This document shows positions 1 to 64,000 of a stretch of 64,000 nucleotides of DNA, piece by piece (position 1 is the first letter of the stretch; every line of letters starts with the position of its first letter). The stretch lies in the NCBI RefSeq assembly GCF_040253635.1, contig NZ_JBEJGX010000003.1, positions 1,364,001-1,428,000 on the forward strand, given 5' to 3'. The stretch comes from Streptomyces sp. Edi2. GTDB taxonomy: Bacteria > Actinomycetota > Actinomycetes > Streptomycetales > Streptomycetaceae. Position numbers and translations under genes: made by a program. A model generated the notes under the pieces. That model saw only the letters and a list, made by a program, of their open reading frames with translations. It searched no databases and was not told the DNA's origin.

Positions 1-416
1 TCAAAACCGCTCAGGACGATGCCATCCGGCTTGAGGCGGAGTGCCTGCTTGAAGGCGGCCCGGAGGCCGTCGGGCGTGCCCTGGCCATTGAGGGTGCGGG
101 CGTGCCATCCGACGATCTTGGCGGCTTCCTGGACACCTTGGGCGACGCCGGTGACGCCCGGGTTGGTCAGGGTCTGAGCGATGTAGACGACGGTCTTGTC
201 GTGGACGGCCCGAGGGCCGGTGGTAGGGCCCTTCCAGGGGGCGTTGACCTGCTCGGCCTTCTTGACGGCTCGCTTGGCGCTGGAGAGCGCGGTGGGGCAG
301 CCGGACTTGGCGGAGCTCCTGTGGGATGCGGTGGCGCCGCCGCCGGAATCGCAGCCGGCGGTGGCCATGACCAGGAGTGCGGCGGCTGTCGCGACCGACT
401 TGCGGGTGGGCTGCAC
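1..416 (-). CDS. Sugar-type ABC transporter substrate-binding lipoprotein (3' end outside window)
   Basis: Only the N-terminal ~138 residues lie in the window; the frame stays open to base 1. Translation from GTG at 416 gives a lipoprotein signal (basic MQPTRKS, hydrophobic stretch, lipobox TAGC) and a Ser/Gly linker. A periplasmic-binding fold start follows, with TVVYIAQTLTNPGV and later LKPDGIVLSGF, typical of the RbsB-like sugar-binding family. A GAGGAG ribosome site sits 4 nt before the GTG. It should be an extracytoplasmic, membrane-anchored ligand-binding subunit. The permease and ATPase genes would lie beyond the left edge. The substrate cannot be told from this fragment. Confidence 0.75.
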   Translation of the reverse strand, partial: MQPTRKSVATAAALLVMATAGCDSGGGATASHRSSAKSGCPTALSSAKRAVKKAEQVNAPWKGPTTGPRAVHDKTVVYIAQTLTNPGVTGVAQGVQEAAKIVGWHARTLNGQGTPDGLRAAFKQALRLKPDGIVLSGF

Positions 417-860
417 GGGTCTCCTCGCAGGGCAGGATGAGGATACGGGTTGGGGTGGGGGGAGACAGGTTACGGGTGGCGAGGCAATGGAGAGCAGCCG
501 CCTGCGGGAGGTACGGCTACGCCACCGGGAAGGGACGGGGGCGCGACCCGGACCCGGACCGGTGGGACAGGATCCGGTCATGCCCTGCTCCCCTGTGAGC
601 ATCGGACCATCAGCCGGCATGGCGCTCCACAAGGGGGTAACCGGCCAAATGTGACAAAGAGTTGAATTCCGCTTGGCCATTGGCGGTCATGTGTTGCATG
701 CGCGTGCACAAGCGGTAATGTTCGCGGCCGGTTGAGCATGTGGCGCAATCTTTTCGCTCTCATGGGGTGAACCCTCGCAAGCGTCACGCTCCTCCGCTGT
801 CGGCGGTCGGCAACAACACCACCTCGGTCACCGCTCAGAAGCACGTCGTAAGGAGCCCGG
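417..860. other. Intergenic region between divergent genes
   Basis: Divergent promoter space between the lipoprotein gene and the conservon. It contains G-rich tracts near 455-480 and a lower-GC stretch at about 645-770 that is the likeliest place for the cvnA promoter. The ORFs running through it look like frame noise. I see no RNA gene or clear palindrome. Confidence 0.5.
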
Positions 861-3494
861 GTGTCTGTGGACACAGTGGACCCGTCACACGAACGGGACC
901 CGTCCCTGCGTTCACCGATGAGACCGCGGTTCCGCCGGCAGGCGGGCGCTTTCCTGGACCGCTGGCCGTTCCGCCGGAAGCTCAACGTTCTGGTGATCGC
1001 GCCCGTCGCCGTCGTCGGCGTGCTGCTGGCCATCGGCGTCAGCACCCAGATGGAGAAGGCCAGGGACGCCGGCCGGAGCGCCGAGCTCGTGCGCGACAGC
1101 GAGCAGGTCACGAAGCTGATCAACGACGTACAGGCCGAACACCGGCAGGCGCTCCTGCTGTCCGTGGAGCAGGAGGCGGCCCGGCCCGGCGCCACACTGC
1201 CGTCCACCGCCGCCTACCGCCAGACACAGCGCGCGACCGATGAGCAGGTCACCGCCGTGCGTTCCGGGTTCGGGGCGGGTCTGCCGAAGGAGGAGGGGCG
1301 GGCTCTCGACTACATCCGGGGCCTTGCCGTGCTGCGCGACAAGGCCGAGCGGGGCTCGGTTCCGGCCGCCGGCATCGACCCCGCGTACGCTGCCGCGGTC
1401 GGCTACCTGATCGACGGGATCGGTCTCGACCGCTTCGTGGGCACTTCCTCGTCCTCGGTCACCTATCTCCTCGACACGGTGCTGCGCGCCGACGCCGCCC
1501 ACGCCGCCTTCGAGAGCGGGGTGTTCTCCGCCCAGACCCGGGATGCCAACGCGCTCACCGAGTACACCCGCGCGGTCGGCGCCCACCAGCTCTACGAGGA
1601 GCAGACGGAGCGTTTCGGCAGGATCGCCGACCCGGAGCAGGTCCTGCGCCTGGGCGGGATCGAGCGGGATGCCGAGGAGAACGGCATCGAGGCCCAGTTC
1701 GCGGAGCTCCAGATCGACCCGGGCTCCCTGCAGGGCCAGACGCCGCATCAGCTGCGTCAGGCGATCGGCGCCGGAACCCGGCAGGCCGAGGCCCGCCTCG
1801 ACATCACCCGGTCGCTGATCGACCAGATCGCCGCCCGGGCCGACGGTCTCTCCCGCAGCGCCCTGTACAACGCGCTGGCGATGCTCGGCCTCGCCCTGCT
1901 CGGCTTCGCCTCCTGGCTGACCTTCTCCGTCCTGGTCCGGCGCTCGGTCGTACGGCCCCTGTCGGCCCTGACCGGCGCCGCGCAGCAGGTGGTCGACGTG
2001 GCCGGCGAAGAACTCGCCAAGGTCGAGGACGACGGGTCGGCGGAGCGCACCCCGCTGCGGCCGCGGCCGATCCCCGTCCCGGTCCACGACGAGATCGGCC
2101 ACCTGGCCGAGGCGTTCAACCAGGTGCAGGTCACCGCCGCGGCGCTGCTGGAGCGGCAGGTGCTCAGCCGCCACAACGTCGCCGAGATGTTCGGCAACGT
2201 CGGACGCCGGGTCAGCAACCTCACCAGCCGCCAGCTCATGCTGATCGACGCCGTGGAACGGGAGGAGACCGACCCCGGCGTGCTGGAGCGGATGTACCGC
2301 ATCGACCACATCGCCGTACGCCTCCAGCGCAACGCGGACAGCCTGATGCTGCTCGCCGGGATCCGGGACCTGGAGATGGACGCCCGGCCGACCACCCTGG
2401 TCAACGTCATCCGGGCCGGGCTCGGCCAGATCGAGGGGTACCAGCGGGTGTCCCTGCGGTCCGAGACGGAAGTGACCGTCCCGCCCGACATCGTCGACGA
2501 TCTGACCCTGATGCTCGCCGAACTGCTGGAGAACGCCGTCTCGTTCTCCCCCTCCGACACACCCGTCGAGGTCGTCGTCCGGCCCGGCACCGACGTGACC
2601 GCGGACGGTGGTGCCCTGATCGAGGTCATCGACCACGGCCTCGGCATGAGTGCGGAACGCCTCGACGAGGAGAACTCCCGGCTGGTCCGCCGGGAACGGC
2701 TCGACCTCGTCCCGACCAAGGTCCTCGGCCTGTTCGTGGTCGGAAACCTCGCCCGGCGCTCGGGCATCCGGGTCACCCTCAGCCGTACGCCGGGCGGCGG
2801 GGTCACCGGCACCGTCCTGCTCCCCTCCGCCCTGCTGCTGGCCGAGAGCCCGGCCGCCACCGGGGCGCCGTCTGCGGAGGTGGCAGAGACGGCGACCGTC
2901 TCCCCGTCTCCGGCGGCGGTCGTCACAGAGGCCGTAGACGCGGCAGGGGCCGGCACCGCGGCTGAGGCCGCGTCAGAGCACGCGGCAGCGCCAGAGTCTG
3001 CGTCCACCGGGCCCGCCCCTGGGCCCACTCCCGGGCCCGAACACCGGCCCGCACCCGCCTCCGCCCCCGCCCCCCTGCCGGTGCGGACGCCCGCCGCCAC
3101 GTCCGAACGGCGGCCCGCCGCCCCCTCGCCACGAGGCGAGCTGCCCCGGCGCCTCCCGCCCCGTACGGACCCGGAGCAGACCGACGCCGCGGGCGAGCCG
3201 CGCCCGGCACCGGCCGGCCGGCCGCTGCGACGGCGGGTGCGGGGAGCGACCCTCGACATGACCGCCCCGGCGGCCGGCCACGAGGCCCAGGCCGCGCGCC
3301 GGCCCGTCGACGCCGAGGCGGTCCGTTGTGAACTCGACGAGTTCGAGGCCGCCGTACGCAGGGCGGAGCAAGAAGCGGAGCAAAAAGCAGCGCACGAGGC
3401 GGAGCAAGAAGTTGCCGCCGCCCCGAGCGACCCGGCGCCATCGCCACACCAGCAACCCCGGAAGGAGTCGGGCAGTGACCACGCCGACAGGTAA
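861..3494 (+). CDS. cvnA: Conservon sensor histidine kinase-like protein CvnA (NIT-HAMP-HATPase)
   Basis: 877-residue membrane sensor, first gene of a conservon (cvnABCD). These four-gene sets are thought to form a membrane-associated, eukaryotic GPCR-like signalling complex. Domains seen: TM helix about residues 41-63; extracellular nitrate/nitrite-sensing-type helical domain about 65-325; second TM about 335-360; HAMP-like region; and a HATPase_c domain with N box (ELLENAVSFSP) and G box (DHGLGMS). A canonical phospho-accepting histidine motif is not obvious, as is common in CvnA proteins. Residues about 680-877 are a low-complexity Ala/Pro/Glu tail. GTG at 861 follows AAGGAG at 5 nt. The 3' end overlaps cvnB by 20 nt, so the genes are co-translated. 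Confidence 0.92.
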   Translation: MSVDTVDPSHERDPSLRSPMRPRFRRQAGAFLDRWPFRRKLNVLVIAPVAVVGVLLAIGVSTQMEKARDAGRSAELVRDSEQVTKLINDVQAEHRQALLLSVEQEAARPGATLPSTAAYRQTQRATDEQVTAVRSGFGAGLPKEEGRALDYIRGLAVLRDKAERGSVPAAGIDPAYAAAVGYLIDGIGLDRFVGTSSSSVTYLLDTVLRADAAHAAFESGVFSAQTRDANALTEYTRAVGAHQLYEEQTERFGRIADPEQVLRLGGIERDAEENGIEAQFAELQIDPGSLQGQTPHQLRQAIGAGTRQAEARLDITRSLIDQIAARADGLSRSALYNALAMLGLALLGFASWLTFSVLVRRSVVRPLSALTGAAQQVVDVAGEELAKVEDDGSAERTPLRPRPIPVPVHDEIGHLAEAFNQVQVTAAALLERQVLSRHNVAEMFGNVGRRVSNLTSRQLMLIDAVEREETDPGVLERMYRIDHIAVRLQRNADSLMLLAGIRDLEMDARPTTLVNVIRAGLGQIEGYQRVSLRSETEVTVPPDIVDDLTLMLAELLENAVSFSPSDTPVEVVVRPGTDVTADGGALIEVIDHGLGMSAERLDEENSRLVRRERLDLVPTKVLGLFVVGNLARRSGIRVTLSRTPGGGVTGTVLLPSALLLAESPAATGAPSAEVAETATVSPSPAAVVTEAVDAAGAGTAAEAASEHAAAPESASTGPAPGPTPGPEHRPAPASAPAPLPVRTPAATSERRPAAPSPRGELPRRLPPRTDPEQTDAAGEPRPAPAGRPLRRRVRGATLDMTAPAAGHEAQAARRPVDAEAVRCELDEFEAAVRRAEQEAEQKAAHEAEQEVAAAPSDPAPSPHQQPRKESGSDHADR

Positions 3495-3951
3495 GACCAG
3501 TTCCGAGCGGGAGGAAGCCACTGATCTGACAGCCGCCGCGGCCGACTTCACCTGGCTGCTCGACCGGTTCGCCACTCAGACCGCCGGCGTCGTCGACGCC
3601 ATCGCGGTGTCCTCCGACGGCCTGCTGATCGCCGTCTCCCAACTGCGCGAGCAGGCGGACTCCGAGCGGCTGGCCGCGATCGTCTCGGGCGTCACGAGTC
3701 TGGCCGCCGGCGCGTCCGGCAACTACGGCCTCGGCGGCCTCAACAAGGTCATCATCGACCTGGAGGGCGGCCATGTGCTGGTGTCGGCCATCGGCTGCGG
3801 TGCCGTCCTCGGCGTGGTCACGTCGAAGGAGGCGAAGCTCGGCAACATCGCCTACGAGATGACCCTCTTCGCCAACCGGGCCGGCAGCGCGCTCACCCCC
3901 CAACTGGTGCTGGAGCTGAAGAGGACCACCGGCGCCGCACCGGCCCGCTGA
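3475..3951 (+). CDS. cvnB: Conservon roadblock/LC7-domain protein CvnB
   Basis: 158-residue roadblock/LC7 (MglB-like) protein. The family acts as a dimeric regulator of small Ras-like GTPases, here presumably CvnD. The fold is recognised from the N-terminal helix (DFTWLLDRFATQTAGVVDAI) followed by AVSSDGLLIAVS and the GLGGLNKVIIDLEGGHVLVS strands. The frame stays open further upstream, but GTG at 3475 is preceded by GGAAGGAG (3460-3467) and gives the family's usual length. The start lies inside the 3' end of cvnA. Confidence 0.93.
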   Translation: MTTPTGKTSSEREEATDLTAAAADFTWLLDRFATQTAGVVDAIAVSSDGLLIAVSQLREQADSERLAAIVSGVTSLAAGASGNYGLGGLNKVIIDLEGGHVLVSAIGCGAVLGVVTSKEAKLGNIAYEMTLFANRAGSALTPQLVLELKRTTGAAPAR

Positions 3952-3999
3952 CGCGTTCCACACCACGCAGGCAGGGGTGCAGGGCTTGAGAAGAGGATC

Positions 4000-4557
4000 A
4001 TGATGGCGGACGGCGAACCAGGGCCGGACGAGGGTGGGGGTCCCCCCTGCTCATGGGGGTCCCCCCGCGCATGGGAGTCCCCCCGCTCGAGCGGAGCCGA
4101 GAGCGGGGGAGAAGCCGGGAGTGAGGGAGGAGCCGAGAGCTCGGCGGAGGGCAGCGCCCCGGGCCCGTCGGAGCCCGTCGGCCGCGCCCCCGCGATCCGG
4201 CCTTTCCTGCTGACCGCCGGCCGGGTGGCGGGGGGCGGCACCGGCCCCCCGCTCCCGGTCGAGACCCAGGTCGTGGCGACCTCGTCCGGTCTCCGCGTCC
4301 TGGGCTCGCTCGCCTTCGAACAACACGACATCGTCGCCGCCTGCCGACGGCCGCAGTCGGTGGCGGAACTGGCCGCCCGGCTGCGCCTCCACCTCAATGT
4401 GGTCCGGGTGCTGGCGGAGGACCTGTGCGCCGCCGGGCATCTGGCCGTCCACGTCCCGGACGCCAGGACAGCCCAGGACATCTCCGTACTGCGAAGGGTT
4501 ATTGATGGTCTCCGTACCGTCCCCGACTCACGGGACACACTCCGTGACAGCGGTTGA
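4000..4557 (+). CDS. cvnC: Conservon DUF742 protein CvnC
   Basis: 185-residue DUF742 protein. The conserved part starts at RPFLLTAGRV (about residue 67) and has the winged-helix-like core typical of CvnC (RPQSVAELAARLRLHLNVVRVL). It belongs to the conservon signalling complex with CvnA, CvnB and CvnD; its molecular role is not established. The first ~60 residues are an unusual Gly/Ser/Glu/Pro-rich leader encoded by a G/C-run repeat (separate entry), making this protein longer than typical CvnC proteins of about 120-140 residues. ATG at 4000 or 4003 may start it. Its end overlaps the start of cvnD. Confidence 0.88.
   Translation: MMADGEPGPDEGGGPPCSWGSPRAWESPRSSGAESGGEAGSEGGAESSAEGSAPGPSEPVGRAPAIRPFLLTAGRVAGGGTGPPLPVETQVVATSSGLRVLGSLAFEQHDIVAACRRPQSVAELAARLRLHLNVVRVLAEDLCAAGHLAVHVPDARTAQDISVLRRVIDGLRTVPDSRDTLRDSG
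4036..4109. repeat. G/C-run repeat cluster inserted in the cvnC 5' end
   Basis: Three near-identical 18-19 bp units, each GGGGGTCCCCCC plus GC(T/G)CAT or a close variant, start at 4036, 4055 and 4073. The last runs into an inverted repeat, with arm CCCCCGCTC at 4080-4088 and arm GAGCGGGGG at 4101-4109. It is read in frame as a low-complexity stretch of CvnC. Similar C-run palindromic insertions recur in Streptomyces genomes. Confidence 0.75.
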
Positions 4558-5131
4558 GACCGCGGTGGAACAGCCGCCGCTACCGGTCAAGCTGGTCATC
4601 GCCGGCGGCTTCGGCGTCGGGAAGACCACGGCCGTGGGCGCGATCTCCGAGATCCGGCCGCTGACCACGGAAGCCGCCATCACCGAGGTCGCGGCGGGCG
4701 TGGACGATCTCTCCCACACCCCCGGAAAGACCACCACCACGGTCGCCATGGACTTCGGCTGCATCACCATCGACCCGACGCTGAAGCTCTATCTGTTCGG
4801 CACGCCGGGCCAGGACCGGTTCGGCTTCATGTGGGACGACGTGGTCCAGGGCGCTCTCGGCGGGCTGGTGATCGTGGACACCCGCCGCCTGGACGACTGT
4901 TACGCGGCGGTGGACTACTTCGAGCACAAGGACATTCCGTTCGCCGTCGCCGTCAACGCGTTCGACGGTGAGGTCCAGCACCACCTCGACGAGGTGCGGT
5001 GGGCGCTGGACGTCTCCGACCACGTACCGCTGATCGTCTTCGACGCACGCCACACGGGCTCGGTCCGCGACGCGCTGCTGGTCGTCCTCGACGTCGCCCT
5101 CTCCCGCGCGCAAAGTACGACCGTGGACTGA
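4505..5131 (+). CDS. cvnD: Conservon GTP/ATP-binding protein CvnD
   Basis: 208-residue Ras-like small GTPase of the conservon type. P-loop GGFGVGKTT lies near residue 35 and the switch/G3 region reads FGTPGQDRF. The usual NKxD is replaced by VNAFD, as in other CvnD and MglA-like proteins. It should bind guanine nucleotide and dock with the roadblock partner CvnB at the membrane complex. ATG at 4505 has AAGGG at 6 nt; GTG at 4544 is an alternative giving 195 residues. The start overlaps the cvnC end (4557), so coupling is likely. Confidence 0.92.
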   Translation: MVSVPSPTHGTHSVTAVETAVEQPPLPVKLVIAGGFGVGKTTAVGAISEIRPLTTEAAITEVAAGVDDLSHTPGKTTTTVAMDFGCITIDPTLKLYLFGTPGQDRFGFMWDDVVQGALGGLVIVDTRRLDDCYAAVDYFEHKDIPFAVAVNAFDGEVQHHLDEVRWALDVSDHVPLIVFDARHTGSVRDALLVVLDVALSRAQSTTVD

Positions 5132-5271
5132 TTCCCTGGCGCCTCCGAGCTGCCTCCCGGCTCTCCCGACCGAAGGGTTGGCTTCCGCCGTTGATCGCCC
5201 GGTAAGCGTTTGTTGATTGCTTTCGTGCACCCTGCGGCTGTCGGTAGTCGGAGGCGAGGCAAGGAACACAA

Positions 5272-5973
5272 GTGCTGGATACACGTGTCACGGTAACGGT
5301 GCATGCCTCCGACCCGCTCGGTCGGGCCGGAGTCGTCAGCCACTTGCAGCATCAGCCCACCGTCGAGATCGTCCAGGACCGGGGCGGGGCGGCGGCCAGG
5401 GAACGGGTGGAAAAGGCAGAGCGCGGGACGGCGGGGGAAGGAGGTGAAGAAGCCGTCGGGACCGTGGCGATCTCGCTCATCGACCGGTTCGACGACATGG
5501 CCGCGGCGGAGCTGAGACGGCTGGCACGGGGTGGTGAGCAGCGCGTGGTGCTGATCGCCGGGAATCTGCGCGAGCCGGATCTGATGACGATCGTGGAGTA
5601 TGGCGTGCGGGCCATCCTCTGGCGTCATCAGGCCACCCCGCAGCGGCTGTTGCAGGCGGTGCAGAGTGCGGCGCGCGGTGAGGGTGACCTGCCGCCGGAC
5701 CTGATCAGCACGCTGCTCATCCAGGTGGGACGGCTGCGACGGCCGACGGGGACCTCCGGCCCTGTCGCGTGGGCACCGACGGCCGGGATGGCGCCACGCG
5801 AGGTCGATGTGCTGCGGCTGGTCGCGGACGGGCTGGACACCCGGCAGATCTCCGAGAAGCTCGCCTACTCCGAACGCACCGTCAAGAACGTTCTGCACGC
5901 CCTGATGACGCGCCTTCAGCTGCACAACCGCGCGCACGCCGTCGCGTATGCGCTGCGCGAGGGATACATCTGA
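5272..5973 (+). CDS. LuxR-family DNA-binding response regulator with degenerate receiver
   Basis: 233-residue regulator. The C-terminal LuxR/NarL helix-turn-helix is clear (APREVDVLRLVADGLDTRQI, then SEKLAYSERTVKNVLHALMT). The N-terminal half has receiver-like spacing, but where an aspartate acceptor (LLD/VMD) is expected it reads VAISLIDRF, and no acidic pocket is visible at the N-terminus. It is therefore probably phosphorylation-independent. GTG at 5272 follows AAGGA at 6 nt. The gene sits 140 nt after cvnD on the same strand and may report the conservon's state. Its target is unknown. Confidence 0.82.
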   Translation: MLDTRVTVTVHASDPLGRAGVVSHLQHQPTVEIVQDRGGAAARERVEKAERGTAGEGGEEAVGTVAISLIDRFDDMAAAELRRLARGGEQRVVLIAGNLREPDLMTIVEYGVRAILWRHQATPQRLLQAVQSAARGEGDLPPDLISTLLIQVGRLRRPTGTSGPVAWAPTAGMAPREVDVLRLVADGLDTRQISEKLAYSERTVKNVLHALMTRLQLHNRAHAVAYALREGYI

Positions 5974-6158
5974 TGGGGCCGGAAGCAGGCACGGACGAGC
6001 TGGAGTTCTCCGGCCGGTCGGCGGGTTAGCCGGCGAGGGCGCGGGAGAGGCGGCAAGGAAGCGAGAGAGCGGCGCCGAGGGGTGAGGCCGCGCGCGATGT
6101 GCACCGCGCGCAGCGCAGGAAGTCCGGCCGCCACCCGGTCGACGGACCCGGTCGACGG

Positions 6159-6806
6159 CTACTTCATGCCCGCGTCACGCACCAGTAGTGCCATCTGCAC
6201 CCGGTTGGACAGGTTCAGTTTGGCGAGCGCGCGGCTGACGTGTGCTTTCACCGTGCCCTCGCTCATGGCCAGTTCGCGTCCGATCTCGGCGTTCGAGAGT
6301 CCTCTCGCCACGGCCCGGACCACTTCTCCCTCCCGGTCGGTCAGCTCGGACAGGCGCTGACGCGCCTCGGCCGCGCCCTCCGACTCCAGATCCGCAAAGG
6401 TGTCGATCAGCCGTTTGGTGACCTTCGGCGTCAGCATCGCGCTGCCCTCGGCGACCGTACGGACGGCATGGGCCAGCTCACGCGGGGAGGTGTCCTTGAG
6501 GAGAAAACCGGCCGCGCCGTTACGCAGTGCGGTGTGCACATAGTCATCGAGGTCGAACGTGGTCAGCATGATCACCTTGGGGCTGTGGAGCGAGCGCCGC
6601 AGCTCCTTGAGGGCGGTCAACCCGTCCATGCCCGCCATCCTGACGTCCATGAGCACGACGTCGGGGCGGTGTGCGGCGACCGCGGTGAGGGCTTCGCTGC
6701 CGTCGCTCGCCTCGGCGACCACATCAATGCCCTCGGCCGGTTCCAGGATCATGCGCAGACCGGCCCGGACCAGGGCTTCGTCGTCCACCAGCAGGACTCG
6801 GATCAC
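6159..6806 (-). CDS. NarL/FixJ-family response regulator
   Basis: 215-residue two-component regulator. The receiver (residues 1-120) has acidic residues D8/D9, phospho-acceptor D54 (VVLMDVRM), a conserved Thr and Lys in FLLKDTS, and a C-terminal LuxR HTH (LTDREGEVVRAVARGLSN). It is co-encoded with the kinase at 6803-8026 (4-nt overlap, kinase first). The pair faces a MacB-like ABC transporter operon, so it probably controls that exporter in response to a cell-envelope or peptide signal. Confidence 0.93.
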   Translation of the reverse strand: MIRVLLVDDEALVRAGLRMILEPAEGIDVVAEASDGSEALTAVAAHRPDVVLMDVRMAGMDGLTALKELRRSLHSPKVIMLTTFDLDDYVHTALRNGAAGFLLKDTSPRELAHAVRTVAEGSAMLTPKVTKRLIDTFADLESEGAAEARQRLSELTDREGEVVRAVARGLSNAEIGRELAMSEGTVKAHVSRALAKLNLSNRVQMALLVRDAGMK

Positions 6807-8026
6807 GCGTGTTCCTCCAGGGCATGCGGGGAGAGGGGAAACCGGGCCGAAACGGTGAACCCGCCGCCCTGGCGCGTCGTGGCGACGAATTCGCCGTCGA
6901 GCAGTTCGACCCGCTCCCGCAGACCGACGAGTCCCCTACCGCTGCCCGGCAGTGGCACAAAGGGAACTGACGGGGCTGCGTTCGACACCATGATTTCCAG
7001 GTCCGAGTCCAGGTAGCGCACGACGACATCGGTGGGGGCCGTACCGGCATGTTTGTGGACATTGGTCAGGGCCTCCTGCACGACACGGAACGCGGCGTGT
7101 TCCAGCAGGGTCGGCAGCCGGTGCGCCGTTCCCTCGTCGTGGCGTTCCACGGGGATTCCCGCGGACCGGGACTGGTCGAGCAGCCGGTCGAGATCCACCA
7201 GGGTCGGCTGCGGTCCCAGGCTGGGGCCGCCCTCGTCGCTCGCACTCTTGAGGACGCCGATGACGTCCCTGAGCTGGGTGAGCGCTTCCCTGCCCGTGGT
7301 GCGGATGAGTTCGGCCGCTGCGGCTGTCTCCTCGTCCTTGGCGTTGACCTCCAGCGCACCTGCATGCAGCACCATGAGCGATACCCGGTGCGCGACCACG
7401 TCGTGCATGTCCCGGGCGATACGGGCGCGCTCCTGCGTCCGTGCCTGCTCAGCGCGGGCGGCCTGCTCCCGCTCGAGGTGTGCGGCGCGCTCCTCCAGCC
7501 CTTCGATCACCTCGCGGCGTGCCCTGCTCCACAGGCCCAGCACCGCGGGAAGCCAGACGAACAGCACCGCACCGCCTAGCGAAGCGAGCAGGTCTTCCCG
7601 GCCCAGGCCCGGTATCCCGATCGCCACGCCCGTGCTCACCGGCAGGATGGCGACCGTGCCGGCACCCACGAGGTAGCAGACCGGATACAGCGGTCTGCGT
7701 GCACTGCGGGTCGCGACGTAGGACCCGACGCCCAGCGTCACCCAGACCGACAGCAGCATCCAGGCCAGCAGTCCCATGGTGATCAGCGGCCACCGCATGC
7801 GCGACAGCAGCAGCACCGCGGTGGCGGAACCCACTGCCACGACCGCTGACAGGACGAACCCGAGCATCGGGGTGACCCCCAACTCGGCCTGCACAAAGGG
7901 GTCCTGCCGCCCATCGATCGGTAGGAAGGCGCCGACGGCTACCACAGCTGCAAGGATCTTCCTTCCCCAGCGGTCCAAGAGGCGTCGCAGGCGCTGACGG
8001 AGTGCTCTCTCCATGCTTTGTGCCAC
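6803..8026 (-). CDS. Two-component sensor histidine kinase (HisKA_3)
   Basis: 407-residue kinase with four to six predicted TM helices in the first ~175 residues and no large extracellular domain. A short coiled coil (EERAAHLEREQAARAEQART) precedes the HisKA_3 box, with the phospho-histidine in ARDMHDVVAHRVS. The ATPase domain shows N box (VQEALTNVHKHAG) and G box (GSGRGLVGLRERVELLDG). Intramembrane-sensing kinases of this layout commonly monitor antimicrobial peptides through an adjacent ABC transporter. Start is GTG 8026; ATG 8014 is possible. The stop overlaps the regulator start by 4 nt. Confidence 0.92.
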   Translation of the reverse strand: MAQSMERALRQRLRRLLDRWGRKILAAVVAVGAFLPIDGRQDPFVQAELGVTPMLGFVLSAVVAVGSATAVLLLSRMRWPLITMGLLAWMLLSVWVTLGVGSYVATRSARRPLYPVCYLVGAGTVAILPVSTGVAIGIPGLGREDLLASLGGAVLFVWLPAVLGLWSRARREVIEGLEERAAHLEREQAARAEQARTQERARIARDMHDVVAHRVSLMVLHAGALEVNAKDEETAAAAELIRTTGREALTQLRDVIGVLKSASDEGGPSLGPQPTLVDLDRLLDQSRSAGIPVERHDEGTAHRLPTLLEHAAFRVVQEALTNVHKHAGTAPTDVVVRYLDSDLEIMVSNAAPSVPFVPLPGSGRGLVGLRERVELLDGEFVATTRQGGGFTVSARFPLSPHALEEHA

Positions 8027-8090
8027 GTGTGGAGCCTAGTTGGTCACGGTGGGCCCGGCTTCTGTCGTTCGTCTGTCCCTGACCCCACCA

Positions 8091-8112
8091 AAGTTGAGTG
8101 TGGCCTCAACTT
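8091..8112. promoter_or_regulatory. Perfect palindrome in the divergent kinase/ABC promoter region
   Basis: AAGTTGAG, six bases, then CTCAACTT: a perfect 8+8 inverted repeat between the two divergent operons, about 65 bp upstream of both starts. This is the expected form and place for the operator of the adjacent NarL-type regulator. Confidence 0.6.
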
Positions 8113-8178
8113 AAGTCACGGAATTCATTGCCTTTTCGGTGAGGTGCCGGCGTGGTCCGTGCTCACAGAATTTTTTCC

Positions 8179-8922
8179 ATGACAGAGACAACAGCTGCCG
8201 TCCGAGCCACCGGGCTCGCCAAACGTTATGGCGCGGGCGACTCCCGTGTGGTCGCTCTCGCGGGTGTCGATGTGGAGTTCCGACGCGGTGAGTTCACCGC
8301 GATCATGGGACCGTCCGGCTCCGGCAAATCGACGCTCATGCACTGTGTCGCGGGCCTCGATCTGGCGGACGAGGGCACAGTGTGGATCGGGGAGACCGAG
8401 GTGACCGGTCTGCGCGATGACGCGCTCACCCATCTGCGGCGTGACCGCGTGGGATTCGTCTTCCAGGCTTTCAACTTACTCCCCACGCTCACCGCCCTCG
8501 AAAACATCACGCTCCCCTTCGATCTGGCCGGACGTAAGCACGATAAGGAGACGCTGGACGCGGTCATCGAAGCGCTGAATCTGCAGAATCGGCTGCACCA
8601 CCGTCCCAGCCAGCTCTCCGGTGGCCAGCAGCAGCGCGTGGCCTGTGCCCGGGCCCTGGTCACCCGGCCCGAGGTGGTGTTCGCCGATGAGCCGACCGGC
8701 GCACTGGACTCCTCCGCCTCAGCGGAGCTGCTGGGGTTCCTGCGCCGCAGCGTCGATGCTCTCGGCCGGACGGTGGCGATGGTGACCCATGAGCCGAGCG
8801 CGGCCGCCTACGCGGACCGGGTGCTCTTCCTCAAGGACGGCCATCTGGTGGACGAGATCCACGCGCCGACCGCCGACAGCGTGCTGGAGCGTATGAAGTC
8901 CCTCGAGAAGGCGGCCGCCTGA
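8179..8922 (+). CDS. MacB/LolD-type ABC transporter ATP-binding protein
   Basis: 247-residue ATPase. Walker A GPSGSGKST, Q-loop VFQAFNLLPTLTALENI, signature LSGGQQQR, Walker B VVFADEPTGALD and an H-loop (MVTHEPS) all fit the MacB/LolD/FtsE branch, which powers mechanotransmission-type exporters. It works with the FtsX-like permease that begins on its stop codon (TGATG). Codon 100 (8476-8478) is TTA, so translation should depend on the bldA tRNA. ATG 8179 is chosen by family alignment; GTG 8152 in the same frame has a better Shine-Dalgarno (GAGG) and would add nine residues. Confidence 0.94.
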   Translation: MTETTAAVRATGLAKRYGAGDSRVVALAGVDVEFRRGEFTAIMGPSGSGKSTLMHCVAGLDLADEGTVWIGETEVTGLRDDALTHLRRDRVGFVFQAFNLLPTLTALENITLPFDLAGRKHDKETLDAVIEALNLQNRLHHRPSQLSGGQQQRVACARALVTRPEVVFADEPTGALDSSASAELLGFLRRSVDALGRTVAMVTHEPSAAAYADRVLFLKDGHLVDEIHAPTADSVLERMKSLEKAAA

Positions 8923-11435
8923 TGCTTCACGCGATGCTGCGCGACCTGCTGGCGCACAAAGGCCGTGTGGTGATGACGCTCATCGCCATCGCTCTGGGCG
9001 TGACCGCAACGGTCGGAAGCTGGGTGGTGAGCGATTCCATCGCCGCCACCCTCGCGGACCAGGAGACCCGCAACGATGTAGGAGTGTCGGTACAAAGCCC
9101 CGGAAAGGAGCCGCTGCTCACCGCCGCGGACCGGGGCCGGCTGGCAAAAGCGCCCGGCGTCGCACGCGCCGACGGTGTGCTCGTCGGCCGCGCCGGACTG
9201 GTCGGCCGCGGCAACAAGTTCGTCAAGACCACCACGGTCCTGGACCGGGCCGGCACGAACTGGAGCAACGACAAACGCTTCGTCGTGAAGGCGGGCAAGG
9301 CGCCTGCCGGCCCTGGCGAGGTCGCTCTCAGCAAGGCCGATGCCGACTCCGCCGGTATCAGGGTGGGCGACACCGTCCATGTGCTGCTGTCCGGCGGCCG
9401 TTCGGACCGTCCCGCGGTGACCGCCCTGTTCACGTACAACCGTCTGGGCCCCGAGGCCACAACCGATTCCACGGAGGCATCCGACGCGGAGCCGGTGGTG
9501 GCGTACGACACGGCGACCGCCGGGAAGCTGCTCGGCACGCGTTTTCACCGCATCGAGCTGACCGCCGCTGCCGGCGCGAGTGCCGACGAGATCAAGGCCG
9601 CCGTGCGGCGTGCCATACCCGGCGACTACCACGTCGAGACGGGTGCGGCTCTGACCGACGCCGCCGTGCAGCAGTCGGCGTCCGAGGCACAGGAACTGCG
9701 TATGACGATGCTGCCCTTCGCTGCGGTCGCGCTCCTGGTCGGCATGTTCGTCATCGCCAACACCTTCACCATGCTGGTGGGCCGGCGGACCCGGCAGTTC
9801 GCGCTGCTGAGGGCGGTCGGTGCCCACAAGGGCCAAGTGCGCAGGGGCATCATCGCGGAGGCCGCTGTGCTCGGAGTGGTCGGCGGCACCATCGGTACCC
9901 CGGCGGGTGTGGCCCTCGGCCCCTCGATGATCTCCGTGATGCGTCCTGGTGCCGATGTCGACTTCACCGTCAGCCCGGTGGCCGTCCTGCTCGGCTACGG
10001 CGTCGCGCTGCTGGTGACCGTGCCGGCCGCGTACCACTCCGCGCGGCGGGCCGCGGACGTGCTGCCGGTCGCCGCCTTACGCACCGACGCGGTCGTTCCG
10101 CGCGAGACGAGGCGGAGACGCCATGTCATAGGTCTGAGCTGCGTCGTCGTCGCCATGGTGATGGTCGCCGGGACGGCGGACCCCAGTTCGTCCAACCTCG
10201 CGCGCATTATCGCGCTGGTGGGCGCCATCCTCGGTGTGACCGGCGTGATCCTCCTCGCGCCCTTCTTCGCCGAGGTGCTTCTGCAGCCGCTCACGCGCCT
10301 TCCCTGGGCACGGTCGCGGCCTGCTGTCCGACTCGGGCTGCGCAACGCCGCGGGCGACCCGCGGCGCACCTCGGGTACGGCGACCGCCATCACCGTGGGC
10401 CTGGCTCTGGTCTGTGCCTTCGCCACCCTCAGTGCGTCCTTCTCCGCGCTGATCGCCTCGACGACCCGGGCGAATGTGCCGACCACGACCACGGTCCTGC
10501 AGTCCGCAGCCGGAGGCGAGTCCTCGCTCACCCCCGCCGAGGCCGACAGGGTCAAGAAGCTGCGAGGGGTCTCCCAGGTGACCGGGAGCCGCGAGGCGCT
10601 GGTCGGGCTGACCTACAAGGGCGGCAGGACCGAGCGCCGGATCTCCGCCATCGAGCCCGCCGGCCTGAAGGGGGTGCTCACCCCGAACATCACGGCGGGC
10701 AGCGCCGACCTCGAGCGCGGCGTGGTCATCTCACAGAACCAGGCCGACATGATGGACCTGGACATGAACGACACGATCACCCTGCATCTGGATGCCACGC
10801 ACTCGGTCACCCAGACCGTGGTGGGGATCTACGATGCCACCGAGCTCCAGGCCAGCATCTACCTGGACGTGGCCAAGGCGCCCGCGTCGCTCCGGAAGCA
10901 CATCACCACGCTGTACGCCTCCGGACCCGACCCGGACACGGCGCGGGACAGCATCCGGGCAGCCTTCCACGACCGCCCTGACGTCTCCCTCGGCGACCGT
11001 GAGACCTTGGTCAAGCAGGGCGTCGACCAGCAGTCGCTCGCCTTCACGCTGATGTACGCGATGTTCGGCGTCGCGATCCTGATCGCGGTGTTCGGTGTCG
11101 TCAACACTCTGATGCTCTCGGTCATGGAGCGCACCCGTGAAATCGGTGTGATCCGGGCGGTGGGTGCCACCCGGCTCCTGGTCCGCAGGACCATCAGGGT
11201 CGAAAGCATCGTGATATCGCTCTTCGGTGCCCTGCTCGGCGTGGTGGTGGGTGTCCCCGCGGGCGCCGTGATGCAACATGCCATGTTCGGGCAGCAGTTG
11301 TGGGACTTTTCGCTCCCCACTGTCGTCATAGGACTGTCGCTGATAGGCATCGCCGTCGCCGCGGTGCTGGCCGCAATGTGGCCGGCCCGCAGCGCGGCCC
11401 GTACGAACATGCTGGCCGCGATCGCCACCGAGTAG
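8922..11435 (+). CDS. FtsX-like ABC transporter permease
   Basis: 837-residue permease with two FtsX domains: an N-terminal TM helix and periplasmic region, a TM block about residues 260-390, a second block about 400-500, a second extracellular region, and a final three-helix FtsX domain (FTLMYAMFGVAILIAVFGVV onward). Partner of the ATPase just upstream with a 1-nt start/stop overlap. Such pairs export or detach peptides, lipids or antibiotics rather than import. Codon 386 (10077-10079) is TTA, a second bldA-sensitive codon in the operon. A strong terminator follows. Confidence 0.92.
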   Translation: MLHAMLRDLLAHKGRVVMTLIAIALGVTATVGSWVVSDSIAATLADQETRNDVGVSVQSPGKEPLLTAADRGRLAKAPGVARADGVLVGRAGLVGRGNKFVKTTTVLDRAGTNWSNDKRFVVKAGKAPAGPGEVALSKADADSAGIRVGDTVHVLLSGGRSDRPAVTALFTYNRLGPEATTDSTEASDAEPVVAYDTATAGKLLGTRFHRIELTAAAGASADEIKAAVRRAIPGDYHVETGAALTDAAVQQSASEAQELRMTMLPFAAVALLVGMFVIANTFTMLVGRRTRQFALLRAVGAHKGQVRRGIIAEAAVLGVVGGTIGTPAGVALGPSMISVMRPGADVDFTVSPVAVLLGYGVALLVTVPAAYHSARRAADVLPVAALRTDAVVPRETRRRRHVIGLSCVVVAMVMVAGTADPSSSNLARIIALVGAILGVTGVILLAPFFAEVLLQPLTRLPWARSRPAVRLGLRNAAGDPRRTSGTATAITVGLALVCAFATLSASFSALIASTTRANVPTTTTVLQSAAGGESSLTPAEADRVKKLRGVSQVTGSREALVGLTYKGGRTERRISAIEPAGLKGVLTPNITAGSADLERGVVISQNQADMMDLDMNDTITLHLDATHSVTQTVVGIYDATELQASIYLDVAKAPASLRKHITTLYASGPDPDTARDSIRAAFHDRPDVSLGDRETLVKQGVDQQSLAFTLMYAMFGVAILIAVFGVVNTLMLSVMERTREIGVIRAVGATRLLVRRTIRVESIVISLFGALLGVVVGVPAGAVMQHAMFGQQLWDFSLPTVVIGLSLIGIAVAAVLAAMWPARSAARTNMLAAIATE

Positions 11436-11484
11436 CGCTCGTCGCGCATACTGCCGCGGCCTCGGCCGGCCGCGCGCGCAACGA

Positions 11485-11533
11485 CAGGGGAACGTCCGCT
11501 CCCGGCATACCGGAAACGGACGTTCCCCTGTTT
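11485..11533 (+). terminator. Rho-independent terminator after the ABC operon
   Basis: A 14-bp perfect stem (arm CAGGGGAACGTCCG at 11485-11498, complement at 11517-11530) with an 18-nt loop is followed by TTT. It ends the ABC transporter transcript and may also serve the converging sahH transcript. Confidence 0.8.
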
Positions 11534-11570
11534 CAGCGATCGGTGCAGGAATCACCTGTGCAGCTGCCCC

Positions 11571-11596
11571 TAAGCACCTAAGCACCTAAGCACCTA
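11571..11596. repeat. Three tandem copies of an 8-bp repeat
   Basis: TAAGCACC is repeated three times head to tail just beyond the terminator and before the sahH stop. No function is evident; probably a slippage product. Confidence 0.6.
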
Positions 11597-11629
11597 CGAA
11601 GCCGTGCTCCTCCGCCCGACCGCATCGGC

Positions 11630-13099
<1,470 letters not shown>

Positions 13100-13215
13100 G
13101 TCATTCTCCTTGTCTCGTAACACGGGTGATTCCCATCAATTCATCTGCCTGACAAGCACGTTGCACCTGCGAGCATGGCATAGGGCGCCGTCCGGCGACA
13201 CTACGAGACCGGTGG

Positions 13216-13896
13216 TTAAAGATGGCCGAACTGCGCGAGAAGTTCGGACAGCGTGGCACCGTCGTTGATCTGGTCCCGGATGCTGCTTTCCTTGGCGAGA
13301 AGCTGCTGTGTCGCCGCTATCACCTCGTCGGTGAGCTGCGGCGGTACGACGCCCACGCCGTTCTCCTCGGCCACCACGATGTCGCCGGGTTCGATGAGCT
13401 CCCCGCCGATCCGGACCGGCACATTGACCTGCACGGGCCCGTCGGCGTCCGGCGGTGCCGCGGGAGGGCAGCGGCGCGGCATGGTGGCCCGGTACCAGAT
13501 CGGGAAGTCGAGGTCCCGCAACTCGTCGACATCGCGGACGGCGCCATCGACGACGGCACCGGCGATCCCGGCCATCTGCGAAAGGGTCGCCATCAGCCCG
13601 CCCCACATCGCCATCCGGGTGTTGCCGTGGCAGGCGAGCACGATGATGTCGCCGGGCTTCGCCGTCGGCAGCACCGGCAGGATGTCGACCAGGCCGTCTT
13701 CCGGAAGGTCGATCGTCAGCGCGGGGCCGATGGCGCGGTGTTCCCGCTTGACCGACAGCAGTCCGCCGATCGCGCCGATCCGCGGGCCGGCGTCGGCGAC
13801 CAGGCAGCTCGGGCTGTACTCGGGCAGCAGCAGCGCCCGCAGCGCATCGATCTTCTCCTGGGGCGGCCGAACGAGCTCATGGTGAACGGTCTGCAC
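13216..13896 (-). CDS. RraA-family aldolase (4-hydroxy-4-methyl-2-oxoglutarate aldolase-like)
   Basis: 226-residue RraA-fold protein. Members are class II (divalent-metal) pyruvate aldolases acting on 4-hydroxy-2-oxo acids, or oxaloacetate decarboxylases; a minority bind RNase E. The typical core is present: GDIIVLACHGNTRMAMWGG, VVDGAVRDVDEL with the Arg/Asp catalytic pair, and EPGDIVVAEENGVGVVP. Placed among meta-cleavage genes with no DmpG-type aldolase, it is the best candidate for the last step, 4-hydroxy-2-oxovalerate to pyruvate and acetaldehyde; that assignment is inference. GTG 13896 follows GAGAGGA. It lies 46 nt after the aminotransferase gene. Confidence 0.85.
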   Translation of the reverse strand: MQTVHHELVRPPQEKIDALRALLLPEYSPSCLVADAGPRIGAIGGLLSVKREHRAIGPALTIDLPEDGLVDILPVLPTAKPGDIIVLACHGNTRMAMWGGLMATLSQMAGIAGAVVDGAVRDVDELRDLDFPIWYRATMPRRCPPAAPPDADGPVQVNVPVRIGGELIEPGDIVVAEENGVGVVPPQLTDEVIAATQQLLAKESSIRDQINDGATLSELLAQFGHL

Positions 13897-13942
13897 CTTT
13901 ACGTCCTCTCCGTGGTCCCGGATGTCCCGCTGCCGTGTGGCA

Positions 13943-15157
13943 CTACGCCCTGCCCGCACGGGTGAGCACGCCCGCCAGTGTGCGCACTCCCTCGGTGATC
14001 TTCTCGTCGGGAACCCGGCTGTACGCCAGCCTCAGCTGGTTCTGGCCACGGCCGTCCGGGTAGAACGCAGCGCCGGGGACATAGGTGACCTTCTCGGCGA
14101 GTGCCTGTTTCTGGAGCGCCACGGTGTCCAGGTGAGCGGGCGCCGTGATCCAGCTGAAGAAGCCGCCCAGGGGGCGGGTGAAGGTCATGTTCTCGGGGAG
14201 ATGCGTGCGCAACGCGTCCACCATGATGTCGCGCCGTTCACGGTAGAACTTCCGCGAGAAGGCGATGCCCTGGTCGAACCTGCCCGAGCGCCCGTAGTCC
14301 TCCAGCAGCAACTGCCCCAACGCTCCGGTGCACTGGTCCGTGTTCTGTTTGGCGCGCAGCAGCTGGCCGACGAGCTCGGCCGGCGCGGCCACCCAGCCCA
14401 TCCGGATGCCGGGAGCGAAGGTCTTCGCGAAGGTGCCCACCTGGGCCACCACATCCGGCCCCAGGGCCCACAGGCTGGGCCGCCGCTCCCCGTCGAATCC
14501 CAGTTCCCGGTAGGCGACATCCTCGACGATCAGGATTCCGTGCCGCCGCGCCAGCGCGACCAGGGCATGCCTGCGCTCGACCGACATGCTCAGACCGCTC
14601 GGGTTCTGGAAGTCCGGAATGACATACACGATCTTCGGCACCGGACCGGACGAGGTGGCCAGCAGCCGCTCCAGCGCAAAGACATCAAGTCCGTCGTCGT
14701 CGACGGGCACGGCCTCCACCTGCGTCATGGTCCGCTGGAATCCGACGAGCGCACCGAAGAACGTCGGCCCTTCCACGATGACGCGGTCACCCGGGTCGAG
14801 CACACACCGGCTGATGAGCCCGATGCCCTCCATGCCGCCGCTGGTGATGCAGAGTTCGTTCTCGGCCGGGCGGACGCCCTCCTGCGCACCGAGCCAGTCG
14901 GAGAACCAGTCCCGCAGGCCGGGAAGTCCGGCGGTGGGGCTGTACTGCAGGGCGGCGGACTGTTCCAGCACCCGCGGGAAGCTCTCCGCGATGGCCTGGG
15001 TGGGAAAGGTCTCCGGGTGCGGGAAGCCCCCGGACAGGGTGATCGCGTCCGTGCTGCCGGACTGATTGAGGATGGCGGTGATCTGGTCACCGGTGTCTCC
15101 GGCCACATGCCGGGCGAACAGCTGTTCCCACGGGCGGACACCAAGGTCAACGGACAT
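13943..15157 (-). CDS. PLP-dependent aminotransferase (2-aminoadipate transaminase-like, fold type I)
   Basis: 404-residue class I/II aminotransferase resembling the catalytic half of MocR/LysN proteins but with no GntR DNA-binding domain. PLP-site features: ITSGGMEGIGLI near residue 105, YVIPDFQNPSGLSMS with the Asn/Pro of the cofactor pocket, VEDVAYRELGF (Asp and Tyr), and the Schiff-base lysine in VGTFAKTFAPGIRMGW. The substrate is not predictable; in this operon it could deaminate an aromatic amino acid or an amino-acid-linked phenol before hydroxylation. The start (ATG 15157) overlaps the hpaC end by 11 nt, showing tight coupling. Confidence 0.88.
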   Translation of the reverse strand: MSVDLGVRPWEQLFARHVAGDTGDQITAILNQSGSTDAITLSGGFPHPETFPTQAIAESFPRVLEQSAALQYSPTAGLPGLRDWFSDWLGAQEGVRPAENELCITSGGMEGIGLISRCVLDPGDRVIVEGPTFFGALVGFQRTMTQVEAVPVDDDGLDVFALERLLATSSGPVPKIVYVIPDFQNPSGLSMSVERRHALVALARRHGILIVEDVAYRELGFDGERRPSLWALGPDVVAQVGTFAKTFAPGIRMGWVAAPAELVGQLLRAKQNTDQCTGALGQLLLEDYGRSGRFDQGIAFSRKFYRERRDIMVDALRTHLPENMTFTRPLGGFFSWITAPAHLDTVALQKQALAEKVTYVPGAAFYPDGRGQNQLRLAYSRVPDEKITEGVRTLAGVLTRAGRA

Positions 15158-15746
15158 GAACGGGCCTTTCTGTCTGCTCCTCGGCGAGAAGGTCCCCGGC
15201 GCCGTGCAACGCCGGTATCTCGTCGCGATGAGGGATGTCGAGCGTGTGCAGCTGCTTTCGGAAATGCACGAGAGGCGGCCCCGAACCGCACCAGAGCCCT
15301 TCGACCTCCCCGACGAACAGGGTGTGATCGCCCGCACGGTGGGACTGCCGGACCGTGCAGGACAGGTGCACCAGGGCGCCGGCCAGCAGGGGAAGGCCGT
15401 CACGCCACACGAAGCGGACCAGTTCTGGCCGCTGCGTACCGCCCGCGAAGTGCTTCGACAACGGCGCCTGCGCCTCGCTCAGAATGGAAATCCCGTAGCG
15501 GCCGGTCCCGGCGATCCGCCGGTGCGTGGCGGTCTCGGCGGCGACCGAGATGAGCACGAGCGGCGGGTCCAGCGAGACCGAGGTGAAAGCGTTCGCGGTC
15601 ATGCCGTGTGCGTGCAGATTGCCCTGCTCGCCCGTCACGGTGGTGACCACGGTGACTCCGCTGGCGAATTGGCCGAGTGCCTGGCGTAAGCGCGCCGGGC
15701 TCGCGTCGTCGCGGGTGTCGGTGTCGGCGGCACCGTTGCTGTCCAT
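15147..15746 (-). CDS. hpaC: Flavin reductase (HpaC-like) of a two-component monooxygenase
   Basis: 199-residue flavin reductase-like protein (FMN-binding split barrel). It reduces FAD or FMN with NAD(P)H and hands the reduced flavin to the oxygenase encoded just upstream. Diagnostic segments: FASGVTVVTT, GMTANAFTSVSLDPPLVLIS, and GDHTLFVGEVEGL near the end. ATG 15746 or GTG 15749, both behind AAGGAG. The C-terminus is about 25 residues longer than typical HpaC and runs over the start of the aminotransferase gene. Cytosolic. Confidence 0.9.
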   Translation of the reverse strand: MDSNGAADTDTRDDASPARLRQALGQFASGVTVVTTVTGEQGNLHAHGMTANAFTSVSLDPPLVLISVAAETATHRRIAGTGRYGISILSEAQAPLSKHFAGGTQRPELVRFVWRDGLPLLAGALVHLSCTVRQSHRAGDHTLFVGEVEGLWCGSGPPLVHFRKQLHTLDIPHRDEIPALHGAGDLLAEEQTERPVHVR

Positions 15747-15814
15747 CACGGGAACTCCTTGCTTGCCGGGGCCGGCGCCGGCAGCGCGGTCGCGCGCCCG
15801 GGGCCGGCCGGGGG

Positions 15815-17380
15815 TCAGCGGCCGCGGACGAATGACAGCTCGTCCGGGTTGAACAGGTCCGGGCGCCGCCAGCCATCGACGTCGTACTCGTCCATGCACT
15901 GGTCCACGAAGCCCTTCAGCGCATCGGCGTCCCCGGACTCCTGGTAGGCCCACAGGGTCTGGAACCGGACGGCCTCGTGGTCACCCCCGTAGTTGCGCTC
16001 ATAGAGCTCGTGGCGCCCGCCGAACTCGGTGCCGACGGCGTCCCAGAGCAGCTTCAGCAGCTTGACCCGGTCGATCGCCTCGATTCCCTTGGAGCCCCGG
16101 AGGTACTTGTCCAGGTAGGGGCGCACCTCGGGGTTCTTCCAGTCGCTTGCGTGCGAGTTGAGGTAGATGAGCCCGCTGCCGAGCGTCTGCTGCAGGATCT
16201 CCTTGATACGGGGGTAGCCGATGCCCATGAAGGTCCGATACGCCATGCCGTAGCGCAGGTTCGGCTGCACGGCACCGCCCACCCACGGGACCGGCGACTT
16301 GGCCATCGCGTCGGACAGGCCCCAGAACAGATCACGCCAGTTCAGGATCTCGCCGATCTGCGCCTGCACCCCGCGGAAGCCGGAGGTGCCGGTCATCTCC
16401 ACCGCCTTCATCGCACAGCCGGCGATGAAGTCGAGTTTCACCGCGAGGCGGGTGCAGCCGTGGAAGGTGAAGCGGTCGACGAAGCCCGAGCCGTTCGCGA
16501 AGGAGTTCGCCGCCTCCGCGTCGTACATGAACACGTTCTCCCAGGGGATGAGCACGCGGTCCATGACCATGATGGCGTCGTTCTCGTCCAGTCTGCTGGA
16601 CAGCGGGAAGTCGAACGGGCTCCCCATGACCGTGGCCATCATTTCGTAGGAGGCACGGCAGAACAGCTTCAGCCCCGGTGCGTCCATCGGCACCGTGAAC
16701 ACCACACCGAACCGCTTGTCGCGCACCGGAAGGCCGTAGTGGGCGACGAAGTTGTGGTTGGTCAGCGCGGAGCCGGTGGCGACCACCTTGGCACCGGAGA
16801 CGATGAGGCCGGCGTCGGTCTCCTCGTCGACGTGGACACAGACGTCCGCCGTCTCGTCGGCGGGCCGGTCCCGGTCGATCGGCGGGTGCACCAGCGCGTG
16901 GCTGAAGTACAGCACGCGTTCCTGGGCCTGCTTGTACCAGCGCAGCGCGTTGTCCTTGAACGGCCCGTAGAAGTCCGAGTGGGCTCCCAGGGTGCCGAGG
17001 AAGGAGGCCTTGTAGTCCGGCGTACGGCCCATCCATCCGTAGACCATGCGCTGCCATGCGACGATCGCGTCACGGGAGGCGACCAAGTCGTCCGCGGAGC
17101 GCGCCGTCTTGAAGAAGGGGTGGGTGAACCCGCCGTTCCCGGTCTCGGTCGGTACCCGGAGCACCCCTTCGGCCTCCGGCGCGTGCAGCGCGTCGTAGAG
17201 CCTGGCGATGGAGCGTGCGCTGTTGCGGAAGCCGGGGTGGGTGGTGACGTCCTCGACGCGCTCGCCGTAGATATAGATCTCCCGGCCGTCGCGCAGCGAG
17301 TCCAGGTACTCGTCGCCCGTCATGGGGCGGACATCGTTACGCGCACCGGCCAGTTCCGGCAGCGGGACCGTTGAGGTCAT
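15815..17380 (-). CDS. hpaB: 4-hydroxyphenylacetate 3-monooxygenase-type oxygenase (HpaB family)
   Basis: 521-residue FADH2-dependent hydroxylase of the HpaB family, which ortho-hydroxylates phenols (4-hydroxyphenylacetate, phenol, tyrosine derivatives) to catechols. Family hallmarks: N-terminal [20 protein letters not shown], the [20 protein letters not shown] region, the FAD loop in [12 protein letters not shown], and the C-terminal [15 protein letters not shown]. It works with the HpaC-like reductase encoded next. Start ATG 17380 with GGAGG 6 nt upstream, 21 nt after the FAD protein gene. The natural phenol is not identified; the catechol product would feed the dioxygenase at 23082. Confidence 0.92.
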
Positions 17381-17401
17381 GGCATTCCTCCAGGCGAGTG
17401 G

Positions 17402-18973
17402 TCAGGTGTTCTGCAGTACGTCGGCCCCGCACAGGGAGGACGTTCTTCCCCTGACGTCCGCGTGGATGGCGTCGGCGATGTCGTAGGCGCGGTCGACGAT
17501 CGAGGGAAGGCCGAAGGTGAAGAACAGGCTGCCCGAGGCGAGATCGCCGAGGGCGTACAGCCGGGGGTCGGCCGTGCCGTCCACGACGAGCCGGCTGGTG
17601 GGCCGGTCCACGCTCACCCCGCCGCGCGGATGCCGCTGGGCGAGTCGGGCCGCGGTCAGGGAGGCGATCAGGTTCCCGGCCTTGAGCGGCAGGCTGCGGG
17701 ACGACGGGCTCACCGCGTTGACCAGGCGGTCGGCGCGGTGAGCCGGCCGGTCGTCGTCGGTGCGCAGGGTGAAGGGTCCGCCGGCCGACGGCTCGATGTG
17801 CCGGATACCGGAGATGATCTCCAGCTGCCCGGCGTCGATCAGGTCCAGGACCATGGCCGCCGCTGTCGGCGGCATGGGGCAGCACAGGCTCATCACCGAG
17901 CGGTAGTGCGTGCGCAGCAGCTCGGTCTTTTCGTGCTCGGGCAGGAGCGGCCAGATGTCCGGCCCGGTGGCCGGCACCGCCTGCTGGAGGATGCGCAACC
18001 CGCGGCGCGGGGAGTGGACTTCGGCCAGGTGCCGGCGCAGTCGCTGCACCGGGTCCTCTTCGGTGAGCGCCGCTATCTCCTTGGCCACCGAGTCGAAGTC
18101 CTCGCCGGCCGCGCTGAACTCCGTACGCATCGTGCCGACCAGTTCATCGACCGTCAGCGTCTCGCCGCGTGCCGCCGCGCCACGGAACCTCTCGGCCGTG
18201 AAGTGCTGCAGGGTGTGCGGGAGCGGACTCTGCCGTACCAGGGGAAGCACCCCGCTGCGCGAGAGCAGCAGGATGCGGCCGCGGTGGCCGCCGTTGGCGA
18301 GCGAGAGGACCACATCGATGCCCGTCAGGCCGCTGCCGATCACGCCGACGGTGTCCTCGGGGCCGATGCCTGTGAGAGAGCGCGACAGCGGGTACGGATC
18401 GGCGATGAAGCCTTCGGTGCCGGTCAGCTCGTACGGGTCGCCGGGCTGCCCGCGGCCCACGCACAACACGGTGTAGTCGACCACGGCCTGCCGGCCGCTC
18501 TGCGTGCGCAGGGCCACTTTCCCCTCGGCGGGGGTCGCGGCCGACACCGCCTCCCGGACGATGTCGATGCGCCACCCGCGCTCGCGGAGCTGCGCCAACG
18601 CCGCCTGTGCCGAGTCCTCCAGATACCGGCCGTACAGAGCGCGCGGTACGAAGCGCATCCGGTTCAGCGGGTCCACGAAGTCCGTGCCGGAGCCGGCGGC
18701 GGCATCCCGGTCGGTGAGCCATCGGGGGAAGTGGCCGCTGTCGCCGAAGCGTACGGACATTCCCTCGGGTGGGATGTTCACCCGGACCGTTTCCAGATCC
18801 GGCTGGTACGGCCGGCCGCGCCATAAATGTGGGGACGGCTCGAAGACCGTGATACCGCCCGGTGGTGTGTGGGTCTGAGCGAGCGCGTCGAGCAGGCAGA
18901 CCGCGGATGCCCCGCCCCCGACTACGCCTAACTCGACGCTACGGCTCATGGCACTCGAGTCCATGATTGACAT
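17402..18973 (-). CDS. FAD/NAD(P)-binding protein (NAD_binding_9 type)
   Basis: 523-residue flavoprotein with an N-terminal dinucleotide-binding motif (VVGGGASAVCLLDAL), the family's RGRPYQPDLETVRVNIPPEG segment, a second GxGxxG (GVIGSGLTGIDVVLSL) for NAD(P)H, and a C-terminal ALGDLASGSLFFTFG. The NAD_binding_9 group is found beside hydroxylases and in secondary metabolism, but few members have a known reaction. It is first of the leftward operon and presumably an oxidoreductase or N/C-hydroxylase of the same pathway. Start at ATG 18973 (an alternative is ATG 18964, better spaced from AGGGGG). Confidence 0.78.
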   Translation of the reverse strand: MSIMDSSAMSRSVELGVVGGGASAVCLLDALAQTHTPPGGITVFEPSPHLWRGRPYQPDLETVRVNIPPEGMSVRFGDSGHFPRWLTDRDAAAGSGTDFVDPLNRMRFVPRALYGRYLEDSAQAALAQLRERGWRIDIVREAVSAATPAEGKVALRTQSGRQAVVDYTVLCVGRGQPGDPYELTGTEGFIADPYPLSRSLTGIGPEDTVGVIGSGLTGIDVVLSLANGGHRGRILLLSRSGVLPLVRQSPLPHTLQHFTAERFRGAAARGETLTVDELVGTMRTEFSAAGEDFDSVAKEIAALTEEDPVQRLRRHLAEVHSPRRGLRILQQAVPATGPDIWPLLPEHEKTELLRTHYRSVMSLCCPMPPTAAAMVLDLIDAGQLEIISGIRHIEPSAGGPFTLRTDDDRPAHRADRLVNAVSPSSRSLPLKAGNLIASLTAARLAQRHPRGGVSVDRPTSRLVVDGTADPRLYALGDLASGSLFFTFGLPSIVDRAYDIADAIHADVRGRTSSLCGADVLQNT

Positions 18974-19601
18974 GTCCCCCTAAAGCTTTAGAGCACAGTC
19001 CGACAGCCTGCGTGGACAGCGTGATCTGACCGGTAATAGGGAAGATAATTTCTGCGCCGAGGCGGACGGTAAGGCGTCCACGACCGCCCCGGCCGAATAG
19101 ATTCGAGGGATTACCGCATGCGGTGGAAGCATGCACAGGAAACCGGATAGCTGCAATCGAGCAGCATCAACCCCCGTCGATACCAGTGCTCATGAAGTTA
19201 CCTGTGAGCAAGGGGGCAGTCAACAAGATTTTTTCCGCAGGACCGGGTTTGAGCCAGCTAGCTGGGCCGATTGCAGAAGCGGAACTCTCGCACCCAATTA
19301 ACGGAGACTCCCCGGAGCACTAAGGGTAGTCGTCCGGTTACCGAAGAGGATCTTGACTCTCCCGGTTCGCGCCGTGGAGGATGTAGCGGCACTTGCAAGA
19401 AGGCGTTTCTGAAAATCCTTCATGAGGTTGCGGGGTGGGCGCATATCTGTCGAAGCCGTGAGTGAATCCGGTTCGACGAGCAACCACGACAAGCAACCGT
19501 GACAAGCAACTGACTCATCACTTACACCCCAGCCGCGCTGACCGGAAGCAGCGCGGCGGTCCGAGTGTGATGTTTTCGCTGTGCTGAGGAGGCAATCTCC
19601 A
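18974..19601. other. Divergent control region of the catabolic island
   Basis: 628 nt between the two arms of the aromatic pathway. Base composition is visibly less GC-rich than the flanking genes, especially 19000-19350. No regulator gene is present and the short ORFs here lack homology that I recognise. It must carry both promoters; the one clear sequence element is the palindrome at 18980-18991. Confidence 0.5.
18980..18991. promoter_or_regulatory. Perfect 12-bp palindrome upstream of the leftward catabolic operon
   Basis: CTAAAGCTTTAG lies immediately before the Shine-Dalgarno of the FAD protein gene, where a bound repressor would block the transcript. A candidate operator; the cognate regulator is not in the window. 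Confidence 0.45.
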
Positions 19602-21086
19602 GTGTCATTAGGTGCCGGGGCGGGAGTGGTGACAGAGAATCGCGACATCTGCCACCTGATCGGCGGTCAGTCCGTCGAATCCGCAGATGGAAAGACGTTT
19701 GAAACCAGAGATCCGCACGACAATTCGGTGATAGGCACCGTGGCCAGGGGGGCCGCAGCGGACGGCGAGCGTGCGGTTGCCGCGGCACGGAAGGCATTCG
19801 ACGAGGGCCCGTGGCCCAGAATGACTCCCACGGAACGCCGCAAAATCCTCCACGATGTGGCCGACGCCGTGGACGCGCATCGCGAAGAGCTGGCGATGCT
19901 GGAAACCGTGGACAGCGGCAAGATCATCCGGCAGGCGCTGCACGGGGAGATGCCCCGGGTCGCCCAGAATTTGCGGTTCTTCGCCGACTACGCGGCGATG
20001 GCGACCGATGAGGCCTACCCCAACGGCCCGGTACTCGGCTACTCCCTGCGGCCGCCGGCGGGCGTCGTCTCGGCGATCAGCCCATGGAACGCGCCGCTCA
20101 TGCTCGCCACATGGAAGGCCGCACCCGCCCTGGCCTTCGGCAACACCGTGGTACTCAAGCCCGCCCCGCAGACCCCGCTGACGGCGGCCCGGTTCGGCCA
20201 GCTGGCCGCGGCCGCGGGGCTGCCGGAGGGCGTGCTCAACATCGTGCACGGCTTCGGTGCCGATGAAGTGGCCGGCCCGCTGACCAGCGATCCACGCGTG
20301 GACCGCATCACCTTCACGGGCTCCAGCGCCACCGGAGCCCGGATCATGGCCGCCGCGGCCCCCCAGCTGACCCCCGTCTCCGCCGAACTGGGCGGCAAGT
20401 CGGCGAACATCGTCTTCGACGATGCCGATCTGGACGTGGCGGTACCCGAATCGATCAAGGCAATCTTCGGCGGCAACGGCCAGGTGTGCTTCTCCGGGTC
20501 ACGGCTGTTCGTACAGCGCGGGATTCTTCCGGCCTTCCTGGAACGCTTCACCGCGGAGGCGGCGAAAATCGTCGTCGGTGACCCCAAGCGTCACGAGACA
20601 TTCATGGGTCCGCTGATCGAGCAACGGCATCTGGACAAGGTGCAGGGCTATGTCGACCTGGCACGAAAAGAAGGCGGCACGGTCCTCACCGGCGGATCGC
20701 CCGTGACCACCGGCGAACTGTCCCGTGGTTTCTACTTTGCGCCGACAATCATCACCGGGCTGACCAACGACACCCGGACGGCTCAGGAAGAGATTTTCGG
20801 TCCGGTGGAGACGGTCATCCCGTTCGACACCGAAGAAGAAGCACTGCACCTGGCCAATTCCAGCCCTTACGGTCTGGCCGGGATTCTGTTCACCACCCAC
20901 CTCGACCGTGCTCACCGGATGGCGGCCCGCTGGAAAGCCGGCACGGTATGGGTGAACTGCTATTTCGAGCGCGATCTCCGCATGCCCTTCGGCGGCGAAG
21001 GCATCAGCGGGGTCGGCAGAGAAGGCGGCCCGCATTCGCGTGAGTTCTTCACCGAACCTCGCGCCGTGGTCCTGCGCATTCGCTGA
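19602..21086 (+). CDS. dmpC: 2-hydroxymuconic semialdehyde dehydrogenase
   Basis: 494-residue NAD-dependent aldehyde dehydrogenase of the DmpC/XylG/HpaE group. It oxidises the ring-cleavage product 2-hydroxymuconate semialdehyde to 2-hydroxymuconate. Visible: SAISPWNAPLMLATWKAAPA, NAD-binding FTGSSATGARI, catalytic Glu in VSAELGGKSANIV, catalytic Cys in GNGQVCFSGSR, and the C-terminal MPFGGEGISGVGREGG typical of this subgroup. GTG 19602 is preferred (GAGGAGG 9 nt upstream); GTGs at 19581 and 19626 are in frame. First gene of the rightward arm. Confidence 0.9.
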   Translation: MSLGAGAGVVTENRDICHLIGGQSVESADGKTFETRDPHDNSVIGTVARGAAADGERAVAAARKAFDEGPWPRMTPTERRKILHDVADAVDAHREELAMLETVDSGKIIRQALHGEMPRVAQNLRFFADYAAMATDEAYPNGPVLGYSLRPPAGVVSAISPWNAPLMLATWKAAPALAFGNTVVLKPAPQTPLTAARFGQLAAAAGLPEGVLNIVHGFGADEVAGPLTSDPRVDRITFTGSSATGARIMAAAAPQLTPVSAELGGKSANIVFDDADLDVAVPESIKAIFGGNGQVCFSGSRLFVQRGILPAFLERFTAEAAKIVVGDPKRHETFMGPLIEQRHLDKVQGYVDLARKEGGTVLTGGSPVTTGELSRGFYFAPTIITGLTNDTRTAQEEIFGPVETVIPFDTEEEALHLANSSPYGLAGILFTTHLDRAHRMAARWKAGTVWVNCYFERDLRMPFGGEGISGVGREGGPHSREFFTEPRAVVLRIR

Positions 21087-21124
21087 CACCCGGGAACGAC
21101 GATCGCCTCCTTGAAAGAGTCCCC

Positions 21125-21910
21125 ATGACATCAGATGCCTTGCAGGACATCGCCGCGGATCTGAACAGCGCGCACCGGAACGGGAAGGCGGTTCCGTCAG
21201 CCGTGCGCGGCGGTTCCCTTTCCTCCCGGTCCGATGCGTACGAAGTCCAGTGGGCACAGCTGCGGCAGCGGATTTCGGACAATGACCCGCTGCGCGGTTT
21301 CACAGCCGGCCTGGTGTCCGTGCCCGCGCAGCGGAGCATGGACACCTCGGAACCGGTGCTGGGTCATCTCACCGGCAGCATGTTCCATCCCGGCCACGAG
21401 CCCCTGGACGGCGGCAAATTCATCCGCCCCCGCATCGAGCCGGCGCTGGCCTTCGTGCTGGGTGAGCCGCTGCGCGGGCCCGGGGTCACCGTGGCCGACG
21501 CCGTCCGGGCGGTGGACTGTGTACTGCCCGCCCTGGAGATCACCGACTCCGGGTTCGAGGACGGGCCGGCGTCCGTCCTCGACCTGATCGCCGACAACGC
21601 CGGCTGCCGGGGCGTCGTACTGGGCAGCACCCCGGCAGCCCTGCCGGACGTGGACCTGCGGTTGTCCGGCTGTGTGCTGCACCGCAACGGAGAGGTGGCC
21701 GCCACCGGCGCGGGCGGCATGGCGCTCGGCTCGCCCGTCAATGCCCTGGTGTGGGTGGCGAACGCCGTGCGCCAGGAGGACTTCGCCCTCGCCGCCGGCC
21801 AGGTGGTGCTCGTCCCCTGCCTCACCCCGGCCGCCGCCCTCGATCCCGGCGACAGGGTGACCGCGAGCATGGCCGGCGTGGGCACCGTGACCGCCGTGCG
21901 CGCCCGCTGA
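21125..21910 (+). CDS. dmpE: 2-oxopent-4-enoate hydratase (MhpD/DmpE family)
   Basis: 261-residue member of the hydratase/decarboxylase family. It adds water to 2-hydroxypenta-2,4-dienoate to give 4-hydroxy-2-oxovalerate using a divalent metal. Segments GGKFIRPRIEPALAFVLGEP (acidic metal ligands), VLPALEITDSGFED and VADAVRAVDCV are typical. Its sister gene at 22000 is the decarboxylase; in known pathways these two enzymes form a physical complex. The subfamily assignment between hydratase and decarboxylase rests on neighbour logic and overall similarity. Confidence 0.85.
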   Translation: MTSDALQDIAADLNSAHRNGKAVPSAVRGGSLSSRSDAYEVQWAQLRQRISDNDPLRGFTAGLVSVPAQRSMDTSEPVLGHLTGSMFHPGHEPLDGGKFIRPRIEPALAFVLGEPLRGPGVTVADAVRAVDCVLPALEITDSGFEDGPASVLDLIADNAGCRGVVLGSTPAALPDVDLRLSGCVLHRNGEVAATGAGGMALGSPVNALVWVANAVRQEDFALAAGQVVLVPCLTPAAALDPGDRVTASMAGVGTVTAVRAR

Positions 21911-21999
21911 GCCGTGACCGCCGTGCGCGCGCACACCGAGCCGCACGCCCCCACCCGCTGTCCGCCCTACCGTCCGTATCAAAGGAGGCGGCCTCTTTC

Positions 22000-22800
22000 A
22001 TGGCCGAGCCACTGGAAATCCGCTCCGGAGACACCCGGCGCGCAGCCGAGGTCCTGCTCGACGCCGAGCGCTCGGTCACCGCTCGCGGGCCCATCACCGC
22101 GCAATGGCCGGATCTTGACCTGCCGGGCGCCTACACGGTGCAGCGCGAGGCGTTGCAGCAGCGGCTGCAGCGAGGCGAGACGCTGATCGGCGTCAAGCTC
22201 GGCCTCACCTCGCGCGCCAAGCAGATCAGGATGGGGATCGACGCACCGTCCCTGGCATGGCTCACCGATGCCATGGTGCTGCCGGCCGGCGTCCCGCTGC
22301 CCCGGCAGCGGCTGATCCACCCCCGGGCCGAGCCGGAGATCGTCTTCGTGATGCGGGAGCGGCTGGCCGGTCCTGGCATCACCGCGGCGGTCGCCCTTGG
22401 TGCCGTGGACCGCGTCTACGGCGGCATCGAGATCATCGACAGCCGTTACCGCGACTTCAAGTTCACCTTGGCGGACGCGGTGGCGGACAACAGCTCCTCC
22501 GGGCTGTTCGTGCTCGGCCCCCTCGGACGCTCCCCCGAGGGCATGGACCTCGCGCACGAGGCGTGCCTGCTGGAAGTCGACGGCCAGGTGGTCGACTCCG
22601 CCACCGGCGCGGCGGTGCAGGGGCACCCGGCAGAGGCGCTCGCCCTCGCCGCGAACGCCCTCGGCGAGCGGGGACTGGCCATCGAAGCCGGCGCGATCGT
22701 CCTCACCGGCGGCATGACCGACGCGGTCCACGTCCGGCCGGGCGCGAGCGTCGCAGCGCACTTCTCCACTCTCGGCACCATCACCGTCGCAGGAGGCTGA
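22000..22800 (+). CDS. dmpH: 4-oxalocrotonate decarboxylase (2-oxo-3-hexenedioate decarboxylase)
   Basis: 266-residue DmpH/XylI-type decarboxylase converting 2-oxo-3-hexenedioate to 2-hydroxypenta-2,4-dienoate. GVKLGLTSRAKQIRMGIDAP, HPRAEPEIVFVMRERLAGPG and GGIEIIDSRYRDFKFTLADA are characteristic and closer to DmpH than to the hydratase. The frame is open further upstream but AAAGGAGG at 21981-21988 points to ATG 22000. The tautomerase gene follows after 2 nt. A 17-bp sequence at the end of the hydratase gene (GTGACCGCCGTGCGCGC) is repeated just downstream of its stop. Confidence 0.9.
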   Translation: MAEPLEIRSGDTRRAAEVLLDAERSVTARGPITAQWPDLDLPGAYTVQREALQQRLQRGETLIGVKLGLTSRAKQIRMGIDAPSLAWLTDAMVLPAGVPLPRQRLIHPRAEPEIVFVMRERLAGPGITAAVALGAVDRVYGGIEIIDSRYRDFKFTLADAVADNSSSGLFVLGPLGRSPEGMDLAHEACLLEVDGQVVDSATGAAVQGHPAEALALAANALGERGLAIEAGAIVLTGGMTDAVHVRPGASVAAHFSTLGTITVAGG

Positions 22801-22802
22801 GT

Positions 22803-23012
22803 ATGCCGTTCATCGACGTGACCCTGGGCTCCGGACGGTCACCGGAGCAGGTCCGTGCACTGATCCATGAACTGACCGAAGCGGCGCACCGCGCCGTGGG
22901 TGCCCCGCTGGCGAACATCCGGGTGGTCATCCGGGAGGTCGAGCCCGCGCACTGGGCCGCCGGCGACGTCACGACCGAGGAACGCAACGCCCTGAAGAAG
23001 GAAGCCGGTTGA
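22803..23012 (+). CDS. dmpI: 4-oxalocrotonate tautomerase
   Basis: 69-residue tautomerase, the smallest enzyme of the meta pathway. After Met removal the key residues fall in exact register with 4-OT: Pro1 as catalytic base, Arg11 (SGRSPEQ), Arg39 (NIRVVIR) and an aromatic at position 50 (Trp here, Phe in the Pseudomonas enzyme). It isomerises 2-hydroxymuconate to 2-oxo-3-hexenedioate. The 2-nt spacing from the decarboxylase gene indicates co-translation. Presence of a true 4-OT argues that the dehydrogenative branch is complete. Confidence 0.94.
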   Translation: MPFIDVTLGSGRSPEQVRALIHELTEAAHRAVGAPLANIRVVIREVEPAHWAAGDVTTEERNALKKEAG

Positions 23013-23081
23013 GTCTGCCGGAGCCGGCGGCCCAGTCAGCTGACAAGTTCCGCTCCCGCTGTCCGAGAAAGGCACCGAAGC

Positions 23082-24101
23082 ATGAGCGAAGAGACGTACC
23101 GCCACGAGATCGCCCACTTGGCTCGGGTGGAATTACACACACCGGACCCGGACGGCACGCTCTGGTTCTTCAAGGACCTGCTGGGCATGTACGAGACGAG
23201 GCGCGAGGGGCAGTCGGTCTACCTGCGGGGCTATGAGGACCCGTACCAGTGGAGCCTGAAGATCACCGAAGGTCCGGAGCCCCGGATGGACCACGCCGCG
23301 CTGCGGACCTCGTCGCCGGAGGCGCTGGAACGCCGCGTCCGGTCGATGCGGGACGGGAACCAGGACGGCAAGTGGACCGAGGACGAGTTCGGTTACGGCA
23401 AGACCTACGAGTTCCACACGCCCGACGGCCACCACATGTGCCTGCTGTGGGAGGCCGAGAAGTACAAGTCTCCGCCGGAGCTGCGGAGCAAGATCCTCAG
23501 CCGGCCGTCGAAGAAGCCGCTGCAGGGCCTGCCGGTCAAGCGGATCGACCACCTCAACCTGCTGGCCAGCGACGTCACACCGGTCAAGCAGTCCTTCGAG
23601 CGGCACCTCGGTCTGCGGACCAATGAGCGGGTGGTCGACGGCAGCGTCGAGACCGGCGTGTGGATGAGCAGCAGCCAACTCAGTCATGACGTCGCCGTCA
23701 TGCGGGACGCGCGGGGAGCCCGCGGCCGGCTGCACCACGTCGCCTTCTACTACGGCGTGCAGCAGCACACCATCGACGCGGCCGAGATGTTCCGGGACTA
23801 CGACATCACCATCGAGGCGGGCCCGGACCGGCACGGCATCACCCAGAGCTCCTTCCTCTACGTCTTCGAGCCCGGCGGCAACCGGATCGAGCTGTTCGGC
23901 GACCCGGGAATCCTGATCCTCGAACCGGACTTCGAGACCCGTACCTGGACGATGGACCAGATCGACACGGGGACGGCGATCGGCGGCACCAACCTGCCGC
24001 AGGAGACCTACTTCACCTACGGCACCCCGCCCGTCGCCCCCGACCCGGACCCGGATTCCGACCCGGATTCCGACCCGGATCCGGGCTCTCCCCTGCGGTA
24101 A
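23082..24101 (+). CDS. Extradiol dioxygenase (catechol 2,3-dioxygenase family)
   Basis: 339-residue type I extradiol dioxygenase with two vicinal-oxygen-chelate domains. The C-terminal domain has the metal ligands: His157 (RIDHLN), His218 or 219 (GRLHHVAFY) and Glu270 (GNRIELFGDPG). It cleaves catechol or a substituted catechol next to the hydroxyls to a 2-hydroxymuconate semialdehyde. The final ~20 residues are an acidic DPDPDSDPDSDPD tail encoded by 12-bp tandem repeats, absent from typical enzymes. Last gene of the rightward arm; a large hairpin follows. Confidence 0.92.
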   Translation: MSEETYRHEIAHLARVELHTPDPDGTLWFFKDLLGMYETRREGQSVYLRGYEDPYQWSLKITEGPEPRMDHAALRTSSPEALERRVRSMRDGNQDGKWTEDEFGYGKTYEFHTPDGHHMCLLWEAEKYKSPPELRSKILSRPSKKPLQGLPVKRIDHLNLLASDVTPVKQSFERHLGLRTNERVVDGSVETGVWMSSSQLSHDVAVMRDARGARGRLHHVAFYYGVQQHTIDAAEMFRDYDITIEAGPDRHGITQSSFLYVFEPGGNRIELFGDPGILILEPDFETRTWTMDQIDTGTAIGGTNLPQETYFTYGTPPVAPDPDPDSDPDSDPDPGSPLR

Positions 24102-24112
24102 CGCCCCGCCAC

Positions 24113-24166
24113 GCGGCGCCGCCCCGGTGCCAGGCGCACGGTACGCCTGGTCCGGGGCGGCGCCGC
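24113..24166. terminator. Very long hairpin between dioxygenase and Nramp genes
   Basis: A 15-bp perfect arm (GCGGCGCCGCCCCGG at 24113-24127, complement 24152-24166) encloses a second 7-bp stem (CCAGGCG at 24130, CGCCTGG at 24144). There is no T tract, as is usual for Streptomyces terminators. It separates the catabolic operon from mntH. Confidence 0.7.
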
Positions 24167-24263
24167 CATGCGTTCAGGGGGATGCCACGGAGGCGGTCCC
24201 GCAGGTGCCCGCAGGAGCTTGAGCGATACGGACCCGAGCACACACCGTGAGGGGACAGCCCAG

Positions 24264-25526
24264 ATGACCACAGCCGAGATGACCACAACGTCGGTGGAGC
24301 AGCGCGCCCACAGCGAGGTGAAGCGCACCCGGCGGGCCTTTTACGGGCCCGCGTTCGTCGCCGCGGTGGCGTACGTCGACCCCGGCAACTTCGCGACGAA
24401 TTTCCAGGCGGGCGCCAAGTTCGGCTACCTGCTGGTGTGGGTCCTGGTGGTCGCGAATGCCGTCGCCATGTTCATCCAGTACCTCTCGTCGAAGATCGGC
24501 CTGGCGACCGGCACGGACCTGTCTACCCTGTGCCGCCGCAGCCTGCCGCGCCCGGTATCACGGATGCTGTGGGTGCAGGCCGAACTGGTCGTCATCGCAA
24601 CGGACTTGGCGGAGTTCGTCGGCGCTGCCATCGGCCTCAACCTGCTCTTCGGGGTACGGCTCTTCCCCGCGGGCGTCGCCACCGCGGTGATCAGCTTTGC
24701 GGTGCTGGCACTCCAGCGCCGCGGCTACCGCCCCTTCGAGGTCGCCATCACCTTCCTGCTCTCGCTGATCGGTTTCGGCTTCCTCTACCAGCTGTTCGCG
24801 CTGGGCGGTCAGTCATCAGCCGGCATCGCGGCGGGCATGGTGCCCCGCCTCGCGGGCACCGAATCCCTCACCCTGGCGGTCGGCATCATCGGCGCCACCG
24901 TCATGCCGCATGTGATCTATCTGCACTCCGCCATCACCGCACAGCGGCAGTCACCACGCACCCCCCGCGCCAAGAAGGTCGCGCTGCGCAGCCTGCGTAT
25001 CGACTGTGTCTCCGGGCTCGGTCTGGCGGGGCTGATCAACCTGGCGATGTTCTGTGTCGCCGTCGCCCTGTTCCACCGGCCCGGCGGTGACTACAGCGGA
25101 AGCCTGCAAGCCGCTCACCACTCCCTCGGCCAGACCGTCAGCGGTATGGCCGCGCTGGCCTTCGCGGTGGCCCTGCTCGCCTCCGGGCTCTCCTCCTCCG
25201 GCGTGGGCACCTACGCCGGACAGGTCGTCATGCAGGGCTTCCTCCGCCGCCGGATTCCGTTGCTGCTGCGCCGCGGCGTCACCATGGCACCGGCCCTGGT
25301 CGCCCTGGCTGCCGGATTCTCACCGGACTCCGTGCTCGTCACCTCCCAGGTGGTGCTCTCCTTCGGCATCCCGTTCGCCCTCATCCCCCTGGTGCTGTTC
25401 ACACGGAGCCGCAAGCTGATGGGCGGTTACGTCAACAGGCCGCTCACCACCGGGATCGGAGCGGTCCTGGCCTTCGTCCTGTCCGGCCTCAACCTGTACC
25501 TGCTCGGCCAGATCCTGTTCGGCTGA
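24264..25526 (+). CDS. mntH: Nramp-family divalent metal transporter
   Basis: 420-residue, roughly 11-TM proton-coupled Mn2+/Fe2+ importer. The two metal-binding signatures are intact: DPGN in TM1 (residues 39-42) and MPHVIYLHS in TM6. ATG 24264 sits behind GAGGGGA; the frame is open further upstream but without a site. Located directly after the extradiol dioxygenase, it may supply the Fe(II) or Mn(II) that enzyme and the RraA-type aldolase need; that link is inference, since a strong hairpin separates the genes. Confidence 0.93.
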   Translation: MTTAEMTTTSVEQRAHSEVKRTRRAFYGPAFVAAVAYVDPGNFATNFQAGAKFGYLLVWVLVVANAVAMFIQYLSSKIGLATGTDLSTLCRRSLPRPVSRMLWVQAELVVIATDLAEFVGAAIGLNLLFGVRLFPAGVATAVISFAVLALQRRGYRPFEVAITFLLSLIGFGFLYQLFALGGQSSAGIAAGMVPRLAGTESLTLAVGIIGATVMPHVIYLHSAITAQRQSPRTPRAKKVALRSLRIDCVSGLGLAGLINLAMFCVAVALFHRPGGDYSGSLQAAHHSLGQTVSGMAALAFAVALLASGLSSSGVGTYAGQVVMQGFLRRRIPLLLRRGVTMAPALVALAAGFSPDSVLVTSQVVLSFGIPFALIPLVLFTRSRKLMGGYVNRPLTTGIGAVLAFVLSGLNLYLLGQILFG

Positions 25527-25656
25527 GCCCCGGCGGACGGGAACGCCGACGGACAGGACCCCGCCGGACGGGACGGCCTGCAGACCCAGTACCCGGCACC
25601 CGGCCCCGTTCCCCGGGACCCGGCACCCGGGACCCGGGAGTGCGGTAACGGGCCCG

Positions 25657-25995
25657 TCAGCCGTGTGCCGCTGGGAGGAAGTGCAGCAGCAGCACATAAA
25701 CAGCGGTGCCCGCGAAGATGCTCAGCAGCACATTGCGCCGCCACAGATACAGTCCGGCCGTCACGGCGATGCCCGCCGCTTCGGTCAGTCCGTAGGGGCT
25801 GGTGGTGACGTCCACACCGCGCAGCAGGTAGATGACCAGGATCACCATGATTCCGGCCGGCATGTGCTGGGACAGGAAGGCGGTCACCTGCGACGAGCGC
25901 AGCCGTCCGAGGAAGGCGAAGGGGACGGCTCGCAGGGCGAAGGTGATGCCCGCGACGATCACCAGCGCCGAGACCATGTATCCGTTGCTAGGCAT
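25657..25995 (-). CDS. azlD: AzlD-type branched-chain amino acid exporter small subunit
   Basis: 112-residue AzlD-family membrane protein with four hydrophobic helices (for example MVSALVIVAGITFALRAVPF and MPAGIMVILVIYLLRGVDV). AzlD pairs with AzlC to form a LIV-E type exporter of branched-chain amino acids or related compounds. It overlaps the azlC end by 8 nt, the usual AzlCD arrangement. Confidence 0.9.
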   Translation of the reverse strand: MPSNGYMVSALVIVAGITFALRAVPFAFLGRLRSSQVTAFLSQHMPAGIMVILVIYLLRGVDVTTSPYGLTEAAGIAVTAGLYLWRRNVLLSIFAGTAVYVLLLHFLPAAHG

Positions 25996-26728
25996 TGGCG
26001 TGCTCCTTGGGCCGGGTGAAGCGGTAGCGCACGAGCAGCGCGAGTACGTAGAGAGTCATCGCCACCACGAGCATCTGGCCCGGCGCCACCAGCTGGGCGA
26101 AGAGGCCGCATCCCGCGGCCAGAAGCGGAGCGGGCAGGTCCCGTCCCGACCGGCATGCCTCGATCGCCAGCACGGTGAACAACGAGGTCAGGGTGAAGTC
26201 CAGGCCGTCGATCGTGGGCAGGGCCCGGCCGGTCAACGCACCGACCAGCCCGCCCCCGACCCAGTAGGACTGCAGCGACACCTGTGTCGCGATGATCCGC
26301 ACGCTGCTGAAGGAGTCGGCCGGCCTGGTCGCCGTGAGCGCGTAGGCCTCGTCGATCAGGGCGAACACCGCGTAGGTCTTGGCGGCTTTGCCCCGCACGC
26401 GGTGCAGCGGGAACGACAGGCTGTAGAAGACATGCCGGAAATTGACCAGCAGCGTGGTCAGAGCGATCGAGACCAGCGGACTCGCGGCCATCAACATCCC
26501 GACCAGCAAGAACTCCAGCGAGCCGGCGTAAATCAACCCGCTGAACAAGGGCGTCCACCACCAGGCGAGCCCCGACTGCACGACCAGCAGCCCAAAAGTG
26601 ATCCCCAAGGAGAACATCCCCACGCCGACCGGCAGGGTCTCCGCCACCGCCAGACGGATGTCGGACGCTCTCTTCCTGTCCTCCGGCGGAGCAGGCTCGC
26701 CGCGTGCCGTACGCATGTGTGATGACAT
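25988..26728 (-). CDS. azlC: AzlC-family exporter large subunit
   Basis: 246-residue AzlC permease. Characteristic segments: ETLPVGVGMFSLGITFGLLV, YAGSLEFLLVGML and VNFRHVFYSLSFPLHRV, followed by repeated TM helices. Exports branched-chain amino acids together with AzlD. The start is uncertain: ATG 26728 (no clear Shine-Dalgarno, perhaps leaderless) or ATG 26779 further upstream. No regulator is adjacent. Confidence 0.88.
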   Translation of the reverse strand: MSSHMRTARGEPAPPEDRKRASDIRLAVAETLPVGVGMFSLGITFGLLVVQSGLAWWWTPLFSGLIYAGSLEFLLVGMLMAASPLVSIALTTLLVNFRHVFYSLSFPLHRVRGKAAKTYAVFALIDEAYALTATRPADSFSSVRIIATQVSLQSYWVGGGLVGALTGRALPTIDGLDFTLTSLFTVLAIEACRSGRDLPAPLLAAGCGLFAQLVAPGQMLVVAMTLYVLALLVRYRFTRPKEHANA

Positions 26729-26957
26729 GGACGCAACTTTAGTAGGTCCATGTCCCCTTCCTCCGCAGGTCGTTGACATGATCCAGGAGGAGGAAGAGCG
26801 GGCCGCCGTGGCCGGTATCGGACAGGCATGACGCGCCGGTGTCGCCTACGGGACCGGAACGATTCCGGAATCCGGCAGCACCTGCACGAGGCGCCGGCGG
26901 CCGGACAGAACGGCCCCGCCCCTGGCCAGGTCCTGGAGTGGGGCGCCCTCTCACAGG

Positions 26958-28610
26958 TCAGTCGTTCACGCTCTCCCACGGGAACTTGGCGTCGCGGCCG
27001 GCTTCGAGGAGCGGGATCATACGGAACGCCTGGTCCGTGAGGCCGCCGAAGGTGTGCCGGTAGCAGCCACCGGACGGGGCGTGTCCGGCCGCGTACCCGG
27101 CGAGGTTCCAGGTGTACATCGGAACCGTGGCCGGTGCCGACTCGGTGACCTCGCGGGCATCGCGCCCGGCCTGCTCATCGGTGACGATGACGATCCGGTC
27201 GTGGCCCTTGAACTCCTGCCGGAGAGCGAGGGCCGTGTCGGTGCCGCCGCCGAGGAACCAGCCGCCGCCCTTCCAGCGGTCCACCGCGCGCAGCAGCGAC
27301 TCGCCACCCCGCAGCGGGAACGACTTCGTGGCGGCACCCGGGGCATCGCGCTGGTACCGGCGCACGGACGAGAACGAGACGACGTCCGCGCGCTCGCACC
27401 GCTGTCCCAGAGCAATGCCGAACAGGGCTGCGGCGTCCCACCGCATCAGGGTCCCGTCACGGGAGAACCCGGCCTGCATCGAGCTGGAGGTGTCGACCAT
27501 CACCAGCGTCCGGCCACGCAGCTGCGGAATGTTCGCCAGCGACGCGGTCAGGGCCTTCTCCAGGGCGTGCCCCCAGCGCAGCGAAGGCGCGGCCCGGTAC
27601 GCCGAGTAGAAGCGCATCGGCAACTGCCGCGAGCGGGCGACCTGCTCCGGGTCGGCGAGCTTGCGCGCCACCGTCTCGGCGACCTCGTCGGAGACGCCGG
27701 CCTCGTCGAAGTTCCGGAGGTTCCGGAGTCGGGCCATGTAGCCCATGGACGGGATGACCGCCTCCCATGCCGCGGCGTCCATCGGCCCCTGCAGCCAGCC
27801 GGCCAGCGCCTCCCACGTCATGCCCGCGTGCTGCAGGAATGCGGCGGCGTCCGGGCGGGCGAGCAGCGCGCGCCGCTTCTCCACCGGCCACTCGCCGATC
27901 GCGGCCCGGGTGTGCAGCAGTTGCAGCGACTCCGGTATCGGCTTGGCGCGCTGGTGCCGGCGGTCGATGGCGTGCTCGAACAGATCGCCCTGCCACAGCG
28001 CCGTGGGGGCCGGGTGGGTGAGTTCGATGACGTCGCCGAACCGGAAGCCCTTCGTGGCGCTGTCGTACTTGAGGAGCGACTTCTCGTTGTAGAGGTGTCC
28101 GACGGCGTCCTCGATGCCGCGCTTGACGGGCTTGGGGATGCGGCGGCCGTAGCGGGACGTCCAGTAGGCGAGGAGTTCGCCGGGCTCGTCGGCGCGCTGG
28201 AGGACGGAGGCGGTGACCTTGCGGTTCCAGCCCGGGTGCTGCTGCTCGACGACCGGGCCGCCGGCGCCCTTCTCGGCGTGGAGGCGGGCGTGAACGAACT
28301 CGGCAGCACCGACGAGCGCGGCGGTCCGCATGTTGCCGGGCCCGCGCAGCCAGCCGAGCAGGCCGGCCGTCCACTTCGGGTCCTCGACGGCGAGCTGCCG
28401 GACGAGCTGGGTGTAGCGGTCGTCGCGGTCGCCCGCCTTCTCGTAGAAGGTGTCGGTGGCGACGAAGTTGGCGACGGCGAGCAGGAAGAGCTCCGAGCGG
28501 ATGTCGCGGAGGTAGCCGGCGCCGCCTTCGTGGGTGGTGGTGCGTTCGCCGGTCGTGGTCACGGGCGAGCCGGCGCCCGTGCGAGCCGTGCGAGTGTTGA
28601 AGCGAGACAA
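26958..28610 (-). CDS. rsr: TROVE-domain Ro60 ortholog (Rsr), Y-RNA-binding protein
   Basis: 550-residue bacterial Ro60. The N-terminal two-thirds is the HEAT-like TROVE ring that binds Y RNA on its outside and 3' ends of misfolded RNA in its cavity (ELFLLAVANFVATDTFYE, MRTAALVGAAEF). The C-terminus is a von Willebrand A domain with intact MIDAS start DTSSSM at about residue 373 and a conserved GGTDTALAL. Bacterial Rsr works with exoribonucleases such as PNPase in RNA decay and stress survival. TTG 28610 is chosen because it has GAGGGG at 7 nt and yields the family N-terminus SRFNTRT; GTG 28625 is the alternative. Two Y-RNA-like genes lie immediately upstream on the same strand. Confidence 0.93.
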   Translation of the reverse strand: MSRFNTRTARTGAGSPVTTTGERTTTHEGGAGYLRDIRSELFLLAVANFVATDTFYEKAGDRDDRYTQLVRQLAVEDPKWTAGLLGWLRGPGNMRTAALVGAAEFVHARLHAEKGAGGPVVEQQHPGWNRKVTASVLQRADEPGELLAYWTSRYGRRIPKPVKRGIEDAVGHLYNEKSLLKYDSATKGFRFGDVIELTHPAPTALWQGDLFEHAIDRRHQRAKPIPESLQLLHTRAAIGEWPVEKRRALLARPDAAAFLQHAGMTWEALAGWLQGPMDAAAWEAVIPSMGYMARLRNLRNFDEAGVSDEVAETVARKLADPEQVARSRQLPMRFYSAYRAAPSLRWGHALEKALTASLANIPQLRGRTLVMVDTSSSMQAGFSRDGTLMRWDAAALFGIALGQRCERADVVSFSSVRRYQRDAPGAATKSFPLRGGESLLRAVDRWKGGGWFLGGGTDTALALRQEFKGHDRIVIVTDEQAGRDAREVTESAPATVPMYTWNLAGYAAGHAPSGGCYRHTFGGLTDQAFRMIPLLEAGRDAKFPWESVND

Positions 28611-28634
28611 AAGAGAACCCCTCACGTGGAGGGG
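28609..28634 (-). terminator. Intrinsic terminator of the Y RNA that contains the rsr ribosome site
   Basis: On the minus strand CCCCTC, five bases, GAGGGG forms a hairpin (28618-28634) followed by the pyrimidine tract TTCTCTTTT. The 3' arm GAGGGG is at the same time the Shine-Dalgarno for the TTG start of rsr at 28610, so termination and rsr translation are mutually exclusive folds. Confidence 0.7.
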
Positions 28635-28645
28635 AAGCTCAGCAA

Positions 28646-28788
28646 GGGGTGCCCGAGATCAGAGTCGGCTGAGGAAACAAGGTGCTCTGCCAACTGAGCT
28701 ACGCCGATCCGAAATCGGCGACGGGACTCGAACCCGCGACCTCCCCATTAGGAGTGGAAGTATCCCCTGCCTGCGCACCGGGCACCCC
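28646..28788 (-). ncRNA. yrlA: Y RNA with permuted tRNA-like module (YrlA-type)
   Basis: About 143 nt, read on the minus strand. A perfect 10-bp stem (GGGGTGCCCG 28779-28788 with its complement 28646-28655) closes the RNA. Just inside are CCCGGTGCGCAGG and TGATCTCGGG, both shared with the neighbouring Y RNA. The apical part holds a T-arm (28721-28737, loop TTCGAGT), then a 6-bp acceptor-like stem capped by a loop (28702-28720), then TA and a D-arm (28684-28699, loop around AGTTGG). That is tRNA order rotated, so the acceptor ends are joined and the anticodon stem opens into the Ro-binding stem. YrlA RNAs with tRNA mimicry beside rsr are known in other bacteria. Not a functional tRNA. Confidence 0.85.
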
Positions 28789-28798
28789 TGATGCTGTG

Positions 28799-28871
28799 CC
28801 TCCCGAGATCAAGGACGATCCGCGGCGGAACTTGTTTCGAAGAAGTAGCCGCGGACCTGCGCACCGGGAGG
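28799..28871 (-). ncRNA. Second Y-RNA-like noncoding RNA
   Basis: About 73 nt upstream of the YrlA-type RNA, same strand. A 7-bp closing stem (CCTCCCG with CGGGAGG) is followed by an internal loop and a CCGCGG/CCGCGG helix with a pyrimidine-rich apical loop. It shares CCCGGTGCGCAGG (28856-28868) and TGATCTCGGG (28802-28811) with its neighbour. It also has GGTCCG and CTTGATC, resembling the Ro60-contact strands GGUCCG and CUUGA of animal Y RNAs. It lacks the tRNA module. No separate terminator is visible, so both RNAs may be cut from one transcript. Confidence 0.75.
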
Positions 28872-29040
28872 TGCATGAGGTTGTGCGTTCACTCTAACTC
28901 GCCCCGCTGACAACGCCAGTGAGTTTTCGCGGGGGCGGCCAAGGTCGGCCCGGCGAGGCGCCAGGACGCCCGGACGCCAAGCAGCCGCTGAGCTTCACCG
29001 GCTCGCCGACGGACTCGTGGGCAGGTCCCGCTTTGATGCC

Positions 29041-29094
29041 GTCGGAGCCGTCGGAGCTGTCGGAGCTGTCGGAGCTGTCGGAGCTGTCGGAACC
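29041..29094. repeat. Six tandem copies of a 9-bp repeat
   Basis: GTCGGAGCT with small variants, six times without spacers, in the intergenic region between the Y RNAs and the secreted FG-GAP protein. A slippage-prone microsatellite; no coding frame through it convinces me. Confidence 0.75.
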
Positions 29095-29237
29095 GAGCCG
29101 AACGCCACGTCGAGCAGCCGGCCCGTCCTACCCTCCCGCCCTTCACACGTCACGGTTGTGTAATGCAGCGATCCGGGCATCAACGCGCACGGAACTGACG
29201 GCATCTCACCTCACGACAACAACATGAGGAGTTCACG

Positions 29238-29978
29238 ATGATTCGTAAGCGCTTGCACCTGGCCGCCGTGCCGGTCGCGGCCGTCACCCTGTCCCTGGCT
29301 GTCGGCGGTTTCCAGGCCAATGCGACTTCCGCCCCGGGCGGCGCGGCACGGGCCGGCAAGACCGCCACGGCAACGGCCCCGTGCCTGGCCGATGCCACGA
29401 CGCTGGTCGGCGACCTCGACGGCGACAAGCACCCGGACAAGATCAGCAACCCCGGCCTCACCGGTACCAAGATGACCATCCAGTGGGGTGCCGCGAACGG
29501 TTCGTTCGGCAAGCCGTACCCCGTCAGCGCCCTTCTCGGCGCGAAGAAGGGGGAGGTCGCGACCGCCGCGGTCGCCGACTTCCAGCGCGACGGCACCCTG
29601 GACATGGTCGTCAACCTCGTCACGCCGGCCGACGGGGACGACCCCGCAACGGCGCGCGTCGCGGAGTACCGCCCCGGCCCCCTCAAGCGGACGAACCTGA
29701 CCTCCGCCAAGTCCCGGCACTCCGACATCGGCGATCACGGCGAGGCCCAGCAACTCCGGATCGCCAACTACGGCGGCGACGCATACCCGGACCTCGCGAT
29801 CCTCAACAACTCCGGTGACGGACAGCTGGACCGGCACGTACGCCTGACGAAGCCGGGCAGCGGCCCGGGGAACTACGACTACGAACTGCAGCAGAAATAC
29901 GGCGAGTTCGGGACCACATCGGAGCCGCCGGCCATGCCCGGCGACGGCTGGAAGCACTTCTACAAGCCCTGCTCCTGA
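29238..29978 (+). CDS. Secreted FG-GAP/VCBS repeat protein
   Basis: 246-residue exported protein. A Sec signal peptide ends near residue 29 (...FQANA). The mature part carries FG-GAP-like calcium-loop repeats: GDLDGDKHPDKI, ADFQRDGTLDMVV and ANYGGDAYPDLAI, typical of beta-propeller surface proteins. Three clear repeats are fewer than a full seven-blade propeller, so it is either a small version or a fragment of one. Function unknown; extracellular. ATG 29238 follows ATGAGGAG-type spacing (GAGGAG 8 nt upstream). Confidence 0.85.
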   Translation: MIRKRLHLAAVPVAAVTLSLAVGGFQANATSAPGGAARAGKTATATAPCLADATTLVGDLDGDKHPDKISNPGLTGTKMTIQWGAANGSFGKPYPVSALLGAKKGEVATAAVADFQRDGTLDMVVNLVTPADGDDPATARVAEYRPGPLKRTNLTSAKSRHSDIGDHGEAQQLRIANYGGDAYPDLAILNNSGDGQLDRHVRLTKPGSGPGNYDYELQQKYGEFGTTSEPPAMPGDGWKHFYKPCS

Positions 29979-30083
29979 CCACCACCGGGCGCCGCCGGCC
30001 CTCCCGACACCAGCGTCGGCGCCCGGCGCTCCGGAGCGGGCCCGGGCATCCGGCTGACGAACAGGCCCATAACATCGCCTGCC

Positions 30084-30412
30084 ATGACCACAGTGATCGT
30101 GACCGTCGGGCCGGCGTTCATCGGCTATCTGGCGACCTACCTCAACGGGTTGCTCCTGGCGGCAAGGGCAGGCTCGGCTCACGCGCATCAACCAGCAGCT
30201 GAGTGACTTCTACGGGCCACTTTTCGCCCTGATGGAAGCCAACAGCCGTACTTGACTATGAGGAACACCTGTCACTCATACGCTTCCCAGGACGGGAGCT
30301 CAGGGAGTACATCCGCGACCGGTTCGCCCGGCTCAAGAGCGAGCAGGCGCGGCTGCTGGGACGCAGCCGCGGCGCCAACGGAAGCCGGCCGGTGAGCCCG
30401 CCAAGCCGCTGA
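30084..30412 (+). pseudogene. Broken gene for a small membrane-anchored hypothetical protein
   Basis: Begins MTTVIVTVGPAFIGYLATYL (a TM helix), then stops after about 40 codons. One frame over, the text continues as GRLTRINQQLSDFYGPLFAL, and after another break as YEEHLSLIRFPGRELREYIR to a stop at 30410-30412. The three pieces read like one protein family seen widely in Streptomyces (TM helix plus RLxRxNxQLxxxYGPL), so at least two frameshifts or deletions have inactivated it. Confidence 0.7.
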
Positions 30413-30651
30413 AGTGAACTCGGCCGTATGCGGGACAGCCTCAAAAGCCCTCATCCCTACGCCCCAGCGCGCGGGGAGCCGACGCGCAGCGCCGGAAAGC
30501 CCTGCAGAGGCGATTCCGGGCACGAATCCCTGCATGCAGATTGCTTGCTCGGCCATGTGCAAGGTGGTCGTCGGCTCAGGCCTGTTGGACACCGCGGTGG
30601 AGAGCTTCGACCGGCAACTCGCGGTGGAACAGTCAGTACACGGGCGGCCTT

Positions 30652-31134
30652 TCAGGCTTCGTCGGCCACGGTGTCGCGGTGGGCCGAGGTGGCATTTCTG
30701 CGCCGGTACACCACCACGCCGCACACCGCGAGCAGGAGGGCGGTGACCGCGCCCACACCGAGCGCGGTCTGCTCGGCGAACAGCCTCGCCAGCAGTTCCA
30801 GCGCGCCGATCCCGGCCGTCGCGTAGACCAGCGCCCAGCCCGCTCCGCCCACGAAGAGTGCCGGGAGGTAGCGCGACAGGGGCATGTGCATGCTCCCCGC
30901 GAGGAAGTTGGCAGCGGTCTGGAACCCGACGGTCAGGAAGGAGACAGCCACCACGGGTGCGCCCCACCGCTGAATCGCCCGTTCGGCGCGCCGGAACTTG
31001 GTCGTGGAGATCCGCTCCGCGAATCTGCCGCGCCTGGCACCGGCCCCCGCGAGCCACCCGACGGCGAAGGTCCCTCCGGCCCGCAGCAGGACGATGACGT
31101 AGAGACCGGCAGCCGTGAGCACGACCTTATCCAC
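30652..31134 (-). CDS. DedA/VTT-domain membrane protein
   Basis: 160-residue multi-spanning protein with the VTT (SNARE-associated/DedA) signature: a glycine-rich re-entrant segment (GFQTAANFLAGSMHMPLSRY) followed by LFVGGAGWALVYATAGIG. Family members are implicated in lipid scrambling and membrane homeostasis. It is shorter than classical DedA (about 200 residues), keeping the core. No operon partner. Confidence 0.8.
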   Translation of the reverse strand: MDKVVLTAAGLYVIVLLRAGGTFAVGWLAGAGARRGRFAERISTTKFRRAERAIQRWGAPVVAVSFLTVGFQTAANFLAGSMHMPLSRYLPALFVGGAGWALVYATAGIGALELLARLFAEQTALGVGAVTALLLAVCGVVVYRRRNATSAHRDTVADEA

Positions 31135-31856
31135 GATGCCCCGCCTTCGAAGCCGCCTTCGCAGCCGGGCCCCCGGCGTGGGCTGCTTCTCCCGTCACCT
31201 GATTTCGCACTTCTCGCCCTGGCGGACGTGCAACGGGTACGAGTCTGGTCTCATACCTCACCTGCATCTGCTGGTCCGTCCCTGCGTTCGTGTCGAAGCG
31301 GCACTGGTTCCCAAGCACGACACAGAGCGTTCCTGCGTCCAGGGCCTTCCGGGTACGTCCCCTGTCAGGGCCACCCGGCACACCCAGGTTAAGCGAACAG
31401 GCGTGCCCCGGGTACAAGGCCGTCCTACGGCCGGTGCGACGGGTACTCCCGCTTCGCCGAGAGCCGTGCCGCGCATCGCTGCTCACTTCTCTCCGACTAT
31501 CGGCAACGACGCCGTTCACTTGGGTACCGGCCGAGACGCCGTTCGCTTGGATGCCGGCCGATCTGAACCACGTCGACCGTCAAGCGTCCGATGGACGATC
31601 TCGACCCAGCACTCGCGTGGCGCGGTGGCACAGGGGCGCGGTGGCGCGGTGATCTCCGGGCGAGGGCCACGCGCTCGACGGCGTTCGGGCCTTGCCGACA
31701 GGGGCATCCGCCTCCGCCTCCGCCTGGGTCGACGACGCGTACCACCCCTGTGCGGCGCGCCGGCACTTCCCGAGAGGCTGGTGGGTCCCAGCAGTCCGCG
31801 CATGACAAAGGCAGGAAGATCTCTCTCCCTGCCACTCTCAAGATATAGCGCACTGG
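31135..31856. other. Gene-poor region before rph
   Basis: Over 700 nt in which no reading frame on either strand shows recognisable domains or Streptomyces-like codon positions; the long ORFs crossing it look random. The last ~30 bases include AGATATAGC, a possible -10 element next to the rifamycin-associated element. Confidence 0.5.
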
Positions 31857-31875
31857 GGGGCTTGCGGCAAGGCCC
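31857..31875. promoter_or_regulatory. Rifamycin-associated element (RAE)
   Basis: GGGGCTTGCGGCAAGGCCC: as I recall it, an exact match to the 19-bp inverted repeat described upstream of rifamycin-inactivating genes and of helD in actinomycetes. The flanking G and C runs extend it. It lies about 390 bp before the rph start, so it should make rph rifamycin-inducible. Confidence 0.88.
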
Positions 31876-32268
31876 CCATGGTGGCGCAAAATCATCGGCC
31901 GAAGCCACAACCTGCGGAAATGGGGGGCATGACGTGCGTCTGTTGTCGACGTATGGGGAACGCGGTGACGTCGAACCAGTGGGACCGCCGGTGCGGTCGC
32001 AAGCGCTCGGGGCGGTGACGCGGGTGTGCGCGCCGCGCGACCGGGCGGAGCGGTCGGTCGCCCGGACGAAACGGTCGCTCGGCTGGAGGGAGCGGTCGGC
32101 CGCCCGGACGACCCGATCGGCCGACTCGTCCGAGGACGGGCAGCCGGCGACGAGGACGTGCCCGACAAGACCGTCAAGGCGCCCGAGAGGTTTCACAGAG
32201 CAGGACGCGCCGGTGATGCGACCGGCCGGTGCCATGCAACGGGACACGACTGCCGCGGAGGTATCGCG
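31876..32268 (+). other. Long leader between RAE and rph
   Basis: About 390 nt of probable 5' untranslated region. It contains a C/G-skewed run of imperfect repeats (CGGTCG, CGCCCGGACGA, near 32030-32130). The rph frame is open upstream to about 32026, but that translation is arginine-rich low-complexity and GCGGAGG marks the real start. Confidence 0.45.
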
Positions 32269-34875
32269 ATGATCGAGCAATACGTGGCGGATCTTCACGA
32301 GGTCGACGAGACCCAGGTCGCTCTCGTCGGCGGCAAGGGCGCCCACCTGGGCGGGCTGTCGCGGATCGACGGCATCCGCGTACCTGCCGGCTTCTGCGTC
32401 ACGACGGACGCCTTCCGGCGGATCATGGCGGAAGCGCCGTCGATCGGCGATCGGCTCGATCGGCTGTCGCGGCTCAGCCCCGACGACCGGGAGGCGATCC
32501 GCACGCTCAGCGCGGAGATCCGCCGGACCATCGAAGGGATCACCATCCCGGACGATCTCGCGGCGGCGATCACCCGCGCGCTCGCCCGGCTCGGCGAACA
32601 GGCCGCCTGGGCCGTCCGGTCCAGCGCGACGGCGGAGGACCTGCCGACGGCCTCCTTCGCCGGCCAGCAGGACACGTACCTGAACGTCGTGGGGCCGGCG
32701 GCGATCCTCCGGCACATCAGCCGGTGCTGGGCCTCGCTGTTCACCGAGCGGGCCGTGACCTACCGCCGGCGGAACGGCATCGACCACCGCACGGTCCACA
32801 TGGCCGTGGTCGTGCAGCAGATGGTCTTCCCGCAGGCGGCCGGCATCCTGTTCACGGCCGACCCCGTCACGGGCAACCGGAAGACCGCCACCGTGGACGC
32901 CGGCTTCGGCCTCGGCGAGGCCCTGGTCTCCGGCCTGGTGAACCCGGACGTCTTCACGGTGCGGGACGGCGAAGTCGTCGCCAAGGCAATCGCCGCAAAG
33001 CAGCGTGCCGTGCACGCCCTGCCGGCCGGCGGTACGCGGGACGTGGCGATCGACGCGCAGCGACAGGAGCAGCCGGCGCTGACGGATGCGCAGGTCGTAC
33101 GGCTCGTGCAGCTCGGGCGGCGGATCGAAGCGCACTTCGGCCGCCCGCAGGACATCGAATGGTGCCTGGCCGACGAGGACTTCCAGATCGTTCAGAGCCG
33201 GCCGATCACGACCCTGTTCCCCGTTCCCGAGACCGGCGACCAGGAGAATCACGTCTACGTCTCCGTCGGTCATCAGCAGATGATGACCGACCCCATGAAG
33301 CCCCTGGGGCTCTCCGTGTGGCAGCTGACGGCCATGGTGCCGATGCACGAGGCCGGCGGGAGGCTGTTCGTCGACGTCACCCGGCGCCTGGCCGCGCCCG
33401 CGAGCCGAGCCGGCCTCCTGGACCTCATGGGGAGAGGCGATCCGCTGCTCAGGGACGCTCTGGAGACGGTCCTCGACCGCGACGATTTCGTCCCGTCGCT
33501 TCCGGACACGGGGCCCGGCGGGCCGCCGGCCGGCGGTGCGCCCGCCCCGGTCGAGACCGATCCGGCCCTCGTCACCGAGCTGATCGAGCGCAGCCGGGCG
33601 TCCATCGCCGCCCTGGAGCGCGACATCGGGACGAAGACCGGACCGGCGCTGTTCGACTTCCTGCTGGAGGCCTTCGAGGAGCACAAGCGAGTCCTCGGTG
33701 ATCCGCTGAACCTTCAGGTGATCATGGCCGGCATGGAGGCCACCTGGTGGCTCAACGACAAGCTGCAGGAGTGGCTGGGCGAGAAGAACGCGGCCGACAC
33801 GCTCACGCTGTCCGCCCCCGGCAACGTCACGTCGGAGATGGGGCTGGCGCTGCTCGACGTCGCGGACGTGATCCGCCCCCATCCGGAGGTGGTGGCGTTC
33901 CTGCAGGGCGTCGAGCACATCGAGGACAGCGCCTTCCTGGACGAGCTGGCGAAGATCGCGGGCGGGACCGAAGCGTGCGACGCAATTGAGGCCTACCTCG
34001 ACCGGTACGGCATGCGCTGCGTCGGCGAGATCGACATCACCAGGCCGCGTTGGCGCGAGCGCCCCACCACGCTCGTGCCCGTGCTCCTCGACAACGTCAG
34101 GCTCTTCGAACCGGGCGCCGCCGAGCGGCGCTTCGAGCAGGGGCGGCAGAAGGCGCAGAAGAAGGAACAGGACGTGCTGGCACGCTTGCGGGCCCTGCCG
34201 GACGGGGACGGAAAAGCCGACGAAGCCAAGCGGATGATCGACCGGGTCAGAACCTTCATCGGCTACCGGGAGTACCCGAAGTACGGCATCATCAGCCGCT
34301 ACTTCGTCTACAAGCAGGCCCTGCTGGCGGAGGCCGAGCGCCTGGTGCAGACCGAGGTGCTTCCCGATAAGGAGGACATCTTCCACCTCACGTTCCAGGA
34401 ACTCCACGACGTCGTGCGCACGCACCGGCTGGATGGCCGGCTCATCCAGCAGCGCAAGGACGCGTTCCGGTCGTACCACGCGCTCACCCCGCCCCGGGTG
34501 CTCACCTCGGACGGTGAGGCCGTCACCGGGGCGTACCGGCGCGACGACGTCCCGGCCGGCGCCCTGACCGGCCTCCCGGTCTCCTCCGGGACCATCGAGG
34601 GGCGGGCCCGCGTCATCCTGGACATCGCGGAGGCCGATCTCGAAGCGGGCGACATCCTGGTCACGACCTTCACGGACCCCAGCTGGTCGCCGCTGTTCGT
34701 CGGAATCGCGGGCCTGGTGACGGAGGTGGGCGGCCTGATGACCCATGGCGCAGTGATCGCCCGGGAGTACGGCTTGCCGGCCGTCGTGGGCGTGGAACAG
34801 GCCACCCGGCTGATCCGGGACGGGCAGCGGATCCGCGTGCACGGCACCGAGGGGTACGTCGAGATCCTGCCCTGA
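32269..34875 (+). CDS. rph: Rifamycin (rifampin) phosphotransferase
   Basis: 868-residue enzyme that phosphorylates the ansa-bridge hydroxyl of rifamycins using ATP, releasing AMP and Pi, so conferring resistance. It has the PEP-synthase-like three-part build: ATP-grasp domain (1-~320; VGGKGAHLGGLSRI, WAVRSSATAEDLP), a large central rifamycin-binding domain, and a C-terminal swivelling His domain with the catalytic histidine at residue 826 in GGLMTHGAVIAREYG. Length and His position match the characterised Listeria enzyme (His825). Start ATG 32269 with GCGGAGG 7 nt upstream. The upstream RAE supports this call over PEP synthase. Confidence 0.95.
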   Translation: MIEQYVADLHEVDETQVALVGGKGAHLGGLSRIDGIRVPAGFCVTTDAFRRIMAEAPSIGDRLDRLSRLSPDDREAIRTLSAEIRRTIEGITIPDDLAAAITRALARLGEQAAWAVRSSATAEDLPTASFAGQQDTYLNVVGPAAILRHISRCWASLFTERAVTYRRRNGIDHRTVHMAVVVQQMVFPQAAGILFTADPVTGNRKTATVDAGFGLGEALVSGLVNPDVFTVRDGEVVAKAIAAKQRAVHALPAGGTRDVAIDAQRQEQPALTDAQVVRLVQLGRRIEAHFGRPQDIEWCLADEDFQIVQSRPITTLFPVPETGDQENHVYVSVGHQQMMTDPMKPLGLSVWQLTAMVPMHEAGGRLFVDVTRRLAAPASRAGLLDLMGRGDPLLRDALETVLDRDDFVPSLPDTGPGGPPAGGAPAPVETDPALVTELIERSRASIAALERDIGTKTGPALFDFLLEAFEEHKRVLGDPLNLQVIMAGMEATWWLNDKLQEWLGEKNAADTLTLSAPGNVTSEMGLALLDVADVIRPHPEVVAFLQGVEHIEDSAFLDELAKIAGGTEACDAIEAYLDRYGMRCVGEIDITRPRWRERPTTLVPVLLDNVRLFEPGAAERRFEQGRQKAQKKEQDVLARLRALPDGDGKADEAKRMIDRVRTFIGYREYPKYGIISRYFVYKQALLAEAERLVQTEVLPDKEDIFHLTFQELHDVVRTHRLDGRLIQQRKDAFRSYHALTPPRVLTSDGEAVTGAYRRDDVPAGALTGLPVSSGTIEGRARVILDIAEADLEAGDILVTTFTDPSWSPLFVGIAGLVTEVGGLMTHGAVIAREYGLPAVVGVEQATRLIRDGQRIRVHGTEGYVEILP

Positions 34876-34894
34876 CCGACCACCGCGTGGCGCT

Positions 34895-35213
34895 TCAGGC
34901 CGCCGGGCGGCTGGCGCGAGCGGTGAGGCGTTCCCAGTTGCGGTGGCCGATGTCGGCCTTCTGCTCGTCGGTGAAGGGCGAGTTCTCCAGGAAGGAGCGG
35001 GCTTCACCGTTGCTGGTGTCGACGTAGGAAAAGCCGCCGGGGCGAAAGCTTCGCCGCGGACGCCCGGAAGCGGTCGGGCCAGGAGGCGACGACCTTGGCG
35101 AGCTGGTCATTGGCCTCGCGGGCCACCGCGAGGGCGTCGGCCTCCGGCAGGCCCTGCACCCCCGGCGACGACAGTGCCAGCACGGCGACGTCGATGCCCT
35201 GGTCCCTGGCCAC
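34895..35213 (-). pseudogene. Remnant of an amidohydrolase-2 (TIM-barrel) gene
   Basis: Two pieces of one protein in different frames: an N-terminal piece (GIDVAVLALSSPGVQGLPEA, then AREANDQLAKVVASWPDRF, 35060-35213) and a C-terminal piece (YVDTSNGEARSFLENSPFTD, then EQKADIGHRNWERL, 34895-35040). The central barrel of ~200 residues is missing. The family includes ACMSD and gamma-resorcylate decarboxylase-like enzymes. Confidence 0.7.
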
Positions 35214-35220
35214 CAAGCAG

Positions 35221-35430
35221 CAGATCGACCCCGCCCCGCAGGGCCCGATCAAGGAACTGCGGGCCGGCTGGGACATCGCGGTCGAGTTCGGGCCGGCCGC
35301 CCAGATCATCCTCGCCACCGCCCGTGGCGCCGTCCTGACCTGGCGGTCTCTGCCCGAGCCCGAGCGCGACCCAGCCTTCCGCAAAGGGCCGCGGTGGCCC
35401 GGCAGGACATATGTCATCCCCAGGACGTGA
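35221..35430 (+). pseudogene. Possible 3' fragment of an unidentified gene
   Basis: An open frame ending at 35430 reads IKELRAGWDIAVEFGPAAQI and WRSLPEPERDPAFRKGPRWP; this has protein-like composition but no start codon of its own. I do not recognise the family. It adjoins the amidohydrolase remnant and may be another deletion product. Confidence 0.3.
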
Positions 35431-35477
35431 CTCAAGGATCTGCAGGGGCGGCTGCCGATCCTCGTAGGCTCCCTAGC

Positions 35478-35699
35478 ATGTTCACATCTCGCAAAAGCGG
35501 AGCAGACGACCACTGGGAAGGCATCGTCACCCATAAGTCCCGGGGCATGCTCGACGGCTCGAATATGTACCACTTCGTCGAAGTCCGCCTGGCCGATGGC
35601 GAGTCCGTGAAGGTCCGGATCAGCCGCCGGCTCTGGAAGTCGATCGAGGTCGACGATCGGATCGTCAAGCGGGCGGGCGCCGAGCCGACCAGGGAGTAG
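35478..35699 (+). CDS. Small conserved actinomycete protein (SH3/OB-like, DUF7489-type)
   Basis: 73 residues, MFTSRKSGADDHWEGIVTHK onward, with a compact beta-rich pattern: WEGIVTHKSRGMLDGSNMYH, FVEVRLADGESVKVRISRRL and a final IEVDDRIVKRAGAEP. Small proteins of this pattern are common and highly conserved in Streptomyces; function unknown. ATG 35478, no strong ribosome site. Confidence 0.75.
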   Translation: MFTSRKSGADDHWEGIVTHKSRGMLDGSNMYHFVEVRLADGESVKVRISRRLWKSIEVDDRIVKRAGAEPTRE

Positions 35700-36040
35700 C
35701 CCTTGAGGATCCTGGAGGCAGGGGAAGTCGCTACTGCCGGTCCGGTGGCCGCAGGCACCTGGCCGGCCGGGCGCCCCCGCGTGCAATCACTGCATGGCGG
35801 AGGTGGCCGTTGCGTAAGCCGGACCCTCCCAAGAGAGGCTTGGAGGGGTCATCGGCCTTCGTTGAAAGTCACCTTGCCGGCATGGGACAACCCAAGCCGG
35901 CCGGCAGCGCTCGCGCACCAGCTACGCCCGGCGGCCAGTGGCCGCCACGTGGCGCGTCGCGAGGCGCCCCCGCCGGTGGACCTGTGTGCGTGGCCTGCAC
36001 CAGGTTCGGGCGCTCGCTTTTCGTCGTAGGAGTGTGCGGG
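35700..36040. other. Intergenic, nothing recognised
   Basis: 341 nt downstream of both converging genes. I see no conserved frame, RNA or strong hairpin. Confidence 0.4.
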
Positions 36041-36745
36041 TCAGTTGTCCGTGCCGTCGCCGGGGACGGCGTCGGTGGGGGTGGTGTGCCAGTTGGTGAC
36101 GATGGGCTTGTCGACGGTCACGGAGCCGGTGGAGACGCTCGCCGGGTTCGGGTCGGAGGTGCCGATGGCCGCGATGAGGAACGTGAACTCGACGCCGTCG
36201 TTGCTGTTGGTGGTCTTGGGGTTGACGCCGGCGTAGGCGGTCTTGGAGCCGCTGAGCGTGATCGCGGGGCCGACCGCCTGCTCGGCGTTCGACGCCTCGA
36301 TACCCTTGGAGCCGAAGGAGACCGAGGGCAGCCCGCTGGGGATCGTGCAGGTGATGCCGGGCTTGGCCCGGGCGGACAGCAGGATGTAGCCGCCCGCCTG
36401 GGTCTCGGAACGCGCCGAGAACTTCAGGTCGTTGGCCCCGCAGTTCTGCCCGTAGCCCTTCTTGTCGCCGGACTGGCCCGGCTTGGAGCCCGACGAGGAC
36501 GAACCGTCCTTCGCCGACGTGCCCCCGCTCGAAGACGAACCGGCCTCCTTGCCGCTGCCAGCCCCCTCCTGGGACGCGCCGTTCGACGACTCCGCGGTGG
36601 CCTTGGCGGACGCCGCGGAGTCGTCGGCCGCGGCCGACCCGCTACCGCCATCCGGGCCGCAGGCGGTGACAGTCGCCGCGAGCGCTACACCCGCAACTGC
36701 GGTGAGCGCGGCACGTCGTATGCGGGCGGTTGAAGTGCGGTTCAC
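36041..36745 (-). CDS. DUF4232 lipoprotein
   Basis: 234-residue exported lipoprotein: basic N-terminus, hydrophobic core and lipobox VTAC at about residues 26-29. A Ser/Gly/Lys-rich flexible linker follows (about 30-95), then a DUF4232 domain starting at CGANDLKFSARSETQAGGYI. Two further Cys in the domain may form a disulfide. Surface-anchored; role unknown. It is monocistronic. Confidence 0.87.
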   Translation of the reverse strand: MNRTSTARIRRAALTAVAGVALAATVTACGPDGGSGSAAADDSAASAKATAESSNGASQEGAGSGKEAGSSSSGGTSAKDGSSSSGSKPGQSGDKKGYGQNCGANDLKFSARSETQAGGYILLSARAKPGITCTIPSGLPSVSFGSKGIEASNAEQAVGPAITLSGSKTAYAGVNPKTTNSNDGVEFTFLIAAIGTSDPNPASVSTGSVTVDKPIVTNWHTTPTDAVPGDGTDN

Positions 36746-36998
36746 GGATACTCCTCGATGCGTTCAGGGACGGAGGGACCAGGCCGAAGGTTGTTGGCAC
36801 CTCGTCAGAAGGCCCTATTCTCACGCACGTCACCGTCAGCCCTACGCGCGGGTAACATGCTGATGGCGTGGTCCCCGAGTCTTGGCGGAGAAGGCGGGTC
36901 GTGAGCGGGGCGGCATCCCGTAGTAGGGCGGGATGCCTTCCCGCACAGTCGACAGGTCCCGGGTGAGCGCCGGGCGAGCCGCATCAGCCCTTCTACGC

Positions 36999-37023
36999 AT
37001 CACCTGTTACCTGAGCAGGTGAT
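36999..37023 (-). terminator. Hairpin after the pobA-like gene
   Basis: ATCACCTG (36999-37006) pairs with CAGGTGAT (37016-37023), lying 5 nt past the stop codon. A third half-copy, CAGGTGATT, is inside the gene's last codons, giving alternative pairings. No T tract. Confidence 0.5.
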
Positions 37024-37027
37024 CGCC

Positions 37028-38197
37028 TTACCCGGGCAGGTGATTCGCCGCAGGTGGCTCCAGCAGGCTTTCCAGGTTCTTCCGGGCGATCTGCTTGCGG
37101 AACTCCCCCACGTAGGAGGAGTCACCGGAGTCGTGCACTGTCTCGGTCGTCCGGACGGCAGAAGCCTGCTGCCGCCACGTGTGATCCAGGCAGGTGTCGG
37201 AGTAGCTGTCGAGCAGACCGGAATCGTCGTTCTCGATTTGATGGATGACTGCACGGGCGAACACGTCGGCGTCATGGAGGGCGAGACTCATCCCCTGTGC
37301 GCTCATCGGTGAGATGAGGTGCGCCGCGTCCCCGAGAAGGTAGAGCCTGCCGTGGCTCATGGGGCTGAACACCACTCCGCGGAGCGGCACGACCTGCTTG
37401 CTGGCGATCGGCCCCTTGGGAGTGACGGGCTCGCCGAGACGGGTGTCCAGTTCGCTCCAGATGCGGTCGTCAGGCCATTGCTCGATGGTGTCGGTGAGCG
37501 GGCACTGCAGGTAGAGACGGCTGGCGTGCGGGCCGCGGGTGATCTGTGCGGCGAAGCCGCGGGAGTGCACTGCCAGCACGGCCGGCGGGTCGGCAGGCAC
37601 TTCGGCCATGACGGTGAGCCAGGCGTACCCGAACTCGTGGGTGGAGCAGTTGAGGACGTCATCGGGGATGGCCGTCCGGCTGACGCCGCGGAAGCCGTCG
37701 CAGCCGGCGACGAAGTCACCGCTGACGGTCTTGGTCGAGCCGGCCGCGTCCCGGTAGCGCACCAGCGGGTTCTCGGTATCAATGTCGTGCAGGGAAACGT
37801 CTTCGGCTCCGAAGCGCAGATCGCCACCGTCGCGGAGGAAGACCTTGATGAGGTTCTGGACGAGGATCTGCTGGGGGCAGAACACGCCGTCGACATCCTC
37901 CGAGTCGTGATCCACCCTCCACCGCCGCTCTTCTCCCTCGATCAGCAGCGGCATGCTCGCATCGGACTGACCGCGGCTGTGGCCCTCGACGACCTCGGCC
38001 AGCCCCCACTCGTGCAACCGGCGGACCCCGCCGGCGTCGAGAGCCCCGGCTCTCTGCCGCTGCTCTACGTAGTCACGACTGTGCCTTTCCAGGATGATGC
38101 AGGAAATCCCCTTGCGCAGAAGGAAGTTGCCGAGCGCCAGTCCGGCGACCCCGCCTCCCACGATGACGACGGTTGACTTCTTGCCGGTTCGGGTCAT
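37028..38197 (-). CDS. FAD-dependent aromatic hydroxylase (4-hydroxybenzoate 3-monooxygenase-like)
   Basis: 389-residue group A flavoprotein hydroxylase. FAD-binding GxGxxG (VVIVGGGVAGLALGNFLL), the PobA-type RQRAGALDAGGVRRLHEWGL strand, the DG motif (GCDGFRGVSRTAIP) and the GD motif with flavin loop (GRLYLLGDAAHLISPMSAQG). Length and motifs match PobA, which converts 4-hydroxybenzoate to protocatechuate with NAD(P)H. PobA-specific substrate tyrosines could not be checked, so another phenolic acid is possible. An AraC regulator is 219 nt upstream on the same strand, an arrangement known for pobA/pobR. Confidence 0.82.
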   Translation of the reverse strand: MTRTGKKSTVVIVGGGVAGLALGNFLLRKGISCIILERHSRDYVEQRQRAGALDAGGVRRLHEWGLAEVVEGHSRGQSDASMPLLIEGEERRWRVDHDSEDVDGVFCPQQILVQNLIKVFLRDGGDLRFGAEDVSLHDIDTENPLVRYRDAAGSTKTVSGDFVAGCDGFRGVSRTAIPDDVLNCSTHEFGYAWLTVMAEVPADPPAVLAVHSRGFAAQITRGPHASRLYLQCPLTDTIEQWPDDRIWSELDTRLGEPVTPKGPIASKQVVPLRGVVFSPMSHGRLYLLGDAAHLISPMSAQGMSLALHDADVFARAVIHQIENDDSGLLDSYSDTCLDHTWRQQASAVRTTETVHDSGDSSYVGEFRKQIARKNLESLLEPPAANHLPG

Positions 38198-38348
38198 GTG
38201 TTTTCGGGCTCCTCGCAGACGGCGAGGCCGGACGCGCCTGAGCGTGAGCGGCCGTTCCGTCTAGATGGTGTGGCGTACTGACCATCACTGTGCGACTCGA
38301 CCACAGGGGCACCCAACCGGTAAAAGGACAGCCGATGCCGCAAACCCG

Positions 38349-38374
38349 CCAACCTGCCAACCTGCCAACCTGCC
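38349..38374. repeat. Three tandem 8-bp repeats upstream of the hydroxylase gene
   Basis: CCAACCTG occurs three times in a row between the AraC gene and the hydroxylase. It could space regulator half-sites but may be simple slippage. Confidence 0.5.
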
Positions 38375-38416
38375 GCACTCCGATGCACGACGCGCGTCCG
38401 CCGGAGACTCCTGCCG

Positions 38417-39223
38417 CTACGGAAGCGCGGAGCCGGTGCGGAGATCTGCCCGGTAGCTGCCCGGGGTCTGGCCGACGACCGAGGTGAAGGCGTCGATGAA
38501 GCTGGACGGATTCGACCACCCGCATGCCATCGCTGTATCGGTGACCGACATGCCGTTGGTGAGGTGGCCCAGGGCGTGGTGGATGCGAAGCGTGGTGCGC
38601 CACTGGTGGAAGCTCATACCGAGTTCGGTGTGGAACAGCCGGCTCAGGGTGCGTTCGCTGGCTCCCGCAGCACGCCCCAGCTCGGCCAGGGTCGCGGGCC
38701 GCGCAGGGTCGGCGTGCAGGAGGTCGGTGACGGTGCGCAGCCGGTCGTCGCCGGATTCGGGCAGGTGCAGCGACTGCTCGGGAGTGTCGCAGAGCTCGTC
38801 GATCACCACGGCGAGCAACCGTCTGCGGGCGCCGGGGCGGGCCTCCGGCCGCTCGCCGGTGAGCGTCAGGACGGCCTCGCGCAGCAGGGGGCTGACGGCG
38901 AACACGCTTGGCCTGTCCACGAGTTCGCCGCACAGGTCGATCGGGATGGTCAGCACGCGGACGTCGGTGCGGCCGTAGAAGCGATGGGAGTGGGCGAAGC
39001 CGGGTGGCGTCCACGTCATGCGGTGGGCCGGGGCGACCCAGGTTCCGCGTTCGGTCGTGGTGGCGAGTGTCCCGGCGGCAGCGTAGACGAGTTGCCCGTG
39101 GTCATGGGTGTGGGGATCGAGGTGAGAGCCGTGCGGCAGCCATCCGGCCCCGCTGGACGTGGGCTGCGGCCCTGTGGACCGCGGCTTTAAGGGCCCCGGA
39201 GGGGGCTGGAAGGTCTTCAGCAT
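38417..39223 (-). CDS. AraC-family transcriptional regulator
   Basis: 268 residues: N-terminal cupin-type sensor (HLDPHTHDHGQLVYAAAGTL, TPPGFAHSHRFYG) and a C-terminal double HTH (LAELGRAAGASERTLSRLFH, AMACGWSNPSSFIDAFTSVV, then GQTPGSYR). ATG 39223 is taken because the longer frame upstream gives random sequence. Probably activates the downstream aromatic hydroxylase gene in response to its substrate; inference from adjacency. Confidence 0.88.
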   Translation of the reverse strand: MLKTFQPPPGPLKPRSTGPQPTSSGAGWLPHGSHLDPHTHDHGQLVYAAAGTLATTTERGTWVAPAHRMTWTPPGFAHSHRFYGRTDVRVLTIPIDLCGELVDRPSVFAVSPLLREAVLTLTGERPEARPGARRRLLAVVIDELCDTPEQSLHLPESGDDRLRTVTDLLHADPARPATLAELGRAAGASERTLSRLFHTELGMSFHQWRTTLRIHHALGHLTNGMSVTDTAMACGWSNPSSFIDAFTSVVGQTPGSYRADLRTGSALP

Positions 39224-40207
39224 CAGATGACAGTCTGCCGGTGGCGCATCACCTGGTGCGGGTCGGACAGGAGCTGTGCCGCACCTGCGGCAGCTCACGT
39301 CCTGTGATCCCCGCGCATGCGGGGGGGGGGGTGGTCCCGTGGCGCGCTCGACTGCCGGGACGATCTGCTGGAGTCGGCAGGCGTCCCGGACGCAATCGCG
39401 TTGTGCCACTGACCGCCGCGGAGCCTGGCCGCGCCTTGAGCAACAGCGTGCCCACCCATGCGGTGTCGCGGTGGATGGCCACAGCTCCATCAAGATCACG
39501 GTGGATCGGCCCGGTCACCTCACCCCCGACGGCAGTGCGCACTGCTTGCTGTCAGGTCATCAAGACGACCGTCGGCGCGCACATACTCAGCGGATCCCCA
39601 GCTCCCCGAGTACCCGGTGCTGAGTTGGTGCCGGCCTGGCCGGGAAGTACAGGTAACAGACCCCTCCCGAGCCGCTCTTGACCTGGCCGTTTGCGTCCTT
39701 GCGCTTGGTTCTCAGCCAGATGTTCTCGAACTGGGAGGCGAGGCAGTAGCAGACACGGGACGGGGTGGCAAATATGCAGGTCAACGGCTTGGGCTCGTCC
39801 GCTCCGAACGAGCCCAAGCTGGGCCGTGCTGAGTTCGTGCTGACTTCCGCTGCCGCCCATTCCGGTCCGGTCGGGGGTGTGGTGCTGGATCGGTGCTGAC
39901 TTCCGGCATCGGCGGGTGATACGCCGAGCCCAGGACCGCGACGTGCTCACTCTTCGCTGTGCGTCGCCCCGGTTCCCATGCCGTCTCCCTCGCGGAGGCC
40001 CGCCACGACGGGCTCGCGAAGGCCAAACGGCGTTGCCTGAGGCCTTTGCTACGGCCGCGTCCCGTCCCTTTCGTGTCGCATTCCCGGCCTACGGAAATAA
40101 GCGCTGTGGACCAACCGATCTGAACCATCCTCGCAGAGGAAGACCGCGCGACATTCCAGAGAATGGCGTACAGAGCAAAGCTCTATCCGGGTGATCTTCT
40201 GGGGGAA
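39224..40207. other. Degenerate intergenic region
   Basis: Almost 1 kb without a convincing gene. It contains an orphan CRISPR-like repeat (39304-39338), a hairpin (CCGGGACG/CGTCCCGG, about 39356-39391) and a minus-strand frame at 39587-39817 with protein-like but unidentified composition. It ends at the IS5-family insertion. Confidence 0.45.
39304..39338. repeat. Single orphan type I-E-like CRISPR repeat with an expanded G run
   Basis: GTGATCCCCGCGCATGCGGG, more G's, then GTGGTCCC. Apart from about six extra G's it is the 29-bp repeat form used by Streptomyces type I-E arrays (GTGxTCCCCGC...GCGGGG.TGGTCCC). No second copy occurs within the next 61 or 122 bases and there are no cas genes nearby. 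Confidence 0.55.
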
Positions 40208-40226
40208 CTAGGCACTGTTTCTCGGA

Positions 40227-40586
40227 TCATGTTCGGAGCCAGATCATGAGGGTCGCGACCGTGACGGTTCCGAGGTAGACGTAGGCGCGTTTCTCGTAGC
40301 GGGTGGCGACGGCCCGGAAGCCCTTGAGGCGGTTGATGGCTCGCTCGACAGTGTTGCGTTTCTTGTAGCGTTCGCTGTCGAATCCGGTGGGCCGGCCGCC
40401 GTCGGAGCCGCGGTTGTGGCGGTGTCGTTGCTGGTCGAGGCGTTCGGGGATGGTGTGCCGGATTCCGCCTCGTCGCAGGTAACGGCGGTTCTTGCGGGAG
40501 GTGTAGGCCTTGTCCGCCAGGACGTGGTCGGGCCGGGTGCGGGGCCGTCCGACTCCGGTGCGGGGCACGGAAACCTGCTCCAGCAC
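40227..40586 (-). CDS. IS5-family transposase, C-terminal frame (orfB)
   Basis: The frame is open from about 40740 (GGGQIGECLGRSRGGFTTKI and LVLTPGHYGDGPQFERVLEQ) and holds the second DDE aspartate (DHVLADKAYTSRKN) and the glutamate (RNTVERAINRLKGFRAVATR). It is normally made as a fusion with orfA by frameshifting; 40586 is only the first start codon in the frame. Confidence 0.85.
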   Translation of the reverse strand: MLEQVSVPRTGVGRPRTRPDHVLADKAYTSRKNRRYLRRGGIRHTIPERLDQQRHRHNRGSDGGRPTGFDSERYKKRNTVERAINRLKGFRAVATRYEKRAYVYLGTVTVATLMIWLRT

Positions 40587-40624
40587 CCGCTCGAACTGGG
40601 GGCCGTCACCGTAGTGCCCGGGTG

Positions 40625-41158
40625 TCAGAACGAGCGCGAGGGGCCGGCATCGTCCCTCGACGGCGAGGTGGATTTTGGTGGTGAAGCCGCCGCGGGAGCG
40701 TCCCAGGCATTCGCCGATCTGACCACCTCCTCCAATCGGACGGCCAGTTTCCGCAGCACCGGACCGACCCGGTTTGTCCCCTGCCCGGCCCCCTTTTGAG
40801 GAACCGCGGCTGGGGGCACCTTCCTCGCGCCGGCGGCGTGCTGGTGAGCCCGCACCGCGGTGGAGTCCACTGACACCTCCCAGTCGATTCGGCCCTCAGC
40901 ATCCTCGGCGGCCTGGACACGGGACAGCAGCCTCTCCCACGTTCCGTCCGCTGACCAGCGGCGATGACGTTTGTAGACCGTCTCCCACGGCCCGAACCGC
41001 TCGGGAAGATCCCGCCACTGCACACCCGTCCGCACCCGGTACAGCACCCCGTTAATCACCCGCCGATGATCACTCCACCGACCCCCACGCGCACCACCCC
41101 GAGGCAAGAACGACTCCAGTCGATGCCACTCCGCATTCGTTAAATCCCCACGACCCAT
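40625..41158 (-). CDS. IS5-family transposase, N-terminal frame (orfA)
   Basis: 177 residues from ATG 41158 (MGRGDLTNAEWHRLESFLPR). It contains the DUF4096-type helix-turn-helix (RRVINGVLYRVRTGVQWRDL, then PERFGPWETVYKRHRRW) and the first DDE aspartate in WEVSVDSTAVRAHQHAAG. The frame departs from homology after LRKLAVRLEEV. Continuation lies in the other frame, so a frameshift near 40735 (GGAGGAGGTGGTC) makes the full enzyme. Confidence 0.87.
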   Translation of the reverse strand: MGRGDLTNAEWHRLESFLPRGGARGGRWSDHRRVINGVLYRVRTGVQWRDLPERFGPWETVYKRHRRWSADGTWERLLSRVQAAEDAEGRIDWEVSVDSTAVRAHQHAAGARKVPPAAVPQKGAGQGTNRVGPVLRKLAVRLEEVVRSANAWDAPAAASPPKSTSPSRDDAGPSRSF

Positions 41159-41257
41159 GAAACCAGCCTGACCCCAACACCCCACCCACGTCCGGAGATC
41201 CGAGAACACTGCCTAGTACTCCAGTCGCAGTTCGCTATTGGTGCTGAGGAACGACCC

Positions 41258-43213
41258 TCACTCCAGCCAGTCGGCGGGAATCAGGGCCCTGCGCTGGCCG
41301 TCCTGAGGACGCCAGTTCTCGACAACGGCGTCCTGGAACCACTTATCGGGCAGATTGGCATGGTCGCACACGATGATCTGAAGGCCTCCGTCCGCTTCCT
41401 GTGCGACATCGTGCAGCAGCTTGAAGTAAGTGGTGACGGCCGCCCAGTCGGCGTCTTCGACGGTGGTAGCGTCGCGGATCTTTTCGGGGAAGAACGCCTG
41501 GGTGGGCTGGTCCAGCATCAGGAAGCGAGGCACGGGCCTGCGGTTGCGCAGAAAGTAGGTGTGCAGGGCCAGATGGGCAACGAGGTGGTAGCCGATCCAG
41601 TTCTTTGCGCTGCCGATGCGGGTCAGGGGCAACCGTCCCTCCGCGCGGCGGACGATGACATTGAGCTGCGAGAGGCTAATACGGACCTCTTCGGCCGTCG
41701 CGGCCTGACCGAGGCTCAGTCGTTGCGCCCAGGACGTCATGAGCCCGGCCACGTCGGTAAGCCGGCGTTCCGTCTCGGCGGTGACGTCGTCCTCGTCGAC
41801 CATTTCCTGAAGGACCTCGACACGTTCCTGGGCGAGTGTGAGGTCGTTGCGCAGCCGGCGTACGTCGTTTTCGGAGAGGACGCCAGCAGCGGCGCGTTCC
41901 TGAGCGATACGTCCTTGGACATAGGCGATGCGCACTTGCTGGTCCTGCAGGTTCCTCATCCGCTCGTCACTGGCGTTGATTTCCTTCAGTTGAGCGCCAT
42001 TGAGGCGGAGGCGTTCGGCAACCACTTCGCGTTGGGTCTCCAGGCTGCGGCGGTGTTCTTCGCGTACGGGCTGGAGGGTTTCGGCGTGAGTAAGTTCGTC
42101 GGCCAAGTGCCGGGTCAGGGCGGCGATGTCGGCGGCGGAGGGGTCGGGATCGTCCAGCGGGCGTGAGCACATGGGGCAGACGTCGGCATGCTGGTCTTCA
42201 TCTTCGGGCCCGAGCAATTCGAGGGTTTTGAGCCGGTCGAGCTGCAGGTGCAGTTCTCCGGTGAACGTGTGACCTTGCTGGTGCCAGCGGTCGACCATGG
42301 CCAGGGCATCGTTGAGTTGCTGCCAGCGCTCACGCAGTTCTCGGCGCTCCTGCGTGAGGGCTTGGCTGCGGTCTTGCAGGTTGGTTGGACCGTCTGCGGT
42401 GATAGGCGCAACCGTCAAGGCACGGTCCAACAGCGATCGGGCCTGCTGCGGGTCCAGGGCCGGCGGGAGATCCTGCAGGAGTCCTTCGCGTTCCGCCAGG
42501 CGCAGCAGGGCTGCCTGTCGGGTGTCGATGCCATCCCTGCGGCGGACAGCGTCATCGAATTTGCGTTGGGCGGCGCGCTGTTCGCGCAGTGCCTCGCCGA
42601 GTTGGTGGCGGCGTAGGGCCTGTTCGGGACCGGCGGCACCCAGGAAGTAAGGCAGGGTGTCCTTGATCGCCTGTGCGATGCCATTCTCGGTCTGACGGTG
42701 AAAGAGTGCGCTCTGATTGGCGATCTCGTTCTGCTTCTGGAAGCACAGCAGCGCTGCCTGGGCGATGGACACATCGAAGGGGTAGCGGGCCGCGCCCGTG
42801 GGAGGCTGGAAACGGAAGTCCTCGATGCCCAGGCGTGCGCTGAGCTGATTGCGCAGCGCGGTGACATCTGCGTCGGCTCTCATCTCGTCGCCGCGGGGAA
42901 GCTCAAGGTTCTCGTCACCGAAACGGATCATGGCCTTAGTAGTGGAGTCTCCAGCCGGCCGCGGCCGAGCCAGGACCATCCGGGTGGTGCCGAAGGTGAC
43001 CAAGACGGCGTACCAGCCGACGGTCTGGTCGATGGGCTCGTCTGGGAAGTTGGGCTTCTTGCGACCCAGGCAGTACTCAACGATGTCGAGGACTTCGGAC
43101 TTTCCGGTCTCCGATTCGCCAGTGAGGATGTTCAGCGCCCCGGGGCGGAAACGAATGACCCGGGGAACGGGTCGGCCGTCTCGGTGGTAAAGGGCCAGGG
43201 CGAGTAGCTGCAT
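41258..43213 (-). CDS. SMC/Rad50-like ATPase of an ABC three-component system (DUF3732)
   Basis: 651 residues. Walker A GESETGKSEV at 32-41 and Walker B LMLDQPTQAFF near residue 565 bracket two long coiled coils (about 200-330 and 385-500). A CPMC pair near residue 345 resembles a Rad50 zinc hook. This is the DUF3732 pattern. In ABC-3C systems such ATPases are thought to sense invading nucleic acid and unleash an effector. Third gene of the operon, 39 nt after the middle component. Confidence 0.85.
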   Translation of the reverse strand: MQLLALALYHRDGRPVPRVIRFRPGALNILTGESETGKSEVLDIVEYCLGRKKPNFPDEPIDQTVGWYAVLVTFGTTRMVLARPRPAGDSTTKAMIRFGDENLELPRGDEMRADADVTALRNQLSARLGIEDFRFQPPTGAARYPFDVSIAQAALLCFQKQNEIANQSALFHRQTENGIAQAIKDTLPYFLGAAGPEQALRRHQLGEALREQRAAQRKFDDAVRRRDGIDTRQAALLRLAEREGLLQDLPPALDPQQARSLLDRALTVAPITADGPTNLQDRSQALTQERRELRERWQQLNDALAMVDRWHQQGHTFTGELHLQLDRLKTLELLGPEDEDQHADVCPMCSRPLDDPDPSAADIAALTRHLADELTHAETLQPVREEHRRSLETQREVVAERLRLNGAQLKEINASDERMRNLQDQQVRIAYVQGRIAQERAAAGVLSENDVRRLRNDLTLAQERVEVLQEMVDEDDVTAETERRLTDVAGLMTSWAQRLSLGQAATAEEVRISLSQLNVIVRRAEGRLPLTRIGSAKNWIGYHLVAHLALHTYFLRNRRPVPRFLMLDQPTQAFFPEKIRDATTVEDADWAAVTTYFKLLHDVAQEADGGLQIIVCDHANLPDKWFQDAVVENWRPQDGQRRALIPADWLE

Positions 43214-43252
43214 GACGGGTCTGTAGCTCCTTTACGGGGTGCGAGAACGGGG

Positions 43253-43741
43253 TTAGGGGCGGACGCCGAGGAGAGTGAACGCCGTCACTGGTTCGGTTGC
43301 GGACAGCCATCGTCCGACCAGGGCCGCGCGGCGTGCGCAGTCAGCGACTTCGATGCCCTGGTCAGCAGTGGCAGGGCGGGGTACTCGAGGGCAGCGCAGG
43401 CCCTGACCGGCCATCTCCACGGCCCGGTGGCGCAGGCCGGTGCGCAGGCTGGCTCGGGTGTAGTCGGTCAGCGCACCGGCTCGGTCGGCGAAGGCGGCCT
43501 GATGACGTGGATGCTCGGTCAGCCAGGCCGCCATAGTGCGGCTGGCTTTGACCGGCAGGTCCGCGCGAATGTCCGCGGGCAGGACGAACGGTAGGACAAG
43601 GAAGGCGCTGGGCCAGGGCAGGGGGGTGCGGGCGCCGGTTTTGGCAGCCGCGTTGATGCTGCAAGCCAGCAGATAAGCGCCAAAGGCAGGGTTGAGCAGG
43701 GCTTGGGCCTCAGGAAGTCGCTTGGTGGAAGCCACGGTCAC
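43253..43741 (-). CDS. ABC three-component system middle component
   Basis: 162 residues. EAQALLNPAFGAYLLACSIN and LPWPSAFLVLPFVLPADIRA are the recognisable family features: the NPAF motif and the LPLVL-type strand of ABC-3C middle components. Thought to link the effector to the ATPase. GTG 43741 overlaps the effector's stop (GTGA), so the two are translationally coupled. Assignment relies strongly on operon context. Confidence 0.75.
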   Translation of the reverse strand: MTVASTKRLPEAQALLNPAFGAYLLACSINAAAKTGARTPLPWPSAFLVLPFVLPADIRADLPVKASRTMAAWLTEHPRHQAAFADRAGALTDYTRASLRTGLRHRAVEMAGQGLRCPRVPRPATADQGIEVADCARRAALVGRWLSATEPVTAFTLLGVRP

Positions 43742-44979
43742 TTCTCCCGCTCGTTGGCGCGGTCCTGGCACAGGGATGAGAAGTCGGGGTGCCAGCCCGG
43801 GCCTTCGTCCGAATCTGCGTGGTCGGCAAGGCTGTGCATAGTGCCACGACCCACCCAGCCGACGGTGCTGCTGCCAAGGCGCGCCGGCTCGTCGGCCACC
43901 TTGTCCATTGTCTTGCTGAGCACGTTCTTGCCGACGCTGCGCTTGTCAGCCTCATCACTGTCGACGTCGAGATCGTCGATGAGGTCGACGAAGATGTGGT
44001 CCCACTCGTCCCACAGCCGCTGCTCGTAGTCCTCCAGTCCTTGTTCGGTGATCTTGAAGGTACGCAGCCACTCGGAGCGCTGGGCGCGCGCATGGTGGTA
44101 GTCGCGCAGGTAGGTGGCGATGGCACGGTCCTTCAGGCCGATCCACCGCATCTGGGCGACCACCAAGTCGCCGTCGTAAGCGGCGACCTCCGCTTCAGTC
44201 AGCCGACGCAGCGCCTCAGTGATGGGCAGATTTTCCCCGGCGAACTGGTCGCCCACTTCATCCAGCCGGCACAGGAGTTCCTGAGCCGACACGGAGGCCC
44301 TCTGCCGCGTAGGGTCCTTGCGCTCTAGCAGTTGCACGGCCACGCGGTACCACCACCCTTTGATCTGGTCGAGGACCGCGTCCTGCTGGTTGACCCGGAT
44401 CCCCAATGCTTTGGCAAGACTAGGGTCGAGGTCTGACATCACCGGGGAGCCGTCGCTGATCACCAGGGCGTCGACGAACTGGTAGCGCCGCGACGGGGAC
44501 AGTTCCAGGAACATCTTGCGTTCCTCGGCCGTGGTCTGCGGGCCGTCCGCATCTGCCACCTGTTCCATGCGGGCCAGGGCCGCCGGTACGTCCCTTTGGG
44601 CTCCGCGGCGCAGTTGGTAATAGAAAGTGCCTTCGGCGGCCACCTGCGTGGTGACCAAGCGCAGCAGGGGCATCGACTCGGCTCCAGGATTGCCGAGCTT
44701 GTTCAGCGCGTCGACCCACGATGCAACCGAGCGCCAGAAATCCTTGCCCGTTTCGCTGAGCTGTCCTGCCTCACCTCGGTGCTTGGACTGCAACAGCTCC
44801 GCTGGCGTACCGCTGCCGTGCATGAACTCGATGTCGTCGAGCACCTCCATGCGCACTTCTGCCGCAGGGTTGTCCCAGCTTCGCTCGGCCAGTTCCAAGA
44901 GGGCGAGCTCGCACTGGTAGAGGTACCCGATCATCTGGCCAGCCGCCGAATGCGATCCTGCTTGCGCCACGTTCCCCAC
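43738..44979 (-). CDS. ABC three-component effector, putative PD-(D/E)XK nuclease (DUF4297/Cap4-like)
   Basis: 413 residues from GTG 44979 (GTG 44970 also possible). The N-terminus reads AAGQMIGYLYQCELALLELA, then MEVLDDIEFMHG and AELLQSKHR. The D48-D49 ... Q64-x-K66 arrangement is what Cap4/DUF4297 dsDNA nucleases show. The remainder (about 110-413) is an all-alpha C-terminal region of the type that docks with the middle component and ATPase. First gene of the three-gene operon; its start is followed closely by the active-site region. The nuclease activity is predicted only. Confidence 0.72.
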   Translation of the reverse strand: MGNVAQAGSHSAAGQMIGYLYQCELALLELAERSWDNPAAEVRMEVLDDIEFMHGSGTPAELLQSKHRGEAGQLSETGKDFWRSVASWVDALNKLGNPGAESMPLLRLVTTQVAAEGTFYYQLRRGAQRDVPAALARMEQVADADGPQTTAEERKMFLELSPSRRYQFVDALVISDGSPVMSDLDPSLAKALGIRVNQQDAVLDQIKGWWYRVAVQLLERKDPTRQRASVSAQELLCRLDEVGDQFAGENLPITEALRRLTEAEVAAYDGDLVVAQMRWIGLKDRAIATYLRDYHHARAQRSEWLRTFKITEQGLEDYEQRLWDEWDHIFVDLIDDLDVDSDEADKRSVGKNVLSKTMDKVADEPARLGSSTVGWVGRGTMHSLADHADSDEGPGWHPDFSSLCQDRANEREK

Positions 44980-45438
44980 TAGTGATCGAGTGCGAAGCCC
45001 TTCAAGGCACCGACCTGGCCGGGCCCCCTGGATTCGCGTACCAAAGGGCCTTGCGATGCGTCGTCCTGCATGGCACGCACGACGGTCGGCAGCATTGCTG
45101 GGGCTACCGAATATCACCTTTACCGAGTTGCTGACAATCGATAGCCCATCGTCCCATGGGTCCGGGCGAGGGGTCCGCCCCGCCACTACAGACAACGCGT
45201 GTTCCTCCCGAGAGGTTCCACGGGGGCTGGATCTGCTCACTGCCCCGACGGGACTTCATCCGTCAACCGCGAAGAAAATCGAACATGCTTGCGCGTGTGG
45301 CTTACTTCATCTCCACGACCGAATCCACGCGGAGGCGAGCAGGATGGCCGTGAGTCCAGAGGGCGTGGGGCGCCATGCCGTTTGGTACAGCCGCGATCCG
45401 CTTCTATCGTGTCGCTCCCGACTGACGGAAGTGGAACT
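44980..45438. other. Upstream region of the ABC-3C operon
   Basis: 459 nt of divergent intergenic DNA between the effector gene and the excisionase-like gene. Frames on both strands look random. No repeat or RNA gene found. Confidence 0.4.
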
Positions 45439-45624
45439 GTGAAGCAACCGATGTGGACTGTCGCGACCCTGGCCGACTTTCTCCAGAAGCCCATCTCATG
45501 GGTTTACGACAATCACGAAAAGCAGGCCATACCCAGCTTCCGCGTGGGACAACAACTACGGTTCTGGCCCAACGAAATAATGCACTGGCTGGAAAGCAAC
45601 TGCCGCGAACGAGAGGCGGCATGA
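45439..45624 (+). CDS. Excisionase-like small HTH protein
   Basis: 61 residues (MWTVATLADFLQKPISWVYD, then IPSFRVGQQLRFWPNEIMHW). A MerR/Xis-type winged helix typical of the small DNA-binding excisionases of actinomycete integrative elements. GTG 45439 or ATG 45451. No integrase follows; only transposase and prophage debris, so this is probably the surviving end of an integrated element. Confidence 0.7.
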   Translation: MKQPMWTVATLADFLQKPISWVYDNHEKQAIPSFRVGQQLRFWPNEIMHWLESNCREREAA

Positions 45625-45787
45625 ACGTGAGGTGCTGCCCAGGAGGAGGCAGTACCGGATCGGCAGCTCGCTTTCGGCTGCCAAGGCAGGAAAGAGCACC
45701 GCCGAGGCACTGCCAGGCGACGGGGCACCGCCAGAGGACACAGATGTGTGAAGGTCACCCCGGTGAGCGGGACGTCACCAAGTCCTC

Positions 45788-46008
45788 ATCGTGGACGGGA
45801 CGCTGGTGCGCACCCGGGATCGGACGGTGTCCGCCTCGTCCAGGAACTACCGTTACTCGGCGAACCCTCAGGTCCTCACCAAGCCCGAGACCCGCATCGT
45901 GCTGGCCGTCGGCCAGCCGCTGCCGGGCAACCGCAACGACTGCACCGCCTTCGTCGCCGAGTCCGGTATCAAGGACGCCTGCGGCAACGCGATCGTCGGG
46001 CTTGGGCG
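45788..46008 (+). pseudogene. Middle fragment of an IS5-type transposase
   Basis: IVDGTLVRTRDRTVSASSRN, then NYRYSANPQVLTKPETRIVL and LPGNRNDCTAFVAESGIKDA: the central DDE segment of a transposase family ending RVEHTFARMKxxKILRD. N- and C-terminal parts are missing. A matching C-terminal piece lies at 49425 on the same strand. Confidence 0.75.
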
Positions 46009-46011
46009 ATA

Positions 46012-46445
46012 CTCCGCCGCGCGAGGGCGGCCCGCCGATGGGAGATCCGCCAGGCGCGGGCGGCGTCGTCTCGCGGTGCTGCTCGATCACCTCGGGTCGC
46101 CGCTGCTACAGCTGTTCGGCCGCCGTGGCGACCGATTCCTCGTCGGCGTCGGGCTGGTCCGCCAGGGTCCGATCGGTGAGGAGCACCGCGTCATCGAACC
46201 GCGCCCTGCGAGGGTGGCTCGCCGGAAGGCTGCACGCTCCTTGTGGGCGGCTTGCGCCTCGCGGGCCTCGGCGGCCCTCAGTTTCTCCTCGGCGGCCTGC
46301 TCACGGCGCTCGATCTCCGTCAGGAACGGACTGGTCGGCGGTGCGCTTCGCGGTGATGAACTCGGTCAGCGCCTCAGAGCTATCGAAGCCGAGTTCCCCG
46401 AGCAGCTTCTTGACGGCAGCACGTCCGCCTTGCATCTTCTCGCGG
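46012..46445 (-). pseudogene. Decayed prophage scaffold/capsid-assembly protein gene
   Basis: Pieces in several frames read AAVKKLLGELGFDSSEALTE, FLTEIERREQAAEEKLRAAE, then RFDDAVLLTDRTLADQPDAD and PPAPGGSPIGGPPS. This order (helical start, charged coiled coil, acidic end and Pro/Gly tail) matches actinophage scaffolding proteins. At least one stop and two frameshifts. It abuts the transposase fragment. Confidence 0.55.
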
Positions 46446-46915
46446 GGCCAGCAGCCGAGACAGAGCCTCTGCGAGACGGCACCGCCCGGTGTCCCGCTAT
46501 CGCCTTCGGGCTTGTTGGAGTCATCCTCCGGCGAGGCTCCGAGAATCGGGTAAAGCGGTCGTCCGTCACGGCGGTGCCCAGCCGGTGCGAGCGGATTGGG
46601 GAGCGAGGCACGTCATGCGTGAACCATCCACCGTTCTCCAGCGCCTCCGCGCCGAAGAACGGTGTAGTTTGCGTTCTGGTGTAGCTGTTTCCTCATGGAA
46701 CCGTCAGCCAGAACTGGCGCAGAAGCGGCATGCGCATGTTCGCCCTTCGCTTCCGGGGCCGCACCCGACAGTGACACCCGCAGGGCGGGCGGGCGGTCGC
46801 AACCGAACACCAACCATGTACCGGCTGCGCTTCCGTGGTCCCAACTGGCGGGCACAGACAGCCAGCATCGTCCCTGATCTGCAGGGCGGGATCGAACCTG
46901 CCGGTCTCCGCATCT
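46446..46915. other. Intergenic debris
   Basis: 470 nt between the prophage remnant and the hypothetical gene. No recognisable frames; lower GC than the genome average in places (46650-46720). Confidence 0.4.
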
Positions 46916-47707
46916 CTACGTCGTGGGCGCTTCCGATGAGCGGCACAACCTTGCCCGCGACTGTCCGGGCTCTGCGACCGAGGAAACGACACCGCTCACA
47001 TCAAGGAGGACCCAGTTTGCATGGCTCCACTTGCAAGCCGTGCTCGACACGAAGAAGCTCCCGAGCCAAAGGCAGTCGATGTGCGCAGGAACGTCCGGTG
47101 TTCCGCTGGGCAGAAAACGCTGGGCCAGCGGCATGCCGATATCCATATGCGAGACATCGGCCCAAATGAAGAGGTGTTGGCGCTTGCCGCTCGCCTTGAT
47201 CTTCAGCTTGCTGATCTTACTCTGCCCCGTAGCCGACGATAGAAAAGTATCGACGTAGGGCGTAATTGAATCAGCCGTAGATCGAGCAACCCCTGTGCCT
47301 AGGATGCTCGTGAAGATTCGACCAGCGACGTCGCCACTGTGCCTTATCTGACTCACGGCTTTGATACCGAGCGCCTGCAGGACAGCCAAGTCCTCAGCGT
47401 GCCGGGCTGATGCAGGTCCGAGACTCCAAACGTCACCGTCCTGCCCCGAGCGGTGACCAACGCGGGCGGCACCTCGGGCTTCTAGATCAACGAGCAGTTC
47501 GATCAGCCGATTCGATGCCCCCCTTCCGACGGATGCACGGTTCTGGAACTCAACGAGCCAACCACCAGTCAGGCCAGCATGCGGCTCACCGTTGTAGATG
47601 CGGTTAAGTTCCTTCCACATGGCCAACGCTCGTCCGTCTGTCGTGGAGGAGACTTCCAGCACGTCAGAAGGTGGAGCGCCTGGCTTCCCCAGCACGAAGT
47701 CGATCAC
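46916..47707 (-). CDS. Hypothetical protein, possibly the downstream part of a split gene
   Basis: 263 residues: VIDFVLGKPGAPPSDVLEVS, ALAMWKELNRIYNGEPHAGL, a middle with RLIELLVDLEARGAA, and a final GVVSSVAEPGQSRARLCRSS. No domain recognised, but it looks like genuine protein with lower GC than its neighbours, suggesting acquired DNA. GTG 47707 overlaps the stop of a 37-codon frame upstream; the two may once have been one gene. Confidence 0.55.
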   Translation of the reverse strand: MIDFVLGKPGAPPSDVLEVSSTTDGRALAMWKELNRIYNGEPHAGLTGGWLVEFQNRASVGRGASNRLIELLVDLEARGAARVGHRSGQDGDVWSLGPASARHAEDLAVLQALGIKAVSQIRHSGDVAGRIFTSILGTGVARSTADSITPYVDTFLSSATGQSKISKLKIKASGKRQHLFIWADVSHMDIGMPLAQRFLPSGTPDVPAHIDCLWLGSFFVSSTACKWSHANWVLLDVSGVVSSVAEPGQSRARLCRSSEAPTT

Positions 47708-47817
47708 CCCGGCTCGCTCTGATCATCGAAGGAGAGCGTCTCGGTTCCGAGCACCGAATTCACTACCGCAGCCGCAACCAGCTCGTCATACGCCGGCTGC
47801 ATTGTCTTCTTGGGCAT
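47704..47817 (-). CDS. 37-codon upstream frame of the hypothetical gene
   Basis: MPKKTMQPAYDELVAAAVVN, then SVLGTETLSFDDQSEPG and stop. The stop overlaps the next start (GTGA). Either a short coupled peptide or the N-terminus of the 46916-47707 protein separated by a single-base frameshift. The IS630 element begins 13 bp before its start. Confidence 0.45.
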   Translation of the reverse strand: MPKKTMQPAYDELVAAAVVNSVLGTETLSFDDQSEPG

Positions 47818-47830
47818 GGTCGGCAGACTA

Positions 47831-48987
47831 CTGAACTTGAATTCGTGATGTCGGTCAGCCATCCATGACCAAGCCGGTGCCGGCGAGACAGCCGTCGACC
47901 AGGTCAGGGCGACACTGGATCTGTTTGAGCCTGCGCTTCACGGCTATGGTGATCTGGCTCAGGTCAGCTGCGGCAAGGTTGCCGATGTCACGCTTGACGA
48001 GCGACCAGATGCCCTCCTGCGGGTTCAAGTCCGGTGCGTAGGAGGGCAGCTGGAAGACAGTGAGCCAATCGGCGTTCGCGGCGATGAAGTCTCTCAGTGG
48101 GGCCGTCAGGTGGATGCGCACGTTGTCCCAAACGAGCACGATCGGGCCGCCGAGCTGGATGCGGGCCCGGATGAGCAGGTCGCGGAAGTCGCGCCAGCCG
48201 AAGCCCATCGGCTGGTCCTTGCGGCCGTTGTACTCGCGGGTCGCGTAGAACATGCGGGCCCGCTCACCCTGCTTGTAGCAGGTCATGCCAGCCATCGACA
48301 CCCGCCCGGATCCCCGGCCCCGCACCCGCACCACCGGAGTCCGGCCGCTGCGGCCCCACGTCCTGGCGCGCGGCGGCATCATCGACTGGCCGGCCTCGTC
48401 CTCGAAGACGACCCAGCCGTCGCACGCCGCCGCGGTGCTCTTACCCGCGGCCATACCTCCTTCTTCCACAACTCCACCGCCTCGTCGTCGCGCTCGATGG
48501 CTCGCCGGGCCGGTTGCTGCCACGACCACCCGTGCCGCTTCAGCAGCCGCCAGGTGCCCTCCACCGTGTACGAGACGTGAAACAGCCGCCCGATCAGCGT
48601 CTTCACCCTCGCCAGCGTCCACCGCTGGTCCGCCCAGCCGTGGGCGAGCGGGCCACGCTCCAACTCGCGCTCCAGCCACGTCATTTGCTCCGGACCGAGT
48701 CTCGGGCGGCCGGGTGATCCCTTCGACAGGACTCCGGCCTCCCCGTGTCCGCGCCAGGCCCGGCGCCACCGCTCTAGCGACCGCTCGCTCACCCGCAATG
48801 CGGCCGCGATCTCCCGGTTCTTCTCCCCGCGCCCGAAGCGTTCCACGGCCTCCATCCGAATCCGCTCCCGCGCGGCCCTCCTGGCGTCGGTCAACCCGCC
48901 GCCCTGCGCGTATCTCACACCCCACGACTACCGGGGCCGACCGCCCACCGTCAGGCGAACAGGCCGACATCACCCAATCAAGTTCAG
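47831..48987. mobile_element. IS630-family insertion sequence (1157 bp)
   Basis: Bounded by TA on both sides (47829-47830 and 48988-48989), the IS630 target. Terminal inverted repeats start CTGAACTTGA at both ends, continuing with GTGATGTCGG after a short mismatch. It carries one frameshifted transposase. Confidence 0.9.
47855..48918 (-). pseudogene. IS630-family transposase, frameshifted
   Basis: First part (48379-48918): HTH (FGRGEKNREIAAALRVSERS) and winged helix (RVKTLIGRLFHVSYTVEGTW). Second part, another frame: DDE domain with WVVFEDEAGQS, PIVLVWDNVRIHL and YAPDLNPQEGIWSLVKRD, the glutamate of the triad. The switch occurs near 48437 after VWPRV. A one-base shift is enough, so either recent inactivation or programmed frameshifting. 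Confidence 0.85.
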
Positions 48988-49424
48988 TAGCCACCTGTCG
49001 GGCTGGGCGGTTCCTCACGGGGCCGTATCGGCAGTACCTCTGCACGGCCAGGGCACCGCCGGCTCACCCCTCGACCATCGGGAACCGCTCGCGCACGAAA
49101 CATCGCACCACCATGGCGACGCCAAGTGGCTTCCAACCCAGCTCTTAAAGAACGGCCTTTCCAACAAAGTTGTCAGGACCCTTTCCTTCAGCGTCAGCGC
49201 CCCCGGGCGGCCAGGCCGGACCGGGGCCAGAGCCCGACCGCCCTCGTGGTGAACGGCCCGCACCAGGCGCTGGAACTGGCGCAGGCGCAGACCAATCAAC
49301 ACCTCGATGAGTTCACAGCGTTGAGCGGTGATGACCTGCACAACCAGCCCAACGCAGCACAAACGCCCACGACGCCGACTGCTGCCAGGCGAGGAAGCGG
49401 ACAACGGAGAGCACCGCCGGGCCC
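48988..49424. other. Region between the IS630 element and a transposase remnant
   Basis: 437 nt with no recognisable gene. It contains partial reading frames of transposase-like composition but nothing that I can place. Confidence 0.4.
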
Positions 49425-49554
49425 CGCGTCGAGCACACCTTCGCCCGCATGAAGCACTAACAAGATCCTCCGCGACTACCGGCAGCGCGGCAACGGCCTC
49501 CGCCACGCCGCCCAGGCCATGGCTCACATGCGCAACCTTGCCCTCGCCGCATGA
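49425..49554 (+). pseudogene. C-terminal fragment of an IS5-type transposase
   Basis: RVEHTFARMKH, a stop and frameshift, then ILRDYRQRGNGLRHAAQAMA and HMRNLALAA. This is the C-terminus of the same transposase family as the fragment at 45788-46008, same strand. Confidence 0.75.
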
Positions 49555-49666
49555 ACAGGCCAGGCACAACCGCACCCCCTGGCCTGCCCACTCTCAACCT
49601 TCTGCAACACGCTTTAGCTGGATATCTCACCAGCGGCATTGCCGCGCGGCCGGAGGGACCGACTGA

Positions 49667-49828
49667 ATGCTCGTCACCACCCGTCGCCGGGACGCCGTCC
49701 TGACGGGTCCCGGCCAGCGACTGGTCACCGTCGGCCTGCTCACCGCCCTGGCCGCCGAACTCGGATACGCGATCGGGAAGTCCCTCGGATACCGCAGGCT
49801 TCCCGGTAGACCGGCTCAGCCGGGCTGA
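49667..49828 (+). CDS. Small uncharacterised protein (53 aa)
   Basis: MLVTTRRRDAVLTGPGQRLV, then TVGLLTALAAELGYAIGKSL and a basic end. ATG 49667 has GGAGGG 9 nt upstream. One possible short TM helix. May be a fragment; no family recognised. Confidence 0.35.
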   Translation: MLVTTRRRDAVLTGPGQRLVTVGLLTALAAELGYAIGKSLGYRRLPGRPAQPG

Positions 49829-49937
49829 CACCGGTGGCGCCCTCACACTCGCTTCTCAGCAGCGTGCACATCTGACTCACAGTCATCCAATGTCACGCTG
49901 ACGAGTACGATCGCTGCAACAGAACCGGGGAGATTCG

Positions 49938-50816
49938 ATGTCCACTATCGTCGTGGTGCACGGCATAGGAAAGCAGTACTCAGGCGCCAACTCTCTGCAC
50001 GGCCCGGTCTCTGCTGCACTCCTGGACGGGCTTAACCGTGCTGGGGTCACAGAGGTGAAGCCGGACAGCGTTCACGTTGCCTTCTATGGCCATCTGTTCC
50101 GCTCGCCAGGTACCGCACCAACAAAGGGCAACCTAGCCTACACGCATCGGGATGTGACCGAGCCGTTCGAGATCGAATTGCTCATCCGCTGGTGGACGGA
50201 GGCACATCGCGTCGAGCCGGACCGCGTACCACCACCTGTGGCAACGGGAACCAATAAGGCGACGACGCCGCAGACTGTGCAGCGTGCCCTGTACGCGCTC
50301 AGTCGCTCCCACTTCCTTGCACGCGCTGCCGACCGCTTCCTCATCGGCATGCTCAAGCAGCTCCGCCTCTATCTCACGACACCCGATGTCCGAGAGCGCG
50401 TACAGGCTGAGATCGCCGCCGCAGTCACACCAGACACCCGCGTGATCGTAGGCCACTCCCTCGGCTCAATCGTCTCTTACGAAGCACTATGCGCCCATCC
50501 AGAGTGGCCGATCCACACTTTCGTTACCCTCGGCTCGCCCTTGGGCATTCCGAACCTCGTCTTCGACCGCTTGCTGCCCAAGCCGCGTTTGGGCAAGGGA
50601 AGTTGGCCGGGGAACGTGAGAGCATGGACCAATCTGTGCGACCGACACGACGTTGTCGCCCTCACCAAGCGTCTTGCTCCGCTCTTCAGCGACGGCGAGA
50701 ACGTCATTCGAGATGTAGTCATCGAAAACGGCTGGCAGGCCCACGCCATCGAATCCCACCTCACCGCCGCAGAGACAGGCGAAGCAATCTCCGAGGGCCT
50801 GCGGATGGCCCCATGA
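49938..50816 (+). CDS. Alpha/beta-hydrolase of a caspase-STAND conflict pair
   Basis: 292-residue alpha/beta-hydrolase. An oxyanion-type HG near the start (VVVHGIGKQYSGA), nucleophile elbow GHSLGS with Ser174, an acid candidate near Asp235/Asp238 (CDRHDVVAL) and His274 (AIESHL). No signal peptide, so cytosolic. Its stop overlaps the ATG of the caspase-STAND gene (ATGA), implying a fixed stoichiometry or shared function. Could be a lipase/esterase effector or a protease-like partner. GGGGAG lies 5 nt before ATG 49938. Confidence 0.82.
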   Translation: MSTIVVVHGIGKQYSGANSLHGPVSAALLDGLNRAGVTEVKPDSVHVAFYGHLFRSPGTAPTKGNLAYTHRDVTEPFEIELLIRWWTEAHRVEPDRVPPPVATGTNKATTPQTVQRALYALSRSHFLARAADRFLIGMLKQLRLYLTTPDVRERVQAEIAAAVTPDTRVIVGHSLGSIVSYEALCAHPEWPIHTFVTLGSPLGIPNLVFDRLLPKPRLGKGSWPGNVRAWTNLCDRHDVVALTKRLAPLFSDGENVIRDVVIENGWQAHAIESHLTAAETGEAISEGLRMAP

Positions 50817-53800
50817 CCCAAGTTAGACCAGCCGCGGTCCAGCGTACGCTCCTCGTCGGCGGCACAGCACGTTACGACCATCATCCAGAACTCCCACGAG
50901 TGCGCACGGATATCGATGTCGTCAGCAGCATTTTCGGATTGCTCGGCTACGAAACCGAGCACCGGCTGTTGGACAAGACATGTGAGGGCTTCCGCGCCGG
51001 GCTCTCCCACTGGGCCGGGGCTGAGGACCGGGCAGAGGACGCTCTGGTCCTCTACTACAGCGGCCACGGGGACCGTGATCACGAACGCCACTACCTGCTG
51101 TGCCGGGACAGTCGTAGTGACCGCCTTGCCGGCACCGCCCTGGCCACCGAGGATGTAGTCCGGATCATCAGCGAGAGCGGGATTCAGCGACTCTTGCTGA
51201 TCATCGATACCTGTTACGCCGGGCAGGGCAGCGTCGACGCTGCACGCGCCCTGGCCAGGGACCTCGGCGTCCGGCTCAGCACCACCCGCGCCGCCGACGA
51301 ACACCGACTCACTGCCTTCTCCGTGATCGCAGCCGCCCGCCCCCATGAACTAGCCGAAGATGGCGCCTTTACGTATGCCCTCCGGGCAGCGATCAGCGAC
51401 CCCGCCCTCGGTGGGCACCGCCAGCCCAAGCTCTATCTGGAGCAAGTCGTAGACCGAGTCAACGAAGTCCTCGCCGAGCGCAGCCCATATCAGCATGCCG
51501 CCTTGGGGACTTTGCCAAGTGGCGAAGGCTTCTCCTTCATCCCTAACCCTCGCTACACCCCGGATGTACCGGACGAGGGCATGGACCTCGCCGAACAACG
51601 TATGTGGGTCAGCCCGGAAGGACGCCGACGCCGCGAAGAACTACTCACCCACTTCGAACCCCGTGGTCGCGGTACGGACGCCTACACAGGGACCACGGGC
51701 TCCTACTTCACCGGACGTTCAGCAGCGCTGACCGAACTGACCGACTGGCTAGACAGCCGGTCGCGAAAGCTCGGCCGCTGCTCGATGGTGACCGGGCGAG
51801 GCGGAGTCGGCAAGTCCTCGCTCCTCGGACGCCTGATACTCCTCGCCGATCCCTTGCTGCGGGCGACCCTGCCAGACATCGATCACGATGCAAGGCCGCC
51901 CCAGCAGCGCGTGCACGCCGCAGTACACGCGCGGCACAAGCTCCTCGAAGACCTCACCACAGGCATCGCCGACGCAGCTGGCCTGTCCGAGACCGACCCG
52001 GAACGGCTCGTTGCCGCGCTCGCCAGCCGAACCGAACCCCTGGTCGTCGTCGTCGATGCCCTGGACGAGGCTGGGACGGCAACCGGCGATGCCGAACCCC
52101 ACCGCATTGCGGCAGCCCTGCTTGGTCCGCTCTCCCAACTTCCCTGCGTCCGCCTGCTCGTCGGCGCCCGGCCACATATGCAAGATGCCCTTGGCAGTGA
52201 GTTCGCCTGCCTAGACCTTGATGAACCACGCTGGACTGGAGAGCGGGACATCGAAGAATACGCTCGGCGGCTGCTCCTTGCCCCCGACGGCCCCGGCAGT
52301 GTCGGCATCTACACCGATGCCACGGCGGAACCGGTGGCCTGCGCCATCTCGTCACGTGCCGACCGAAACTACCTGGTCGCCCGCCTCATCGCCCGACCAC
52401 TCGCCCACCGCACACAGCCAGTCGACACAAGCGTTCCAGACTGGGAGGAAGAACTCCCTGGGCTTAGCGCGATCCCGAACGGTCCAGCGGGCCCTGCATT
52501 CCGCTGGGCACTGCACGAGCAGTTGCAGGCCCTTGAGGCCCGAGGCCGTGCCCTCCTGACGGCCCTGGCCCACGCCGAGGGCTCCGGGCTCCCTGCGGGC
52601 GATGTCTGGCGCGCAACCGCTTCCGCGTTCACTGGCGACGAAGTCACGGCCCAAGACATTCGCTGGATCCTGGAATCGGCGAGTGCGCACATCGTCGAAG
52701 ACCAGGACGTCGGCCCGGATGGCCAGGCACGCTCCGTCTACCGCCTCTATCACGAGTCATACGCGGAGGAACTCCGGACCGCTACCGGGCCTGGAGCAGC
52801 CAAACGTATCGCTGCTGCGCTATTGACGACCGTACCCGTCGTCCCTGGTACCCAGTCATACGCATGGCCGGACGCAGATCCGTACATACGGGCACATCTG
52901 GCCAGCCATGCCGCCGGTGACGCCCTGCTCGACGGCCTTGTCCTCGATCCAGCCTACTTGCTAGTAGCCGAGCCGTCGGCCCTGCACCGGGCGCTACGGC
53001 ATGTCCGAAGTGCCGAGGCACAGGCCGCCCGCGCCGCGTACGAGCGCTGTTCGCCCGTGCTGGTGGAAAACACCGTTACTTCGCCAGCAGCCCAACTACA
53101 TATCTCCGCGGTACAGTCCGGCGCACATGCCCTTGCCGAGGCAGTACGGCTACGCTTTCCCGATCTCCCCTGGGACACGTTGTGGGCCGAGGTACCGACG
53201 CGTCCCTACCCCTTCCGAGCCATCGGCGCCTTCTCTACCCCCTTGAGGGATGCCAAGGTCCTGGATGTCGCCGGCACAAAGGTGCTGGCCACAGTCCAAG
53301 CCTCGGGTCGGCTCGAACTGTGGGACTTCGACACGGGAGTACGCCATGGGCATCTACCTCCCCCAGCCTTGCCCCGAGTCCTGGCACTCGCAGCTTGCGA
53401 AGAGTCGCTCGCGCCCTGGCTGCTCGCCCACTCCGGACACGGCAACGAATGGGACAGCGCCGTTGAGGTGTTCGACGTCCGGACACAGCGCCGACTCGGT
53501 GCTCCCGTAGAGACCAGAGCGGCGCAGTGCGCGCTAGCCGAAGTCGAAGGCACTTGCGTGATCGGACTGATGGCAAGCGACGGGACGGTGCAACTGATCG
53601 ACGCAGGCACGGGTTCAGTCCTGGCCCGACTGACCTCTCGAATGCGGGCCTCCGATCAAGAGCGTCGTGAGAGGGACTCCACCACGATTCTGTTCGCTGG
53701 TCTGCGCCATCCACAGCAGCTGGCCATGGGGGTGGCTGACGGCCGCTTGGTCGTGGCGGCGGCTGTGGGAGTGGGGCGGGCTGCGCCCGGGCGTTCAGGC

Positions 53801-55231
53801 CGCGCGGAGCTTGCAACATGGTCCGTAGATCCGGGACAGGGCTGGCGCGTCTGCAACGGGCACCATTACCGGTTGACGGGTAGGAACGTGGCGGCGCTAG
53901 CCGTACGCCGAGGCCACATCCTCGTATCGTCGGAGGGGCGGCCCCGGATCACCGGACGAGCGCAAACAGTTATCCAGCAGGGAAAGGTGACGGAGTGGTT
54001 TTACCGTCGCGGTATGGGGCCCTCAGCGCTAGTGATGACGGATAGTGGCTCATACCGCGTATGGGCCCAGCACTCATACGTCAGGGTGACGGATACCACT
54101 GGCAGAGAGAGCAACTGGCTCGGAACCGAGTTGTCCGCATCGGCACAGGTCACGGTGATTCCCCACAACTCGGCGCGCACCGACCTTCTGACGTGGCGCG
54201 CCCAGGCCAGTTCCGTCCAGGTCAGAAACTTGCCTTTGGAAGTGGGAGAAGGACCGAGGGAACGCCGATCCGATTCTGTCGACGCCAGGTATAGCCGCTT
54301 GGTCGTGGGAGAGATCTCCGGTAAGCCCGTCCTCGCGCGGTGCGACTCTACCAAGCGGCCCCGTCTGCTCGATCCAGTCACTGGACAAGTGACCTCAGTC
54401 TTCAACTGCGGTCTTCTAGAAGAAATGCGCCTGCAGGACATGTCCTACTGCGGTGCGCCGGGAGCACCGATCGTCGCGTACCGATGGCTACGACGATGGA
54501 GGGCTCCGCACTGGGTGCGGGTATTCGAGGGAAGTTCATCCCGCAGCGTCCGTCTGGGCGGTGGCTTCCTCAAGCCCATCACAGAAATGCAGGTAACGTC
54601 ATTCGACGGACGTCCACTGCTCATCGGCCTGTCCTCTGATGGGCTCACAGCCTGGAATCTCCACGGCACCCCTGAGGGACACATAGCTGCCTCCCGGTGC
54701 CGCAGCCTCCGGACACTGGCGGTGGAAGGGAAGGCACTGCTCTCGGTAGTGGACATCGAAGAGCAGGCCATCAGAATCTTCAATCTGCCGAACTTCGTTC
54801 AGCTCGCGAAGGCCCACATCAGTTCCACCCAGCTTGCGGGCATCTCTCTCGCAATGAATCCCTACGACTCGTCATACGTCCATGACCTGGCGGTGTGGAA
54901 TGGATCAGCGGTCGCGGGGTTCGTGGACCGGGCCGGCTGGGTCCACGTCGCCTCCGTCTTGGATGCTTCGTTTAAGTGGAGTTGGAAGGTGCCGCAGACC
55001 CAACCGGTCACCCACCTCGCACTCACGACAGTCGGAGAGAGCGGCGCCGCGATCGTGTGCACGAGCGACGGCTCGGTCGTGCTCGTGGAGGCAGGCTCAG
55101 ATCGTCTGCTGTGCCAAGTGCAGCTCGGCGTCGCGGTCCGAGCGATCACAGTCATCAGCGAAGGGGTAGTGGGGCTCGTCACTGATGGCGGGCTCTTCTG
55201 CCTCCGCCTCACGCCTGACTCGTCAACCTGA
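50813..55231 (+). CDS. Caspase-like peptidase-STAND NTPase-beta-propeller protein
   Basis: 1472 residues with an NLR-like order. 1: C14 caspase/metacaspase domain (10-245), catalytic His85 in YYSGHGD and Cys134 in IIDTCYAG. 2: STAND/NACHT-type P-loop NTPase, Walker A GRGGVGKSS (328-336) and Walker B VVVVDALDEA (411-420), followed by winged-helix and helical parts to about 790. 3: about 670 residues of WD40-like beta-propeller repeats (for example LATVQASGRLELWDFDTG; GLMASDGTVQLIDAGTG). No signal or TM helix. In the known biology of such proteins the propeller senses a trigger, the NTPase oligomerises and the caspase executes. Translationally coupled to the hydrolase. Defence role inferred. 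Confidence 0.9.
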   Translation: MTQVRPAAVQRTLLVGGTARYDHHPELPRVRTDIDVVSSIFGLLGYETEHRLLDKTCEGFRAGLSHWAGAEDRAEDALVLYYSGHGDRDHERHYLLCRDSRSDRLAGTALATEDVVRIISESGIQRLLLIIDTCYAGQGSVDAARALARDLGVRLSTTRAADEHRLTAFSVIAAARPHELAEDGAFTYALRAAISDPALGGHRQPKLYLEQVVDRVNEVLAERSPYQHAALGTLPSGEGFSFIPNPRYTPDVPDEGMDLAEQRMWVSPEGRRRREELLTHFEPRGRGTDAYTGTTGSYFTGRSAALTELTDWLDSRSRKLGRCSMVTGRGGVGKSSLLGRLILLADPLLRATLPDIDHDARPPQQRVHAAVHARHKLLEDLTTGIADAAGLSETDPERLVAALASRTEPLVVVVDALDEAGTATGDAEPHRIAAALLGPLSQLPCVRLLVGARPHMQDALGSEFACLDLDEPRWTGERDIEEYARRLLLAPDGPGSVGIYTDATAEPVACAISSRADRNYLVARLIARPLAHRTQPVDTSVPDWEEELPGLSAIPNGPAGPAFRWALHEQLQALEARGRALLTALAHAEGSGLPAGDVWRATASAFTGDEVTAQDIRWILESASAHIVEDQDVGPDGQARSVYRLYHESYAEELRTATGPGAAKRIAAALLTTVPVVPGTQSYAWPDADPYIRAHLASHAAGDALLDGLVLDPAYLLVAEPSALHRALRHVRSAEAQAARAAYERCSPVLVENTVTSPAAQLHISAVQSGAHALAEAVRLRFPDLPWDTLWAEVPTRPYPFRAIGAFSTPLRDAKVLDVAGTKVLATVQASGRLELWDFDTGVRHGHLPPPALPRVLALAACEESLAPWLLAHSGHGNEWDSAVEVFDVRTQRRLGAPVETRAAQCALAEVEGTCVIGLMASDGTVQLIDAGTGSVLARLTSRMRASDQERRERDSTTILFAGLRHPQQLAMGVADGRLVVAAAVGVGRAAPGRSGRAELATWSVDPGQGWRVCNGHHYRLTGRNVAALAVRRGHILVSSEGRPRITGRAQTVIQQGKVTEWFYRRGMGPSALVMTDSGSYRVWAQHSYVRVTDTTGRESNWLGTELSASAQVTVIPHNSARTDLLTWRAQASSVQVRNLPLEVGEGPRERRSDSVDARYSRLVVGEISGKPVLARCDSTKRPRLLDPVTGQVTSVFNCGLLEEMRLQDMSYCGAPGAPIVAYRWLRRWRAPHWVRVFEGSSSRSVRLGGGFLKPITEMQVTSFDGRPLLIGLSSDGLTAWNLHGTPEGHIAASRCRSLRTLAVEGKALLSVVDIEEQAIRIFNLPNFVQLAKAHISSTQLAGISLAMNPYDSSYVHDLAVWNGSAVAGFVDRAGWVHVASVLDASFKWSWKVPQTQPVTHLALTTVGESGAAIVCTSDGSVVLVEAGSDRLLCQVQLGVAVRAITVISEGVVGLVTDGGLFCLRLTPDSST

Positions 55232-55799
55232 GGGCCAGCAGAACTATCGATCGTAGTCTTCCGTGGTGCGCAGTGTGACTCGTAGCGCCGTCTCTCAGAA
55301 GGCAGAGTCGTTCGAACTCTCGATCCATGGCACGCGAGCCGGCGCATACCGCTGCAGGGTACGAGCCGCGGGAGCGAATCCGTGGGTTACTTCGATGAGA
55401 GCGGTGCTCTCTAATCGGTGGCACTCTCCGGCGGGCCGGGCCCTCAAGTAGACGGGCTGTGGCTTCAACGCCGTCGCTGACCAGGTTCGTGGTGTTGATC
55501 AATTCCACATTGGCGGATGGGTCACCATGGGCAAGGTCCGGCGTCAAGCGATCTCGTTCTCCGACTTGACGGCGCACGTTGACGGCAATCGCCTCCCGGC
55601 ACAGCCTGGCATGCTCACTGCGAGCACGGCAGTAGCTGTCGCCATCTACTCGTCGGCACGTTCGCGCTCCGGTGTAGCCAGTTCGATGCCCCGTACGCGT
55701 CGGAGCCAGAGCGAACAGCGACGCACCAGCAATGCCGCAGGGCTCCCATGCCTCAGTCAAGAGAGCAGTGAGGCCACCGTCGCCGACAATGAAGATGCC
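55232..55799. other. Intergenic debris after the caspase-STAND gene
   Basis: 568 nt. Frames on both strands are short of convincing domains; no RNA gene found. The right end grades into an epoxide hydrolase remnant. Confidence 0.4.
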
Positions 55800-55962
55800 C
55801 GGCCGAACTGCAGGTGCCACTGCGGTACAGAGCGGAGCGGACGGAGAACATCGTGCGCTGGACGGAGTTCGGGCGGGGCGGGCACTTCGCGGCCATGGAG
55901 GAGCTGGACCTCTGGTGGAGGACGTACGGGCGTTCTTCCGGCAGCTGCGCGAGAAGGGCTGA
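55800..55962 (+). pseudogene. C-terminal remnant of an epoxide hydrolase
   Basis: RAERTENIVRWTEFGRGGHF, then AAMEELDL in one frame and LVEDVRAFFRQLREKG in the next. The text WTExxRGGHFAAMEEPxLLVEDVRAFFR is typical of bacterial epoxide hydrolase C-termini, including the catalytic His (GGHF). Only about 50 residues remain and a frameshift splits them. Confidence 0.72.
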
Positions 55963-55971
55963 GCCGTCATC

Positions 55972-56001
55972 TCTGCTTGTGGCGAATCTGCGGCGGGCAG
56001 A
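55972..56001. promoter_or_regulatory. Two adjacent PopR-type operator boxes upstream of clpP3
   Basis: The reported PopR site is TCTGCC-N3-GGCAGA. Here TCTGCG-GCG-GGCAGA (55987-56001, one mismatch) directly abuts TCTGCT-TGT-GGCGAA (55972-55986, weaker). They lie about 75-100 bp before clpP3, consistent with activator binding. Confidence 0.72.
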
Positions 56002-56073
56002 GAAACCGCATCCGGGGATCTCCCGAGGTCAAGAGTGGAGTCGACGGCATCCCTGCCTCGACAAGGAGACCAG

Positions 56074-56712
56074 ATGACTTCACTCACCACGCTCCCGCCC
56101 CGCGCGGAGGAGGGCGACACACCGCCCAGCCGCTTCGACGACCATCTCGCGGCACAACTGCTCGCCCAGCGGATCGTCCTCCTCGGCACACAGGTCGACG
56201 ACGTGTCGGCCAACCGGGTGTGCGCGCAGCTGCTGCTGCTGTCGGCGGAGGACCCGCGCACCGACATCAGCCTGTACATCAACAGCCCCGGCGGGTCGGT
56301 CACCGCGGGTCTCGCCATCTACGACACCATGCGGCTCATCCCGAACGATGTCTCGACGCTGGCGATGGGGTTCGCCGCCAGCATGGGCCAGTTCCTGCTC
56401 ACCGTGGGGGCGCCCGGCAAGCGGTTGGCGCTGCCGAACGCGCGGATCATGATGCACCAGCCCTCAGCGGGCATCGCTGGCACCGCCGCGGACATCGAGA
56501 TCCAGGCGGAGAACCTCCAGTTCACCAAGAAGGCCGTCGAGCGGATCACCGCCGAGCACACCGGGCAGAGCGAGGAGACGATCGCGCGGGACGGCGACCG
56601 GGACCGCTGGTTCACGGCCGAGCAGGCCAGGGAGTACGGAATCGTGGACCGGGTGGTGGAGTCGCTCGCCGACATCCGCCCGGCCGCGTCGCGCCGACGG
56701 ATGGGGTTGTGA
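56074..56712 (+). CDS. clpP3: ATP-dependent Clp protease proteolytic subunit ClpP3
   Basis: 212-residue ClpP serine peptidase with all three catalytic residues: Ser103 (GFAASMGQ), His128 (IMMHQPSAG) and Asp177 ([12 protein letters not shown]). Forms ClpP rings with ClpP4 and works with Clp ATPases on tagged proteins. In Streptomyces the clpP3-clpP4 operon is a back-up for ClpP1P2, activated by PopR. ATG 56074 follows AAGGAGA. One base separates its stop from clpP4. Confidence 0.95.
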
Positions 56713-56713
56713 C

Positions 56714-57316
56714 ATGGGGTCGTACACGGTTCCCTACGTCATCGAGCGGACCGCGCAGGGTGAGCGGTCCTACGACGTCTTCAGCCGGCTGCTGAACGAG
56801 CGGATCATCTTCCTCGGCACCGAGATCGACGACGGAGTCGCCAATGTGGTCATCGCGCAACTCCTGCATCTGGAGTCGGCGAGCCCGGAGCAGGAGATCT
56901 CGATCTATCTCAACTCGCCCGGTGGATCGTTCACTTCGCTGATGGCGATCTACGACACGATGACGTTCGTGCAGGCGCCGATCTCCACGTTCTGCGTCGG
57001 TCAGGCGGCGTCGACGGCGGCGGTGCTGCTGGCCGGCGGAGATCCCGGGCGACGGTTCGTACTCCAGCACGCGCGGGTGCTGCTCGGCCAGCCGGCCAGC
57101 GGCGGCCGGCAGGGGACGGTCTCCGACCTCAGCCTCGCGGCCAAGGAGATGGTCCGCATCCGCTCGCAGGTGGAGGAGGTCCTGTCCCGGCACACGCATC
57201 ACGACGTGGCGACGCTGCGCGCGGATATGGACCGGGACAAGGTGCTCACCGCCGAGGAGGCCGTCGCCTACGGGCTCGCCGACGAGGTGCTGAGCCGACG
57301 GTTCGCGTTCGTCTGA
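56714..57316 (+). CDS. clpP4: ClpP-family subunit ClpP4 lacking the catalytic histidine
   Basis: 200-residue ClpP paralogue. The Ser100 nucleophile (GQAASTAA) and Asp175 (MDRDKVLTA) are kept. The position of the catalytic His is Gly125 ([11 protein letters not shown] instead of ARxMMHQP), so this subunit should be proteolytically impaired and act in a mixed ring with ClpP3. ATG 56714 is one base after the clpP3 stop. A bidirectional hairpin separates it from the converging popR. Confidence 0.92.
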
Positions 57317-57349
57317 CCCCGCGCGGCCGTGGCGAAGGCCGGCGAGCCA

Positions 57350-57384
57350 GCCGGTACGACGGTGGTGCGCCCCGTCGTACCGGC
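57350..57384. terminator. Bidirectional terminator between clpP4 and popR
   Basis: 13-bp perfect stem (GCCGGTACGACGG at 57350-57362, complement 57372-57384) with a 9-nt loop, lying between the ends of two converging genes. Confidence 0.75.
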
Positions 57385-57395
57385 CGTCGGTTCGG

Positions 57396-57827
57396 TCAGG
57401 CGGCGAGGCAGAGGCCGTCGTACTGCGCCGTGGGCGACGTGCGGCCCCGGCCCACCCGGCTCCGGGCGTACCGGGCCAGGTCGTCCTGGGCGAGCGAGAG
57501 CAGGTCGGCGAGGCCGAGCCCGAGGGCGTGGGCGGCGGCCGCGAGCACCTCGGAGGAGGCCTCCTTGCGTCCGCGCTCCAGCTCCGACAGGTACGGCATC
57601 GAGATCCGGGCCGCCTCCGCGACGTCCTTCAGCGTGCGCTCCTGGGCGAGCCGCTCGCGCCGCAGCACATCGCCGACGAGGTCCCGCCACAGGGGTTCCC
57701 TCGGCGCGGGCGTCTGTGGGGCTCCCGCCGGTCGCTGCGGGGCGCGGGTCGCCCCACTGGAACCGGGCGGCGTGGTCTGCGGGCGCAGGGGGATGACGCG
57801 GGCTTCGTTCGGCGCATGAGTGCTCAC
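57396..57827 (-). CDS. popR: PopR/ClgR-family XRE regulator of the clpP3-clpP4 operon
   Basis: 143 residues. A central XRE-type HTH (RTLKDVAEAARISMPYLSEL, then ERGRKEASSEVL) of the ClgR/PopR group. The C-terminus ends Leu-Ala-Ala; in S. lividans PopR a terminal Ala-Ala is a ClpP1P2 degradation signal, so the protein accumulates, and turns on clpP3-clpP4, only when the main Clp protease fails. GTG 57827 is preceded by an in-frame TAG at the IS3 border, so no earlier start exists. The IS3 element ends 13 bp upstream, having displaced the native promoter. Confidence 0.88.
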   Translation of the reverse strand: MSTHAPNEARVIPLRPQTTPPGSSGATRAPQRPAGAPQTPAPREPLWRDLVGDVLRRERLAQERTLKDVAEAARISMPYLSELERGRKEASSEVLAAAAHALGLGLADLLSLAQDDLARYARSRVGRGRTSPTAQYDGLCLAA

Positions 57828-57880
57828 CCCTTCAGCCTAGTGAGCTTGTTCCGCTTTGACGGACACCATTGGTGTGGTGG

Positions 57881-58753
57881 TCAGGCTGCGAGTGCGGTCT
57901 CATATTCGGCGGGACTGCGGTAGCCGAGGCTGCTGTGTAGTCGGTGCAAGTTGTACCAGCCCTCGATGAAATCAAAGATCGCGGTGCGGGCGGCGGCCCG
58001 GCTGGGCCAGGCGGCAGTGCCGAGCAACTCTCGCTTGATGGTGGCGAAGAACGACTCGGCGAGCGCGTTGTCCCAGCACTGGCCGGTGCGGCCGACCGAC
58101 AGCCGGATGCCGAACTGGTCAGCCAGGGAGGCGAATTGCTGACTGGTGTACTGGCACCCGCGATCGGAGTGGAAGATCACCGGACGGGTGGGGCGACGCT
58201 GCCGGCAGGCGGCCTTGAGAGCATCGGCGACCAGATCGGTCCGCAGGTGATCGGCTGTCGCCCAGCCCACCACCCGGCGCGAGGCGATGTCGATGACAGT
58301 GGCCAGGTAGAGCCAGCCCTCCTCGGTCGGGATGTACGTGATGTCGCCGCACCAGCGAGCGTCGAGGGCCGCTGCGTCGGGCCGGAAGTCCCGGACAACG
58401 AGGTCGGGCCGCACGGCAGCTCGTGGATCGGGGATCGTGGTCGGGTGCCGCCGTCTGCGGTGCCGGCCCTGCAGCCCGGCGGCCCGCATCAGCCGGGCGA
58501 CGCGGCGACGGCCGCATCTGGAGCCCTCACGCTTCAGTGCGGCGTGGATGCGTGGGGAGCCGTAGGTGCCGCGCGAGTGCTCATGGACTTGCGTGATCTG
58601 TTCGGTCAGCTCGGCGTCGCGGGCTGCCCGCGGGCCGGGAGTACCGGTGCGGCGGGCGTAGAAGGCGGTTCTGGAGACCCTCAGCAGTTCACACGCTCGT
58701 TTGACGTTGTGGCCGCTCTGCTTCTCCGCCTCGATGAACGGGTGCACCGTCAC
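57881..58753 (-). CDS. IS3-family transposase orfB (integrase catalytic domain)
   Basis: 290 residues from GTG 58753. HTH_21-type N-terminal part (VKRACELLRVSRTAFYARRT, GTYGSPRIHAAL) and an rve integrase core with the DDE triad in WCGDITYI, IFHSDRGCQY and NALAESFFATIK. Overlaps orfA by 4 nt; the full transposase is made by a frameshift near FFAKETR. Confidence 0.92.
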   Translation of the reverse strand: MTVHPFIEAEKQSGHNVKRACELLRVSRTAFYARRTGTPGPRAARDAELTEQITQVHEHSRGTYGSPRIHAALKREGSRCGRRRVARLMRAAGLQGRHRRRRHPTTIPDPRAAVRPDLVVRDFRPDAAALDARWCGDITYIPTEEGWLYLATVIDIASRRVVGWATADHLRTDLVADALKAACRQRRPTRPVIFHSDRGCQYTSQQFASLADQFGIRLSVGRTGQCWDNALAESFFATIKRELLGTAAWPSRAAARTAIFDFIEGWYNLHRLHSSLGYRSPAEYETALAA

Positions 58754-59058
58754 CGGGTCTCCTTCGCGAAGAAAGCCGTGGCTCGCTTGAGGATGTCGAC
58801 GTCCTCGCGCAGTCGGCGGTTCTCTCGCCGCAGCGCGGCCAGTTCCTCGCGTTCGCTGCTGGTCAGGCCTTCGCGCTCGCCCGCGTCGACCTCGGCCTGG
58901 CTGACCCACAGCCGTACTGCCGTCTCGGTCAGATCGAAGTCCTTGGCGATCTGACCGGCCGAGCGGTCACCGCGCCGGCACAGCTCGACGATCTCCGCCT
59001 TGAACTCCGGCGTGAACGAACGGCGAGGGCGAGGCTTCTTCTTCCCCATGCTCTCCAT
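58750..59058 (-). CDS. IS3-family transposase orfA
   Basis: 102 residues with a HTH_Tnp_1 domain (RRSFTPEFKAEIVELCRRGD, IAKDFDLTETAVRLWVSQAE) and a leucine-zipper coiled coil (ALRRENRRLREDVDILKRAT). ATG 59058 has GGGAGG 9 nt upstream; the frame continues to 59106 inside the terminal repeat. Confidence 0.9.
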   Translation of the reverse strand: MESMGKKKPRPRRSFTPEFKAEIVELCRRGDRSAGQIAKDFDLTETAVRLWVSQAEVDAGEREGLTSSEREELAALRRENRRLREDVDILKRATAFFAKETR

Positions 59059-59121
59059 GATGGACATCCTCCCGGGGCAGAACCCCTGATCTCTGATGTC
59101 CGTCAAAGCGGATCAAGCCCA

Positions 59122-60037
59122 GGACATCGTGGCGCGCTACGAAGCCAGAGGCCCGCATCGAATGGCGCCCGAGGCAGAAGACCTGCGTAGGTACGTGCAA
59201 GAACTCTTGGAAGGTCGGCAGCCACCCCGCCAGCAGGAAGCACTGTTCCGACTGGCAGCACAAGCTTCCGGACTGCTCGGCTACATGGCCGTGAACGCTG
59301 GCCGTGACTCCTTGGCGGAGGCGTACTGCGCTGAGGCTGAGAAGCTCGCAAGTGCCATTGGCGCTCAAGACCTCCTGATGTGGATCGCCGGCACCAGATC
59401 CCTCAACGCGTACTACTTGGGTGACTTCGCGACGGCCGCCGGGTGGGCGGACGCAGGCATTGACCTTGCACCTGGGCATCCGCAGGCTATCCGGCTGTTG
59501 GCCAATGGCCGGGCGAGGGCACTGGGCAAGGTGGGCGACAGGAAGGGAGTCGAACGGGCACTTGCCGAGGCAGAAGAACTCACTGTGCGGCACCGGCTAC
59601 CTGGCGGACTCACCTCATGCATCTCCTTCGCCCCCTACAGCCCGGCCCGAACACTGGCAAACGCGGCAACTGCGCATCTCGCGCTCGGTGATACTCAGCG
59701 AGTCCTGGAGTGTGCTGACCGGATCGACGATCTCGTCGAGCGATCCGATTCCGCATGGAGCCGCGCGCTGGTCCGTCTGGATGTGGCTACGGCGCTCCTC
59801 AATGGGACAAGCCCTGACGTCGAGCACGCGATGACGATTGGGCAGCAAGTGCTCTCGGCCGGTAGCGGACCGCCGATTCGCTCCGTCGTTCAACGTGTTG
59901 GTGAGTTGAACGCTCGCACTGCACACTGGCGAGAACAGCCCAAGGTGCGGGAGTTCGCCGAAGTGCTGCAGACGTGGAGGGCGACCCCACAGAACCAGCT
60001 CATCTCCAAGGTCTGCGACGATGACACACTCGTGTGA
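59122..60037 (+). pseudogene. XRE/TPR-type transcriptional regulator truncated by the IS3 element
   Basis: About 305 residues of helical repeat (EALFRLAAQASGLLGYMAVN, DLLMWIAGTRSLNAYYLGDF, ARTLANAATAHLALGDTQRV), the C-terminal sensor part of a common Streptomyces family whose N-terminal HTH would lie where the IS3 ends. A start codon in the IS terminal repeat (ATG 59096) is in frame and could drive a DNA-binding-deficient product. It precedes the 2H phosphoesterase gene by 18 nt. Confidence 0.72.
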
Positions 60038-60055
60038 TCGATCAAGGAGCAGCGG

Positions 60056-60850
60056 GTGCAGCGACTCCAATACGAACAGGCTTCCTTTCCGCCGGCCCCG
60101 CCCCCATCTCTGACAGATCCCTCAGTGATCGCCAGGCACGAATGGGCCGCCTTGGACAGGGTCAACGAGATGGTGAACCACTGGGACAGACCCGGGTGGA
60201 CATCATCCACTCGCGCGTATTACTGGATGATCACCTTCCCCGGCGCTGCGGCGCTCATCCAGCGGGCTCAGCAGTGCCAACAGGCGCTGCGATCCCTCGT
60301 CTTCGACGACATCCCCGAAGACGGCCTCCACCTGACGCTTGGACGCATCGGGCCGTCGACCGAGATCTCGCTGGCCCAGCTGGATTCTTTGATCGCTTCC
60401 GTCCAGGTCGCCGTCTCCTCCTTTTCCCTGCAGGCAGTGCCTATGACCGCCTCCCGTGGCGCGATCCGCTTCAGCGTCGGGCCATGGACACCCTTGATCG
60501 ACCTGCGCATCATGCTCGCGAAGGCGGGGGCTAGCGTCGGCCTGCCGCTCCGGAAGCCGACATCGGGATTCCGCCCACACGTCGGCATCAGTTACTGCAA
60601 CCGACTAGTGCCTGCGACCAGCGTCCGGGACGTGGTGAGACCCTTGCGCGCTCTCGAAACCGTGGAGACAGAGGTAAGACAGGTACACATCGTCGAACTG
60701 CGTCGTGAGCCGTCGGCATACCGATGGGAGGTAGTGCGCACGCTCGACCTCCCCACAGCGCCGCTGCGACGAAACGAGGGAACGCGCGCAGGCCAAGCAC
60801 GGGACGGCCTGCACGCGTTCGAACACGGTGATCATCGGAGACTCCCTTGA
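60056..60850 (+). CDS. 2'-5' RNA ligase/2H phosphoesterase family protein
   Basis: 264 residues with two HxTx-type motifs: LHLTLGRIG (about residue 91) and PHVGISYCN (about 178), where the second has Gly in place of Thr/Ser. The family hydrolyses 2',3'-cyclic nucleotides or processes RNA ends; this branch is close to standalone 2'-5' RNA ligase-like proteins in Streptomyces. GTG 60056 with AAGGAG 6 nt before it. Residues after about 240 read as fusion tail over an adjacent HAD fragment, suggesting a deletion joined the genes. Confidence 0.8.
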   Translation: MQRLQYEQASFPPAPPPSLTDPSVIARHEWAALDRVNEMVNHWDRPGWTSSTRAYYWMITFPGAAALIQRAQQCQQALRSLVFDDIPEDGLHLTLGRIGPSTEISLAQLDSLIASVQVAVSSFSLQAVPMTASRGAIRFSVGPWTPLIDLRIMLAKAGASVGLPLRKPTSGFRPHVGISYCNRLVPATSVRDVVRPLRALETVETEVRQVHIVELRREPSAYRWEVVRTLDLPTAPLRRNEGTRAGQARDGLHAFEHGDHRRLP

Positions 60851-61010
60851 GGACGTCCGCACGGGACTTGTGGGCGGCGCCTCGGTTCTCGGTGTGACCT
60901 CGGGCAAGACCTCCGCACAGGACCTCAAGGAAGCGGGGGCCGAGGTTGTCCTCGACAGCCCGGAAAACGTAGCGCAGCTGGTGGCTGCGATCGCTGCCGT
61001 CACACCCTGA
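60822..61010 (+). pseudogene. C-terminal fragment of a HAD-family phosphatase
   Basis: VIIGDSLEDVRTGLVGGASV, then LGVTSGKTSAQDLKEAGAEV and LDSPENVAQLVAAI. These are motif III/IV and the C-terminus of a HAD hydrolase; the N-terminal DxD part is missing. It overlaps the 3' end of the upstream gene in another frame. Confidence 0.75.
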
Positions 61011-61079
61011 ACAGGCGCCCCTCGTCTGGAGAGCAACAGTCCTGTCAGCCCCATACGCCGCGGGTCTACACTGCCGATC

Positions 61080-61739
61080 ATGACGCAGAGCCCTGTCGAA
61101 CTGGTGATCTTCGATTGTGACGGCGTACTGGTGGACAGCGAGCGGATATGCGTCAAAGTGGACGCGATGATCATGGCTGAACTGGGATGCACGTTCACCG
61201 AGGAAGAGATCATCGAGAAGTTCGTCGGCTCATCCACCGAGGTCTACACGGCCGCCGTAGAGGAGCAGCTTGGACGGCGTCTGGAGAAGGACTGGCTGCA
61301 GCAATACGAGCATCTGTACCAGGCGGCCTTCGACGCGGAATTGACCGCTGTCGATGGCGTCGCAGAAGCCCTGAGCAGCCTCACCACACCCGTCTGCGTC
61401 GCATCGAACACTCACCACGCCGGCATCCGGAGAAACCTGGAGATCGCGGCGCTGAGCGACCACTTCGAGGAGCGCATCTTCAGCGCAGACGACGTCCCCC
61501 GGGGCAAGCCTGCCCCCGACCTCTTCCTGCACGCTGCTCGCTCCATGGGCGTGGAGCCCGAGCAGTGCGCGGTGATCGAGGACAGCGCGTACGGAGTTCA
61601 GGCAGCACGTGCCGCCGGCATGCGGGCCTTCGGCTATTGCGGCGGTCTCACACCGGCCACGCGACTGGAAGGACCAGGCACCACCCTGTTCGACGATATG
61701 CGCGACCTGCCCAAGCTGCTGGCCATCGCTCGGCACTGA
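61080..61739 (+). CDS. HAD-IA family hydrolase (beta-phosphoglucomutase-like)
   Basis: 219 residues with complete HAD motifs: FDCDGVLVDSE (nucleophile Asp and general acid), a helical cap with the family's small fold, CVASNTHHAGIR (motif II), KPAPDLFLHAARSMGV (motif III Lys) and CAVIEDSAYGVQAARAAGMR (motif IV). A sugar-phosphate phosphatase or mutase in the cytosol; substrate unknown. Confidence 0.9.
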   Translation: MTQSPVELVIFDCDGVLVDSERICVKVDAMIMAELGCTFTEEEIIEKFVGSSTEVYTAAVEEQLGRRLEKDWLQQYEHLYQAAFDAELTAVDGVAEALSSLTTPVCVASNTHHAGIRRNLEIAALSDHFEERIFSADDVPRGKPAPDLFLHAARSMGVEPEQCAVIEDSAYGVQAARAAGMRAFGYCGGLTPATRLEGPGTTLFDDMRDLPKLLAIARH

Positions 61740-61765
61740 ACTTCAGCAGTGCAGTTGCAAGCAAT

Positions 61766-61799
61766 CGGACCGGCCGCTGCGCCATTCGCGACCGGTCCG
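61766..61799. terminator. Hairpin between converging HAD hydrolase and tyrS
   Basis: CGGACCGG (61766-61773) pairs with CCGGTCCG (61792-61799); an 18-nt loop. A likely shared terminator. Confidence 0.6.
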
Positions 61800-61905
61800 C
61801 GGGTATTTGCCGACGGGCCTGCTTACCTCACGGCAGCCGTAGCCCACGTTCGTGAGACGGAGGTACTCCTCCCGCTCACGGTTGAGCTTCCATCTCCTGG
61901 TTACT

Positions 61906-63174
61906 TCAGGCCCCGGTGACCTCGATGGCCGCCAGGTTCTTCTTGCCCCGGCGAAGCACCAGCCAGCGTCCGTGCAACAGCTCGTCAGCCGTGGCCACCG
62001 TGTCCTCGGAGGTCACCTTCACGTTGTTCACGTAGGCGCCCCCCTCCTTCACGGTGCGGCGGGCGGCCGACTTGCTCGCCACGAGGCCAACCTCCGCGAA
62101 CAGAGCGGTCACCAGGCCGAGTTCGCTCACCTTGGCGTTCGGGAGCTCGGAGAGCGCGGCGGCCAACGTCGCCTCGTCGAGGTCGGCGAGTTTGCCCTGC
62201 CCGAACAGCGCCTTCGACGCGGCAATCACGGCGGCGCACTGGTCGGCGCCATGCACCAGCGTGGTCAGCTCCTCGGCAAGCGCACGCTGAGCGGTACGGG
62301 CTTGCGGCCGCTCCTCGGTCACCTTCTCCAACTCCTCAAGCTCCTCACGGGACTTGAAGGAGAGAATGCGCATGTACCGGGAGATGTCCTGGTCGTCTGT
62401 GTTCAGCCAGAACTGGTAGAACGCGTACGGCGTGGTCATCTCCGGGTCAAGCCATAGCGTACCGGTCTCCGTCTTGCCGAACTTGGTGCCGTCCGCCTTC
62501 GTCAACAGCGGCGTCGCGAGCGCGTGCACCTCGGCGTGCGGCTCCATGCGGTGGATCAGATCCAGGCCGGCTGTGAGGTTGCCCCACTGGTCGCTGCCGC
62601 CCGTCTGGAGGGTGCAGCCGTACCGCCGGTACAGCTCCAGGAAGTCCATACCCTGGAGCAACTGGTAGCTGAACTCCGTGAAGCTAATACCTTGATCGGA
62701 CGCCAGGCGCTGGGCGACCGAGTCCTTGGTGAGCATCTTGTTCACCCGGAAGTGCTTGCCGATGTCCCGCAGGAACCCGATCACGGTCAGGCCCGAGGTC
62801 CAGTCCAGGTTGTTGACCATGGTCGCCGCGTTGTCGCCCTCAAAGGACAGGAACGGCTCGATCTGCGTGCGCAGTCGGGTCACCCACTGGGCGATGATCT
62901 CTGGGTCGTTCAGGGTGCGCTCGGCGGTCGGCCGAGGGTCGCCGATGTGACCAGTCGCGCCACCCACGAGCGCCAGCGGCCGGTGCCCGGCCTGCTGGAG
63001 CCGGCGGAGGGTGAGCACCTGCACCAGGTGGCCCACGTGCAGGCTGGCCGCGGTCGGGTCAAAGCCGCAATAGAACGTGACGGGACCATCCGCGAGAGCC
63101 TTGCGCAATGCGTCCTGGTCAGTGACATGGGCGATCAGCCCGCGCCACTGGAACTCGTCGACGATGGCCGTCAC
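61906..63174 (-). CDS. tyrS: Tyrosyl-tRNA synthetase
   Basis: 422 residues. Class I signature HVGH (LHVGHLVQV), tyrosine-pocket YCGFDPTAASLH, Q-GG-DQWGN (LQTGGSDQWGN), KMSKS-equivalent KFGKTETG, and a C-terminal S4 RNA-binding domain (SKSAARRTVKEGGAYVNNVK). GTG 63174 is taken for the family N-terminus TAIVDEFQWRGL, with AGGAG 10 nt upstream. Whether this is the only tyrS or a second copy cannot be told. No T-box leader is visible. Confidence 0.95.
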   Translation of the reverse strand: MTAIVDEFQWRGLIAHVTDQDALRKALADGPVTFYCGFDPTAASLHVGHLVQVLTLRRLQQAGHRPLALVGGATGHIGDPRPTAERTLNDPEIIAQWVTRLRTQIEPFLSFEGDNAATMVNNLDWTSGLTVIGFLRDIGKHFRVNKMLTKDSVAQRLASDQGISFTEFSYQLLQGMDFLELYRRYGCTLQTGGSDQWGNLTAGLDLIHRMEPHAEVHALATPLLTKADGTKFGKTETGTLWLDPEMTTPYAFYQFWLNTDDQDISRYMRILSFKSREELEELEKVTEERPQARTAQRALAEELTTLVHGADQCAAVIAASKALFGQGKLADLDEATLAAALSELPNAKVSELGLVTALFAEVGLVASKSAARRTVKEGGAYVNNVKVTSEDTVATADELLHGRWLVLRRGKKNLAAIEVTGA

Positions 63175-63255
63175 GGTCCTGTGTCTCCTAGAGTCGCGTG
63201 TGTGAGTTTGGCGGCCAGTGTAGTGCTCCAGGCGGGCCTTCTGCGTTTGCACTGG

Positions 63256-64000
63256 TCAGCGGTTGTTTCGAGCAGCGCCCAGGTCGTCGTGCGCCCCGGA
63301 GTGTCCTGAATCACGCCACCCGAACCATACGTCGAGTAGTCGGTCGATCACAGCTTTACTGTGACTGCGATAGTCGCGCACCAGTGCTTTGCCATTGGCC
63401 ACGAGTCGGGCCCTGAGCGCAGGATCATGATCGATTGCGTCGATGGTCTGACCGAAATCTCGTGCGGCCCGCTTAACGTCATCCGGAGATACCAAGGGAT
63501 ACAGCACATTGCCTTCGAGCTCATAACCAGCGATCGGTGGCGGGGAGACGAACATCGCGGCATTTCCAAGCTCGGGCAGGCTGCCTATTCGGTGGGCCAC
63601 AACAGGTACTCCTAACTCCATCGCTTCAAGCGCAACTCGTGGGAGTCCTTCCGGGCCGAGGGACGGTACGAGCAGGATCCTGGTGCGGTTGTAGATCGTG
63701 GTGGGGTCCGGACTGAAGGAGGCCACTTGGACGCTCGGTGAGGGCGATGCATACGGCGGGACGTCGGGCCAGGTCTCCACGACAAGGTAGGCGTCGTCGG
63801 GGCGCTGACGAACGAGTGCGTCCCAGACACGCCGGCCCTTGATGGGGTGGTGGTTGATCAACGTCAGGGACCGGCCCGCCGCGCCTACGGGCGCCGGGCT
63901 GATTCGTCGCTCGGGCAGGAGGTTAGGAAGCACCTGCGCTGGCACGCCGGTCTGGCTGTGGAAGGCATCGGCGATCGTCTGGCTGACCGCGTGCACACTC
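63256..64000 (-). CDS. Glycosyltransferase family 4-type protein (5' end outside window)
   Basis: C-terminal ~248 residues, open to the right edge. GT-B nucleotide-sugar domain: PDDAYLVVETWPD, ILLVPSLGPEGLPRVALEAM (the EX7E motif with PE...E) and GVPVVAHRIGSLPELG. Transfers a sugar from an NDP-donor; acceptor unknown. The N-terminal acceptor domain is beyond the window. Confidence 0.82.
   Translation of the reverse strand, partial: SVHAVSQTIADAFHSQTGVPAQVLPNLLPERRISPAPVGAAGRSLTLINHHPIKGRRVWDALVRQRPDDAYLVVETWPDVPPYASPSPSVQVASFSPDPTTIYNRTRILLVPSLGPEGLPRVALEAMELGVPVVAHRIGSLPELGNAAMFVSPPPIAGYELEGNVLYPLVSPDDVKRAARDFGQTIDAIDHDPALRARLVANGKALVRDYRSHSKAVIDRLLDVWFGWRDSGHSGAHDDLGAARNNR

Follow-up and report, generated by a model that had tools for sequence, protein, structure and literature searches.

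The Ro60 gene of Streptomyces sp. Edi2 lies in a stretch of 64,000 nucleotides (the window; positions are counted from its first nucleotide). It is preceded by two small RNAs, one of them tRNA-like. Bacterial Y RNAs with a permuted module of T-arm, acceptor and D-arm are already known as YrlA. The question is therefore whether the tRNA-like RNA of this locus is one more of these or contains more of a tRNA, and what such an RNA could do for Ro60.

Two tandem Y RNAs precede a Ro60 gene

On the minus strand, a promoter-like motif, Y RNA 1, Y RNA 2, a hairpin and the Ro60 gene rsr follow one another in the 5′ to 3′ direction (Table 1). The initial annotation had placed two tandem Y RNAs upstream of a Streptomyces Ro60; RNAs of 73 nt and ~137 nt are both there, and the gene encodes a TROVE protein. 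Its product matched Pfam TROVE with 53.4 bits (curated cut-off 23; best stretch at residues 283-344) and two solved TROVE chains at 2.4e-24, which identifies it as Ro60/Rsr, and it is the sole TROVE match across the whole genome; an NCBIfam search returned no family for this protein. Placed by likeness, its start is likely the TTG at 28610 (MSRFNTR). Both RNAs have the hallmarks of bacterial Y RNAs, being encoded beside Ro60 and sharing a stem: the 5′ CCCGGTGCGCAGG and 3′ TGATCTCGGG noted earlier as common to them are exact in each.

Table 1. Features of the Ro60 locus, in window coordinates
Feature	Position	Strand	Basis and remarks
Promoter-like RecA-NDp/PafBC motif TTGTCAGCG-N8-TAGAGT, upstream of Y RNA 1	28891..28913	−	Pattern match
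Y RNA 1, plain: Ro60-type stem and UACUUC motif, without tRNA module	28799..28871	−	Sequence; 73 nt
Y RNA 2, tRNA-like, including 11-bp closing stem	28645..28789	−	Sequence, covariance model, covariation; core 28649-28785, ~137 nt
Closing stem of Y RNA 2, 11 bp	A28789-G28779 with C28655-U28645	−	Sequence
UACUUC motif, common to plain and tRNA-like Y RNAs (UCCUUC in some)	28757..28762	−	Alignments
Anticodon arm UUCCA-CUCCUAA-UGGGG, with CCU at the anticodon position (28750-28752)	28743..28759	−	Geometry, covariation, position-wise changes
Variable region AGGUC	28738..28742	−	Sequence
T-arm GCGGG-UUCGAGU-CCCGU	28721..28737	−	Sequence, covariation alignment
Acceptor stem, 7 bp, with UUCGG loop and without free CCA end	28702..28720	−	Sequence, covariation alignment
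U8-A9, D-arm GCUC-AGUUGGCA-GAGC and A26	28683..28701	−	Sequence, covariation alignment
Hairpin CCCCUC-CACGU-GAGGGG with U-rich tail, terminator-like, overlapping the rsr ribosome-binding site	28618..28634	−	Terminator scan, leader folding
rsr, Ro60/TROVE protein	26958..28610	−	Pfam TROVE, 3.1e-14

When 27 plain RNAs were aligned, the Ro60-stem motifs and the UACUUC/UCCUUC motif were common to them, and the consensus had 17 predicted pairs, 7 of which change on both sides, mostly in few sequences each. As the covariation term is also small (−0.83), the inner fold of the plain RNAs has weaker support than that of RNA 2. In four relatives, the Y RNA in the plain position has a long hairpin resembling a variable arm, followed by a T-arm but no D-arm or acceptor (L006:2360-2457, L007:2215-2313, L024:2307-2404 and L043:2303-2401); these are apparently half-tRNA mimics.

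Y RNA 2 contains nearly a whole tRNA in rotated order

The module of RNA 2 consists of anticodon arm, variable region, T-arm, acceptor and D-arm, that is, nearly a whole tRNA in rotated order. Because the anticodon arm and the 5-nt variable region precede the T-arm, the tRNA backbone is cut between nt 26 and 27. The initial annotation had described a perfect 10-bp closing stem around a T-arm, an acceptor-like hairpin and a D-arm, with a U8-A9-like TA before the last. The stem is real but has 11 bp; the order of the arms was borne out by the sequence and by a match to the Rfam YrlA model, and a UA does stand before the D-arm.

The YrlA model (RF02553) matched positions 28681-28744 of the minus strand at E 1.1e-5 and 37.7 bits, below its gathering score of 69. 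In its consensus the Ro60 stem is followed by a linking stem and then the T-arm, and the D-arm exits via the same linking stem; the YrlA tRNA is thus opened inside the anticodon arm. RNA 2 has the permuted T-arm/acceptor/D-arm of YrlA and lacks the linking stem. The earlier attribution to the YrlA design therefore stands for these three elements, but not for the part where the Rfam consensus has its linking stem and RNA 2 has an anticodon arm and variable region.

Folded alone, RNA 2 is weak (z −1.49) and its anticodon arm is not recovered, and RNA 1 reaches z −2.61, yet without the Ro60 stem in its fold. The predicted structures of both RNAs are carried by comparative evidence, not by single-sequence folding.

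ARAGORN called no tRNA gene in the whole window. RNA 2 is not called in genomic order and has no CCA-bearing 3′ end, its acceptor loop being UUCGG. Un-permuted, it was called tRNA-Arg(CCU), and it shares 84% identity with the genome's own tRNA-Thr(CGU) along 57 aligned nt and less with tRNA-Gly, tRNA-Asn and others. Among 56 arm-bearing RNAs, all 55 that could be parsed were accepted in un-permuted form and 12 of the 56 in native order; however, 509 of 550 un-permuted RNAs with shuffled arms were also accepted, and since shuffled arms pass too, acceptance by ARAGORN was ruled out as proof of the anticodon arm.

Acceptor loops of the arm-bearing RNAs measure 3-10 nt. In three of 55 relatives (the second arm-bearing RNA of L009, L031 and L045) the loop begins with ACCA, which resembles a remnant of the discriminator base and CCA end of a tRNA. 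One tRNA-like Y RNA is 190 nt long and has a short repeated insert in the acceptor-loop region (L040:1649-1838). Elsewhere, tandem tRNA-Asn genes match the model of the permuted RNA across their junction (L001:1532-1611). This match hints at an origin, itself speculative, from tandem identical tRNA genes, where the 3′ half of a gene followed by the 5′ half of its neighbour would give the same order.

The anticodon arm is supported by geometry and covariation

Perfect 5-bp hairpins of every loop size from 4 to 10 and at every distance from 2 to 9 to the T-stem were scanned in 110 T-arm RNAs. A 7-nt loop in a hairpin ending exactly 5 nt before the T-stem was found in 46 of them, as against 12 for the next best geometry, and this is the geometry of the anticodon arm plus variable region of a class I tRNA. 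Counted over distinct 17-mers, 21 of 78 have the arm, while 2000 shuffles gave a mean of 0.69 and a maximum of 4. Of the 58 arm-bearing RNAs from 81 loci, 47 have a variable region of 5 nt and 11 have one of 4 nt.

Twenty-four arm-bearing RNAs, RNA 2 of the window among them, were aligned for covariation. Over the whole structure 96.3% of cells are paired, compared with 36-48% when partners are slid, and 147 cells are changed on both sides, compared with 11-28; a less striking measure is the number of pairs with both-side changes, 19 against a shuffled mean of 15.8. The compensatory changes in the stems on which the initial annotation had staked its proposal are thus present in this alignment. 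The D-stem is invariant in the 24 rows and therefore gives no covariation evidence. Pairing in the helix of the anticodon arm reaches 97.5%, and both partners vary in two of the five pairs: pair 30-40 is CG in 13 RNAs, GC in 7 and UA in 4, and pair 31-39 is AU in 18, CG in 5 and unpaired in 1. Given the alignment alone, RNAalifold predicts the anticodon arm. A covariance model built from these 24 RNAs scored 149.6 bits on RNA 2, which is itself a training row, and 38.6 bits (E 2.6e-6) on RNA 1, which is outside the training set.

In some viral contigs the arm sits at offsets 4 and 7 from the UACUUC motif rather than 3. This displacement shows the arm to be a separate unit and not a by-product of the motif.

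The anticodon drifts under a conserved arm

Changes were counted for 46 labelled loci on a quick tree of 81 Ro60 proteins, 26 of whose 78 inner branches are unresolved, so that the counts are rough. Positions 33 and 38 changed once each, while positions 34 and 35, which lie between these near-fixed sites, had 15 and 18 changes, the highest counts among 49 positions; other loose positions were 37, 44 and 72 (12 changes each) and 47 (11). At least 26 changes were counted for the triplet in the place of the anticodon, and 9 for the 30-40 pair. A tally of 66 arms, 58 bacterial and 8 from viral contigs, gave U33 in 62, A38 in 61 and a pyrimidine at position 32 in 65, with 17 different triplets at the anticodon position in bacteria and 21 overall.

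Ten of the 66 arms have C37, which to our knowledge hardly ever occurs in real tRNAs. The enzymes that make t6A37 and m1G37 have known sequence determinants; U36A37 or G36G37 was found in 48 of the 66 arms, and, with C37 in 10, targeting of these enzymes was rejected as a general reason for the loop.

Spread of the arm-bearing RNAs

Contigs representing one genome per species were scanned for Ro60, and the best 80 of 109 relatives were kept, a set that leans to close kin. With the window these make 81 loci. Searched by motif, they yielded 196 Y RNAs, of which 85 are plain, 58 are tRNA-like and have a perfect arm, 46 are tRNA-like without it and 7 have a T-arm only (an earlier search with a stem requirement gave 188 Y RNAs). 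These figures are undercounts; in L013, for example, the covariance model detects one more RNA. Arm-bearing RNAs occur in 52 of the 81 loci, and in 26 the arm-bearing and arm-less tRNA-like plans occur together; since 46 tRNA-like RNAs lack a perfect arm, the arm is not needed for every Ro60 unit. The pairing of a tRNA-like with a plain Y RNA that had been noticed in the window proved common, a tRNA-like RNA being accompanied by a plain or T-arm-only one in 69 of the 81 loci. One tRNA-like and one plain RNA is thus the usual layout, and a third or fourth RNA is often added.

Among the genes neighbouring 80 Ro60 loci, protein clustering gave no cluster present in more than 37 of the 80, and the commonest clusters look like antisense GC-rich frames. 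In 15 of the 80 loci, a gene ahead of the Y RNAs encodes a protein that we take to resemble NADAR (for example, L032:736-1440).

In 150 genomes of the genus, the best match to the covariance model reached E ≤1e-15 in 72 by hand count, a figure that may include tRNA-like RNAs without the arm and comes from genomes partly overlapping the 81 loci; the listed matches of that strength are full length. A tally of 146 of 150 genomes was discarded as overstated, as matches covering only positions 27-104/106 of the model are probably tandem real tRNA genes; the one such partial match checked was the tRNA-Asn pair of L001. In G016, G033, G095 and G128 full-length matches lie on two contigs or ~0.9 Mb apart, and these genomes therefore probably hold two units of Y RNAs and Ro60. 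Across 396 genomes of the phylum only 8 matched at 1e-12, all of the window's genus, a result that strict filters and sampling may explain in part; arm-bearing RNAs were also found in loci of Planomonospora, Planotetraspora, Spirillospora, Actinomadura and a Catenulispora MAG.

A Ro60 relative is also encoded by 14 viral contigs, 6 of which have arm-bearing RNAs by the motif search and 8 when the Ro60-site requirement is dropped. One of these contigs has six tandem model matches of mixed Y RNA types ahead of its Ro60 relative (L136:1442-2431).

A putative damage-type promoter and a predicted hairpin before rsr

The motif upstream of RNA 1 was identified by the pattern TTGTCRGYG-N8-TANNNT, which we take to be the RecA-NDp/PafBC consensus. 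The pattern matched once in the 64 kb window and never in 100 shuffles; the genome has 42 matches and none of the reversed pattern, and as a positive control one of the 42 precedes the RecA family match, 65 bp from its start. The copy in the window has GCG where the other 41 have GTG. Generic −35/−10 scans of the upstream region gave no site, or only a poor −35. Over 95 loci, the motif was found in 4 with strict settings (0.01 expected) and in 7 with relaxed ones (0.26 expected), all close loci; as the other 88 are without it, control of the damage type belongs at most to the clade of the window. Two papers connect RecA-NDp promoters and PafBC with DNA damage in actinobacteria (PMC5087735, PMC6789036), and a third names a PafBC-specific −26 motif (PMC11804915).

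A terminator scan of 28550-29050 returned one site (0.5 expected), located over the ribosome-binding site just before the rsr start, and none between the two RNAs. Similar leaders with a hairpin over the ribosome-binding site occur in relatives. In the 87 loci that remained after 8 of the 95 were dropped for lack of an identifiable start, the pairing of this site was 0.93, versus 0.80 with shuffled upstream sequence, and exceeded 0.7 in 82 real and 69 shuffled leaders, the leaders being related to one another.

Discussion

The anatomy, the covariation, the conservation pattern and the spread of the RNA 2 type are observations; what the type is for has to be weighed among several explanations. 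RNA 2 might be an ordinary YrlA. The hairpin ahead of the T-arm would then be only a spacer helix, and the module would be closed by a short stem between the variable region and the strand that follows the D-arm. For the window, the Rfam match does include a linking stem of this kind, and the variable region and nt 26-29 can form all four pairs in 9 of 46 arm-bearing RNAs. In the other 37, however, they do not, and neither the 5/7/5 tRNA geometry nor the compensatory pairs nor the near-fixed U33 and A38 would be expected of a spacer, which makes this explanation improbable. It would take still more to believe that the locus is a permuted tRNA gene whose transcript is cut and processed into a working tRNA. 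Every tRNA part is there, the un-permuted RNA is called tRNA-Arg(CCU) and a few relatives have the ACCA-starting loop, but the acceptor ends are joined by loops of 3-10 nt that leave little room for end processing, and both the repeated change of anticodon and the occurrence of C37 speak against such a product.

Two further explanations concern function, and we regard each as unlikely. The RNAs could be a cis leader of rsr: Ro60 output would be set by Ro60 bound to the stems of the Y RNAs or by the hairpin that covers the ribosome-binding site, and any action in trans would be secondary. The position of the only terminator-like site and the pairing of the ribosome-binding site are in line with this; yet the shuffled controls were already high, the leaders are related, and the tRNA-level detail of RNA 2 is hard to account for by cis control alone. 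Alternatively, the mimic could be a decoy that competes for anticodon nucleases or other attackers of tRNA, which would explain a free anticodon under a fixed arm. Fast anticodon bases in a kept architecture, the promoter of DNA-damage type and the same kind of RNA in some viral contigs all agree with a decoy, and a competitor role has been suggested for Salmonella YrlA (PMC7790460). On the other side, the changes at positions 34 and 35 only somewhat exceed those at other loose sites, so that neutral drift suffices, no nuclease is known here, and fragments of Salmonella YrlA were reportedly not detected (PMC7790460).

The explanation we favour, with a probability of roughly 0.7, is a Ro60 unit of DNA-damage type with two Y RNA adaptors, one of them a whole-tRNA mimic that is recognized as a tRNA without having a fixed anticodon. 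A promoter of the actinobacterial DNA-damage type would drive the two tandem Y RNAs and then rsr, and both RNAs would offer Ro60 the same stem; the shared stem motifs fit the earlier idea of two adaptors for one Ro60. RNA 2 would be a whole-tRNA mimic that is interrupted between nt 26 and 27, where the Ro60 stem is attached, and that cannot be charged as it stands, its acceptor end being sealed. A partner, such as the ribosome or a tRNA-modifying or tRNA-cleaving enzyme, would read the shape of a tRNA, anticodon arm included, while ignoring the anticodon: a 7-nt loop, U33, A38, five base pairs, variable region and D-, T- and acceptor elements that are all kept, against a drifting triplet, fit a partner that checks tRNA form and not identity. 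After DNA damage RNA 2 would bring Ro60 (and, as reported for Deinococcus, PNPase) to this partner, or would compete for the partner, while plain RNA 1 would give Ro60 a form without partner contact. We infer that both RNAs are made and bound by Ro60 and that the mimic is bound by a partner.

Judged from sequence comparison, the likeliest role of RNA 2 is thus that of an adaptor or competitor in a Ro60 ribonucleoprotein beside a plain Y RNA, and a Y RNA with an anticodon arm may enable Ro60 to pose as a tRNA or to compete with genuine ones. A bolder version, which we consider doubtful, is that in many actinobacteria and some viral contigs Ro60 is equipped with a complete permuted tRNA with a free anticodon, made after DNA damage in the clade of the window. 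This RNA would stand in for tRNAs of any kind, occupy ribosomes or enzymes that cleave tRNA, and so aim or protect the activity of Ro60/PNPase.

A natural variant with an added anticodon arm and a drifting anticodon separates being recognized as a tRNA from reading a codon. The role of the tRNA-like part of bacterial Y RNAs is therefore testable by arm swaps. In favour of such work are the tractability of Streptomyces and the small size of the unit, and the promoter points to a growth condition to look in. If true, this would also add a second natural site at which a permuted tRNA fold is cut.

Comparison with known systems

The tRNA mimicry of tmRNA and of viral tRNA-like structures serves outside decoding (PMC8394870 and PMC11472068). 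RNA 2 would be like them in this respect. These RNAs are not permuted in this manner and have no Ro60 stem, whereas the acceptor end of RNA 2 is sealed. In the permuted tRNA genes of algae and archaea the 3′ half stands ahead of the 5′ half and the transcripts are processed to tRNAs; RNA 2 shares the order with the 3′ half first but has a short acceptor loop.

YrlA (RF02553) likewise adjoins Ro60 and has a Ro60-type stem and a rotated T-arm, acceptor hairpin, UA and D-arm. RNA 2 differs by a closed anticodon-arm hairpin and a variable region, joined at 26/27. Among the matches listed in a literature search, titles and the beginnings of abstracts held no account of an anticodon arm in bacterial Y RNAs, and we provisionally regard this form as undescribed. 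YrlA is described as mimicking D-, T- and acceptor arms, with dihydrouridine and pseudouridine made by DusA and TruB (PMC8394870), and in Deinococcus PNPase is reported to be tethered to Ro60 via YrlA (PMC8394870, PMC7790460). The rsr-yrlBA-rtcBA operon of Salmonella (PMC7790460) resembles the locus in the window in combining one Ro60 gene with Y RNAs under damage-linked expression, which in the window is predicted from the promoter sequence. Unlike in that operon, the rtcB match of the window's genome lies ~2.7 Mb away on the same contig, and the promoter is of the RecA-NDp/PafBC type in place of RtcR control.
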